DNA of 46,997 nucleotides from positions 1 through 46,997 of the forward strand of contig JAFTYF010000022.1 in assembly GCA_017461395.1 (NCBI GenBank), written 5' to 3'. Made by a program: the position numbers and the translations under genes. The DNA is from Ruminococcus sp. (GTDB lineage Bacteria > Bacillota > Clostridia > Oscillospirales > Ruminococcaceae). Below the pieces are notes generated by a model. It had not been told where the DNA came from. It searched no databases and saw nothing but the letters and a program-made list of their open reading frames with translations. Of the stretch, positions 1 through 46,997 are shown one piece after another (positions within the stretch are counted from its first letter, which is position 1; the number at the start of each line of letters is the position of its first letter).

Positions 1-172
1 AGTAGTTATTTGTGTTATAGTATTCATGGCGGATCAGCTAACCTCCTGTTGCTTTTATTCTCGCAACTTAACTGTAACACAGGTCTATGCTGCTCCGCTA
101 CCTTTTTTTGTTAATTGTCTCATATCTATTGTAATCCTACACAAGTACAGCTTCACGCTGCCGCTGGCGCCC

Positions 173-201
173 TTGACAGATATTGTAAAAAATGGTATAA
201 T
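173..201 (+). promoter_or_regulatory. Promoter of purB
   Basis: TTGACA (173-178) and TATAAT (196-201) are separated by exactly 17 bases, a consensus housekeeping sigma promoter. The start site should fall near 208, leaving a short leader before the purB ribosome binding site at 243-248. The 170 bases before it contain no gene I can support. Confidence 0.85.
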
Positions 202-258
202 TAATCTGTATTGCTCCGCATAGAACGGAGAAAAATATTCCTGAAGGAGAACTTTATT

Positions 259-1698
259 ATGAGCGGTAATATCAACAGCTACGAAAGCCCATTCTGCACA
301 CGTTATGCCAGCGAGGAAATGCAGTATATTTTCTCTGCCGATAAAAAATTCACTACCTGGAGAAAGCTCTGGGTTGCTCTCGCAAGAGCTGAAATGAAAC
401 TTGGACTTCCTGTTACTGAGGCTCAGGTAAAACAGCTTGAAGAACACATCAGCGACGTTGACTACGCTATGGCTGAGGAACGTGAGAAAATCACACGCCA
501 TGACGTAATGGCTCACGTTTTCACATACGGACAGGCTTGCCCTGATGCTGCCGGTATCATCCACCTCGGCGCAACTTCATGCTATGTCGGCGACAATACC
601 GATGTTATAATTATGCGTGACGCTCTCGGAGTTGTACGCAGAAAGCTTATAAACGTTATGGGCAATCTCGCAAAATTTGCCGATGAATACAAGAATATGC
701 CCTGTCTTGCATATACTCACCTCCAGCCCGCACAGCTCACTACAGTAGGCAAGAGAGCTACTCTCTGGCTCAACGAGCTTCTCATGGACTTCAACGACCT
801 CGAATACAGAATCTCTACTCTCAGCCTTCTCGGTTCTAAGGGAACTACTGGTACTCAGGCTTCCTTCATGGAGCTTTTCGAGGGAGATACAGACAAGATC
901 AAGCAGCTTGAAAAAATGATCGCAGAAGAAATGGGCTTCGACAGCGTTGTTCCTGTTTCCGGTCAGACTTATTCAAGAAAGGTTGACTCTCAGGTTCTTG
1001 CAGTTCTCAGCGGTATCGCTCAGACAGCAAGCAAATTCTCCAACGATATGCGTCTCCTCCAGAGCTTCAAGGAAATGGAAGAACCCCGTGAAAAGAAGCA
1101 GATCGGTTCTTCTGCTATGGCTTACAAGAGAAATCCTATGCGCTGCGAGCGTATCACTTCTCTTGCAAGATATGTCATGATCGACAGCCTTAACCCTGCA
1201 TTCACAGCCGGAACCCAGTGGTTCGAGAGAACTCTTGACGACTCCGCTAACAAGAGAATCAGTGTGGCTGAGGCATTCCTCGGTGTTGACGCTATCCTTA
1301 ATATCATGATGAACGTTACTAACGGTCTTGTGGTATATCCTGAGATCATCCGCAGACGTGTTATGGCTGAGCTTCCTTTCATGGCAAGCGAGAATATCAT
1401 GATGGACGCTGTAAAGAAGGGCGGCAACCGTCAGGAACTCCACGACAGAATTATGGACTACTCCATGATCGCCGGCGAACAGGTAAAGGTTTACGGAAAG
1501 GACAACAATCTCTGCGAGCTTATCCTCAATGATCCTCTGTTCAAAATCACACGCAACGAGCTTGAAGCTGTTCTCAAGCCGGAAAATTATACCGGAAGAA
1601 GCTCTCAGCAGGTTGACGAATTCCTCAGCGAATACATCAATCCTATCCTCGAAGCTAACAAGGATGTTCTCGGCGAAAACTTTGAAATGAAGAACTGA
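259..1698 (+). CDS. purB: Adenylosuccinate lyase
   Basis: PurB acts twice in cytosolic purine synthesis: it releases fumarate from SAICAR to give AICAR, and from adenylosuccinate to give AMP. The 479-aa product has the fumarase/aspartase superfamily fold, with the signature loop 'GSSAMAYKRNPMRCE' carrying the mobile catalytic Ser and an upstream 'TSCYVGDNTD' segment. The frame is open upstream to 211, but the ATG at 259 follows AAGGAG (243-248) at good spacing and gives the usual family N-terminus. Length is normal. It is transcribed from its own consensus promoter, and the small membrane protein gene starts 10 bases after its stop, so the two are probably co-transcribed. Identification is secure from family motifs. 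Confidence 0.96.
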   Translation: MSGNINSYESPFCTRYASEEMQYIFSADKKFTTWRKLWVALARAEMKLGLPVTEAQVKQLEEHISDVDYAMAEEREKITRHDVMAHVFTYGQACPDAAGIIHLGATSCYVGDNTDVIIMRDALGVVRRKLINVMGNLAKFADEYKNMPCLAYTHLQPAQLTTVGKRATLWLNELLMDFNDLEYRISTLSLLGSKGTTGTQASFMELFEGDTDKIKQLEKMIAEEMGFDSVVPVSGQTYSRKVDSQVLAVLSGIAQTASKFSNDMRLLQSFKEMEEPREKKQIGSSAMAYKRNPMRCERITSLARYVMIDSLNPAFTAGTQWFERTLDDSANKRISVAEAFLGVDAILNIMMNVTNGLVVYPEIIRRRVMAELPFMASENIMMDAVKKGGNRQELHDRIMDYSMIAGEQVKVYGKDNNLCELILNDPLFKITRNELEAVLKPENYTGRSSQQVDEFLSEYINPILEANKDVLGENFEMKN

Positions 1699-1708
1699 GG
1701 AAAATAAT

Positions 1709-2077
1709 ATGAGTATTGGCTGCATTATTTTAGGTCTATGTCTCATCGCAATGGCATTTTACCTGAAACCGGGCGGTGTCAGAAACGGCAAGATTTTATG
1801 TACCGGAAAAATCTCTTTAATAAACGATAAAAATGATACTGTTACAGTTTGTTACAAGTGCAAAAAAGAAGAATATTTTCACGAAATTGAAAAACGCAAA
1901 CTAAATTTCAGATATTACAGTAAGGGCATAAAAGTCTCTATGTGGGTTGACGCTTCAAATCCGCAAAATATTATACATATAATCCCTGGAAGCAACGACT
2001 ATGGTGTGACATTCCGTCTCAGCCTCGGATTCGGACTCTTTTTCGCCATTGCGGGTGTGCTTACAATGCTTGTATAA
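1709..2077 (+). CDS. Small two-helix membrane protein of unknown function
   Basis: This 122-aa protein has a hydrophobic segment at residues 2-18, a soluble middle of about 75 residues with Lys and Tyr ('VCYKCKKEEYFHEIEKR'), and a second hydrophobic segment at about 101-121. The arrangement (helix, small beta-rich extracytoplasmic or cytosolic domain, helix) resembles DUF3592-type proteins, but I cannot assign the family from reading alone. It starts 10 bases after purB with TGAGGA upstream, so it may be translated from the purB transcript. No catalytic motif is visible. Function unknown. Confidence 0.6.
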   Translation: MSIGCIILGLCLIAMAFYLKPGGVRNGKILCTGKISLINDKNDTVTVCYKCKKEEYFHEIEKRKLNFRYYSKGIKVSMWVDASNPQNIIHIIPGSNDYGVTFRLSLGFGLFFAIAGVLTMLV

Positions 2078-2112
2078 AATAAGGATGCCCAACGGAAGTG
2101 CCCTTGGGGTAC

Positions 2113-2150
2113 GCCGTCCCCTACATATTGTGACAACCTTTATTTAATTA
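2113..2150 (+). repeat. Dispersed intergenic repeat, copy 1
   Basis: A 38-base stretch beginning GCCGTCCCCTACATATTG is repeated without mismatch at 2994-3031. Both copies are followed by similar AT-rich tails (TTAATTA..GCATT..GAAT). The copies flank the XRE regulator gene in the same orientation. Confidence 0.85.
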
Positions 2151-2282
2151 CGCATTCGAATTAAGCATTGTATTTCCTCTCCACGAATCGTAGAATTGCC
2201 TGTATATCGTAATTCTACGGTTTGTGGGTGTACTTTTTCCCGTTTCCGGTCTATACTTTTTCTTGAAAGGAGGGCGATCAGA

Positions 2283-2876
2283 ATGAACCAGATCAAAACA
2301 GGTAAATTCATCGCACAGATAAGAAAAGAAAAGGGAATGACTCAGAGACAGCTCGCTGACGAGCTCCTCATAAGCGACAAGACCGTTTCCAAATGGGAGA
2401 CAGGCAAGGGTATGCCTGAGGTGTCGCTCATGATGCCTCTCTGCGAAGTTCTCGGCATAAACGTAAACGAGCTACTCACGGGCGAGCGTATCCCCGATGA
2501 GAGCTACAAGGAGAAAGCTGAGGAAACTATGATGGATTTAATGAGAAACAAAAAAGGCAGAGGGAAACTTATTGCATTGACAGTTCTGATTATGCTGTTG
2601 GTAATAGCACCAATGCTTATTATTGCTGCACTTATACGTTGGTATGACCTTCCGGATAATCTGATACATGTTACTCTAATTCCGCTGTTTATAGGAATTA
2701 TAGCAATAATTTTTGTGGATTGCAGCGTCGGTTATTATCAGTGCGAGGAATGCAATGAGAAATTTGTACCGAAATTAAGTGCAAACTACTTATTTGCGAA
2801 CCACAAGCCCGATTCACGAAAAATACGCTGCCCGAAATGCGGTAAGAACTGCTGGTGCAAGCATAATCTTTATTGA
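2283..2876 (+). CDS. XRE-family membrane-anchored regulator with zinc-ribbon tail
   Basis: The 197-aa protein begins with a Cro/C1-type helix-turn-helix (about residues 5-60; 'MTQRQLADELLISDKTVSKWE'-type core), a very common clostridial arrangement. Two hydrophobic helices follow (about 99-120 and 130-150). The C-terminus holds two CxxC pairs ('CEEC' and 'CPKC') plus further Cys, which looks like a zinc ribbon. The frame stays open upstream to 2196, but the ATG at 2283 is preceded by AAAGGAGGG at 2267-2273, which decides the start. It would bind DNA from the membrane. Targets are unknown; it stands alone between repeat copies. The HTH call is secure, the zinc ribbon is inferred from Cys spacing. 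Confidence 0.8.
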   Translation: MNQIKTGKFIAQIRKEKGMTQRQLADELLISDKTVSKWETGKGMPEVSLMMPLCEVLGINVNELLTGERIPDESYKEKAEETMMDLMRNKKGRGKLIALTVLIMLLVIAPMLIIAALIRWYDLPDNLIHVTLIPLFIGIIAIIFVDCSVGYYQCEECNEKFVPKLSANYLFANHKPDSRKIRCPKCGKNCWCKHNLY

Positions 2877-2885
2877 ACCACTTCA

Positions 2886-3031
2886 GGGGCGCCCAGTGGG
2901 CGTCCCTGCATTATAATACGCAGAATAGCCATTTGTCGTAGGGGCGAACTGTGTTCGCCCGCATGATATATGAATTTTACGGGACGTCGAGATGCCGTCC
3001 CCTACATATTGTGACAACCTTTATTTAATTA
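2886..3031 (+). repeat. Composite palindromic intergenic repeat, copy 2
   Basis: Three hairpins sit in a row: 2886-2906 (9-bp stem, loop AGT), 2942-2960 (GGGCGAAC/GTTCGCCC, loop TGT), and 2981-3001 (GGGACG/CGTCCC). The last merges into the 38-base repeat at 2994-3031 shared with 2113-2150. The third hairpin has a diverged relative on the other strand at 30565-30589. No coding frame is present in the stretch. Confidence 0.8.
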
Positions 3032-3061
3032 AGCATTACGAATCAAAAAACGGGAGGTTAT

Positions 3062-3565
3062 ATGAAAAAACAATATCTTGAAGCCGGAAAAATCGTTACA
3101 ACTCACGGTATAAAGGGCGAAGTGAAAATTATGCCCTACACCGACGTGCCGGAGCTTTTGTGCGAATTTGACAGGCTTTTTCTCGGAAAAAACCATAAAG
3201 AAATTTTCGTTGAGCGCTCCCGTGTATTCAAGGGAATGGTCATCGCAAAGCTGGAGGGAATAAATACCGTTGAGGACGCTGAAAAGCTCCGGAACAAAAT
3301 CCTTTATATGCACCGTGACGACCTTGAACTTGATGAGGATACATACTTCATTCAGGACCTTATCGGCATGGAAGTAAAAGACGCTGATACTGGCTTTATG
3401 TACGGAAAAATCGCCGATGTAATGCAGACGGGCGCAAATGATGTCTATGTGATAAAGGGCGAAGAAAAGGAATATCTCGTTCCGGCTATCGCTGACGTTG
3501 TTGTTTCTACGGATATCGACGGAAATATTATGACTATTCGTCCGCTGGAGGGGCTTTTTGAATGA
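3062..3565 (+). CDS. rimM: 16S rRNA processing factor RimM
   Basis: RimM assists maturation of the 30S subunit head by binding ribosomal protein S19 and helping 16S rRNA 3' domain assembly. The 167-aa product starts with the typical 'GKIVTTHGIKGEVKI' motif and has the N-terminal beta-barrel followed by a PRC-barrel ('DLIGMEVKDADTG', later 'EYLVPAIADVVV'). The ATG at 3062 follows GGGAGG at 3052-3057. Its stop overlaps the trmD start by 4 bases (ATGA), the conserved rimM-trmD pairing. Length is normal for the family. Confidence 0.95.
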   Translation: MKKQYLEAGKIVTTHGIKGEVKIMPYTDVPELLCEFDRLFLGKNHKEIFVERSRVFKGMVIAKLEGINTVEDAEKLRNKILYMHRDDLELDEDTYFIQDLIGMEVKDADTGFMYGKIADVMQTGANDVYVIKGEEKEYLVPAIADVVVSTDIDGNIMTIRPLEGLFE

Positions 3566-4290
3566 AAATCGAAATTGCAACTCTTTTTCCTGAAATGTGC
3601 GAGGCTGTCCTCGGAGAAAGCATCGTGGGACGTGCCCGAAAAGCTGGAAAAATAGAGGTAAACTGCCGTCAGATACGGGAATATACTCAGGATAAGCACC
3701 GCCGTGTAGATGATACTCCTTACGGCGGCGGAATGGGTATGGTCATGCAGTGCGAGCCTATCTACAACTGCTACAAGGCAGTCTGCGAGGATCTCGGCAC
3801 AAAACCGCACACTATATATATGTCCCCGAAAGGAAAGGTTCTCGACCAGAAAAGAGTTGTTGAGCTTTCAAAAATGGATAATATCCTCATTATCTGCGGT
3901 CACTATGAGGGCGTGGATCAGCGTGTTATAGACAAAATCGTGGACGAGGAAATCTCCATTGGCGACTATGTTCTTACCGGCGGCGAGCTTCCGGCAATGG
4001 TGCTTGCTGACGCTGTTGCAAGAATGTGTCCCGGAGTTCTCTCTGACGATGTATGCTTCACGGACGAAAGTATTTACAGCGGTCTGCTGGAATATCCGCA
4101 GTACACACGTCCGGAAGTCTGGGAGGAAATGCCGGTTCCGCCGGTGCTTCTGACGGGACATCACGCAAATATCAGCAAGTGGAGACACGAGCAGAGTCTT
4201 GAGATCACCGCAGAAAGACGGCCTGATCTTCTTGAACAGTATCTGATAGATAATCCGCCGCCTCCGCCCAAGAAAAAAAGAAGAAAATAA
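3562..4290 (+). CDS. trmD: tRNA (guanine-37-N1)-methyltransferase
   Basis: TrmD methylates G37 next to the anticodon of tRNAs, using S-adenosylmethionine, which prevents frameshifting. The 242-aa protein shows the trefoil-knot SPOUT motifs 'DDTPYGGGMGMV', 'CGHYEGVDQRV' and 'IGDYVLTGGELP'. The C-terminus ends in an unusual tail, five Pro then KKKRRK, probably an unstructured basic extension. It overlaps rimM by 4 bases and is therefore translationally coupled. A strong terminator follows directly. Identification is secure. Confidence 0.96.
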   Translation: MKIEIATLFPEMCEAVLGESIVGRARKAGKIEVNCRQIREYTQDKHRRVDDTPYGGGMGMVMQCEPIYNCYKAVCEDLGTKPHTIYMSPKGKVLDQKRVVELSKMDNILIICGHYEGVDQRVIDKIVDEEISIGDYVLTGGELPAMVLADAVARMCPGVLSDDVCFTDESIYSGLLEYPQYTRPEVWEEMPVPPVLLTGHHANISKWRHEQSLEITAERRPDLLEQYLIDNPPPPPKKKRRK

Positions 4291-4303
4291 CTGCAAAGAC
4301 AGC

Positions 4304-4334
4304 AAGGGCGCATCCATAATGCGCCCTTTTAATT
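4304..4334 (+). terminator. Terminator of rimM-trmD
   Basis: A perfect 10-bp stem, AAGGGCGCAT (4304-4313) with ATGCGCCCTT (4319-4328), loop CCATA, followed by TTAATTT. A good intrinsic terminator 14 bases after the trmD stop. Confidence 0.85.
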
Positions 4335-4641
4335 TGAAATTCGGAATTAAAGCAGCCCCTACAAATTGTCAAAATAGTTTTTATATGACATATTATATAA
4401 ATAATCCGAGATAAGATGTTAAATATTTTTATTTAGACATGATTACTTCTTGTATATACCAAAAGATAAATTCCATTTAGAAGAATTTCATATAATCTTT
4501 TGTGGAATATTATGTAACATTACCAATTACAATTAACAATTCTTTGTGGTGATAATCAACAAGCAAGCAAGATAAATTCAGCCGGTATTTAATCTAAATG
4601 TAGAATTTATTGAAATATCCGCATTTATGAGAAAAAATCCG
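4335..4641. other. AT-rich intergenic stretch without a gene
   Basis: About 300 bases of very AT-rich DNA between the trmD terminator and the HPr promoter. I see no ORF with a ribosome binding site and no tRNA. It holds fragments resembling the dispersed repeats (GCCCCTACAAATTGT near 4354) and an ACAATTAACAATT stretch. The AT-rich run just before the promoter may act as an UP element, which is inference. Confidence 0.5.
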
Positions 4642-4670
4642 TTGACTATCATGATTTTTGAATGTATAAT
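4642..4670 (+). promoter_or_regulatory. Promoter of the HPr gene
   Basis: TTGACT (4642-4647) and TATAAT (4665-4670) with 17 bases between. It lies about 115 bases before the HPr start codon, leaving a structured leader. Confidence 0.85.
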
Positions 4671-4700
4671 GATATCAGCAAAGGAAAGCAAAAAGCGATC

Positions 4701-4757
4701 GCCCTCTGTTGTAAGTGCGGCGCTGTCTGCACTTGCATATTCAGCGTTTGAGAGGGC
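4701..4757 (+). other. Nested stem-loop in the HPr mRNA leader
   Basis: GCCCTCT (4701-4707) can pair with AGAGGGC (4751-4757), enclosing a second hairpin AAGTGC (4713-4718) with GCACTT (4729-4734). No U-tract follows, so it is not a terminator; it lies between promoter and ribosome binding site and could affect mRNA stability or translation. The pairing is seen; any role is inferred. Confidence 0.5.
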
Positions 4758-4785
4758 TGAAATTAAGAGAATAGGAGAGTTGTAT

Positions 4786-5058
4786 ATGTTTGTTAAGGAA
4801 GTAATGGTTAAGAATCAGGTTGGACTTCACGCAAGACCTGCTACCTTCTTTATTCAGAAGGCTAACGAATTCAAGTCATCTATCTGGATCGAAAAGGAAG
4901 AGCGCAGAGTTAACGCTAAGAGCCTCCTCGGTATTCTTTCTCTTGGTATCGTAGGCGGAACTAACATCAAGGTTATCGCTGACGGTGCTGACGAAAAGGC
5001 TGCTGTAGAAGCACTTGTTGAACTCGTAGACAGCGGTTTCAGCGAGGAAAGCAGATAA
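4786..5058 (+). CDS. ptsH: HPr-family phosphocarrier protein
   Basis: HPr passes phosphate from Enzyme I to sugar-specific Enzyme IIA components of the phosphotransferase system, and in Firmicutes takes part in catabolite control when phosphorylated on Ser46. The 90-aa product has His15 and Arg17 in 'GLHARPA' and Ser46 in 'NAKSLLGILSLGI', so both phosphorylation sites are intact; this favours HPr over Crh, which lacks the His. The frame is open upstream to 4627, but the ATG at 4786 follows AGGAGAG and gives exact family numbering. Genes for Enzyme I or HPr kinase are not in the window. It is monocistronic, with its own promoter and terminator. Confidence 0.92.
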   Translation: MFVKEVMVKNQVGLHARPATFFIQKANEFKSSIWIEKEERRVNAKSLLGILSLGIVGGTNIKVIADGADEKAAVEALVELVDSGFSEESR

Positions 5059-5090
5059 TTATTTCCACTTTTTATGATCTTCGAAAATTT

Positions 5091-5125
5091 CCGGCCGTTA
5101 CATTTCCGTAACGACCGGTTTTATT
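5091..5125 (+). terminator. Terminator of the HPr gene
   Basis: CCGGCCGTTAC (5091-5101) pairs with GTAACGACCGG (5108-5118) with one mismatch, followed by TTTTATTTT. It abuts the stop codon of the convergent spoIVB gene; no comparable U-tract exists on the other strand. Confidence 0.8.
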
Positions 5126-6352
5126 TTATCCGTCAAGATATTCAGCCATATTATCAGCAAAAACTGCGTATCCTCTCGTGGGATCGGCAACAAATACATG
5201 AGTTACCGCTCCTATGAGCCGCCCGTTCTGTATTATCGGACTGCCGCTCATTCCCTGAATTATACCGCCCGATTCCTTTACAAGACGCTTGTCGGTTATC
5301 CGGATAACCATGTTCTTTGAAGATTCGCCGCTGTTTAAGTCTATGCTCTCGATCTCGATTTTATACTTCTTTGGAGTATCTCCGCTGACAGTCGTAAGAA
5401 TTTCCGCTTCACCTGTCGTTATATCCTGACGATATCCCATGACGTATTCACAGGAATCGCCGCAAAGCTCATCTACACTCTCCTTTGTGAGACGTCCGAA
5501 AACTCCGCACCTGCTGTTGCGTTCAAGAATACCATACGTTCCCGATGTGAAACTTCCGCGAAGCTCGCCGGGGATCCCCTTTTCGCCTTTGCGTGCTTCC
5601 GTGATCTTCACGGGAACTGCTTCTCCTCTGTAAACAGGCACAAGCTCGCCTGTGTCGGAATCGCAGATAGGATGTCCCAGTCCGGCAAATTCTCCGGTTT
5701 CCTTGTTGATAAAGGTCATCGTACCTATTCCGGCGACGCTGTCACGAACCCACATTCCTCCTCGCCACATATTGTTCTTTTCAGAAAATACAGGGCGGAG
5801 CTTTGCAGTAAATTCCGTATCATTGCGGCTGACCTGCAGAGTTATCTCACTTCCGCCGCTCTGCGAAATTATTTCCTGAAGCCGGCTGTTTGAAACAAGC
5901 ACTTCTCCGTTTGCGGATTTTATTACATCTCCCGTCATAATTCCGGCATCTTCCGCCGGACAGCTCGTATTTCCGCCTATATCCGTAACTGCTCCAAGCT
6001 CTGTGACCATAACGCCGTCCATAAGAAGTTTTATTCCGAAGGGATGTCCGCACGGAACAAGCACCGGAGCTTCCGCTTCTGTCACGCTGACGCTCTTGAC
6101 CGGAATTGCTCCGAAAAGCGAGAGAGTCACCTGCTTTGTTTTTGATAAGCTCTCTGCCGTATGCATGACTGATTCCGGACTTACTGAACAGCTTATCTCC
6201 GGATATTCTGCGATTTTAAGCTCTGCGGCAGGCTCGATAACCACCGCCGACGGAAGCTTAGACGAATAATACCCAGCTGTTCCGAAAAGACAGAGAAACG
6301 CCGCCGAAAGCACTGCTCCGGCTGACCTGATTATTTTTCTTTTAAGCTGCAT
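5126..6352 (-). CDS. spoIVB: SpoIVB-type stage IV sporulation serine protease
   Basis: SpoIVB is made in the forespore, crosses into the intermembrane space and cleaves SpoIVFA, which triggers pro-sigmaK processing in the mother cell. The 408-aa product has an N-terminal membrane/signal segment (about residues 9-30), a PDZ domain around 'GIMTGDVIKSANGEVL', and a SpoIVB S55 peptidase domain with 'GLGHPICD' (His) and 'GMSGSPI', placing the catalytic Ser at residue 371. Ribosome binding site AAAGGAC precedes the ATG. It points away from the HPr gene and diverges from the 6480 membrane protein gene. I could not recognise a clear sigmaF or sigmaG promoter. It is good evidence that the host lineage is a spore-former or recent descendant of one. 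Confidence 0.93.
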   Translation of the reverse strand: MQLKRKIIRSAGAVLSAAFLCLFGTAGYYSSKLPSAVVIEPAAELKIAEYPEISCSVSPESVMHTAESLSKTKQVTLSLFGAIPVKSVSVTEAEAPVLVPCGHPFGIKLLMDGVMVTELGAVTDIGGNTSCPAEDAGIMTGDVIKSANGEVLVSNSRLQEIISQSGGSEITLQVSRNDTEFTAKLRPVFSEKNNMWRGGMWVRDSVAGIGTMTFINKETGEFAGLGHPICDSDTGELVPVYRGEAVPVKITEARKGEKGIPGELRGSFTSGTYGILERNSRCGVFGRLTKESVDELCGDSCEYVMGYRQDITTGEAEILTTVSGDTPKKYKIEIESIDLNSGESSKNMVIRITDKRLVKESGGIIQGMSGSPIIQNGRLIGAVTHVFVADPTRGYAVFADNMAEYLDG

Positions 6353-6378
6353 TCTTCCAGTCCTTTCACTCTGAATAA

Positions 6379-6410
6379 GACAGGGGTCCGAATGATATCC
6401 GGAGCCTGTC
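6379..6410. repeat. Imperfect inverted repeat in the divergent spoIVB leader
   Basis: GACAGGGGTCCG (6379-6390) and CGGAGCCTGTC (6400-6410) can form a hairpin with one mismatch or bulge. It lies between the divergent genes spoIVB and the 6480 gene, within about 30-60 bases of the spoIVB start. It might be an operator or an RNA hairpin; the sequence does not decide. Confidence 0.4.
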
Positions 6411-6479
6411 GAAGCTTATTATATTTCATTTGAACCGGATTACTATTGAAAATTATTGCAATAAAATGGAGAATTCCCC

Positions 6480-6995
6480 ATGAAAAAAATTCACAGAAAA
6501 CAAAATATCATAATGCCAGCCGCAAAGCTTCTGCTTATCGTGCTTACTGCTGTATACCCTCTGTTTATGACCATGATGACGGGTATCGGGATCCTCAGCA
6601 AAAGCGGAAGCTATGGCAGTAAGATCACTTTCTGCGGTGCGGCTCTTGTGCTGTCCGGAGCATTGCTTACAGCGGCGGCGATACTCTGTCTTTTCAGAAA
6701 AAGTCTGCCGAATCTGCTGTCAATGTGTATAGCTCTGCCGTCGTTTGCCGTATGCATGGCGGCTTTATTCAAGCTTGCTTCTCATGCAGAATCCGCAGGC
6801 TGGATGGGACACGGTATGTACTCTGCCGTTCCGGTGGCGGATATGTACAGACAGCGGATTTTCCCTGTTATACTGCCGTTTCTGCTTACTTTCATTATCG
6901 CCGCAGTGCAGTATTTTTCCTGCTCCGCCGCAGAAGAACGCCGTGAAAAAAAACGCAGAAAAAATGCTCCGGCACCGAAAATTATTGATTCATGA
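6480..6995 (+). CDS. Multi-pass membrane protein of unknown function
   Basis: The 171-aa protein has a basic N-terminus and about four hydrophobic helices (roughly residues 13-33, 47-70, 78-98 and 125-148), ending in a strongly basic tail ('EERREKKRRKN'). The positive-inside rule suggests both ends are cytoplasmic. TGGAGA lies 7-12 bases before the ATG. It is divergent from spoIVB and followed by the leuA promoter. I do not recognise a family. The open frame, ribosome binding site and coherent topology make it a real gene. Confidence 0.65.
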   Translation: MKKIHRKQNIIMPAAKLLLIVLTAVYPLFMTMMTGIGILSKSGSYGSKITFCGAALVLSGALLTAAAILCLFRKSLPNLLSMCIALPSFAVCMAALFKLASHAESAGWMGHGMYSAVPVADMYRQRIFPVILPFLLTFIIAAVQYFSCSAAEERREKKRRKNAPAPKIIDS

Positions 6996-7053
6996 TCTAT
7001 TGTTGACGAGTTTCCGGAATTTATTCAGCTGAAAAAAATTTTTCAAAAAACTC

Positions 7054-7082
7054 TTGACAAATCAAAAATCAACTGCTATAAT
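7054..7082 (+). promoter_or_regulatory. Promoter of leuA
   Basis: TTGACA (7054-7059), 17 bases, TATAAT (7077-7082): a full consensus. It drives the T-box leader and leuA. Confidence 0.9.
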
Positions 7083-7088
7083 AATTTC

Positions 7089-7371
7089 AATATCGAAAAT
7101 GCGATGAAGGGAAATAAAGCCTGTAGAATTTTTACAGAGAGCTGTCGGCGGTGAAAGACAGCAAAACGAAGCAGGTCATAGCTCCTCCCTGAGCATCCGG
7201 CTGAAAACCGCTCTGCGGACATTAGGCTTGGACGGTTTCTCCCGTTACAGAGATATGCGTTAATCCGACGCAGATGAGCGGGCGCTTTGCGCCAAGAAGA
7301 GTGGTACCACGGAGTATCTCAGTTTGTAACTTCGTCTCTTTCATACCTTAGTGTATGAAAGAGACTTTTTT
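7089..7371 (+). ncRNA. T-box leader sensing uncharged tRNA-Leu
   Basis: T-box leaders bind a cognate uncharged tRNA and then favour an antiterminator over a terminator. The conserved T-box AGAGTGGTACCACGG lies at 7298-7312; its TGGT matches the ACCA end of a tRNA with discriminator A. Stem I begins soon after the start site, and its specifier loop appears to present CTC at 7182-7184 (within CATAGCTCCTCCCTGAG), a Leu codon that agrees with the downstream leuA. The terminator is a perfect 13-bp stem, 7334-7346 with 7353-7365, followed by six T. The T-box and terminator are certain; the specifier position is read by eye. Confidence 0.93.
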
Positions 7372-7410
7372 GTTATCTGATCGGATTAAAATGATTGGAG
7401 GAAATTTTTT

Positions 7411-9075
7411 ATGAAAAACGTAAACAAGTACACCCGCCAGTTCTTTGAAGCTCCGGCAACACAGATGAAATGGACAAAAAAATCATGTATCGAAAAGGCT
7501 CCCATGTGGTGCAGCGTCGATCTGAGAGACGGAAATCAGGCCCTTATCATCCCTATGAGTCTCGGCGAAAAGCTTGAATTCTTCAACAAGCTCGTTGAAA
7601 TAGGCTTCAAGGAAATTGAAATCGGTTTTCCTGCCGCATCCGAAACAGAATACGACTTCTGCCGTACACTTATCGAGCAGAATATGATCCCCGATGACGT
7701 TACAATTCAGGTGCTCACTCAGTCAAGGGAACACATAATCCACAAGACCTTCGAGGCTCTCAAGGGCTGCAAGAATGCTATCGTTCATCTCTATAATTCG
7801 ACCTCTCTCGCTCAGCGTGAACAGGTTTTCTGCAAAAGCCGTGAGGAAATCATCGACATAGCCGTGACAGGCGCAAGGCTCTGCAAAGAATACCGTGAAA
7901 AATACGAGGGCAACTTCCGTTTTGAATATTCTCCTGAAAGCTTCACCGGCACTGAACCGGAATTCGCTCTGGAAGTATGCAACGCTGTCCTCGATATATG
8001 GCAGCCTACCACCGATGACAAAGCAATCATCAATCTGCCGGTAACTGTTCAGCTCTCAATGCCGCACGTTTATGCAAATCAGGTTGAATATATGTGCGAC
8101 AACCTCAGATACAGAGAAAACGTTATCGTATCGCTCCACCCCCACAACGACAGAGGATGCGCTGTTGCTGATACTGAAATGGGACTTCTCGCCGGTGCTG
8201 ACCGTGTTGAGGGAACTCTCTTCGGAAACGGCGAAAGAACAGGAAACGTCGATATAATCACGCTGGCTATGAATATGTACTCTCAGGGCGTTGATCCGGA
8301 GCTCGATTTCTCAGATATTCCGTCAATTACAGAGCTTTACACAAAGGTCACACGAATGGAAGTCCATGAACGCTCACCCTATTCCGGAAAGCTCGTTTTT
8401 GCGGCGTTCAGCGGCTCTCATCAGGATGCTATCGCAAAGGGCATGAAGTGGCGTGAGGACGGAAGATCCGAACACTGGACAGTTCCTTATCTTCCGATTG
8501 ATCCGGAGGATGTCGGCAGGGAATACTCCGCAGATGTTATCAGAATCAACAGTCAGTCCGGCAAAGGCGGCATAGGCTACATCCTCGAAACACGCTTCGG
8601 ATATAATCTTCCCAAGAAAATGCGTGAGACTCTCGGATACATGGTCAAGAGCGTATCCGACCACAAGCACAAGGAACTTCTCCCTGACGAGGTGTACCAG
8701 ATATTCAAGACGAATTTTGTGGATATCACCGAACCGCTTAAGGTTACAAAAACAAGATACGTCCAGTGCAATGGCATTGAAGCAACCGTAAGTCTTGAAT
8801 TCAACGGCAGAGTTGCTTCCGCCACAAACAACGGTAACGGTCGTCTTGACGCCGTCAGCAACGCTATCCGCTCCTATACCGGAATAGATTACAGCATAAA
8901 TACCTACACCGAGCACGCTCTTGAAGTAGGTTCGGCTTCAAAGGCTGTTTCTTATGTCGAAATTATCGGCGAAAACGGCGCAAGCTTCTGGGGAACAGGT
9001 ATTGATACCGATATCGTGGAATCCTCTATCAAGGCTCTCGTAAGCGCTGTAAACAATATGTTCAAAGACGAGTGA
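7411..9075 (+). CDS. leuA: 2-isopropylmalate synthase (type 2)
   Basis: LeuA condenses 2-oxoisovalerate with acetyl-CoA, the first committed step to leucine. The 554-aa product fits the longer LeuA type-2 family. It shows the DRE-TIM metallolyase signature 'DLRDGNQAL' (residues 38-46), the metal-binding HxH in 'SLHPHNDRG', and a C-terminal LeuA regulatory (allosteric) domain after about residue 420, where leucine usually exerts feedback inhibition. GGAGG at 7398-7402 precedes the ATG. Expression is under the Leu T-box just upstream. No clear terminator separates it from the next leader, but that leader has its own promoter. Confidence 0.96.
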   Translation: MKNVNKYTRQFFEAPATQMKWTKKSCIEKAPMWCSVDLRDGNQALIIPMSLGEKLEFFNKLVEIGFKEIEIGFPAASETEYDFCRTLIEQNMIPDDVTIQVLTQSREHIIHKTFEALKGCKNAIVHLYNSTSLAQREQVFCKSREEIIDIAVTGARLCKEYREKYEGNFRFEYSPESFTGTEPEFALEVCNAVLDIWQPTTDDKAIINLPVTVQLSMPHVYANQVEYMCDNLRYRENVIVSLHPHNDRGCAVADTEMGLLAGADRVEGTLFGNGERTGNVDIITLAMNMYSQGVDPELDFSDIPSITELYTKVTRMEVHERSPYSGKLVFAAFSGSHQDAIAKGMKWREDGRSEHWTVPYLPIDPEDVGREYSADVIRINSQSGKGGIGYILETRFGYNLPKKMRETLGYMVKSVSDHKHKELLPDEVYQIFKTNFVDITEPLKVTKTRYVQCNGIEATVSLEFNGRVASATNNGNGRLDAVSNAIRSYTGIDYSINTYTEHALEVGSASKAVSYVEIIGENGASFWGTGIDTDIVESSIKALVSAVNNMFKDE

Positions 9076-9134
9076 AAAACTTGGTTTAAAACTGTAAAAA
9101 CTCAACAAAATATTTCTGAATATAATCATTTGTA

Positions 9135-9163
9135 TTGATTTTATTGACCGAAGGTGCTATAAT
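9135..9163 (+). promoter_or_regulatory. Promoter of the ilvB operon
   Basis: TTGATT (9135-9140), 17 bases, TATAAT (9158-9163). It lies about 40 bases before the leader peptide start. A second TTGACC at 9144 is too close to serve as a -35 element. Confidence 0.75.
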
Positions 9164-9205
9164 TTAAATAAGAATATTCAAAGTCTGAGCAAAGGAGCAT
9201 TAATA

Positions 9206-9310
9206 ATGAGATCAGCCGTTATTTTTTCCGGTATAGTCATTATTAACAGCGCAGTCATTACAGTTTCCGACTGCCGCTTCAGTTCATTCTGCCCGCAGGA
9301 CTTTGAGTAA
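9206..9310 (+). CDS. ilv operon leader peptide, 34 aa
   Basis: An ATG at 9206 follows AAAGGAG (9191-9197) and opens a 34-codon frame ending in TAA at 9308-9310. Of its first 20 residues nine are Val or Ile (V5, I6, I10, V11, I12, I13, V17, I18, V20), while Leu is absent from the whole peptide. The rest is Ser, Cys and Phe rich. It lies between the operon promoter and a terminator that precedes ilvB, as in classical attenuators such as those of ilv operons in Proteobacteria. The peptide itself probably has no function after synthesis; its translation would be the sensor for Ile-tRNA and Val-tRNA supply. Confidence 0.85.
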   Translation: MRSAVIFSGIVIINSAVITVSDCRFSSFCPQDFE

Positions 9311-9386
9311 TATTTGCCGGTACACAGCAGATGTACCTGTGCAGTGTCGCTTGAATTAAACCTCCGGCAGTCTGTCGGAGGTTTTT
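9251..9386 (+). promoter_or_regulatory. Transcription attenuator before ilvB
   Basis: Four segments give mutually exclusive structures. Segment 1, GCAGTC (9251-9256), carries the Val17 codon. Segment 2, GACTGCCG (9269-9276), can pair with segment 1 over 6 bp or with segment 3, CGGCAGTC (9365-9372), over 8 bp. Segment 3 overlaps the 5' arm of the terminator: 9358-9369 pairs with 9373-9384 (one G-U pair), followed by TTTTTA. A ribosome stalled on the Ile/Val codons would cover segment 1, let 2:3 form and stop termination. A hairpin GGTACA/TGTACC (9319-9337) lies between segments 2 and 3. Confidence 0.82.
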
Positions 9387-9440
9387 ATATTATAAATCAG
9401 GATGCACCGCCATTCTGAATGTAAAGGATGAAACTCTATC

Positions 9441-11177
9441 ATGTTTATCTCAGGTGCTAAAATTATTGTTGAAACTCTCATCGAACAGGGCTGTGACACC
9501 GTTTTCGGTTATCCGGGAGGTCAGGTTCTCAATATTTTCGATGAACTTTACCTCAACAGCGACCGTATAAACCATGTCCTCGCTGCCCATGAACAGGGTG
9601 CGGCTCATGCGGCTGACGGCTATGCAAGAGCTACAGGAAAGGTCGGCGTTGTTATCGCAACATCAGGTCCCGGCGCAACTAATCTCGTTACCGGAATCGC
9701 AACAGCTTATCTTGATTCTGTCCCTATGGTCGCTATTACCGGAAATGTTCCGTGCGATCTCATCGGCAGAGACAGCTTTCAGGAAGTTGATATCGTGGGC
9801 GTAACTATGCCTATCACAAAGCATAACTTCATCGTTAAGGATATAAACGATCTTGCAGATACTATCCGTATGGCTTTCAAAATCGCTAAATCAGGACGTC
9901 CCGGTCCTGTTGTTGTGGATATTCCAAAGGATGTCCAGATAGGAAAATGCGAGTTTGAAGCTCAGGCTCAGCCTGTGATCCCTTATCCCGTCATTTTTGC
10001 TGACGACAATCAGCTTAAAAAGGCTGCTGAAATGATAGAAGCCGCTGAAAGACCTTACATATACTTCGGCGGAGGTGTTATCAGCGGCAGAGCTTCCGCA
10101 GAGGTTATGGCTCTTGCTGAAAAAATCGACGCTCCTATGGGCTGCACTCTTATGGGACTTTCCGCTGTTCCTTATGACAACCCGCGTTTCCTCGGAATGC
10201 AGGGTATGCATGGTCACTTTGCTTCCTCAATGGCTCAGGATGAATCTGACCTCGTTATAGCTCTCGGTGCAAGATTCAGCGACAGAGCTACAGGAAACAA
10301 GGCTCGCTTCAACAAGAATTTCAGAATTATACATATAGATATAGACGGCGCTGAGCTTCACAAGAATATTCCGGCTGATCTTTCGATAAATGCCGATATC
10401 AGAGACGCTGTTGAAAGACTCTGCGCCCTCGTGAATGAACAGAAGCGTCCTCAGTGGAGCGCCCGTATCGCTGAGCTTAAGGCTGAGGAAGAACGCCGCA
10501 TCGAAGGCGCAAGAGAATGTACTTTCCAGAAAGACTGCTCAAATTGTACAAATCCGTGCAGCAATACCGGTATTCCGGCAAAGAACAGACTTAATCCGTA
10601 TGATATCATTGATATCGTAAGCTCCTGTGCCGGCGACGCAGTTGTTGCTACTGACGTAGGTCAGCATCAGATGTGGGCGGCTCAGCGTTATCCCCTTAAA
10701 ACACCAAGAACCTTCCTTACAAGCGGCGGTCTCGGTACTATGGGATACGGTCTCGGCGCAGCTATAGGTGCCGCTGCCGCTACAGGAAAATATTCCCTCC
10801 TCTTTACAGGCGACGGAAGCTTTGGCATGAATCTCAATGAACTTGCAACCTCCGTTTCTCAGGGACTCCCCGTCGTTATCGTTATCATGAACAACGGCGT
10901 TCTCGGAATGGTTCGTCAGTGGCAGACGCTTTTCTACGGAAAGCATTACTCCAATACCACTCTTAACCGTCAGACCGACTTTGTAAAGCTTGCAGAAGCA
11001 TTCGGCGCAAAGGGTGTCAGAGTTTCCACAAAGGAAGAACTCGAAAAGGCAGCAGCAGAGGCTTTCTCTTACGGCGGAACTTTCCTCATCGACTGTCTCG
11101 TGGACTGCAATGAATTCGTTCTTCCTATGCTTCCTCCCGGCGGTTCTATCGACGATATTATTACAGAGATCAAGTGA
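9441..11177 (+). CDS. ilvB: Acetolactate synthase large (catalytic) subunit
   Basis: IlvB joins two pyruvates to acetolactate, or pyruvate and 2-oxobutanoate to acetohydroxybutanoate, using thiamine diphosphate, FAD and Mg2+. The 578-aa product has the catalytic Glu region 'AAHEQGAAHAADGYARATG', the FAD-binding middle domain, and the ThDP motif 'GDGSFGMNLNELATS' with 'VIMNNGVLGMVRQWQ'. An insertion before the third domain carries four Cys (C360, C366, C369, C373; 'CTFQKDCSNCTNPC'), which I do not know from the standard enzyme. Control is by the leader-peptide attenuator just upstream. ilvN follows after 10 bases. Confidence 0.95.
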   Translation: MFISGAKIIVETLIEQGCDTVFGYPGGQVLNIFDELYLNSDRINHVLAAHEQGAAHAADGYARATGKVGVVIATSGPGATNLVTGIATAYLDSVPMVAITGNVPCDLIGRDSFQEVDIVGVTMPITKHNFIVKDINDLADTIRMAFKIAKSGRPGPVVVDIPKDVQIGKCEFEAQAQPVIPYPVIFADDNQLKKAAEMIEAAERPYIYFGGGVISGRASAEVMALAEKIDAPMGCTLMGLSAVPYDNPRFLGMQGMHGHFASSMAQDESDLVIALGARFSDRATGNKARFNKNFRIIHIDIDGAELHKNIPADLSINADIRDAVERLCALVNEQKRPQWSARIAELKAEEERRIEGARECTFQKDCSNCTNPCSNTGIPAKNRLNPYDIIDIVSSCAGDAVVATDVGQHQMWAAQRYPLKTPRTFLTSGGLGTMGYGLGAAIGAAAATGKYSLLFTGDGSFGMNLNELATSVSQGLPVVIVIMNNGVLGMVRQWQTLFYGKHYSNTTLNRQTDFVKLAEAFGAKGVRVSTKEELEKAAAEAFSYGGTFLIDCLVDCNEFVLPMLPPGGSIDDIITEIK

Positions 11178-11187
11178 GGTGTGTGAT

Positions 11188-11688
11188 ATGGAACAGTATG
11201 TAATCGGCGTTATCGTTTCAAACGTTTCAGGCGTGCTCTCCCGTGTTTCGGGAATGTTTACACGGCGAGGCTTCAATATCGACAGCCTTACTGTCGGCGA
11301 AACAGAATCAAGCAGCTTTTCGCGAATTACCATTGCCTTTCACGGTGATGAGTACCTGAAGGATCGTATCCTCCTTCAGCTCCGCAAGCTTCATGACGTA
11401 AAGGAAGTAGAAGTCCTCCGCAGCAGCGAAACTGTTGTCCGTGAACTTCTTCTTATAAAGGTAAGAAATACTCCGCAGTCAAGACAGGATATCATGACTG
11501 CTGTTGAGATATTCCGCTCAAAGATCGTTGATTATTCCACAACGGCTCTCGTGTGCGAGCTTACCGGCGAAACCTCGAAGATCGACGCTTTTATTGATCT
11601 TCTCAAGCCCTACGGCATTATGGAAATGTGCCGCACAGGTCTTGTCGCTATCGAAAGAGGCGAAAACTGTCTTAAAACAGTTAAATAA
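11188..11688 (+). CDS. ilvN: Acetolactate synthase small (regulatory) subunit
   Basis: The small subunit activates IlvB and confers valine feedback inhibition. The 166-aa product begins with an ACT domain ('GVIVSNVSGVLSRVSGMFTRRGFNI') and has the usual C-terminal domain ('LLIKVRNTPQSRQDIM'). The frame extends upstream into ilvB, but ATG 11188, just after the ilvB stop with GAGGTGTG upstream, gives the family N-terminus and length. It is the natural partner of the preceding gene. Clostridial homologues are often labelled ilvH or ilvN; I use ilvN for simplicity. Confidence 0.94.
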   Translation: MEQYVIGVIVSNVSGVLSRVSGMFTRRGFNIDSLTVGETESSSFSRITIAFHGDEYLKDRILLQLRKLHDVKEVEVLRSSETVVRELLLIKVRNTPQSRQDIMTAVEIFRSKIVDYSTTALVCELTGETSKIDAFIDLLKPYGIMEMCRTGLVAIERGENCLKTVK

Positions 11689-11707
11689 CCCCTGCACAAT
11701 TCTTTAA

Positions 11708-12811
<1,104 letters not shown>

Positions 12812-12833
12812 GAATTTTGCTGTACCGGCAGAC

Positions 12834-12899
12834 GGGCGGCTGCAAGAGCCGCCCATGCTGGTCGGTTATACTATGAAACAGGACGCCCATCGGGCGTCC
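12834..12899 (+). repeat. Two GC-rich hairpins between ilvC and the 12952 gene
   Basis: GGGCGGCT/AGCCGCCC (12834-12841 with 12847-12854) and GGACGCCC/GGGCGTCC (12881-12888 with 12892-12899) are perfect 8-bp stems. Neither has a U-tract, so they are not good terminators. The second closely resembles the hairpin at 2886-2906 and appears to be another member of the dispersed palindromic repeat family. They may stabilise the 3' end of ilvC mRNA. Confidence 0.7.
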
Positions 12900-12951
12900 G
12901 CATAGAATATGGGGTTATTTTAAGCAATACAGGGAAAATAAGGGGTATAAA

Positions 12952-13590
12952 GTGGCAAGTTCATATATAAAAAAATTCAGACCGGATAAGCTTCATCTGA
13001 TTTCGGCTGCATTGCTGCTCATCGCACTGATTCTTTTTATCAGCGGTGCTTACAGAGCGTTCCGCATAATGGGATGCGCAGATCAGTCAGAGCTTTTCAA
13101 TGAAAGCGATGTCCGGAAAAACAGAAGTCTTACTTTCAGTGCAAAGCCTGTGGCGGGAGCGCTTGAAGGAACTGAAAATCATAATGCTATCGTTTTTGAA
13201 CAGGTTTCCAAGGGGATAATGTCAGATTATGAAATAATGATCGTCAATGTCGCCGGAAAATACAGGTATGTTGCCGTAGAAAAGGGTTCTGAAGAACACC
13301 GCAGACTTATGAATGGTGAGGAAGTTACAGGATATTTTTCTGACAAATACAGCAGCGATTTTCTGGAATATATCTCTAAAATGGATGATTTTTACGACGA
13401 AAACAGCGTTATCGCCGAAAAAGAATGTTCTGATTCAGGAATTATAATCGTTGACCGGAACAAGGAAACAATGAGTTTTGCATGGGGAATCCCATTTCTT
13501 GCAGCAGGACTTCTTCTGCTGTATAAAGCCGGCAGTCCGTTTTTCTTTATGCCGGAGGATACTCCCGACAACAAGACAGAAAACAAATAA
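12952..13590 (+). CDS. Membrane protein of unknown function inside the ilv operon
   Basis: A GTG start at 12952 with AAGGGG (12940-12945) opens a 212-aa protein. Hydrophobic helices lie at about 14-36 and 175-193, with an extracytoplasmic-looking domain of about 135 residues between them ('[33 protein letters not shown]'-type beta-rich region, shortened here in meaning). The C-terminus is charged. No catalytic motif is visible. It sits between ilvC and ilvD with only 19 bases to ilvD, so it is co-transcribed, yet nothing links it to amino acid synthesis. Function unknown. Confidence 0.65.
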
Positions 13591-13609
13591 ATTTTTTGAG
13601 GTGAAAAAA

Positions 13610-15271
13610 ATGAGCGGAAATTATTTTTGCGAGGGTGTTGAAAAGGCATCGCAGCGTTCCCTTTTCAATGCGCTCGGACATACAAAGGAAGAAATGAAAC
13701 GCCCTCTCGTAGGTATTGTTTCATCATATAACGAAATCGTTCCGGGTCACATGAATATCGACAAGATCGTGGAAGCCGTAAAGCTCGGCGTAGCTATGGG
13801 CGGCGGTACTCCTGTAGTATTCCCTGCGATCGCAGTATGTGACGGCATTGCTATGGGTCATGCCGGCATGAGATATTCGCTTGTGACCCGTGATCTTATT
13901 GCGGACTCTACAGAATGTATGGCTCTTGCTCATCATTTCGACGCCCTCGTTATGGTGCCCAACTGCGACAAGAATGTTCCCGGACTGCTCATGGCGGCAG
14001 CTCGTGTCAATGTTCCTACCATTTTTGTAAGCGGCGGCCCTATGCTTGCCGGACACGTCAAGGGCAAGAAAACAAGTCTTTCCTCCATGTTTGAGGCTGT
14101 CGGCGCTTATACTGCCGGAAAAATGTCCCTTGAAGATGTCGAGGAATACGAAAATAATGCCTGTCCGACCTGCGGCTCATGCTCCGGTATGTATACCGCC
14201 AATTCCATGAACTGTCTTACTGAGGTTCTCGGTATGGGACTTCGTGGAAACGGCACGATTCCGGCTGTATATTCAGACCGTATCCGCCTTGCAAAGATGG
14301 CTGGTATGCAGGTTATGGAGCTTTACAGACAGAATATCCGTCCGCTTGACATCATGACCGAAAAGGCATTTATGAACGCTCTTACAGCCGATATGGCTCT
14401 CGGCTGCTCAACAAACAGTATGCTCCACCTTCCGGCTATCGCCAACGAGTGCGGAGTAAATATAAATCTCGATATCGCTAACGATATCAGCGCAAGAACT
14501 CCTAACCTCTGTCACCTTGCTCCGGCTGGTCACACTTATATGGAAGACCTCAACGAGGCTGGCGGCGTTTATGCCGTACTCAACGAGCTTTCAAAGAAAA
14601 ATCTCCTTAACCTCGACTGCATGACCGTTACCGGAAAGACAGTCGGCGAGAATATCTCCGGCTGCATAAACAAGGATCCCGAAACTATCCGTCCTGTTGA
14701 AAATCCATACAGCGAAACAGGAGGAATTGCAGTTCTTCGCGGAAATCTTGCTCCTGACGGATGCGTTGTAAAGAGAAGCGCTGTTGCTCCGGAAATGCTC
14801 GCTCACAAGGGAACTGCAAGAGTTTTCGACAGCGAGGAAGAAGCTATAAAGGTTATCTACGAGGGCGGAATCAAAGCCGGAGATGTCGTTGTTATCCGCT
14901 ATGAAGGTCCCGCCGGCGGTCCCGGAATGAGAGAAATGCTTTCGCCCACATCAGCAATTCAGGGTGCAGGTCTTGGTTCATCCGTTGCGCTCATCACTGA
15001 CGGACGCTTCTCAGGAGCTACCCGTGGTGCGGCTATTGGTCATGTTTCTCCCGAAGCTGTTAACGGCGGTACTATCGCTTACGTCAAGGACGGCGATATT
15101 ATTTCTATCGACATTCCCAACTACTCCATTAATCTTGAAATCTCCGACGAGGAGCTTGAAGAACGCAGAAAAACTATGCCTATAAAGAAAAAGGAAAATA
15201 TCACAGGCTACCTTAAGCGCTATGCGGCACAGGTTTCCTCTGCTGATAAGGGAGCTATAATCAATAAATAA
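13610..15271 (+). CDS. ilvD: Dihydroxy-acid dehydratase
   Basis: IlvD removes water from the dihydroxy acids to give 2-oxoisovalerate and 3-methyl-2-oxopentanoate. It is an oxygen-sensitive Fe-S enzyme. The 553-aa product has the cluster-related Cys motifs 'NCDKNVPG' and '[18 protein letters not shown]', and the C-terminal '[11 protein letters not shown]'. The frame is open upstream to 13478 inside the previous gene, but ATG 13610 follows GAGGTG and gives the standard N-terminus ('SEGVEKA..R' type). Length is normal. It shares a transcript with ilvBNC. Confidence 0.96.
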
Positions 15272-15310
15272 TTTCAAATTCCAAACACATCAGCACAAAA
15301 GGAGGTCTTT

Positions 15311-16177
15311 ATGAACTACGGAAAAAAAGTCACTGTTAACGATACGCAAATCAACGTCTATACCGAGGGAAAAGGCGATATAACTATAGTTTTCCTGTCA
15401 GGCGGAGCAGTTACGGCTCCTGTCCTTGAATACAAATGCCTTTACTCGAAAATGTCACACAAATACAGAATCGCTGTCGTTGAAAAAGCCGGATACGGAT
15501 TCAGCGGCTCTGCAAAAACAGAAAGAACTGTCGAAAATATTGCGGAAGAATCAAGAGAGGCTCTGCGCCTTGCCGGAGTTCATCCTCCTTATGTTCTTGC
15601 TCCTCATTCATATTCCGGATTCGAGGCTGTATGGTGGGCAAACAACTATCCCGACGAAGTAAAGGCTATTCTCAGCATAGATATGGGTATTCCGGATTAT
15701 GCTATCGCTCAGGAAAAGGAATTTCCCAAGGAAAAGCGCATGAAAACTCTCGAAAAGCAGAAAAAGCTCTTTTCTGCGATTGCTAAACAAGGATTCCTTG
15801 CAAAACTTGTAAAAAACAAAACAGTGAACGTTTCGGGCATGATGTCGGGAAATCACCTTACCGATGAGGAAAAAGCTCTTTACAGCAAGCTTTTCTACAA
15901 GAATCTCTGCAACAGCGAATTTTCTCAGGAATCTATCCTTATGACGGAAAATGCTCAGAAGGCTATGGAAAAGGGAAAGCCTTCATGTCCGTGCTGCTTC
16001 TTTATCAGCGATATGAAGGGATTTACAAAAAATACCACATGGCGTGAGGAGGGTATCCGCTATGCAAAGGCTTGCAAGGGCGAATATCACCTTACCGACA
16101 AGGGACATATGTTTTATTCAGTTATCCCACAGGAAGCTGCGGATACATTTTTAAATTTTCTTGAAAAACTCGGATAA
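15311..16177 (+). CDS. Alpha/beta hydrolase of unknown substrate
   Basis: The 288-aa protein has the alpha/beta hydrolase pattern: 'IVFLSGGAVTAP' near the oxyanion hole, 'AVVEKAGYGFSGS', a nucleophile elbow 'APHSYSGFEA' (Ser in HSYSG rather than GHSxGG), and a C-terminal His in 'KGHMFY'. There is no signal peptide, so it should be cytosolic. GGAGG (15301-15305) precedes the ATG at 15311. It lies between ilvD and leuC with short gaps on both sides and so is probably co-transcribed. Whether it has a role in branched-chain metabolism, for instance on a CoA or ester by-product, cannot be told. Confidence 0.8.
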   Translation: MNYGKKVTVNDTQINVYTEGKGDITIVFLSGGAVTAPVLEYKCLYSKMSHKYRIAVVEKAGYGFSGSAKTERTVENIAEESREALRLAGVHPPYVLAPHSYSGFEAVWWANNYPDEVKAILSIDMGIPDYAIAQEKEFPKEKRMKTLEKQKKLFSAIAKQGFLAKLVKNKTVNVSGMMSGNHLTDEEKALYSKLFYKNLCNSEFSQESILMTENAQKAMEKGKPSCPCCFFISDMKGFTKNTTWREEGIRYAKACKGEYHLTDKGHMFYSVIPQEAADTFLNFLEKLG

Positions 16178-16200
16178 ATAACACTCAAAATGACATTTTC

Positions 16201-16215
16201 GGACATACCATGTCC
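16201..16215. repeat. Short inverted repeat before leuC
   Basis: GGACAT-ACC-ATGTCC, a perfect 6-bp palindrome about 40 bases before leuC. It could be an operator half-site pair or a chance hairpin; no terminator U-tract follows. Confidence 0.35.
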
Positions 16216-16254
16216 AATATATGACCTATTCCCCAAGAAAAGAGGTTTTTTAAA

Positions 16255-17523
16255 ATGGGAATGACAATGACTCAGAAAATTCTTGCGGCTCATGCCGGAC
16301 TTGACTCCGTTCAGGCGGGACAGCTTATCCTTGCTGAACTCGATCTCGTTCTCGGCAACGATATCACCTCTCCGGTGGCTATCAAGGAATTTGCAAAGCT
16401 CAACAAATCAGAAGTTTTCGACAAAGATAAGGTAACTATGGTCATGGACCACTTTGCCCCCAACAAGGATATCAAGGCGGCGGAACAGTGCAAAATGTGC
16501 CGTGATTTCTGCGGCGAGCACAATGTTACTCACTTTTATGACGTTGGCAAAATGGGTATTGAACACGCTCTGCTCCCCGAAAAAGGTCTTGTTTCCGCCG
16601 GATTCTGTGTTATAGGCGCAGATTCCCACACCTGTACATACGGCGCTCTCGGAGCATTCTCTACAGGTGTAGGCTCAACTGACATGGCTTGCGGCATGGC
16701 TGTCGGAAAAGCATGGTTCAAGGTTCCCTCTGCAATAAAGTTTAACCTTACAGGAAAGCTCCGGAAGTATGTTTCCGGCAAGGATGTCATTCTCCATATC
16801 ATCGGAATGATCGGCGTTGACGGCGCTCTCTACCGTTCAATGGAATTCACAGGCGAGGGACTTTCCTCACTCAGCATGGCTGACCGTCTCTGTATCGCAA
16901 ATATGGCTATCGAAGCCGGCGCAAAGAACGGTATCTTCGAAGTTGACGATATCACTCTTGACTACATCAGGGAACACGGCGGTGCAGAACCGGTGATCTA
17001 CAAGGCTGACGACGACGCTGAGTACGATGAAGTTATAAATATTGACCTCTCCGCTGTTGAGCCGACAGTTGCTTTTCCGCATCTTCCCGAAAATGCAAGA
17101 ACCTTCGACCAAATCGGCGATATAAAAATAGATCAGGTAGTTATCGGCTCTTGCACCAACGGGAGACTTGAAGATCTTCAGGCTGCTGCTGAGATCATGA
17201 AGGGCAGAAAATGTGCTGAAAATGTCCGTGTTATCGTTATTCCGGCAACACAGCAGATTTACCTTGACGCTATGGAACAGGGACTTCTGAAAATATTCAT
17301 CGAGAGCGGCGCTGTTGTTTCGACTCCTACCTGCGGTCCGTGTCTCGGCGGATATATGGGAATCCTTGCTGCCGGTGAGCGTGCTGTTACAACCACAAAC
17401 CGCAATTTCGTCGGACGTATGGGACACGTTGAATCTGAAGTATATCTTGCAAGCCCTGAGGTTGCTGCGGCAAGCGCTCTTACAGGAAAAATCACAAGTC
17501 CGCTGGAGGTAATGGAATCATGA
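16255..17523 (+). CDS. leuC: 3-isopropylmalate dehydratase large subunit
   Basis: LeuC with LeuD isomerises 2-isopropylmalate to 3-isopropylmalate through a [4Fe-4S] cluster. The 422-aa product belongs to the shorter archaeal/clostridial type. It has the aconitase-family motifs '[15 protein letters not shown]', '[11 protein letters not shown]' and '[10 protein letters not shown]', giving the three cluster Cys. AAGAGG (16240-16245) precedes the ATG at 16255; the ATG two codons later (16261) is an alternative. Its stop overlaps the leuD start by 4 bases (ATGA), so the two subunits are translationally coupled. Confidence 0.95.
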
Positions 17524-18014
17524 AATATACAGGAAATGCTATAAAATACGGCGACAACGTTGATACAGACGTTATCATTCCGGCAAGATATCTCAACACA
17601 AGCGACCACGCTGAACTTGCTTCTCACTGCATGGAGGATATCGACAAGACTTTCGTTAATCGTGTAAAGAGCGGCGATATCATGGCTGCCGGACAGAATT
17701 TCGGCTGCGGTTCATCCCGTGAACACGCTCCAATTGCTATCAAGGCAAGCGGAATTTCCCTTGTAATCGCAAAAAGCTTTGCAAGGATATTCTACCGCAA
17801 CGCTATAAACATCGGTCTTGCTATCGTTGAGTGTCCCGAAGCGGCAGAGGGAATCTCTGAGGGAGATGTCGTTGAGGCTGACCTCGACAACGGAATTATC
17901 CGCAACATCACCACAGGCAAGGAATATACAACAGCTCCTTTCCCTGAATTCATCCAGAAAATTATCGCAAACGGCGGTCTTATGGACTCTATTGCCAAGG
18001 GTGTTATAGAATAA
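17520..18014 (+). CDS. leuD: 3-isopropylmalate dehydratase small subunit
   Basis: LeuD is the swivelling domain subunit that completes the active site of isopropylmalate isomerase. The 164-aa product has '[14 protein letters not shown]' at the N-terminus and the family motif '[12 protein letters not shown]', whose Ser/Arg contact the substrate. The length matches stand-alone LeuD of the short type. It overlaps leuC by 4 bases. Confidence 0.95.
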
Positions 18015-18090
18015 CTGCGGATTTCCTGTCGGTATAATATCAAGGGGAGGAATCTCGTTCCCTGAAATTCCATTGAACAGAGGTATAATT

Positions 18091-19164
18091 ATGAATTTCA
18101 ATATTGCTTTACTTAAAGGCGACGGTATCGGTCCGGAAATCGTGGACGGTGCTGTTGCTGTACTTGAAAAAATCGCCGATAAATTCGGTCATACATTCAA
18201 TTTCACCCCGTATCTCATAGGCGGATGCGCTATTGACGCAGCAGGTATGCCGCTTCCTCAGGAAACCATTGACGGCTGTCTTGCTTCTGACAGCGTACTT
18301 CTCGGCGCAGTAGGCGGTCCGAAATGGGATGAGCTTCCCGGTGAAAAGCGTCCGGAAAAGGCTTTGCTCGGAATCCGCTCTGCTCTCGGACTTTACACAA
18401 ATCTCCGTCCGGCATCGCTTTATCCGGCTCTCCGTGCGGCTTCTCCGCTTAAAGATGAAATCGTCGGCGACGGCTTTGATATCATGATCGTCCGTGAGCT
18501 TACAGGCGGAATTTACTTCGGCGACAGGGGATACCGTGAGGGAAAATACGGTCAGGAGGCTTATGATACAGAAGCCTACAGCGTTACCGAAATCGAGAGA
18601 ATCGGCAGAGTGGCTTTTGATTCGGCTATGAAGCGCAGCAAAAAGCTTTGCAGCATCGACAAGGCTAACGTGCTCGAATCCTCACGTCTGTGGAGAAAGA
18701 CCATGCACCGCCTTGCTGAAGAATATCCTGAGGTCGAATACAGCGATATGTTCGTTGACAATGCCGCTATGCAGCTTGTGAGAAATCCCAGACAGTTCGA
18801 TGTTATCGTAACTTCAAATATGTTCGGAGACATCCTTTCCGACGAAGCTTCACAGATAACAGGCTCTATTGGTATGCTTGCCTCCGCTTCACTCGGAGCA
18901 ACTTCAAGAGGTATGTACGAGCCTATTCACGGAAGTGCTCCTGATATTGCCGGACAGAACAAGGCTAATCCTATCGCAACTATACTTTCAGCCGCAATGA
19001 TGCTCCGCTATTCGTTTGATCTTGCTGAAGAAGCAGACTGCATCGAAAACGCAGTAAACAAGGTTCTTAACGACGGCTGGCGTACTGCCGATCTTATGGG
19101 CTGTTCGGAGGGAACTCCTCTTTCCTGCACCGGAATGACCGAAAAGATCTTAGAGGTTTTGTAA
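18091..19164 (+). CDS. leuB: 3-isopropylmalate dehydrogenase
   Basis: LeuB oxidises and decarboxylates 3-isopropylmalate to 2-oxoisocaproate with NAD+. The 357-aa product has '[16 protein letters not shown]', '[13 protein letters not shown]', and the Mg2+/substrate stretch '[17 protein letters not shown]' followed by '[12 protein letters not shown]', then '[12 protein letters not shown]'. A TTG start at 18073 is possible in frame, but ATG 18091 has GAGG (18080-18083) at the right distance and matches the family start. Its stop codon overlaps the start of the next gene by one base (TAATG). Confidence 0.96.
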
Positions 19165-20366
19165 TGGCTGATATGCGTGAAAGGCTCGACAACCTTTGCT
19201 GCGGAATGGATACTCTTGCAGTTTTCCGCAGTCTGCTTGACGATGACGCTCTCTGCACTCTCAGGGAGCTCCTCCGTGAATCCGCTGAGGATAATCACTT
19301 CAATATCGGAAGATATTCGCAGTTTGTTTCGCAGCTCTATGAAAAAAATCCCGATTTCAGCAGATATCTTCTTAAAGCTGTTCTGGAGGATGAAAACTTC
19401 TACATCAAAGGTATAGCTGAGGGCAGAGAAGCTGATTCCTGTATTGAGGAGGCTGTTTATAACGAACTGAGGTTCCTTCAGGAGTTGTCACGGCTTACTC
19501 CGGCTGAGGCTTCATACGGCTACTACAGGATATATCCTCTGCCGCAGTGGAAGAATTCCGATATTGACTTTGTAAGCGAATACAAAAACCGCATCGAAAA
19601 TATTGCACGCTTCGGCTACGGAAAATATGCACGCCACAAAATGTTCATCGTGCGTGACGGAATTATCGTTCCCGTAAAGCATCCCGATAAACAGCGGCTT
19701 TCCGAGCTTTACGGCTACGAAACAGAACGCAGCGCCGTTATAAGCAACACTCTTGCGCTTCTTGAGGGAAAGCCGGCTCAGAATGTTCTCCTTTACGGCG
19801 ACGCCGGAACCGGAAAATCCTCGACGGTCAAGGCTGTTGTAAATGAATTTGCCGACCGTGGTCTGCGTCTTATCGAAATTACAAAGGAACAGCTCCGTGA
19901 TATTCCGGAAATTATCGAAATCATCGGCAGAAATCCGCTGAAGTTCATCATATTTATTGATGACCTCAGCTTTACGTCCGGAGAAGACTGCTTCGGTGCG
20001 CTGAAAGCTGCCCTTGAAGGATCTGTTTCCGCAAGAAACGGCAATACGGCGATATATGCCACAAGCAACCGCCGTCATCTCGTGAAGGAAAGCTTCTCCG
20101 ACCGCAGCGGTGATGATATCCACCGGAATGATTCCATGCAGGAAACCCTTTCGCTCTCTGCACGCTTCGGTCTGAGAGTGAATTTCAGCCGTCCTGACAA
20201 GAACAGCTACATCGCTATCGCAAAAGAAATAGCTGACAGCTGCGGAATAGATATCCCTGACAGCGAACTTGCTCTCAGAGCCGAACAGTTCGCAATTCAG
20301 GGCAGCGGAAGATCGCCCCGTACTGCAAAACAATTTGTAAATCAGCTGAAAATAGAAAGTTTATAA
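19164..20366 (+). CDS. DUF815-type AAA+ ATPase
   Basis: The 400-aa protein carries Walker A 'GDAGTGKSS' (about residues 211-219), Walker B 'FIIFIDDLSF', and a sensor-1-like 'AIYATSNRRH', in the arrangement of the DUF815 family of AAA+ ATPases. The first 180 residues form a helical domain without a recognised motif. It has no membrane segment. The start ATG overlaps the leuB stop by one base, so translation is coupled to leuB. The biochemical role of the family is not established as far as I know. Its position inside an amino acid operon suggests a maintenance or chaperone role only by association. Confidence 0.85.
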   Translation: MADMRERLDNLCCGMDTLAVFRSLLDDDALCTLRELLRESAEDNHFNIGRYSQFVSQLYEKNPDFSRYLLKAVLEDENFYIKGIAEGREADSCIEEAVYNELRFLQELSRLTPAEASYGYYRIYPLPQWKNSDIDFVSEYKNRIENIARFGYGKYARHKMFIVRDGIIVPVKHPDKQRLSELYGYETERSAVISNTLALLEGKPAQNVLLYGDAGTGKSSTVKAVVNEFADRGLRLIEITKEQLRDIPEIIEIIGRNPLKFIIFIDDLSFTSGEDCFGALKAALEGSVSARNGNTAIYATSNRRHLVKESFSDRSGDDIHRNDSMQETLSLSARFGLRVNFSRPDKNSYIAIAKEIADSCGIDIPDSELALRAEQFAIQGSGRSPRTAKQFVNQLKIESL

Positions 20367-20386
20367 TATAAAAGAGGTCTTGAAAA

Positions 20387-21589
20387 ATGCTTACTCTTGA
20401 TAAAATCTACAGTGCAAAATACGTTCTGAAACAGATCATCAGAGAAACTGATATCATCCATGCGCCGAAAATCAATCCCGACGCTGATATTTACCTTAAA
20501 ACCGAAAATCTTCAGATTACCGGCTCATTCAAGGTCAGGGGAGCTTACTTCCGTATGTCACGCCTCTCCGCTGAGGAAAAGGCTAAGGGAGTTATCGCCT
20601 GCTCCGCCGGAAATCACGCTCAGGGAGTTGCTCTCGCTGCCGCAAAGAACGGTATAAAGTCGATAATCTGCCTTCCTGACAGCGCTCCTATATCCAAAAT
20701 TGAAGCTACAAAAAGCTACGGCGCTGAAATATGTCTCGTGAAAGGCGTTTACGACGACGCTTATGCTGAGGCTCTCAGACAGCGTGACGAGTACGGCTAT
20801 ACCTTCATTCACCCATTTGATGACGAGGATGTTATCGCCGGTCAGGGAACTATCGGTCTGGAGCTTTTAGAGCAGATTCCCGATATGGAAGCTGTTATTA
20901 TCCCTATCGGCGGCGGCGGACTTATCTCCGGTGTTGCATTCGCAATCAAGAAGCTCAACCCCGATATCAAGGTGTACGGCGTTCAGGCTTCCGGTGCACC
21001 GAGTATGTTCAATTCCATCCGTGACAACAAGATAGAACGTCTTGAAAGCGTTTCCACTATCGCTGACGGTATTGCTGTGAAGGAACCCGGCGAAAATACA
21101 TACAACATTATCTCAGAATACGTTGACGATATCGTTACCGTTACAGACGACGAAATTTCTGCCGCTATTCTCGCTCTTATGGAACAGCAGAAGCTCGTTA
21201 CTGAGGGCGCAGGAGCAGTTTCCGTTGCAGCCGCTATGTTCAATAAGGTTCCCGTAAAGGGCAAAAAGACGGTTTGTCTCCTCTCCGGCGGAAATATCGA
21301 CGTTACTATCCTTTCAAGAGTTATCAAGAGAGGTCTGCTTATGTCGGGAAGATCGTGCTCCATGAACATCGAGCTTATCGACAAGCCCGGTCAGCTTATG
21401 GATGTTTCAAGAATTATCGCTGAACTCGGCGGAAATGTCACCTCTATCCACCATGAACGTGCTAATGAGGGTTCAGCTGTTAACGGATGCTATCTGCGTA
21501 TCGTTCTTGAAACAAGAAATTACGACCACATTGAGCAGATAAGACTGGCTCTCACTGACGCCGGATTCAAGATACTTAATATCAACTGA
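20387..21589 (+). CDS. ilvA: Threonine ammonia-lyase with ACT domain
   Basis: IlvA converts threonine to 2-oxobutanoate and ammonia, the entry to isoleucine, via reactive enamine/imine intermediates. The 400-aa product has the PLP lysine in 'GSFKVRGAYFRM' (K49), the phosphate-binding 'GGGGLISGV', and one C-terminal ACT domain (about 325-400, 'IELIDKPGQLMDVSRIIAELGG'). It is therefore the short TIGR01127-like form rather than the two-ACT 514-aa E. coli IlvA. The biosynthetic role is favoured by location in the ilv/leu operon and by ridA next door. GAGG lies before the ATG at 20387. Confidence 0.93.
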   Translation: MLTLDKIYSAKYVLKQIIRETDIIHAPKINPDADIYLKTENLQITGSFKVRGAYFRMSRLSAEEKAKGVIACSAGNHAQGVALAAAKNGIKSIICLPDSAPISKIEATKSYGAEICLVKGVYDDAYAEALRQRDEYGYTFIHPFDDEDVIAGQGTIGLELLEQIPDMEAVIIPIGGGGLISGVAFAIKKLNPDIKVYGVQASGAPSMFNSIRDNKIERLESVSTIADGIAVKEPGENTYNIISEYVDDIVTVTDDEISAAILALMEQQKLVTEGAGAVSVAAAMFNKVPVKGKKTVCLLSGGNIDVTILSRVIKRGLLMSGRSCSMNIELIDKPGQLMDVSRIIAELGGNVTSIHHERANEGSAVNGCYLRIVLETRNYDHIEQIRLALTDAGFKILNIN

Positions 21590-21603
21590 TAAGGAGAATT
21601 ACC

Positions 21604-21981
21604 ATGATTAAGATTCATACAGAAAAGGCTCCCGCAGCAGTGGGACCATATTCACAGGCTATCATCTCAAACGGACTCGTTTACACAAGCGGTCAGATAG
21701 CTATAAATCCCGCAACAAACACTGTCGAGGCTGATACTATCGAGGCTCAGACAGAACAGGTTATGAAGAATCTCGGCGAAATTCTTAAAACCGCCGGTTC
21801 TTCCTTTGAAAAGGCTGTCAAGACTACCTGTTTCCTTGCAGACATGAACGACTTCGCCGCATTCAACGAAATTTACGGCAAATATTTTACTTCACTTCCG
21901 GCAAGAAGCTGCGTTGCTGTAAAGACGCTTCCAAAGAACGTCCTCGTAGAAGTTGAAGTTATCGCCGAAAGCAGCCTTTGA
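21604..21981 (+). CDS. ridA: RidA enamine/imine deaminase
   Basis: RidA hydrolyses 2-aminoacrylate and 2-aminocrotonate/iminobutanoate released by PLP dehydratases such as IlvA, which protects PLP enzymes and speeds 2-oxobutanoate formation. The 125-aa product has the YjgF/YER057c/UK114 signature ('AVGPYSQAI', 'YTSGQIAINPATN', and the C-terminal 'LPKNVLVEVEVIA' with the Arg in 'PARSCVAVKTLP'). It begins 14 bases after ilvA with AAGGAGA upstream, a pairing that makes direct metabolic sense. The assignment is secure. Confidence 0.96.
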   Translation: MIKIHTEKAPAAVGPYSQAIISNGLVYTSGQIAINPATNTVEADTIEAQTEQVMKNLGEILKTAGSSFEKAVKTTCFLADMNDFAAFNEIYGKYFTSLPARSCVAVKTLPKNVLVEVEVIAESSL

Positions 21982-22004
21982 TTCTGACGAAAGCAGGTGT
22001 TATT

Positions 22005-22937
22005 ATGAATATCCGTGAAATGCAGGAGGCTATCCTTAAACTGAAAAAAGAAACCGGAACCGCTATCCTTGCACACAGCTATCAGGCAAGAGAAATTACT
22101 GAAATCGCTGATTATACCGGCGACAGCTACAAGCTCAGCGTTGATGCAAAGGGTATCGACAACGAAAATATCCTTTTCTGCGGCGTTCACTTCATGGCTG
22201 AAACAGCTAAGATTCTTTCCCCTCAGAAGCGTGTTTACCTTGCTAATCCTCACGCCGGATGTCCTATGGCAGAGCAGATGGACAAGGAAATGATCGCTGC
22301 GATAAAGGCAGAAGATCCCGACAGAACCGTTGTTGCCTACATCAATACAACGGCTTCTCTGAAAACTGTCTGCGATGTCTGCGTAACTTCATCAAGTGCG
22401 CTGAAAATCGTCAAGGCTATCGAAAATGACAAGATACTTTTCATTCCCGACTGCAATCTCGGAGACTTCGTCAAGAAAAACTGTCCCGACAAGGATGTAA
22501 AGCTTCTTAACGGCGGATGTCCTACTCACGCCGCTGTTTCCGCAAATGATGTCCTTGCCGCTAAGGCAGAGCATCCGGACGCTCTTTTCCTCGTTCATCC
22601 CGAATGCAGACCTCAGGTAGTGGAGCTTGCTGATTATGCCGGTTCTACCGCCGGAATTATCGACTTTGCAATGAAATCTGACGCAAAGGAATTCATTATC
22701 GGCACTGAAACTTCTATCGCTGAGCACCTCCAGTATGACTGCCCTGACAAGAAGTTCTATCCCCTTACAAAAAATCTCGTCTGCAATAACATGAAGCTTA
22801 CTACACTTCCGGACGTGTACAGATCACTTCTCGGTATCGCAAACGGCGACGGAAGTGCGGCTGAAATCATCATGGACGACGAAATGATTGCGGCTTCAAG
22901 AAAGTGCATCGACGAAATGATAAGGCTGGGCGGCTGA
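22005..22937 (+). CDS. nadA: Quinolinate synthase
   Basis: NadA condenses iminoaspartate and dihydroxyacetone phosphate to quinolinate for NAD synthesis and needs a [4Fe-4S] cluster. The 310-aa product shows 'AHSYQAREITEIADYTGDS', 'ANPHAGCPMAEQM', 'FLVHPECRPQV' and 'LVCNNMKLTTL', which supply the three expected cluster Cys. ATG 22005 is chosen; a TTG at 21978 that would overlap ridA lacks a good ribosome binding site. nadB and nadC are not adjacent, which is unusual, so they must be elsewhere or replaced. hydE starts 2 bases after the stop. Confidence 0.94.
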   Translation: MNIREMQEAILKLKKETGTAILAHSYQAREITEIADYTGDSYKLSVDAKGIDNENILFCGVHFMAETAKILSPQKRVYLANPHAGCPMAEQMDKEMIAAIKAEDPDRTVVAYINTTASLKTVCDVCVTSSSALKIVKAIENDKILFIPDCNLGDFVKKNCPDKDVKLLNGGCPTHAAVSANDVLAAKAEHPDALFLVHPECRPQVVELADYAGSTAGIIDFAMKSDAKEFIIGTETSIAEHLQYDCPDKKFYPLTKNLVCNNMKLTTLPDVYRSLLGIANGDGSAAEIIMDDEMIAASRKCIDEMIRLGG

Positions 22938-22939
22938 GC

Positions 22940-23986
22940 ATGACCGATCTTATCGAAAAGCTTTATCAGACCGGAAATCTGTCTGACGAGGAGCTTATTG
23001 AAGTTATCGCCATGAATGACGATGAAGCTTCTGCTCTGCTGAGAAAATATGCCGATGAGGTCAGACAGCGTGTATACGGGAAAAAAGTCTTTCTGCGCGG
23101 ACTTATCGAGATATCGAGCTTCTGCAAAAACAACTGTCTTTACTGCGGCATAAGGTGCGGAAATAAAAATGCACAGCGTTACCGTCTTGACCGTGAGGAT
23201 ATCATGAGCTGCTGCGAAAACGGCTATGAGCTTGGTTTCCGTACATTCGTGCTTCAGGGCGGTGAGGATCCCTTCTTTACTGATGATTTTCTCGTTCCGG
23301 TGATAAGCGGCATCCGTGAGAAATATCCCGACTGCGCTATCACCCTTTCATTGGGTGAGCGTTCCCGTGAGAGCTACAAAAAGCTGAAAAATGCCGGCGC
23401 TGACCGCTATCTTCTCCGGCACGAAACGGCTTCTCCGGAGCTTTACTCAAGACTTCATCCAGCCGGAATGACGCTCAGAAACCGCATTGACTGCCTCTAT
23501 GATCTCCGTGATCTTGGCTATCAGGTCGGTGCAGGCTTCATGGTCGGAGCACCTTTTCAGACGCACCGCCACATCGTTGAGGATCTCCGCTTTTTACAGG
23601 AGCTTAAACCGCACATGATAGGCATCGGTCCTTTCATTCCGCACCACGATACGCCTTTTTCAGCGGCTGAGGGCGGTTCTTTGCAGCTTACGCTCAGGCT
23701 TCTCGGAATCATCAGGCTTATGTTTCCGGAAGTTCTTCTGCCTGCTACAACGGCTCTCGGAACTATAGCTCCCGACGGCAGAGAGCGTGGACTTCAGACG
23801 GGCTGCAACGTCGTTATGCCGAATCTTTCGCCTGTCATGGTAAGAAAAAAATACGATCTCTACGACAACAAGATAAGCTCCGGCGAAGAAGCCGCCGAAT
23901 GCCGTGACAGTCTCGAAAAGAAGATAATTTCTGCCGGTTATTTCGTTTCCGACGAAAGAGGCGACCACATATCCATCAATAACTAA
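22940..23986 (+). CDS. hydE: [FeFe]-hydrogenase maturation radical SAM protein HydE
   Basis: HydE is a radical SAM enzyme that acts with HydF and HydG in assembling the H-cluster diiron site. The 348-aa product has the radical SAM motif 'CKNNCLYC' in 'EISSFCKNNCLYCGIR', then 'LQGGEDPFF', 'RHETASPELYSRLHP', 'GAGFMVGAPFQT' and 'GIGPFIPHHDTPF', all HydE-like. A related PylB or BioB assignment is less likely given these motifs. hydF, hydG and hydrogenase genes are not in the window. It begins 2 bases after nadA and ends 18 bases before the first U32-like gene. Confidence 0.9.
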   Translation: MTDLIEKLYQTGNLSDEELIEVIAMNDDEASALLRKYADEVRQRVYGKKVFLRGLIEISSFCKNNCLYCGIRCGNKNAQRYRLDREDIMSCCENGYELGFRTFVLQGGEDPFFTDDFLVPVISGIREKYPDCAITLSLGERSRESYKKLKNAGADRYLLRHETASPELYSRLHPAGMTLRNRIDCLYDLRDLGYQVGAGFMVGAPFQTHRHIVEDLRFLQELKPHMIGIGPFIPHHDTPFSAAEGGSLQLTLRLLGIIRLMFPEVLLPATTALGTIAPDGRERGLQTGCNVVMPNLSPVMVRKKYDLYDNKISSGEEAAECRDSLEKKIISAGYFVSDERGDHISINN

Positions 23987-24004
23987 CTTTACAAGGAGAT
24001 AAAA

Positions 24005-24943
24005 ATGAGAGTACGTTTTCACCTTCCTGATTTTTCGGGAAACTTCAAGCTGAATTTTATGTTCGCAGAAATGCTGGCACATCGTCCCGAATTCTTTCGG
24101 GAAGGCGTTGAAATAGCCTCTTTCTACGGCGTTTTTCCGCCCTCGATATGGAACGGCGGCAGAACTCAGGGCGGCGTTGTGGACAAGAACTTTGTCAAAA
24201 ACGTTATCAAGGTTTTCAACGACAGAGGAATTCCGCTCCGCTTTACTTTTACAAATCCTGCACTCGAAAAGAAGCACCTCAGCGATCCGTTCTGCAACAT
24301 GGTAATGAATCTTGCCAACAACGGCATGAACGAGGCTATCGTTATGTCACCGCTTCTTGAGGATTACATCCGCCGCAATTACCCCGACTACAAGCTGACA
24401 AGCTCGACCTGCAAGAGAATTACTGATCCTGTCAAGCTTGAAGAAGAACTCGGTAAGGACTACAGCATCGTCGTTGTTGACTACGATTTCAACAATAATT
24501 TTGAAGTCCTCGAAAAGCTTCCGCGCAAGGCAGACTGCGAACTCCTTGTAAATGCCTGCTGTGAACCCGGCTGCCCAAGACGCTCTGAGCATTATCACTG
24601 CATAGGCGTTCAGCAGATCGCCTACAACGAGCATATCAAGAAATACCCTAATCTGCCTTTCGACGCTTCAAAATATGATCCTCAGCATTTCAGAGACTGC
24701 CCCTACTCTCAGAGAGGCATCTTTGAGATCCGCAGCCTGAGAACTCATATTTCTCCCGACGATATCTGGGAAAAATACGTTCCTATGGGATTTGAGCAGT
24801 TCAAGATCGAGGGAAGAACAGCAAGCCCTATCAATGTCCTCGAAACTTATATGTACTACATGGCTAAGCCGGAATGTCGTGACGAAGCACGTTTCACTCT
24901 GCTTAAAAGCCTCGAAAATTCACGTTCACTGATATTCAATTAA
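24005..24943 (+). CDS. U32-like Cys-rich protein, tandem copy 1
   Basis: The 312-aa protein looks like a TIM-barrel relative of the peptidase U32 family: it has a C-terminal 'FKIEGR' (KIEGR at 267-271), a hallmark of that group, and a Cys cluster 'NACCEPGC' (183-190) with C136 and C199 nearby. U32-type proteins with such Cys bind [4Fe-4S] clusters and take part in RNA or cofactor hydroxylation rather than proteolysis in characterised cases. A second gene of the same family follows after 10 bases with near-colinear alignment. The frame, AAGGAGA ribosome binding site and conservation show a real gene. The exact role is unknown; the position after hydE suggests anaerobic redox or cofactor work, by inference. 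Confidence 0.8.
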   Translation: MRVRFHLPDFSGNFKLNFMFAEMLAHRPEFFREGVEIASFYGVFPPSIWNGGRTQGGVVDKNFVKNVIKVFNDRGIPLRFTFTNPALEKKHLSDPFCNMVMNLANNGMNEAIVMSPLLEDYIRRNYPDYKLTSSTCKRITDPVKLEEELGKDYSIVVVDYDFNNNFEVLEKLPRKADCELLVNACCEPGCPRRSEHYHCIGVQQIAYNEHIKKYPNLPFDASKYDPQHFRDCPYSQRGIFEIRSLRTHISPDDIWEKYVPMGFEQFKIEGRTASPINVLETYMYYMAKPECRDEARFTLLKSLENSRSLIFN

Positions 24944-24953
24944 GGAGAAAATT

Positions 24954-25895
24954 ATGAGAGTAAGATTTCATCTTCCCGGACTTGCCACGAATTACGGACT
25001 TAATGTGGTATTTATCTCCATGCTGAAAAATTGCCCCCACTATTTCCGTGAGGGCGTTGAGATTGCTTCTGTTTTCGGTGCTTTTCCGCAGTCTCTGTGG
25101 AACGGCGGCAGAACTAATATGGGACTCTGCAACATGGATTTTGTTTCCCGTGCGGTAAAAACTTTCAATAATCAGGGAGTTCCGCTGAGATTTACATTTA
25201 CAAATCCTGTGCTGGAGGAAAAACATCTGTCAGATAAGTTCTGCAACGATGTTATGAAGCTTGCGGACAACGGCTTCAACGAGGTCATTATAAATTCTCC
25301 TCTGCTGGAGGATTATATCCGCAAAAATTATCCCAATTACAAGCTGACAAGCTCGACCTGCAAGCGCATTACCGATCCGGAGGAGCTTCGTGAAGAACTC
25401 GAAAAGGATTATCACATCGTTGTGCTTGACTACGATCTCAACAATAAATTCGATATCCTTGAAGCTCTGCCGCATAAGGAAAAATGCGAGATCCTCGTAA
25501 ATGCGTGCTGCAATCCCGGCTGCAAGATGCGTAAGGAACACTACAGACGTCTTGGCTTGCAGCAGATTCAGTTCTGCGAGCATATCCGCAAAAATCCCGG
25601 CAAGCCTATGAAGTTCAGCAAAGATGATAAAAACAGCGTTGATATGAACTGCGGCTGTGAAGAACGTACTATTTTCGATAACAGAAAACTAAGTACGAAT
25701 ATCTCTCCTGATGATATCTGGGAAAAATATGTACCTATGGGTTTTGAACATTTCAAAATCGAGGGCCGTACACTCTCTAAGCTTAATCTTGTCGAAACAT
25801 ATATTTACTATATGATAAAACCGGAATTCCGTGACGAAGCACGCTTTGCTTTTCTCTATAACCTCCATAACGCCGGTATTATCAATATTGCTTAA
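24954..25895 (+). CDS. U32-like Cys-rich protein, tandem copy 2
   Basis: This 313-aa protein aligns with the preceding one almost without gaps: both begin 'MRVRFHLP', share 'NGGRT' near residue 50, 'YKLTSSTCKRITDP', 'LVNACC.PGC' at 183-190, 'ISPDDIWEKYVPMGFE' and 'FKIEGRT'. The Cys in the shared cluster are kept, but C199 of copy 1 is lost and a separate 'NCGC' appears near residue 225. So the paralogues keep one metal site and differ around it, suggesting a heterodimer or distinct substrates. AAGGAG precedes the ATG. A terminator follows, marking the end of the long operon. Confidence 0.8.
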   Translation: MRVRFHLPGLATNYGLNVVFISMLKNCPHYFREGVEIASVFGAFPQSLWNGGRTNMGLCNMDFVSRAVKTFNNQGVPLRFTFTNPVLEEKHLSDKFCNDVMKLADNGFNEVIINSPLLEDYIRKNYPNYKLTSSTCKRITDPEELREELEKDYHIVVLDYDLNNKFDILEALPHKEKCEILVNACCNPGCKMRKEHYRRLGLQQIQFCEHIRKNPGKPMKFSKDDKNSVDMNCGCEERTIFDNRKLSTNISPDDIWEKYVPMGFEHFKIEGRTLSKLNLVETYIYYMIKPEFRDEARFAFLYNLHNAGIINIA

Positions 25896-25926
25896 TAAGC
25901 CGGAAATTTAATACTGAAAGTTTTAG

Positions 25927-25955
25927 GAAAACCCTTTTTCAAAAGGGTTTTCTTC
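25927..25955 (+). terminator. Terminator at the end of the ilv-leu-hydE operon
   Basis: AAAACCCTTTT (25928-25938) pairs perfectly with AAAAGGGTTTT (25941-25951), loop TC, extended by one G-C pair and followed by T-rich sequence. It lies about 30 bases after the last U32-like gene. Confidence 0.75.
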
Positions 25956-26013
25956 AATAGAAACCGTAAAACCTCTATAAAAGCATAACAATAAAGTTCT
26001 GGCTTTTTAAAAA

Positions 26014-28242
26014 TCAACCATACGTTTCACTGAGATAAATCGAAGCACGGTTCTGAATCATTGCCGCCGTATCTTCGGCAGATTTATCGCTGTTGAAATA
26101 CTCATTAAGCTCCTCACGGACGATTTTTTCAAGCTCCTGATCGTACCGCCTGAAATTCTTCACACAGCTGCGGATATACTCCATAGCCCTGTCACGCTCC
26201 TCCTCTGTGAAGGCGTCGTACAGAATAGACTTGCCGTTTTCGGCATCGTAATACCATTCTCCCTGCGGAATCTTGGTTTCGTAGTCGTCGCCTTCGTAGC
26301 GATAAACGTTCATGCAATCGTCGAATCTTTCAACAAATTTATCCTCCAGTGTGGGGAATCCCTGATGCTGATATGAATCATACAGCTCGTCAGCAAATGC
26401 CGATTTGATGAAATCCCACGCAATATCAGGATATTCTGACGTTTTCATGATAGAGAAGCGCATATCCGGATCGTTGATATATCCGCCGCTTCCGTCAAGA
26501 GTAGGATATCCCACAAAGGTGACTTCCTCATCAAAACGTGCATGAAGCTTCTCGACAATATCGACAGGATGCATGAATCCCTCGCCGAGAAGTGTTTTGT
26601 TCTCACGGTAGCAAAGAGTGTTGGTTTCCCAGAAAATTAATGACTGACCGCTGTATAGATCATCCCATTCCTGTTGAGTCAGACCGATGTGATTATCCTT
26701 GATAAACCGCATCATTTTGGTGAATTCCGGCGATTCAAAGTCACAGGTACCGTCGTTGTAGTCCACAAATTCCTGAATATTTATGAGGAAGAAAAGCGAA
26801 TCCGTCATAGTTCTGTCGAGATTATTTTTCAGCTCCATACCCTCCGGCATAGCTTCGTAGGCGGCAATGAAATCGTCGTAATTCCAGTTTTCCTTTTCGC
26901 CTACAAAACGAGTTTTACCGATAAGCGTATTTGCCCAGAAATTCGGGAAAATCATCGGAACAGTTCCGTCAACGGTTATAGCGTCAAGGTAGCCGGGAAT
27001 GAAATCATCAGCGTTGAGGTCGGGATCGTCTTTGAGATACTCCATGAGATCGACATAGTAAACAGCCGGATCAAGTCCCTCGACGGGGTCAACGATGATA
27101 TCCGGCGCATCTCCGGTGATGATATCCATTTTCATGTTGGACATCATCTGGTCGTAGGAAGTATTTTCATCAGCGATATACTGCTGAACCTCGATTCTGT
27201 ATTCGCTGTCGGGGTGAGCCTTGTTGTAATCGTCCGCAAGCTTGACGTACTGATCGGCTCTGCCCTCGTAAACGGCAAGAGATACGATTTTCTTCGATTT
27301 CAGGTTGGAGATATCCTCCTCTGTCAGCAGATAAAGCGCAGATCCTTTGGTAACTGCCGCAAATTTGTTGTCGCCGGTCATGACAAGTCCGGAAATCTCA
27401 ATCGGGTGGAAATCAAATGCGGCAAGATCGGAAAGCTTAGTCCAGCTTCCCTCACGGAAAACGTAAAGCCCGTCCGTGAATATGCCGGCAAATTCGCAGT
27501 TTCCGAAGCCTGTGCAGATCGTCATTGCCGAAGAAGCCAGACCGGTGCAGTCACGCTGATTTATAAGCTCTGTGCCGTCAGAATCCGCCATACACATGGA
27601 ATTATCAGATTTAAGGAGAATAACCGTCACGCCGCCGTCGGAATTTCCGGAAACTCCCATAACAGACATCCCTTTGAGGTCAGGTTCACCGAGATAACTT
27701 CCGTCACCGGCGATAAAGTGAAGTGCGTTTTCGGAATCGCTCACCGCAAAGCCGTCGCCGTTTCTGTAGAGCCTTCCGTACACGAAACCATCCTCGAATG
27801 GGGTAAGAATTTCGCCGCAGTCAAGGAGCTTTTCTTCTGTACCGTCAGCACCGATAACGTGAATGAAAGTCTTTCCGTCCATATAGGTGAGGATACCTTT
27901 TTTGCCGAATCCAAGCCATGCGGCATGAACGACAGTTTCGTTTTCCGCCGGATTGAACTTGAAATCAGTGCGGTCAGAGAATTCCCCTGTTGTGGTGTAG
28001 CCATGCCAGCTGTTGTTATCAGTCTGCCCGAAAATAAGGATATCGCCCGATTTCGGGTCGCTTGTGAGGGCGCAGACATTCGAGAAATCCTTTCCCATTT
28101 CGATATCAGCCGCATTGTATGACATATAGGAAACGGAATTGTTTTTGGCTTCTTCCGTATCGGATGAGGATTTTTTCTTTCCACATGAAGCCGCTCCCAA
28201 GCAGAGAGCAAGAGCAGTTGTAAGAGCGATTAATTTTTTCAT
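26014..28242 (-). CDS. Propeller-like plus solute-binding lipoprotein, copy 2
   Basis: The 742-aa protein has a signal peptide with a Cys at 'LGAASCGKK', so it is probably a surface lipoprotein, although the lipobox is not perfect. Residues of about 45-330 form repeated beta-type segments ('GDILIFGQTDNN', 'GILTYMDG', 'AGIFTDGLYVFREGSW') that look like a propeller. From about 340 on it resembles an extracellular sugar-binding protein of ABC importers ('YVKLADDYNKAHPDSEYRI', 'GDAPDIIVDP', 'YDDFIAAYEAMP'). The upstream in-frame start at 28275 is rejected; ATG at 28242 follows AAAGGAG and yields the signal peptide. No permease gene is near. It shares near-identical ends with the next gene. Confidence 0.8.
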   Translation of the reverse strand: MKKLIALTTALALCLGAASCGKKKSSSDTEEAKNNSVSYMSYNAADIEMGKDFSNVCALTSDPKSGDILIFGQTDNNSWHGYTTTGEFSDRTDFKFNPAENETVVHAAWLGFGKKGILTYMDGKTFIHVIGADGTEEKLLDCGEILTPFEDGFVYGRLYRNGDGFAVSDSENALHFIAGDGSYLGEPDLKGMSVMGVSGNSDGGVTVILLKSDNSMCMADSDGTELINQRDCTGLASSAMTICTGFGNCEFAGIFTDGLYVFREGSWTKLSDLAAFDFHPIEISGLVMTGDNKFAAVTKGSALYLLTEEDISNLKSKKIVSLAVYEGRADQYVKLADDYNKAHPDSEYRIEVQQYIADENTSYDQMMSNMKMDIITGDAPDIIVDPVEGLDPAVYYVDLMEYLKDDPDLNADDFIPGYLDAITVDGTVPMIFPNFWANTLIGKTRFVGEKENWNYDDFIAAYEAMPEGMELKNNLDRTMTDSLFFLINIQEFVDYNDGTCDFESPEFTKMMRFIKDNHIGLTQQEWDDLYSGQSLIFWETNTLCYRENKTLLGEGFMHPVDIVEKLHARFDEEVTFVGYPTLDGSGGYINDPDMRFSIMKTSEYPDIAWDFIKSAFADELYDSYQHQGFPTLEDKFVERFDDCMNVYRYEGDDYETKIPQGEWYYDAENGKSILYDAFTEEERDRAMEYIRSCVKNFRRYDQELEKIVREELNEYFNSDKSAEDTAAMIQNRASIYLSETYG
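28174..28242 (-). repeat. 69-bp perfect direct repeat at the start of both lipoprotein genes
   Basis: Positions 28174-28242 and 30416-30484 are identical over 69 bases, covering the start codon and signal-peptide codons of both genes. The 3' ends (26014-26085 and 28259-28330) are also nearly identical. Identity at both ends around divergent middles points to gene conversion or recent duplication with selection on the core. Confidence 0.9.
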
Positions 28243-28258
28243 GGTATAACTCCTTTCA

Positions 28259-30484
28259 TCAACCATACGTCTCACTGAGATAAATCGAAATACGGTTCTG
28301 AATCATTGCCGCCGTATCTTCGGCAGATTTGCTGCTGTTAAAGAATTCTGTGATTTCATCATATATAATGTATTCTGTCATTTCATCCGTGCGGACAAAA
28401 TTTCCGGCGGCAGTGTAAACAAATTCCTTGTACTGCTGAAGCTCCTCCTCCGTGAGAGGTTCAAGGATTTCGTATTCCGTTAATTCAGCATTGGTATAGC
28501 GTACAGCCGTTACCCAGCCGTCATCGGGAAGCTTTGCGAGATTTTCATTTCCAGCCTTGTTTTCGAGACAGTGGTCGGCAGTTTTGTCGAAGTGCTCCTG
28601 ATAAATCGGAAAAGACAGTCTGTGCTTCTGATATCCTGTTTCTGAGAAGTAGAATTTTATGAAATCCCATGCACCGTCGGGATTTTCAGCATTTTTCGGA
28701 ATTGAAAGGCTTGTACTGTAATTACTCGGAATTGTAAATGTACCGTTTCCGCTGAGAGAAGGTCTGCCGGCAAAAGTTACGTCGTCGTAAAAGTAGCTTG
28801 ACTGCACCCAGATATCCTGAAAATAGCTGATATTTGTTCCGGCGATAAGCTGTTTGTCCTCTGACAGAGCCATAGGATCGTAATTATTCATTGCATTGAG
28901 ACTGGGATCGTAGTTGACAAGCTCGTCGTATGTCATGCCGAGCTTATTGTCACGGACGAAGTCAAGCATGGCGGCGAACTGCGGCGAATCAAAGTTGCAT
29001 TCTGCCTTTTCGTAGTCGATGAAGTCGTAGATATTCACAAAACTGAGGAAATTTTCCTCCATGCTTCTGGCTTCAGGATTTCCGATAATGCTCATTCCGT
29101 CCGGCATAGCTTCATAGGCGGCAATGAATTCATCGTAGCTCCAGTTTTCGCTGACAAACGGGAATTCTGATTTCGCCATCATGGTGCGGATTTCAAGATG
29201 CGGCACGATATACGGCAGTTTTCCGTTAACTGACATAGAGTCAAGGATGTTGGGGATGAAATCCTCCTGAGAGATGTCGGGGTCATTTTCCATGAAGTCA
29301 AAGAGATTCATGTAATATCCGTTGAAGTCGATACCGTCAATTGGATAAGTTATAACATCGGGAGCGTTGCCGCTTATAATGTCGGATTTCAGCAATTCTG
29401 CGGCATTTTTTCCTGTTTCCGGCTGATAGTCGTAGGTGACAAGCTCCATGCGGTAATCGCCGTCCTTGTGAGTTTCGTTGTACTCAAAAACCATATCCGA
29501 AACGTTGCCGCTGTTGGGGATTGCCGCTATTTTTATGACTTTTTTCGATTTAAGGGCAGAAACATCACGCTCCGTGAGCAGATAGAGCTCCGTGCCGCTG
29601 TCCGTCCAGATGAGCACAGCAAACTCATTTTCTGCGGTCATGACGATATCGAGAATATTCAAGGCGTCAAATGGGGTATCAGAGAAGTCAGAGAGCATCA
29701 CCCATTCACTGCCCTCAAGACCATACAGACCGTTTGTAAATACCGCTATATAGGAGTATTTGCCCATTCCACGGCACATTGCAAGGGCTGAGGAACTAAG
29801 CTTTCCGCAGTCAGCGGTACTGTCGCCGTTCACAGAGGAAATTCTGCCCTCGCCGTCAGAATCACGGAGAAGCATCACTGCATTTCCCTCTCCGTCAGTC
29901 GAGACAGCGAAGATATCCGCACCGTCAGTGGTGATTTCCTCAGAAATTCCATTTTCACTGACGAGGTATGCCGGATCACTGCCGTACCGGATAACGAATC
30001 CGTCAGTACAGGGGGAGATATTCCCCGAATAATTGCCGGAATCCCCGATATCAAGGGGAATATCCGTCTGAATTGATTTTTCTTCTGTACCGTCAGCGCC
30101 GATAACGTGAATGGCAGCGGAATTGTTCAGACTTGTGAGGAGAGCAGTTTTTCCGAAGCCCATTGAAGCCGCTCCGAGAATAATTTCGTTTTCTGCCGGA
30201 GTGAAGCTGAATTGTTCGTGGTCGGAAAATCCGGCATCCGTGATAAATCCTCCCCATGTGCCGGAGGTAAGCTGTCCGAAAATAAGAATCTGTCCGGATT
30301 TCTGACTGATATCAATCGAGAGTATGCGTGAAAAATTGTCAGCCATTTCTATGTATGCCGGATTATAGCTGAAAACCGGTGAAACTGCGGCAGGAATTTC
30401 TTTTTTGCCGCCGGATTTCTTTCCACATGAAGCCGCTCCCAAGCAGAGAGCAAGAGCAGTTGTAAGAGCGATTAATTTTTTCAT
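28259..30484 (-). CDS. Propeller-like plus solute-binding lipoprotein, copy 1
   Basis: The 741-aa paralogue is first in the two-gene minus-strand operon, with AAAAGGAG before its ATG at 30484; its stop lies 16 bases before the second gene's start. It has the same signal peptide, the beta-repeat N-terminal half ('GQILIFGQLTSG', 'YIAVFTNGLYGLEGSEW') and the solute-binding C-terminal half ('VFEYNETHKDGDYRMELV', 'GNAPDVITYP', 'YDEFIAAYEAMPDG'). The first 23 and last 25 or so residues are nearly the same in both proteins, while the middle has diverged strongly. It probably binds an extracellular carbohydrate or peptide, which is inference from the SBP fold. Confidence 0.8.
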   Translation of the reverse strand: MKKLIALTTALALCLGAASCGKKSGGKKEIPAAVSPVFSYNPAYIEMADNFSRILSIDISQKSGQILIFGQLTSGTWGGFITDAGFSDHEQFSFTPAENEIILGAASMGFGKTALLTSLNNSAAIHVIGADGTEEKSIQTDIPLDIGDSGNYSGNISPCTDGFVIRYGSDPAYLVSENGISEEITTDGADIFAVSTDGEGNAVMLLRDSDGEGRISSVNGDSTADCGKLSSSALAMCRGMGKYSYIAVFTNGLYGLEGSEWVMLSDFSDTPFDALNILDIVMTAENEFAVLIWTDSGTELYLLTERDVSALKSKKVIKIAAIPNSGNVSDMVFEYNETHKDGDYRMELVTYDYQPETGKNAAELLKSDIISGNAPDVITYPIDGIDFNGYYMNLFDFMENDPDISQEDFIPNILDSMSVNGKLPYIVPHLEIRTMMAKSEFPFVSENWSYDEFIAAYEAMPDGMSIIGNPEARSMEENFLSFVNIYDFIDYEKAECNFDSPQFAAMLDFVRDNKLGMTYDELVNYDPSLNAMNNYDPMALSEDKQLIAGTNISYFQDIWVQSSYFYDDVTFAGRPSLSGNGTFTIPSNYSTSLSIPKNAENPDGAWDFIKFYFSETGYQKHRLSFPIYQEHFDKTADHCLENKAGNENLAKLPDDGWVTAVRYTNAELTEYEILEPLTEEELQQYKEFVYTAAGNFVRTDEMTEYIIYDEITEFFNSSKSAEDTAAMIQNRISIYLSETYG

Positions 30485-30564
30485 AATGATTCTCCTTTTA
30501 TAATTCTTATATGGTATCCCTAACGGGACGGATAAAAAATGTTGAATATTTCAAATGACCAATT

Positions 30565-30589
30565 GTAGAGGACGGCGTCTCAACGTCCC
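30565..30589 (-). repeat. Dispersed intergenic repeat, inverted relative
   Basis: Read on the minus strand, this is GGGACGTTGAGACGCCGTCC followed by TCTAC, differing from 2981-3005 by three substitutions. It sits in the roughly 350-base gap between the lipoprotein operon and the yfhO-like gene. The rest of that gap (30485-30739) shows no gene I can support. Confidence 0.75.
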
Positions 30590-30739
30590 ACAAAACTTCT
30601 CTGTTGATTATATAAATAAGTGATTTCTGAACGTCAAAAAGACGATGTTTTTCAGAGGTTTGGAGAATGTTACAAAATACATACTGTTAAATTGTATATA
30701 ATAACGGCGCATGGAAGGCAAGAAAATTCACAATACCTC

Positions 30740-30768
30740 TTGCAAAAGATTTGAAAGTATAGTATAAT
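30740..30768 (+). promoter_or_regulatory. Promoter of the YfhO-family gene
   Basis: TTGCAA (30740-30745), 17 bases, TATAAT (30763-30768), about 65 bases before the start codon. Confidence 0.7.
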
Positions 30769-30831
30769 AGAATGTAATAAAATCGGGGAGTATGGCTTCT
30801 GTCGCTCTCCGGAATAAAAAGGAGGAACATA

Positions 30832-33800
30832 ATGGCTAATTCAAAAGCCTCCCGAAAAGCAAATCCGAATAGTTCGGGAGCAAAATCCAGGTCGTCTGCC
30901 GGTGTAAAAGCAATTGCACGCAGACAAGTGTCCTACGGTAAAAAGCCAGCCCGCACGGCAGCTGATGTAATAGCCGAAGCAAGAGGTCAGAAGTCGAATC
31001 TCTGGTTCTGTATTCCGGCATTCATCATTCCGTTTTTGCTGACACTGATATCATATATATTCTTTGACGTTTACCCCTTCGGTGAACGCTCTGTCCTGAC
31101 TCTCGACCTTAATGGTCAGTATATCTACTACTTCGAGTCGCTCCGTGATTCGTTCTGGGGAGACGGCAGTGCGTTCTACAGCTGGAGCAGAAACCTCTCC
31201 GGCGGATTTATGGGTATTATCGGATACTACCTTGCGAGTCCGTTCACGCTGATAGTCATGCTGCTGCCAAGAACCATGATAATCGAGAGCGTAATGATAA
31301 TGCAGATGTGCAAGGTGGGTGCGGCAGGAGCTGCATTCTGCGTGTATGCACAGCGCTCCAAAAAGCTTGCACCGCTCCAGTCGGTAGTATTCTCCACGAT
31401 GTATGCAATGATGAGCTATGTTGTCATCCAGCTTATCGACCCCATGTGGATCGACGGACCTATCTTCCTGCCGCTGATAATCCTCGGTGTGGAATATCTC
31501 GTCGATGACGGCAGAAAGCTCAACTACATAATCCCTCTTGCCATGATGTTTGTGGCAAACTTCTATATCGGATTCATGGTGGCTATCTTCGTTGCCCTGT
31601 ATTTCGGATATTATATGTTCTTCGGAACAGACAGGAAGTTCAAGAAAAATGTTGAATATGTGCGTACATTCGGCGTAATGGCGCTTGCAACACTTGTGGT
31701 ACTCATGCTGAGTGCGTTCATGATACTTCCTGTGTATAATGCGCTTGCACTCGGTAAGTTCGACTTCTCCGAGCCGGACTACAGCTTCAAGACGATGTTC
31801 AATCCGCTGGAACTTGTACCGTGTCTGCTGCCAAACCAGTACTATTCAGTAAACGTAGACGAAGGCACTCTCTACTACGGACGCCCTGAAATCTACTGCG
31901 GCGTACTTACATTCGTGCTCCTGCCGCTCTACTTCATGAACAAGAAGATAAAGTCCAACAAGAAGATCGGAAACGGAATTTTCCTCATCATCATGTTCAT
32001 GTGTATGTACATCAAGCCGCTCAATATGATGTGGCACGGCGGACAGGATCCTAACTGGCTGCCCTACCGATATTCATTCCTTGTATCCTTCCTGCTTGTG
32101 GCAATGGCTGCCGAGGTATTTTCAAATCTCGACGGATATAAGCTTTCTAAGGCAGAAGCAGGCGGAACTTTCGGTATAATAACCGTCCTTGTTCTGCTCT
32201 TTGAAGCAATAAGAGGAAAAATCAAGTATGCCGAGAAATATACCGGCGAGATAAACCCTGCAACCGGCAAGGAAATCCTTAACGAAAAATACCGCGGCTA
32301 TGACTATGTTCAGGAGCTGCCGGGCAAATATACCATGAAGCATGATCCTCACGGAACATGGGAAGAACTTTTCCTCGGAACTATTGTGTTCGGACTTCTT
32401 CTCGTGATGATCTATGCTGCATTCGTATACGGCTACAGCCGCCTGAAAACAAGAAAGGGCAAGAATATTCTTACTCTCGCTGTAGCTGCTGTAGTTCTCT
32501 TTGAAACAGGCTATAACTGCTACGACTCTTTCCGTAAGATCTTCCTTGAAGTAGGAAACTCCGACAAGAGCACTTATACCGAAATTCTTGAAGCACCTAA
32601 GCTCGTTGAGCAGCTTGAAGAATATGACGGCAGTTTCTACCGTGCAGAAAAGACCTACGACCGTATGGTAAACGACAACCTTGCATATGGACTCAAGGGT
32701 ATCACACATTCAAGCTCTGTCATGAATACAAGAGCCATCAAGCTCCTTGAAGCAATGGGCTATGTTACACAGAGTTTTGAGTCACAGTACGAGGGCAACA
32801 GCACTCTTGCTGACTCACTGCTGGGTATCAAATATGTTCTTGACAACCCGACAGATTCAAAAAATATCAATGCTGAATATATCAAGCGCTACACAACTAC
32901 ATCAATAAAGAATGACAATGAGGAATATACAGTTGATGTCTATGAGAATCCCTATGCGCTTTCTGTAGGCTTCATGGCTGACGATGATATTCTCAGACTG
33001 GGACATCTCGGAAACGACAATACATTCAACAGCCTTAACAACTTCCTCAGCGCCCTTCTCGGCAAGACACAGTTTATCCAGAATCCTGACGGAACTATAG
33101 GTCTTGCTCCGGAAGAATACTACGAGCTGATCGACCTCTCAAACAACTTTGAGCTTGCTGTTGATCCGTTTGCATCTGATGATCCGTATGCAAGCACAAG
33201 CAATGGTCAGATCCGCGGAAGAATCTACAACCATACAGACGCTAAAGGAAATATTATTCCGCACTACTGCTTCGACGCAGAGCCTAACGCAATTGATCCT
33301 GTTGTAAATATCCACTTCACAGCTGTAAACGACGGCGATGTTTATCTGCGTATTGATTCTGATCTCAGAAGAAAATGCAACCTCTGGATCTCAAATACCG
33401 TTGACGAAAACGGAAATTTCTCCGGACATAAAGAATACGGTCAGTATTTTGAAGACAATACAACTCCTCTTGTACGCATAGGTCCGTTCAAGACCGGCGA
33501 AAAGGTTGAAGTAAGACTTCGTATTCTTGAGCAGGAAGGAATGTCTTCATTCACAGGACAGAACGAATATGTAATGTTCAAGGTGAACGGCGGATTTACG
33601 CTCTATTCCTTTAACAGCCCGAAATTCCAGAACGATATCGTTGCACTTCAGGAAAATCCGTGGGTAATCGACATGGACAAGTCCAATGACCGCTACCTTG
33701 AGGGTAAGGTTACTGCAAGAGAAGGACAGATACTTATGACATCTATCCCCTATGAGCCGGGCTGGACTATCAAGGTTGACGGCAAGAAGATCGACAGCCT

Positions 33801-34425
33801 CGTTTACGAAAAGGAAAATGATGAGGGAATCGTTGAGCTTCACAATGAAAACGGCTCAGTGGGAGAAGTCATCGTTCTTGATGCACTTATCGGAATCAAG
33901 CTGCCTGCCGGCGAGCATACCGTTTCAATGAAGTATACACCGCCCGGATTCAAGATAGGCGTTGTGACATTCATTCTCGGACTTGCAGCTCTCGTGGTAT
34001 TCTATATCTACGACAGAAAGAACAACCGTATTCTTGTGGCAAAGCGTGAGCTTAAAGCTAAGAATAAGGAAAGAAAAAAACTCGGACTCTCCGCTGAGGA
34101 AGAAGTTCCTGCTGAAGCTGAGATCAGCACTGAAAAGAAAAAAGTGCAGATAATCAAGTCAAAGGGAGCCGTTGAACCGGTTATCTCTGAGGCAGCAAAG
34201 AAAAAGGCTGAGGAAGAAGAAAAAATCCGCAGCAAAAACGATGAGCTTCTTGAAAAAGGCAGAGCCTATGCTGAAAATGCCGAAAAGGAATCAGCGGAAA
34301 ATGAGGAGAAATCTGAAAATTCCGGCGATGAAAAGGCTGAACCTGAAAAAACGGAAACTGTAAAGAAAACCGGTAATCAGAATAATTCAAAGCCGAAGAA
34401 CGGCAAGAAGAAAAAGAAGAAGTAA
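30832..34425 (+). CDS. YfhO-family membrane protein with charged C-terminal tail
   Basis: The 1,197-aa protein begins with a basic, Ser-rich cytosolic segment (1-55) and continues with many hydrophobic helices, of which the first ('FCIPAFIIPFLLTLISYIFF') is at about 58-77. The conserved loops 'LDLNGQYIYYFESLRD' and 'SGGFMGIIGYYLASP' are those of the YfhO family, multi-pass GT-C-like proteins; a lipoteichoic acid glycosylating role is known for some members. A large extracellular domain follows (about 560-1,035), then a last helix and a highly charged Glu/Lys tail ending 'KNGKKKKKK'. AAGGAGG precedes the ATG. It is monocistronic, with its own promoter and terminator. The substrate is unknown. 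Confidence 0.88.
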   Translation: MANSKASRKANPNSSGAKSRSSAGVKAIARRQVSYGKKPARTAADVIAEARGQKSNLWFCIPAFIIPFLLTLISYIFFDVYPFGERSVLTLDLNGQYIYYFESLRDSFWGDGSAFYSWSRNLSGGFMGIIGYYLASPFTLIVMLLPRTMIIESVMIMQMCKVGAAGAAFCVYAQRSKKLAPLQSVVFSTMYAMMSYVVIQLIDPMWIDGPIFLPLIILGVEYLVDDGRKLNYIIPLAMMFVANFYIGFMVAIFVALYFGYYMFFGTDRKFKKNVEYVRTFGVMALATLVVLMLSAFMILPVYNALALGKFDFSEPDYSFKTMFNPLELVPCLLPNQYYSVNVDEGTLYYGRPEIYCGVLTFVLLPLYFMNKKIKSNKKIGNGIFLIIMFMCMYIKPLNMMWHGGQDPNWLPYRYSFLVSFLLVAMAAEVFSNLDGYKLSKAEAGGTFGIITVLVLLFEAIRGKIKYAEKYTGEINPATGKEILNEKYRGYDYVQELPGKYTMKHDPHGTWEELFLGTIVFGLLLVMIYAAFVYGYSRLKTRKGKNILTLAVAAVVLFETGYNCYDSFRKIFLEVGNSDKSTYTEILEAPKLVEQLEEYDGSFYRAEKTYDRMVNDNLAYGLKGITHSSSVMNTRAIKLLEAMGYVTQSFESQYEGNSTLADSLLGIKYVLDNPTDSKNINAEYIKRYTTTSIKNDNEEYTVDVYENPYALSVGFMADDDILRLGHLGNDNTFNSLNNFLSALLGKTQFIQNPDGTIGLAPEEYYELIDLSNNFELAVDPFASDDPYASTSNGQIRGRIYNHTDAKGNIIPHYCFDAEPNAIDPVVNIHFTAVNDGDVYLRIDSDLRRKCNLWISNTVDENGNFSGHKEYGQYFEDNTTPLVRIGPFKTGEKVEVRLRILEQEGMSSFTGQNEYVMFKVNGGFTLYSFNSPKFQNDIVALQENPWVIDMDKSNDRYLEGKVTAREGQILMTSIPYEPGWTIKVDGKKIDSLVYEKENDEGIVELHNENGSVGEVIVLDALIGIKLPAGEHTVSMKYTPPGFKIGVVTFILGLAALVVFYIYDRKNNRILVAKRELKAKNKERKKLGLSAEEEVPAEAEISTEKKKVQIIKSKGAVEPVISEAAKKKAEEEEKIRSKNDELLEKGRAYAENAEKESAENEEKSENSGDEKAEPEKTETVKKTGNQNNSKPKNGKKKKKK

Positions 34426-34433
34426 TTCTAAAG

Positions 34434-34467
34434 AATCCCCTCTGTAACGTGCAGAGGGGATTTTTTG
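34434..34467 (+). terminator. Terminator of the YfhO-family gene
   Basis: AATCCCCTCTG (34434-34444) pairs perfectly with CAGAGGGGATT (34452-34462), followed by TTTTTG. Strong intrinsic terminator, directly before the next promoter. Confidence 0.9.
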
Positions 34468-34486
34468 CAAAAAATTAAAAAAGCCC

Positions 34487-34515
34487 TTGACAAGCTGGAA
34501 AAAGTGTGATATAAT
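34487..34515 (+). promoter_or_regulatory. Promoter of rplJ-rplL
   Basis: TTGACA (34487-34492), 17 bases, TATAAT (34510-34515): full consensus, as expected for ribosomal protein genes. Confidence 0.92.
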
Positions 34516-34549
34516 GATAAAGCTGTGTGATGCACAGTATATATCGTAT

Positions 34550-34661
34550 TCTAAAGACAGCCGGCATGATCGCAAGATCTGTAAGTCCCGCCGAGGAATA
34601 GCAATTAATTCATACGAATTATTTCTGTCCTTTTCCGAGCTGTCGGATAAGGGCATTTTTT
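34550..34661 (+). ncRNA. Ribosomal protein L10 leader
   Basis: The segment AAAGACAGCCGGC...TAAGTCCCGCCGAGGAA (34553-34600) is the conserved core of the Firmicutes L10 leader, where L10 (with L12) binds its own mRNA. A stem follows, 34629-34638 with 34643-34652 (one mismatch), then TTTTTT at 34656-34661, forming a terminator. Excess L10 binding should favour termination and reduce rplJL transcription; this regulation is known for the family and inferred here. Confidence 0.85.
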
Positions 34662-34703
34662 GCTTTCGGATACGATGACATTTCATTCGGAGGTGAATAC
34701 ACA

Positions 34704-35219
34704 ATGCCAAGCAATTCAGTACTCGAGGCTAAGAAGGCAAGAGTTGAACAGCTTACAGATCTCATCAAGGCTTCCGTTTCAGGCGTTCTCGTTGATTACA
34801 AGGGAATCACTGTTGAGGAGGATACAAAGCTCAGAAAGGAGCTTCGTGAGGCTGGAGTTAACTACTTCGTAGAGAAGAACACACTTCTTCTCCGTGCTTT
34901 CCAGAACTGCGGTATCGAAGGCTTCGAGGAGGCTCTTAACGGAACAACAGCTATCGCTCTTTCTAACGAAGATCAGACAGCTCCCGCAAGAATCCTCGGA
35001 AAGTTCGCAGAAAAGGCTGGAGACGAAAAGTTCAATCTTAAGGCAGGCTATGTTGAGGGTGAAGTTTACGATCAGGCTGGAGTTATCGCTCTTTCCAAGA
35101 TCCCTTCAAAGGACGTGCTTCTCGCTCAGCTCGTTGGTTCTCTTCAGGGACCTATCCAGAAGCTCGCTGCTACACTCAAGGCACTCGCAGACAAGAAATC
35201 AGAAGAAGAAGCTGCCTGA
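34704..35219 (+). CDS. rplJ: Ribosomal protein L10
   Basis: L10 forms the base of the ribosomal stalk and anchors L7/L12 dimers to 23S rRNA. The 171-aa product has the N-terminal RNA-binding domain ('SGVLVDYKGITVEEDTKLRK', 'NYFVEKNTLLLRAF') and the C-terminal helix that binds L12 ('LQGPIQKLAATLKALADKK'). GGAGGTG at 34689-34695 precedes the ATG. It is followed by rplL, the standard order, and is controlled by the leader upstream. rplA and rplK are not adjacent here. Confidence 0.97.
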   Translation: MPSNSVLEAKKARVEQLTDLIKASVSGVLVDYKGITVEEDTKLRKELREAGVNYFVEKNTLLLRAFQNCGIEGFEEALNGTTAIALSNEDQTAPARILGKFAEKAGDEKFNLKAGYVEGEVYDQAGVIALSKIPSKDVLLAQLVGSLQGPIQKLAATLKALADKKSEEEAA

Positions 35220-35295
35220 TTTCATTCAATTTAAATTTGCAGCTTAAATTCATCGCCTGATACAGGCAAAATAATATTAAAAGGAGATTATTATC

Positions 35296-35667
35296 ATGGC
35301 TTCAGAGAAGATCACAAAATTTGTTGAAGATATCAAGACTCTTTCCGTTCTCGAGCTTGCTGAGCTCGTAGACGCAATTCAGGAGGAATTCGGCGTAACT
35401 GCAATGGTTGCTGCTGCTCCTGCTGCTGGCGGCGCTGCTGGCGGCGAAGCTGCTAAGACAGAATTCGACGTTGTTCTTGCTTCCTTCGGTGACGCTAAGA
35501 TGGCTGTTATCAAGGCTGCTAAGGATATCCTCGGTCTTGGCCTTAAGGAAGCTAAGGAAGTAGTTGAGGCTGCTCCTAAGACAATCAAGGAAGGCGTTTC
35601 AGAGGCAGAAGCTAACGAAATCAAGGAAAAGTTCGAAGCTGCTGGCGCTACAATCGAGATCAAGTAA
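35296..35667 (+). CDS. rplL: Ribosomal protein L7/L12
   Basis: L7/L12 forms the mobile stalk that recruits and stimulates translational GTPases. The 123-aa product has the N-terminal dimerisation region, an Ala/Gly-rich hinge ('[16 protein letters not shown]'), and the C-terminal factor-binding domain ('[20 protein letters not shown]'). AAGGAG precedes the ATG. Codon use is strongly biased (GCT, AAG), as usual for this highly expressed gene. A UUCG-capped terminator follows. Confidence 0.97.
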
Positions 35668-35686
35668 TCGTTTTTACTTCCAGAAT

Positions 35687-35719
35687 AGCCGTACCCTTCG
35701 GGGTGCGGCTGTTTTTTTT
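35687..35719 (+). terminator. Terminator of rplJ-rplL
   Basis: AGCCGTACCC (35687-35696) pairs with GGGTGCGGCT (35701-35710) around a TTCG tetraloop, followed by eight T. Confidence 0.92.
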
Positions 35720-35729
35720 GCCTGCGCAG

Positions 35730-35758
35730 TTGACATGATTTCCCGATTGTGATATACT
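35730..35758 (+). promoter_or_regulatory. Promoter of the GT2 gene
   Basis: TTGACA (35730-35735), 17 bases, TATACT (35753-35758), just 33 bases before the start codon. Confidence 0.85.
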
Positions 35759-35790
35759 ATAGATATTATGCGAAAAATCGAGGTTTAACA

Positions 35791-36816
35791 ATGAATATGC
35801 CCGAAACTTTATATATGGTGATCCCCTGCTACAACGAGGAAGATGTTCTCTGCGAAACAGCAAATCAGCTCAGGGAGAAATACGCTTCCCTCAGAAGCCG
35901 CAGTATGATATCCCCCGAAAGCCGTGTGGTTTTTGTAAACGACGGCTCGAAGGACAAAACGTGGGAGATAATACAGGAGCTTCACACCGCAGAGCCGGAA
36001 ATTTTCTCCGGAATTAACCTTTCCCACAACTGCGGACATCAGAATGCAGTTCTTGCCGGACTGATGACCGTCAAGGATATATGCGGCGTGTGTATCACGA
36101 TGGATGCCGATTTACAGGACGATCTGAACGCTGTTGACGAAATGCTTGAACGCTTTTATGAGGGAAATCACGTCGTTTACGGTGTGAGAAGCGCCCGTAA
36201 GACTGATACTTTTTTTAAGAAATTCACCGCTGAGGCTTTCTATAAATTCATGAAGGTAATGGGTGCGGATGTGGTCTATAACCATGCAGATTTCCGCCTG
36301 ATGAGCCGTCGTGTGCTTCAGGAGCTTGCGGAGTTCAGGGAAGTCAATCTTTTTCTGAGAGGAATGGTTCCGCTCATCGGCTTCAAGAGCTGCTCGGTCT
36401 ACTATGAGCGCAGGGAACGTCTTGCCGGTGAAAGCAAATATCCGCTGCGGAAGATGATTTCCTTTGCGGTAAACGGGATAACCTCGTTCAGCACGAAGCC
36501 GCTGAAGCTTATCACGTCGCTTGGCTTTGTTATGTCGATAATCAGCGTTTTTGCCTTTATATGGTCGTTTGTGGTGAAGATTACAGGAGCTTCGGTCGTA
36601 GGCTGGTCAAGTACGATATGCTCGATATGGCTTATCGGAGGACTTCAGCTGTTTTGTCTGGGAATCATCGGCGAATACGTCGGAAAAATTTACGCAGAGG
36701 TGAAGGGACGTCCCCGGTTTATTGTGGAGGATTTTCTGAATGAAACAGGCGTAGAATTTATAAATAAGGATACAAAAAAGGACGGCATATGGCAGTCACC
36801 CATAGGGAAGAAATAA
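35791..36816 (+). CDS. GtrB/DPM-like membrane glycosyltransferase
   Basis: The 341-aa protein is a family-2 glycosyltransferase of the polyprenyl-phosphate glycosyl-transferase type, which loads a sugar onto undecaprenyl phosphate. It has 'MVIPCYNEEDVL' at the N-terminus, 'VNDGSKDKTWE', the metal-binding 'MDADLQDDL', and two C-terminal helices (about 240-262 and 275-298) that give the GtrB topology. ATG 35791 follows GAGG (35780-35783); the ATG at 35797 is an alternative start. It could supply the sugar donor for a GT-C enzyme such as the YfhO-family protein 1.4 kb upstream, an inference based on proximity and known pairing in other Firmicutes. Confidence 0.9.
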   Translation: MNMPETLYMVIPCYNEEDVLCETANQLREKYASLRSRSMISPESRVVFVNDGSKDKTWEIIQELHTAEPEIFSGINLSHNCGHQNAVLAGLMTVKDICGVCITMDADLQDDLNAVDEMLERFYEGNHVVYGVRSARKTDTFFKKFTAEAFYKFMKVMGADVVYNHADFRLMSRRVLQELAEFREVNLFLRGMVPLIGFKSCSVYYERRERLAGESKYPLRKMISFAVNGITSFSTKPLKLITSLGFVMSIISVFAFIWSFVVKITGASVVGWSSTICSIWLIGGLQLFCLGIIGEYVGKIYAEVKGRPRFIVEDFLNETGVEFINKDTKKDGIWQSPIGKK

Positions 36817-36860
36817 AACCGATTGAGAGCAAACATTGTTTATAAAATGAATACAAATCA

Positions 36861-36900
36861 AAACGCCATACGAGCAACAAAAGCAAGTGTGGCGTTTTTT
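36861..36900 (+). terminator. Terminator of the GT2 gene
   Basis: AAACGCCATA (36861-36870) pairs with TGTGGCGTTT (36888-36897), one G-U pair, followed by TTT. It marks the end of the typical chromosomal composition; beyond it the DNA is visibly more AT-rich. The remaining gap to 37038 has an imperfect inverted repeat (around 36957-36988) but no gene. Confidence 0.8.
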
Positions 36901-37038
36901 ATATCATAATACTCTCAATAACTTTTACTTCTGGAAATGATAGAATTCAAGATACAAAGCACAAGCGCTGGTTGTTCTTGTGTTTTGTTTGAATTACACA
37001 AAAACGTGTTGCGATAATATGAATTTATAAAAATAATA

Positions 37039-37067
37039 TTGATTTATATGGAACTATTTGGTATAAT
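37039..37067 (+). promoter_or_regulatory. Promoter of the RTX secretion cassette
   Basis: TTGATT (37039-37044), 17 bases, TATAAT (37062-37067), about 70 bases before the lipoprotein gene. It is the only good promoter I see before the four-gene cassette. Confidence 0.7.
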
Positions 37068-37138
37068 ATAACAGTGTATTAAAGTGCTATTGTGATAATA
37101 CTATATTAATTTAGAATTAAATTGAAAGGAGAAATTTT

Positions 37139-37903
37139 ATGATAAAGAAAATATTAAGTTTATTTTTCTGTATGATTACGCTTTCTGGTGTAATATGTGG
37201 CTGTGATAGAACTCCAAACAAAAGGGATGAATATAAATCACTTGATACCGATAAGGCAGCAGATGTGGCTTTGGAATATATGAATAATAAATATGATAGA
37301 GAGTTCCAAGTTGTTAGTAGTGAAAAGGATGCAAATTATAGCTTTGTACCAGGTGTAGTTCAAGATTATTGGTGTGATGTTGAGCTTGTGCTCACCAATC
37401 AAAATTTAGACGAACCTTATATAGTTCGAGTTACACTTAACGAAAATACAGAAAAATATATTGTTCAATGGGACACGTATATGACAGAACTTGTAAAGCC
37501 CTGGCTTAAAGACCATATGGATACGATAACAAATAATATTTTTTATGGAGATTTTTTTTCAATTTGCAACAAAATATCAGATGTGAATTGCGATAAAGGA
37601 TTTGCTTCGGATTTTACTTTTGCTAGTGATGATAGATTGAGTGATATGTTATATAAAAATGATGTTTTTGGATATTACATAATTGTGATACCTGAAAAAC
37701 GATTTAAAGATAACTCGACTATGGATTTAATATACGAACAGTTTAATAAAGAAATATCAGATTCATCAATAAAAGTAGAAGTAAGGGTTTATGAAGATGT
37801 TTTTTATAATGAATACGAAAAATCATTTCGAAATGGAAATGGAATTCCAAATGGATATGAGCAATATAAAGTAAAAAATGAAACTATAAGTTTCAAAAAA
37901 TAA
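37139..37903 (+). CDS. Small lipoprotein of unknown function, first gene of the RTX cassette
   Basis: The 254-aa product has a basic start, a hydrophobic segment and a lipobox-like 'VICGC' placing the lipid-bearing Cys at about residue 22, so it should be an anchored surface lipoprotein. The mature part is charged and Tyr/Asp rich with no motif I recognise ('DVALEYMNNKYDREF' resembles helical starts of DUF-type lipoproteins). AAAGGAG precedes the ATG. It ends 15 bases before the RTX gene, which has its own AGGAGGG, so the two are co-transcribed. It might be an immunity protein, a chaperone or an attachment partner for the RTX protein; the sequence does not decide. Codon use is AT-rich. Confidence 0.75.
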   Translation: MIKKILSLFFCMITLSGVICGCDRTPNKRDEYKSLDTDKAADVALEYMNNKYDREFQVVSSEKDANYSFVPGVVQDYWCDVELVLTNQNLDEPYIVRVTLNENTEKYIVQWDTYMTELVKPWLKDHMDTITNNIFYGDFFSICNKISDVNCDKGFASDFTFASDDRLSDMLYKNDVFGYYIIVIPEKRFKDNSTMDLIYEQFNKEISDSSIKVEVRVYEDVFYNEYEKSFRNGNGIPNGYEQYKVKNETISFKK

Positions 37904-37918
37904 TAGGAGGGTTATATA

Positions 37919-40900
37919 ATGCTTAATTACGAAGAATTGATACTACTTGATGCTTTGGCATATTATGGGAGCTTTTCTGATATTTTAGATGATTGGGAAG
38001 ATGATGAGTTCCCCACTGTGTCTAAAGCTATAGAAATCATTGAAAAAGGTAAAACCACCTGTTTTAATGGCGTCTTAGAATTAAGTGATAAAGAATTGGG
38101 AATGAATAAAATTCTTGATTGGATTAAATCTGATTCTGTTCTTTCAAGATTAGTTGTCGTTTATCCTGGCAAAGACTATGATATGACTACAACAGCTTCC
38201 GTATGTCTGGTTGACCCCCAAACAAATGAAGTATATGTGATTTTCGGTGGCAATTATGCTCAAGGTGAATATGAATATAATGGTAAAGAAATGTGTACAT
38301 GGGCAGATAATTTTATAGGTGCTTTTGTAGAAAAAACGGAGGAACAGGAAAGAGCTCTCGATTTTTACAAAGAAGCAATATCGGCTGCTAAAGACTATTT
38401 AAGGAATAATAACGTAGATACATCTAATCTTGAAATTACAGTCAGCGGACATTCCACAGCAGGTAATATGGCACAGTATGTAACTGTTATGTATGATGGA
38501 ACTGATAGTATATCAAGATGTGTTTCGGTAGATGGACAAGGCTTTTCTCAGGAGTTCATTGATATGCATAGTTCTGAGATTGCTGCAAATGCTTCGAAAA
38601 TAACAAGCATCCTTCCATCTACAAGTATTGTTGGAAGCTTAATGAATAGACTTCCTGGTATACAGCAGATGTATATTGATGTTGATTGTGTAAGTTCTTC
38701 GATAATGCAGATTAACAGTATGAAAGAACTAATAAGAACTCATATGCCAGCAGAGTTTTTTAACGGTAACGGAACATTGCGTCAGGAAACTACTCCAAGT
38801 TTCTTAACCTTATTTCTTAATGATGTTACTAAGAAAATCGCATCAAATCTCTGTAATGATGATGATTTTAATCTTACACTTGTGATGCATGATCTTAGAG
38901 ACCTTTTGGTCAAGGCATTCGATTCTGAATTGGTTGATGAAATTGATTACACTGATTACCTTAGTTATAATTCTCTTGAATTCCTTGAAGAATTATCGGA
39001 ACAGCTCTCCAATGAGCTGGATATTGATATTTCATTCAATGTAGAGACAGCGGTATTTAGAATCGTATTTTCTGGTATTTCTTTTATTACAGGTAGCCCG
39101 ATTATATTCCAAACGTTGTTTAATCCTATAGCGAGGTATATAACTAATATTACTGATTTGTCTGATGATATACGTTTCGAAACCGATCAATTCCTAAAAA
39201 ATCAATTAAGCTATATTTTTAACAGATACTGTTTATTAGGTTCATATGGTGACTTTGAATATCATGCTTTTGGTTCTTATCAAAATTGGTTAGAGCATGA
39301 AATACAAGTAACCGATATTCGTTATATCTATGTTAATGATTCTGTTGAAGTGATAAACGGAACAAATTACAACGATTATATTTATATCGGATTGCATTCA
39401 GATGAAGTTCATGGCGGTACTGGTGACGATGTTATTACTTGTTATCATTTGGTAACAGCAAATTTTCATGGTGGAGCAGGAGACGATTTTTTAGTTGGCG
39501 GTTCCAATAATGATGAATTATACGGTGATGAAGGTAATGATAGGATATGGGGAAATAACGGAAATGACAGAATCTTCGGTGGAACGGGAAATGATACGCT
39601 TTTAGGAGCATCTGATATATATGGAAGTGGAGATAATAGTAATAATCAGAACTCTATAGTTGGCGGAAAAGGAAATGATACAATCTATGGCGGAATTTGT
39701 CAGGATATAATCTATGGAGATGATGAAGATAGTTTTTCTATGATAACCGATGGATCTGATATTATTTATGGTTTGGGTGGCGATGATACAATATACGGTG
39801 GAGGCGGTAACGACATAATTGATGGTGGCTCAGGAAATGACTGGATATACGGTTATGAAGGAAACGATACCATTATAGCCGGAAGTGGCACTGATCATGT
39901 CTGGGGAGATGCCGGAGACGATGAAATTCATGGCTCAAGCGGTCATAACTATCTGTTTGGAGGCAAGGACAATGATGTCATCACAGGCGGTATAGGAACT
40001 GACAACATATGGGGTGGATATGACAATGATACCCTTGAAGGAAGTTTTGGAGATGATAATATTTACGGAGGAAATGGTAGTGATACCTTAGACGGCGGTA
40101 AGGGCACAGATTACCTATATGGTGGAAATGACAGCGATACATATATAATCACTAAATCTCGTAATCAGAATTATATATTTGATACATATGGAAATAATTT
40201 TATTTATTGTAAAGATATTATTCTGGATGAACTGGATTTTGTGTTGTCTGATACGATAGAAGGTGCACTTGATATTAAGATAAAAGATACGAATGATGTA
40301 TTTACTATAATGAAATTTAATGAGTCGTATGAACGTTATTACTTGGAATTTGATGATGTATCAGAACGTTACGTTTTTGTCGTTAACGAAGATGTGGTAG
40401 AGGTGGAAATTGATAAAGATTCTATAAACAGCAGCTTCGGCGACAGCAATTATGATAGTATATGGGGCAAAGTTCATAACAGCTCTAAAAACCTGCAAGC
40501 GAAAAAGTATCGAGAAGCTGAAAAGACGCAGCCACCTCGTGATCCGCTTGTAATTGATCTTTCGGATAATGGGGCATCAAACGATGATGGACTCGTAAAC
40601 GTTGATAACGGTGTTTATTTCGACCTTGATAATAATGGCTTTGCTGAAAAGACAGCTTGGATTCATAATGGGAAAGGCTTCCTTGCATACGACAGAAATG
40701 AAAATGACATTATCGACAATGGAAGTGAGCTTTTCGGAGACAGTGTAATAATGTCAAATGGTCAGAAGTCTACACATGGATTTGAAGCACTTGCTGATCT
40801 TGATTCAAACCATGACGGCATTATTGATGAAAATGATATTGAGTTTAATAAACTTCTTGTTTGGCAGGATACGGTTAGAAATGGCAAAACTGATGCAGGT

Positions 40901-43456
40901 GAACTTAAAACTCTGGAAGAGCTTGGAATAAAGTCAATTAGTCTGACTACAGAAAATAAAAATCATAAAACAGAAAGCGGTACAATTATCACAGACAGTG
41001 CTGAAGTTCAATTTACAGATAATAGAATAACTGAAATAGCTGAACACTGGTTCGAAGCGCATAGCTTTGATTCACAGGAACTCAACATTGAAGGTGATGG
41101 TGTTTCACTTACTTCGTTTGGAAATATGCCAAGTCTGAGCAATGCACTTGCCGCAGATGAAAGCGGAAAGTTGAATTTATTGATAGAAGCCTTCAGGGAA
41201 GCAGACGATTTTGCTGAAAAGAGAATAATAACAAAGAAAATCTTGTATTTCATAACCGGAGCAAACGAAATACTCTCAAATTCAAGAGGAGGTTCTGTTG
41301 ATGCAAGGGATTTGCATGTAATAGAAGCAGTAATGGGCGTTGAAAGTTTTATAGGCTCTGACGGCAGTACAACACCAAACAGTAATGCCGCTCCTATTCT
41401 GAAAGAACTGTATGTTCAGTTTGAAAGCCTTTACTTAAGCCTGCTTGATAACGAACTTGATGGGAATGGATACATTGAATATCTGGAAGAAAAGGTCGAT
41501 GAAAACGGAAATATTGTAATCGATCAGGAATATATAGATATAACCATTGAGAATGCGGCTATGCAGGGGAATAATGTTGAAGCAATGATTTTCAGTATAG
41601 GTTCTTATCTGAAAACGTATGATAGGGCTTGCGGTACAAATTGTTTTGATGCTTTTAAAGAACGGTATTCTGAGTATGCAGAAACTTTGGAAACAATTAC
41701 CAACGCTGACTCTGTATTAGGAACAAATGGAAATGATTCAATAAACGGAACAAATGCAAGCGAGATTTTCTGGGGTGATTCTGGCAACGATACAATCAAC
41801 GCAAGAAACGGCAATGACTTCATCTATGGCGGCACAGGCAATGACACAATGAACGGTGGCGACGGCAATGACAGCTACTACATTGATGCAAACCACGGCA
41901 ACGATGTAATCAGAGATACCAAGGGTGACAATAAGCTTATCTTTACAGATGGACTCAGTGCTGATGATTACGAAGCATCAATTAATGCAAAACTTGGCTT
42001 TGTTCTCACAAATAAAGAAACAGGCGAAACTGTTTCACTTCCCGATTTCCTTACTAATCCCCTTAACTACAACTTTAGTTTTGAAGGTGGTTCAGATACT
42101 GAGGAAAGCATTACAAATCGTGAAGTATTTGAAGGCACAGCTGCTGACGATTACATCGAAACAGGCGATGGCTTCAATATCTCCTACGGTGGAGATGGTA
42201 ACGATACTCTCGCAGGCGGTAAAGATATCGACTTCATGTATGGCGGAAACGGTGATGACCTCGTTCTTGGACGTAACGGCGTAAACGTACTCTTTGGTGA
42301 AGAAGGCAACGACACAATTTACGACGGTGACCACGCCTCATATCTCAACGGCGGCAATGGCGATGATATGCTTTATGGCGGTGGCGGTGCCGATGTTCTC
42401 GACGGTGGAGCAGGTAATGACTACTTACAGGCTGACCACGGAAACGATACATATATTTTCGGCAAGGGTTATGATACTGATACAATCAATGCATCATCTG
42501 ACGTAAATACAATTATCATCAAGGGGTATAATGCTTCCTCAATGATAAATACAAGAAATGCTCATAACGACCTTATTATCCACTTTGGTTCAGAGGATTC
42601 CACAGATTGTCTTATTATTGACCACTTCTTCGATTATAACAGCAACCGTGATTTCAGATTTGAGTTTGATAACGGCACAGTTCTTGGTCAGTATGACATC
42701 AAGGCTACATTTGCACCAATTGAAGGTACAGAAAACAGCGACTGGCTGGGTATTCAGACAAATGAGGATATTATTTACCGTGGCTATGACGGTCATGACG
42801 GTATCGGTGCAGGAAATGGTAACGATACACTTGACGGCGGTACAGGCAACGACGTTCTCAACGGCGGTAATGGTACTGATACATATATTTTCGCTAAGGG
42901 TTACGGCAACGATTCTATTAACGAATGGGGTACAGATAAGAGCATTGTCAAGTTTACTGACATCAACTCAGATGAAGTAACTATTGTTGACCAGTGGGGC
43001 AATCTCCTTGTTACTGTAAACGATACAGAAGATACGCTCACTATCGATAGCTTCAAATGGGGACAGAGTACATATTCATTTGAATTTGCAGACGGTGCAA
43101 TTGCCTCTGTAAATAAGGATACATTTGAACTTGAATTCAGCAAGCTTCCTGATATTCCTGAAGTAAGCGAGGACGAAATTGCACAGTCAAATGCTGAACT
43201 TCTCACAGAGCTTTATGCAGAGGATTCAGTATCAACTGAACTTGTTGACAACACAATTATCAGCGAAATAACAGAAAGCACAACAGTTGCAGATGAAGCA
43301 GATGAAATATCAGATCAGACAGATATTCAGGTAATGATTCTGACTGAAAATATGTCAGCATTTGCAGATGAAGCAAATGTATATGATACAGCGAATATAA
43401 CAGATACAACTACCGACACAGCATTGAATCAGCTTCTTGTTAATTCAGCAGTATAA
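37919..43456 (+). CDS. Giant RTX protein: lipase-like domain, RTX blocks, FrpC-type self-processing module
   Basis: 1,845 aa, no Sec signal. Residues about 50-260 resemble the DUF2974/Mbeg1-like lipase-3 group: Ser179 in 'VSGHSTAGNMAQY', then 'SVDGQGFSQEFI'. RTX nonapeptides (GGxGxDxhx) form blocks at about 495-745, 1264-1325, 1404-1515 and 1603-1668, separated by segments like the hemolysin-type calcium-binding related domain ('TLTIDSFKWGQSTYSFEF'). Residues 875-1040 match the FrpC self-processing module: Asp875-Pro876 in 'PPRDPLVIDL', Ca loops at D902, D925 and D962 ('DSNHDGIIDEND'), and 'LKTLEELGIKSISL'. The acidic, Ser/Thr-rich C-terminus, ending in small hydrophobic residues, suits a type I secretion signal. 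Exporter genes follow. Hydrolase activity, calcium binding and autocleavage are inferred. Confidence 0.9.
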   Translation: MLNYEELILLDALAYYGSFSDILDDWEDDEFPTVSKAIEIIEKGKTTCFNGVLELSDKELGMNKILDWIKSDSVLSRLVVVYPGKDYDMTTTASVCLVDPQTNEVYVIFGGNYAQGEYEYNGKEMCTWADNFIGAFVEKTEEQERALDFYKEAISAAKDYLRNNNVDTSNLEITVSGHSTAGNMAQYVTVMYDGTDSISRCVSVDGQGFSQEFIDMHSSEIAANASKITSILPSTSIVGSLMNRLPGIQQMYIDVDCVSSSIMQINSMKELIRTHMPAEFFNGNGTLRQETTPSFLTLFLNDVTKKIASNLCNDDDFNLTLVMHDLRDLLVKAFDSELVDEIDYTDYLSYNSLEFLEELSEQLSNELDIDISFNVETAVFRIVFSGISFITGSPIIFQTLFNPIARYITNITDLSDDIRFETDQFLKNQLSYIFNRYCLLGSYGDFEYHAFGSYQNWLEHEIQVTDIRYIYVNDSVEVINGTNYNDYIYIGLHSDEVHGGTGDDVITCYHLVTANFHGGAGDDFLVGGSNNDELYGDEGNDRIWGNNGNDRIFGGTGNDTLLGASDIYGSGDNSNNQNSIVGGKGNDTIYGGICQDIIYGDDEDSFSMITDGSDIIYGLGGDDTIYGGGGNDIIDGGSGNDWIYGYEGNDTIIAGSGTDHVWGDAGDDEIHGSSGHNYLFGGKDNDVITGGIGTDNIWGGYDNDTLEGSFGDDNIYGGNGSDTLDGGKGTDYLYGGNDSDTYIITKSRNQNYIFDTYGNNFIYCKDIILDELDFVLSDTIEGALDIKIKDTNDVFTIMKFNESYERYYLEFDDVSERYVFVVNEDVVEVEIDKDSINSSFGDSNYDSIWGKVHNSSKNLQAKKYREAEKTQPPRDPLVIDLSDNGASNDDGLVNVDNGVYFDLDNNGFAEKTAWIHNGKGFLAYDRNENDIIDNGSELFGDSVIMSNGQKSTHGFEALADLDSNHDGIIDENDIEFNKLLVWQDTVRNGKTDAGELKTLEELGIKSISLTTENKNHKTESGTIITDSAEVQFTDNRITEIAEHWFEAHSFDSQELNIEGDGVSLTSFGNMPSLSNALAADESGKLNLLIEAFREADDFAEKRIITKKILYFITGANEILSNSRGGSVDARDLHVIEAVMGVESFIGSDGSTTPNSNAAPILKELYVQFESLYLSLLDNELDGNGYIEYLEEKVDENGNIVIDQEYIDITIENAAMQGNNVEAMIFSIGSYLKTYDRACGTNCFDAFKERYSEYAETLETITNADSVLGTNGNDSINGTNASEIFWGDSGNDTINARNGNDFIYGGTGNDTMNGGDGNDSYYIDANHGNDVIRDTKGDNKLIFTDGLSADDYEASINAKLGFVLTNKETGETVSLPDFLTNPLNYNFSFEGGSDTEESITNREVFEGTAADDYIETGDGFNISYGGDGNDTLAGGKDIDFMYGGNGDDLVLGRNGVNVLFGEEGNDTIYDGDHASYLNGGNGDDMLYGGGGADVLDGGAGNDYLQADHGNDTYIFGKGYDTDTINASSDVNTIIIKGYNASSMINTRNAHNDLIIHFGSEDSTDCLIIDHFFDYNSNRDFRFEFDNGTVLGQYDIKATFAPIEGTENSDWLGIQTNEDIIYRGYDGHDGIGAGNGNDTLDGGTGNDVLNGGNGTDTYIFAKGYGNDSINEWGTDKSIVKFTDINSDEVTIVDQWGNLLVTVNDTEDTLTIDSFKWGQSTYSFEFADGAIASVNKDTFELEFSKLPDIPEVSEDEIAQSNAELLTELYAEDSVSTELVDNTIISEITESTTVADEADEISDQTDIQVMILTENMSAFADEANVYDTANITDTTTDTALNQLLVNSAV

Positions 43457-43469
43457 TAATTACAATATT

Positions 43470-43498
43470 AAGTGCAGTGGCATAATGCTGCTGCACTT
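43470..43498 (+). promoter_or_regulatory. Intercistronic hairpin between RTX and exporter genes
   Basis: AAGTGCAG (43470-43477) pairs with CTGCACTT (43491-43498), with an inner GCA/TGC, followed by TATTGTG. The weak U content suggests a partial terminator or an mRNA stabiliser that would set the amount of exporter below that of its substrate, as in hly operons. The hairpin is seen, the role is inferred. Confidence 0.55.
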
Positions 43499-43522
43499 TA
43501 TTGTGTAAGAGGAGGTAGAAGA

Positions 43523-45652
43523 ATGACAAAAAAGCAAGACAGCGGTTTGTCATGCTTTATGATAGTCATGAAATTTCATGGCATTCCAATTACAAAGGAA
43601 CAGGCAGAAAATCTTTCTGTCCTTGATAAAGAACAGAAAATAAGTGAAATTGAAATTATCCAGTCTGCAAAAGCCTTGAAGATGAGAGCAAAGCTATGCA
43701 GATTAAAGCTGAATAAGCTGAAAATTGTAACAGCACCAATAATTGCAAAGGATAAAAATAATGAATTTTTCATTATTGCAAAATCCAAAGAGGACAAATA
43801 TATGATTCTCTTTGCAGACAAAACACAGCCTGAAATCAAATCACGAGAAGAACTTGCAGAAATCTGGGACGGAACAGCTATTCTGATTACCAAGAAAGGA
43901 ATTGCCGACAGAGAAGCAGTGTTCAGCTTCAAATGGTTTATTCCTACAATTCTGAAATTCAAAAAGGAGTTTATTCAGGTACTGATAGCAGTATTTACTA
44001 TACAGATTTTAGGGATTTTAACTCCTGTTATGACACAGGTCGTTGTAGATAAAGTCCTTGTTCATAGAAGTATGTCAACGCTGAATGTGCTTACAATAGG
44101 CATCGCAATCGTTTACATATACGAATTAATCCTGGGACTTGCCAAAAACTATGTGTTTACACATACAACCAACCGAATAGATGTAATGCTTAGTTTTAAA
44201 CTTTTCAAGCATCTGTTTGCATTACCGCTGAAATATTTTGAATCACGCAGAGTCGGTGAAACTGTAGCAAGAGTAAGAGAACTTGACAGTATACGAAGCT
44301 TTCTTACAGGAACTCCACTTTCTTCAATGATTGACCTTGTTTTCATTATTGTATATATCGTGGTGCTTTTCTGTTATAATAAAATGCTGACAGTTATCGT
44401 GCTTTGTTCAATTCCTGTGTATGCAATACTTTCAGCAATTGTTACACCTCTTTTCAAAAAGCGTCTTGATGAGAAGTTTGAAACAGGTGCAAATACGCAG
44501 TCTTTCCTCGTAGAATCAATCACAGGTGTTCAGACAGTAAAATCCTATGCCCTTGAACCAAAGTTTGAGAAAAAATGGGGAGATTTGCAGTCTGATTATG
44601 TAAAAGCGAGCTATAAGACATCAATGGTTTCAGCAACAGCAGGCACAACAGGTCAGTTCATTCAGAAAGTGTTTGACCTTTTAATTCTTTTCTTCGGTGC
44701 AAAAGCTGTTATGGACGGTAATTTCACCGTCGGACAGCTTGTAGCATTCCGTATGCTCTCAGGCAGAGTCAGCGGCCCTGTCCTCAGACTTGTACAATTA
44801 TGGCAGGAATATCAGCAGGCAGCACTTTCAGTTAAGCGTATCGGAGATATTTTCAATACAGCTCCAGAACCTATTCTCAATACAAATCAGACAGCTATGC
44901 CTAAAATCAAAGGCAGAATAGCATTTGATAAGGTACATTTCAGATACAATCCACAAGGCGGCGAGGTTATTAAAGGTATGAGCTTTGAGATCGAACCTGA
45001 TACTATTGTAGGCGTTGTAGGACGAAGCGGCTCGGGTAAAAGTACAATATCAAAGCTTATTCAGCGTCTGTATATTCCAGAAGCCGGTAAAATATCCGTG
45101 GACGGTATGGATATTTCCCTTGTAAATCCTGCTATGCTCAGAAAACAGATAGGTGTAGTATTACAGGAAAACTTTATGTTCAATGGTACTGTTGCAGAGA
45201 ATATTTCCATTCACTGCCCTACAGCAAGTATGGAACAGATTATTCACTGTGCAAAGATTGCAGGTGCGCATGACTTTATTCTGGAGCTTCCAAACGGATA
45301 TGATACAATTATCGGAGAAAAAGGGATGGGACTATCAGGTGGTCAGAAACAGAGAGTAGCTATTGCAAGAGCAATTCTTAATAATCCGAGAATACTCATA
45401 TTTGATGAAGCTACATCAGCTCTTGACTATGAATCTGAAAGTATTATCCAGAATAACCTTAAGGAGATATGCAAAGGCAGAACAGTTCTTATTATTGCTC
45501 ACAGACTTTCAACTTTAAGAGAAGCACAGAAAATAATGGTTATTGATAAGGGAAGTCTTGTAGAATATGATACTCATGATAATCTTATGGCACAGCAGGG
45601 CTTATACTGTCACCTTTACAATCAGCAGCAAAGAGGTGATGTAGATGGATAA
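43523..45652 (+). CDS. HlyB-like ABC exporter with degenerate C39 domain
   Basis: The 709-aa protein has an N-terminal C39-like domain (1-125), a six-helix transmembrane domain (about 145-435) and an ABC ATPase with Walker A 'GRSGSGKST' (500-508), Q-loop 'VLQENF', signature 'LSGGQKQR' (from 604), Walker B Asp628 in 'ILIFDEATSALD', and 'IIAHRLST'. In active C39 peptidases the start reads like QxDCG; here it is 'QDSGLSCF' with Ser7 replacing the Cys, and the usual catalytic His region is 'FFIIAKSKE'. So it should bind but not cleave its substrate, like HlyB. ATG 43523 follows GGAGG (43511-43515); the frame open to 43472 is not used. It overlaps the HlyD-like gene by 8 bases. Confidence 0.92.
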   Translation: MTKKQDSGLSCFMIVMKFHGIPITKEQAENLSVLDKEQKISEIEIIQSAKALKMRAKLCRLKLNKLKIVTAPIIAKDKNNEFFIIAKSKEDKYMILFADKTQPEIKSREELAEIWDGTAILITKKGIADREAVFSFKWFIPTILKFKKEFIQVLIAVFTIQILGILTPVMTQVVVDKVLVHRSMSTLNVLTIGIAIVYIYELILGLAKNYVFTHTTNRIDVMLSFKLFKHLFALPLKYFESRRVGETVARVRELDSIRSFLTGTPLSSMIDLVFIIVYIVVLFCYNKMLTVIVLCSIPVYAILSAIVTPLFKKRLDEKFETGANTQSFLVESITGVQTVKSYALEPKFEKKWGDLQSDYVKASYKTSMVSATAGTTGQFIQKVFDLLILFFGAKAVMDGNFTVGQLVAFRMLSGRVSGPVLRLVQLWQEYQQAALSVKRIGDIFNTAPEPILNTNQTAMPKIKGRIAFDKVHFRYNPQGGEVIKGMSFEIEPDTIVGVVGRSGSGKSTISKLIQRLYIPEAGKISVDGMDISLVNPAMLRKQIGVVLQENFMFNGTVAENISIHCPTASMEQIIHCAKIAGAHDFILELPNGYDTIIGEKGMGLSGGQKQRVAIARAILNNPRILIFDEATSALDYESESIIQNNLKEICKGRTVLIIAHRLSTLREAQKIMVIDKGSLVEYDTHDNLMAQQGLYCHLYNQQQRGDVDG

Positions 45653-46904
45653 TAAGCTTACAGAATATGTTCTGAAACATAGCAAAAAACGTGATAAAGA
45701 ACTGAAATATGACTTTATGCCATCACTCCTTGAAATAATTGAACGTCCTGCACATAAAGCAGGAACTGTGATTATTGTCGGTATATTTACTCTGTTGATA
45801 GCTGCAATAATATGGGCATGCTGTTCGAAAATCGATGTTGTTGTTACATCAACAGGAAGTATTCAGCCTGTCGGAAACATTAATGTTGTAAAATCATATT
45901 CAAGCGGTACTGTTAAAGCTATTAATGTGGTTGAAGGACAATATGTAAATCATGGTGATATTCTTATTGAACTTGATACAGAAGCTCTGGATATAGATGT
46001 TAATCAGCTTAACAGTCAGAAGATGATTCTTGAAACACAGCATGAAATCTATACAATGATTAAAGACAGCAAAGATATGTCAACGGTGAAGATTACTGAC
46101 TATGAGGCTGAGCTTCAGCCATACATTCAAGCAATTCTTGACAGCAACACGAATTATAAGAATACACTTGCTAATCTTGAAAAAGAAAAATCCAATGCCG
46201 ATTTGAATCATCAGATAGCTCAGATACAGCTTGAAGAATATAAAGCAAATGGTTCAAGAAGGCAACGAGAAATGCAGGAGCTTGTGGTTCAGCAAAATGC
46301 ACTTGCTATGGAACAAGCGGATATAAAGATTAATGATACCAAAACACAATACAGTGCTCAGATTAACTCTCAGCTTTCGCAGATCAGCAGTCAGCTTGAT
46401 GAAATTGAAGCAAATCTTGAAAAGTACAGACTTTCCAAAGAATACCAGAACATTACCTCCCCTGTTGACGGCTACGTTAACAGCGTTGCAGTGAATACAC
46501 TTGGCGAAACTGTAACTTCCGCACAGGATTTGGTAACGATTGTTCCTGATAACACTCCTGTTGAAATGGTTTGCTATGTCAAGAATATGGATATAGCAGA
46601 TATAGAAATGGGAATGGAAGCTGAAATAAAACTCGAAGCTTATTCATATAACAAGTATGGAACCGTCAAGGGAACAGTTAAACACATCAGTCCGAGTTCA
46701 TTTTCAAGCGAGCAGTTAGGCAGTGTGTATCTTGTGAAAATTGATATTACAGATATTCCGAAAGGTATTAATTTAACTTCCGGTCTTTCAGGAAGTGTAG
46801 AAATCAAAACAGGCAAAAGAACTGTAATGAGTTATTTCCTTGATCCTATTATTAAAGGTTATGTGTCAAAAAGAATTATGTTGAAACGGAGTCGAATGTG
46901 CTGA
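45645..46904 (+). CDS. HlyD-like membrane fusion/adaptor protein
   Basis: The 419-aa protein has a short cytosolic N-terminus, one transmembrane helix (about residues 41-62), then the HlyD plan: a first half lipoyl motif 'GTVKAINVVEGQYVNHGDIL', a coiled-coil hairpin (about 110-265, rich in Gln, Glu and Leu), the second half lipoyl motif 'ITSPVDGYVNSVAVNTLGETV', and a beta-barrel domain. It overlaps the ABC exporter gene by 8 bases. In diderms such adaptors meet TolC; no TolC-like gene is here, which fits a monoderm. The closing residues 'DPIIKGYVSKRIMLKR' are family-like up to the last few. Nothing is visible in the last 93 bases of the window. Confidence 0.92.
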   Translation: MDNKLTEYVLKHSKKRDKELKYDFMPSLLEIIERPAHKAGTVIIVGIFTLLIAAIIWACCSKIDVVVTSTGSIQPVGNINVVKSYSSGTVKAINVVEGQYVNHGDILIELDTEALDIDVNQLNSQKMILETQHEIYTMIKDSKDMSTVKITDYEAELQPYIQAILDSNTNYKNTLANLEKEKSNADLNHQIAQIQLEEYKANGSRRQREMQELVVQQNALAMEQADIKINDTKTQYSAQINSQLSQISSQLDEIEANLEKYRLSKEYQNITSPVDGYVNSVAVNTLGETVTSAQDLVTIVPDNTPVEMVCYVKNMDIADIEMGMEAEIKLEAYSYNKYGTVKGTVKHISPSSFSSEQLGSVYLVKIDITDIPKGINLTSGLSGSVEIKTGKRTVMSYFLDPIIKGYVSKRIMLKRSRMC

Positions 46905-46997
46905 AAAGCCGCACAGATGTCTTCGATTGATTCAACATAATATTACAGCCCTGTCAGAAAATCCATCAAGGAATTATCTTCAGTCCAATTTGGCAAA

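Follow-up and report, generated by a model that had tools for sequence, protein, structure and literature searches.

The ilvB operon of this Ruminococcus species is very probably governed by a ribosome-mediated transcription attenuator that would sense the supply of isoleucine and valine, judging from its sequence and from comparison with related genomes. The window, by which we mean the whole stretch of 46,997 nucleotides analyzed here, is the contig of a 2.08-Mb draft genome that carries the ilvB leader. Downstream of ilvB, it encodes ilvN, ilvC, ilvD, leuC, leuD, and leuB on the same strand, each scoring above the cut-off of its NCBIfam model, and by their NCBIfam names the genes of this operon make the amino acids that the leader would sense. 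A sequence-only reading of the window had proposed a ribosome-stalling leader peptide attenuator before ilvB in a clostridium, and this proposal is well supported by the comparisons presented below. The parts of the locus are listed in Table 1.

Table 1. Features of the leuA-ilvB region, in window coordinates
Feature	Position	Strand	Remarks
leuA T-box leader	7095..7342	+	Rfam RF00230, 98.8 bits versus gathering cut-off 93; not part of the attenuator
leuA (2-isopropylmalate synthase), upstream gene	7411..9075	+	NCBIfam NF002991, 796.8 bits, cut-off 455
Promoter-like site TTGATT-17-TATAAT	9135..9163	+	10/12 match, TG before the -10
Leader peptide ribosome-binding site AAAGGAG	9191..9197	+	
Leader peptide ORF (34 aa; residues 5-20 include nine Ile/Val)	9206..9310	+	Profile match in 76/125 genus genomes
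Segment 1, GCAGUC, contains the Val17 codon GTC	9251..9256	+	Pairs with 9269-9274; hairpin covaries
Segment 1', GACUGCCG, 3' arm of hairpin 1	9269..9276	+	8 bp with 9365-9372
Segment 2 (genus-wide antiterminator), AUUCUGCC, encoding Ser-Phe-Cys-Pro	9286..9293	+	
Stop-codon hairpin, bracketed by 2:3	9302..9355	+	Predicted fold
Segment 3, CGGCAGUC, terminator 5' arm and loop, common to antiterminator and terminator	9365..9372	+	
Intrinsic terminator 3:4	9358..9384	+	12 pairs; tail TTATATTATA; covariation over 54 leaders
ilvB (biosynthetic acetolactate synthase large subunit)	9441..11177	+	NCBIfam TIGR00118, 689.1 bits, cut-off 538.35

The leader ORF translates to MRSAVIFSGIVIINSAVITVSDCRFSSFCPQDFE followed by a stop codon, with Val or Ile at residues 5, 6, 10, 11, 12, 13, 17, 18, and 20 and no Leu, in keeping with the sequence-only reading. 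The binomial probability of at least nine Ile/Val in 19 residues against the local background was 6e-4, a value uncorrected for the number of candidate ORFs. The same bias was found across the leaders of the genus: residues 2-24 of 60 distinct leader ORFs contained 21% Ile, 16% Val, and 2.8% Leu, compared to a background of 7.8, 6.5, and 7.5%, respectively, in eight genes of the window. A T-box before ilvB was rejected, since the only match at Rfam gathering level in the window is the T-box of leuA, at whose specifier position we read CUC, a Leu codon, in the Rfam alignment, and since none was found among the 12 weak Rfam matches at 9160-9440. The reading had also advised comparison with the ilv leader motifs of Rfam; this comparison placed the leader in no family, as no leader family of Rfam 15 reached its gathering cut-off and membership of the best one, His_leader (RF00514), was rejected at 26.1 bits versus 49.

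Because leuA is the gene immediately upstream and has the same orientation, the terminator might merely end the leuA transcript, the short ORF being unrelated or a product of chance. We consider this very improbable. The promoter-like match at 9135-9163 is admittedly not significant alone (one found versus 1.6 in shuffles), but this site and a ribosome-binding site sit between leuA and the terminator, and leuA, where it was recognized upstream of a leader (28/65), ends 308-607 nt before ilvB. Moreover, peptide, antiterminator, and terminator occur together across the genus, and the leader covaries with the terminator loop. A similar promoter pattern was found anywhere in the fetched upstream region for 41 of the 65 leader-bearing and 13 of the 30 leaderless regions. 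The attenuator unit probably starts earlier than 9206, at the promoter-like site.

All three pairings named in the sequence-only reading exist in the window, and segment 1 does hold the Val17 codon. Hairpin 1 joins GCAGUC (9251-9256) to GACUGC (9269-9274) by 6 bp, GACUGCCG (9269-9276) can pair with CGGCAGUC (9365-9372) over 8 bp, and 3:4 forms the terminator. The region 9200-9395 folds with a z score of -4.36, none of 200 shuffles being as good, and only 2 of 200 codon shuffles of the leader matched the strength of its helix with the terminator arm. Nevertheless, it is conservation in the genus, rather than such single-sequence odds, that is decisive for the reality of the device.

To assess conservation, we collected the regions upstream of ilvB from genomes of the genus. 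While a DNA search with the leader matched 38 of 100 genomes, its own included, ilvB was present in 96, yielding 95 usable upstream regions (G005 gave none, and a second ilvB-like match in G090 was left out). An Ile/Val peptide with a hairpin and T-rich tail was found in 63 of the 95, the hairpin lying 12-72 nt past the leader stop codon in 63/63, these hairpins being the best candidates with a T-rich tail from a finder run with no null control. One further region (L124) is partly masked, with the peptide present in its genome, and another (L105) appeared by eye to be decayed, with a terminator and no peptide start. The remaining 30 have neither peptide nor terminator device; 26 of these were read by eye over the last 330 nt and four (L109, L112, L113, and L117) were classified by pattern alone. 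None of the 30 leaderless genomes had a match to the peptide profile. Among their upstream regions, ilvB lies 34-36 nt behind leuA in four, and leuA was recognized within the fetched stretch in 20.

Searching 125 genus genomes with a profile built from 40 peptides gave matches in 76 of them, and in 43 of the 68 of good quality, with one match per genome except for G075, which has a weak second one; these 76 are a lower bound, as seven of the 63 known leaders (those of G002, G013, G037, G047, G054, G057, and G083) go undetected. The search was extended to 297 genomes of the family, of which five matched, four belonging to the same genus and one being false (L210), and to 197 genomes of the order, where the three matches were the own genome, the same false L210, and L211/L254, whose surroundings do not resemble a leader. 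These samples contain some genus genomes, and for certain genomes of the family sample scoring covered a fraction of the candidates (e.g., 26/33). Hence no credible match was seen outside the genus among the 297 family-sample and 197 order-sample genomes, although a divergent leader could escape the profile given the seven known ones that it misses. A named carrier of the device is Ruminococcus sp. AS06rmzACSIP_302 (L126).

In 14 of 19 further genus loci, a 2:3 helix of at least 7 bp was found; some of these are near copies of leaders already aligned (L217, L230, L244, L247, and L250 closely resemble members of the alignment A2 described below), and the count excludes L248, where the wrong terminator was picked, while the stretch cut for L215 was not the leader. 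In L243, the peptide and a complementary loop are readable in the sequence and were missed by a narrow ribosome-binding site pattern. Two loci, L100 (G096) and L246 (G591), carry a TGA stop codon right behind the Ile/Val block, ahead of segment 2, and keep the terminator; 2:3 was absent or weak in the stretch tested. Another four, L120, L121, L122, and L123 (G083, G057, G054, and G047), have divergent Ile/Val leaders with a terminator and without the genus antiterminator register. Homologs that keep the terminator while lacking the peptide run or the 2:3 pairing, which the sequence-only reading had held to speak against it, were therefore found, but they are rare (L105; L100 and L246; L120-L123).

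Covariation was analyzed on alignment A2, comprising 54 of the 62 distinct leaders (the alignment A1 contained 40 of the 62). A2 excludes the near copies L041, L059, and L067, as well as L090 and the divergent L120-L123, and its figures accordingly hold for the main class of leaders; the 500 shuffles used as controls ignore relatedness. The terminator was paired in 93.5% of cells versus 87.1% in shuffles, with 19 two-sided cells versus 3.3 (0/500). The genus-wide antiterminator, AUUCUGCC:GGCAGAAU, was paired in 93.4% versus 90.2%, with 14 two-sided cells versus 2.3 (0/500), and controls in which its register was slid dropped to 35-63%. Its variants include CUGUGCCC:GGGCGCAG, ACUCUGCC:GGCAGAGU, GUUCUGUC:GACAGAAU, and GUUCUGCC:GGCAGAAC. 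Hairpin 1 was likewise paired in 93.2% versus 89.6%, with 18 two-sided cells versus 6.6 (0/500); its number of pairs with two-sided change was reached in 23/500 shuffles. Further pair types were no more numerous than in shuffles for either 2:3 (77/500) or hairpin 1 (84/500). Taken individually, 34 of 63 leaders exceeded 95% of their codon shuffles.

A scan of all column pairs ranked the terminator first, with 46 two-sided cells over 11 bp, followed by a 9-bp antiterminator with 14 two-sided cells, level with two shorter and less often paired helices. Importantly, 2:3 and 3:4 both covary and have columns 231-233 in common, making them mutually exclusive; column 232 pairs with column 146 in the antiterminator and with column 244 in the terminator, and six sequences carry A there with U at both partners. 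The persistence of the Ile/Val run and of 2:3 pairing in related genomes, which the sequence-only reading had put forward as a check, is thus borne out, with covariation, in the main class. Other predicted helices fared differently over the leaders. The genus version of the stop-codon hairpin, UUGCUU:AAGCAA, was paired in 74.4% of cells without covariation, the helix AUAAUGA:UCAUUAU between the start codon and the Ile codons was unsupported (192/500 shuffles as high), and a helix between the ribosome-binding site region and UUGCUU had weak support (85.6% versus 81.9%, 1/500; 14 two-sided cells versus 7.0, 0/500). In the window, a predicted 10-bp helix (9200-9209:9237-9246) joins the start-codon region and the Ile/Val codons; it is common in the genus and shows no covariation.

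Conservation of the peptide reaches beyond Ile/Val to the residues SDC and SFCP, and might be taken to indicate that the short ORF encodes a functional small hydrophobic protein, the RNA pairing being secondary. This we find scarcely credible, as the SDC codons form the 3' arm of hairpin 1, such an ORF is absent from 30 of the 95 ilvB upstream regions, and segment 2 is read in another frame in 8 of the 54 leaders with its complementarity kept. In six of these eight (L048, L070, L072, L073, L079, and L082), the core UUCUGCC is retained, and in L046 and L047 both sides of the helix are altered. Since these eight leaders retain complementarity in another frame, SFCP is conserved as RNA.

Some of the codons themselves are nearly fixed. 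Val17 (9254-9256; columns 108-110 of A2) is GTC in 54/54 leaders, compared to 36 of 225 Val codons in eight genes of the window. Ile12 is ATT in 50 of the 51 leaders having Ile at this position, and codon 10 is ATC in 20 and ATA in 16. All tRNA-Val genes seen, in the own genome, among similar genes in eight genomes, and in G028, have a UAC anticodon; these are drafts, and when the own genome and G028 were scanned for all tRNAs, tRNA-Ile was likewise not found, so that a GAC tRNA is possible. The fixed GTC at Val17, which lies within segment 1, may also be set by the RNA pairing itself.

From this arrangement, the following course of events can be proposed. If charged tRNA-Ile or tRNA-Val ran short, the ribosome would stall at codons 10-20. 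Segment 2 (and, in the clade of the window, also segment 1') would then remain free and pair with segment 3 ahead of the synthesis of segment 4, allowing RNA polymerase to read through into ilvB. With a good supply, the ribosome would reach the stop codon, where its footprint would cover segment 2 and break the stop-codon hairpin; segment 3 would be left free, and 3:4 would terminate transcription. By analogy with the trp and his attenuators, hairpin 1 is probably a polymerase pause site that synchronizes ribosome and polymerase.

We then folded the 54 leaders under different ribosome positions. For transcripts truncated ahead of segment 4, 2:3 formed with a mean probability of 0.75 when no ribosome was present; a ribosome at Ile13 or Val17 gave 0.67 or 0.66, respectively, and one at the stop codon gave 0.24. 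In complete transcripts, the terminator was preferred in all four states (0.82-0.89), and the choice must therefore be kinetic. The contrast between stalled and stop states held for footprints reaching 18-21 nt upstream (0.21-0.32 at the stop codon) and shrank for footprints of 12-15 nt (about 0.74 stalled versus 0.43-0.50 at the stop codon). The antiterminator stayed likely with a ribosome at the stop codon in 13 of the 54 leaders, and in several leaders 34-55 nt separate the start of segment 2 from the ORF end. In the window, folding predicted the stop-codon hairpin (9302-9355) for the full transcript, for the ribosome-free state, and for the Ile13 stall; it was not predicted when the ribosome was stalled at Val17 or had reached the stop codon.

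The layout is not quite that of trp, because in most members hairpin 1 and the antiterminator have no nucleotides in common, and, unlike in the trp model, 2:3 is predicted even without ribosome. On both counts, the term "textbook" applied to the device in the sequence-only reading does not fit the genus. Sharing of a segment by hairpin 1:2 and the antiterminator is possible in the clade of the window (9269-9276) and absent from the genus-wide layout, whose antiterminator segment lies about 17 nt downstream of the one originally called segment 2, our segment 1'. This latter segment is also a partner of segment 3 in the clade. The original assignment thus holds in part: the 8-bp helix is the stronger one in the five genomes of this clade, while the genus uses AUUCUGCC:GGCAGAAU instead.

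The full 8-bp GACUGCCG:CGGCAGUC helix was found in L031-L035, a group of five formed by the window and the four genomes nearest to it; their terminator loop is GGCAGUC or GGCAGUU instead of GGCAGAA. These five retain 5 bp of the genus register (in the window, CUGCC 9289-9293:GGCAG 9366-9370), with -6.8 kcal/mol versus -11.3 to -13.4 kcal/mol for the 8-bp helix. Over the 54 leaders, the latter has no support (64.3% paired versus 64.9% in shuffles). It is special to this clade, where it may well be the working antiterminator. A further step would be to suppose that the window works by a trp-like scheme, in which 1:2 (GCAGUC:GACUGC) competes with 2:3 (GACUGCCG:CGGCAGUC), a possibility that we regard as real but doubtful. 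Besides its greater strength in L031-L035, the 8-bp helix was dominant in both stall states tested in L033, L034, and L035, and in the window with a stall at Val17 (0.73). Yet the window takes the conserved register (0.99-1.0) in the Ile13-stalled and ribosome-free states, L032 favors it in both stall states, the 8-bp helix lacks support over the 54 leaders, and the five genomes are too closely related for covariation to decide.

For the attenuator as a whole, a more specific reading combines three propositions, and it is rather unlikely that all of them hold jointly. First, the device would be rewired, with its antiterminator segment inside the leader ORF and apart from hairpin 1, such that an untranslated leader would read through rather than be super-attenuated. 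Second, stalling would be set by the near-fixed GTC codons, which would have to be read by a tRNA-Val with a UAC anticodon. Third, a change in the terminator loop would have moved the antiterminator partner of the clade to the 3' arm of hairpin 1.

The type of device is known, and the Ruminococcus ilvB leader is not yet catalogued in Rfam. No report of it was found among the matches listed in the open-licence PMC literature. The sequence-only reading gave a dated picture in placing such attenuators mainly in Proteobacteria and Actinobacteria, as ilv leaders of Listeria and Staphylococcus aureus and His leaders of bacilli and Eubacteriales have been published. In Listeria monocytogenes, Rli60 is a ribosome-mediated attenuator upstream of ilvD (PMC5864092). 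It shares with the Ruminococcus leader a peptide with branched-chain amino acid codons, a 2:3 antiterminator, a 3:4 terminator, an ilv-leu operon, and a host among the Firmicutes, the two being likened by description, but its peptide has 13 aa and precedes ilvD instead of 34 aa preceding ilvB (PMC5864092). Furthermore, mutants of the Rli60 ribosome-binding site or start codon are super-attenuators (PMC5864092), whereas folding predicts no such effect in Ruminococcus.

In S. aureus, ilvD has a leader peptide where Bacillus subtilis has a Leu T-box, with Ile codons as here; this peptide is Leu-rich and responds to Leu, and its antiterminator pairs with the poly-U tail, unlike in Ruminococcus (PMC5794164). 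The same paper cites predictions of branched-chain amino acid leader peptides in Lactococcus and Streptococcus (PMC5794164). His leader peptides replace T-boxes in bacilli and also occur among some Eubacteriales and Erysipelotrichales; they are likewise regular leader peptides of Firmicutes standing in for T-boxes or a repressor, but for another amino acid and other genes (PMC2965389, PMC9413887). The trp and his attenuators of Escherichia coli (PMC1183508) combine a pause hairpin, regulatory codons, an antiterminator, and a terminator as here, and the extra hairpin of his between pause hairpin and terminator resembles that of Ruminococcus. Unlike in both, the conserved antiterminator segment of Ruminococcus is part of the ORF but not of hairpin 1. 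Finally, the Corynebacterium ilvBNC attenuator and the ilvB-II motif, likened here by description, also place an ilvB operon under control of an upstream ORF, in Actinobacteria (PMC10272879, PMC11857589).

T-boxes are found near ilvB in some relatives. In three Ruminococcus records (L126, L128, and L129), a T-box ends 1.9-2.2 kb before ilvB, and in 3 of the 19 related loci submitted to Rfam, out of 80 fetched, a T-box lies directly before ilvB (L135, L138, and L141); motif-based detection over the 80 loci was crude and missed all three of the latter. Unrelated short ORFs rich in branched-chain residues, with a ribosome-binding site, precede ilvB in other clostridia (L149:2780-3003, Oribacterium sinus; L147:2750-3003; L131:2750-3003), and by eye terminator-like hairpins also lie upstream of ilvB in these three loci, which suggests a repeated origin of ilvB leader peptides. 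In a Lentisphaerae MAG (SUVU01000076.1; L151:2520-3003), two tandem Ile/Val-rich leader-like ORFs were noticed by eye before an ilvB relative, each followed by a terminator-like hairpin and a T run, possibly a double attenuator in another phylum.

In the window, two RNA sensors may split the pathway between them, leuA being controlled by a Leu T-box and ilvB by an Ile/Val peptide. The leader described here represents a genus-wide, covariation-backed leader peptide attenuator for branched-chain amino acids in the class Clostridia, where some relatives use a T-box, and its family, missing from Rfam, could be added there. About 80 natural variants (63 + 19 loci), the partner switch and losses included, are at hand for the study of how attenuators change and, if true, the partner switch would show one attenuator layout evolving into another.
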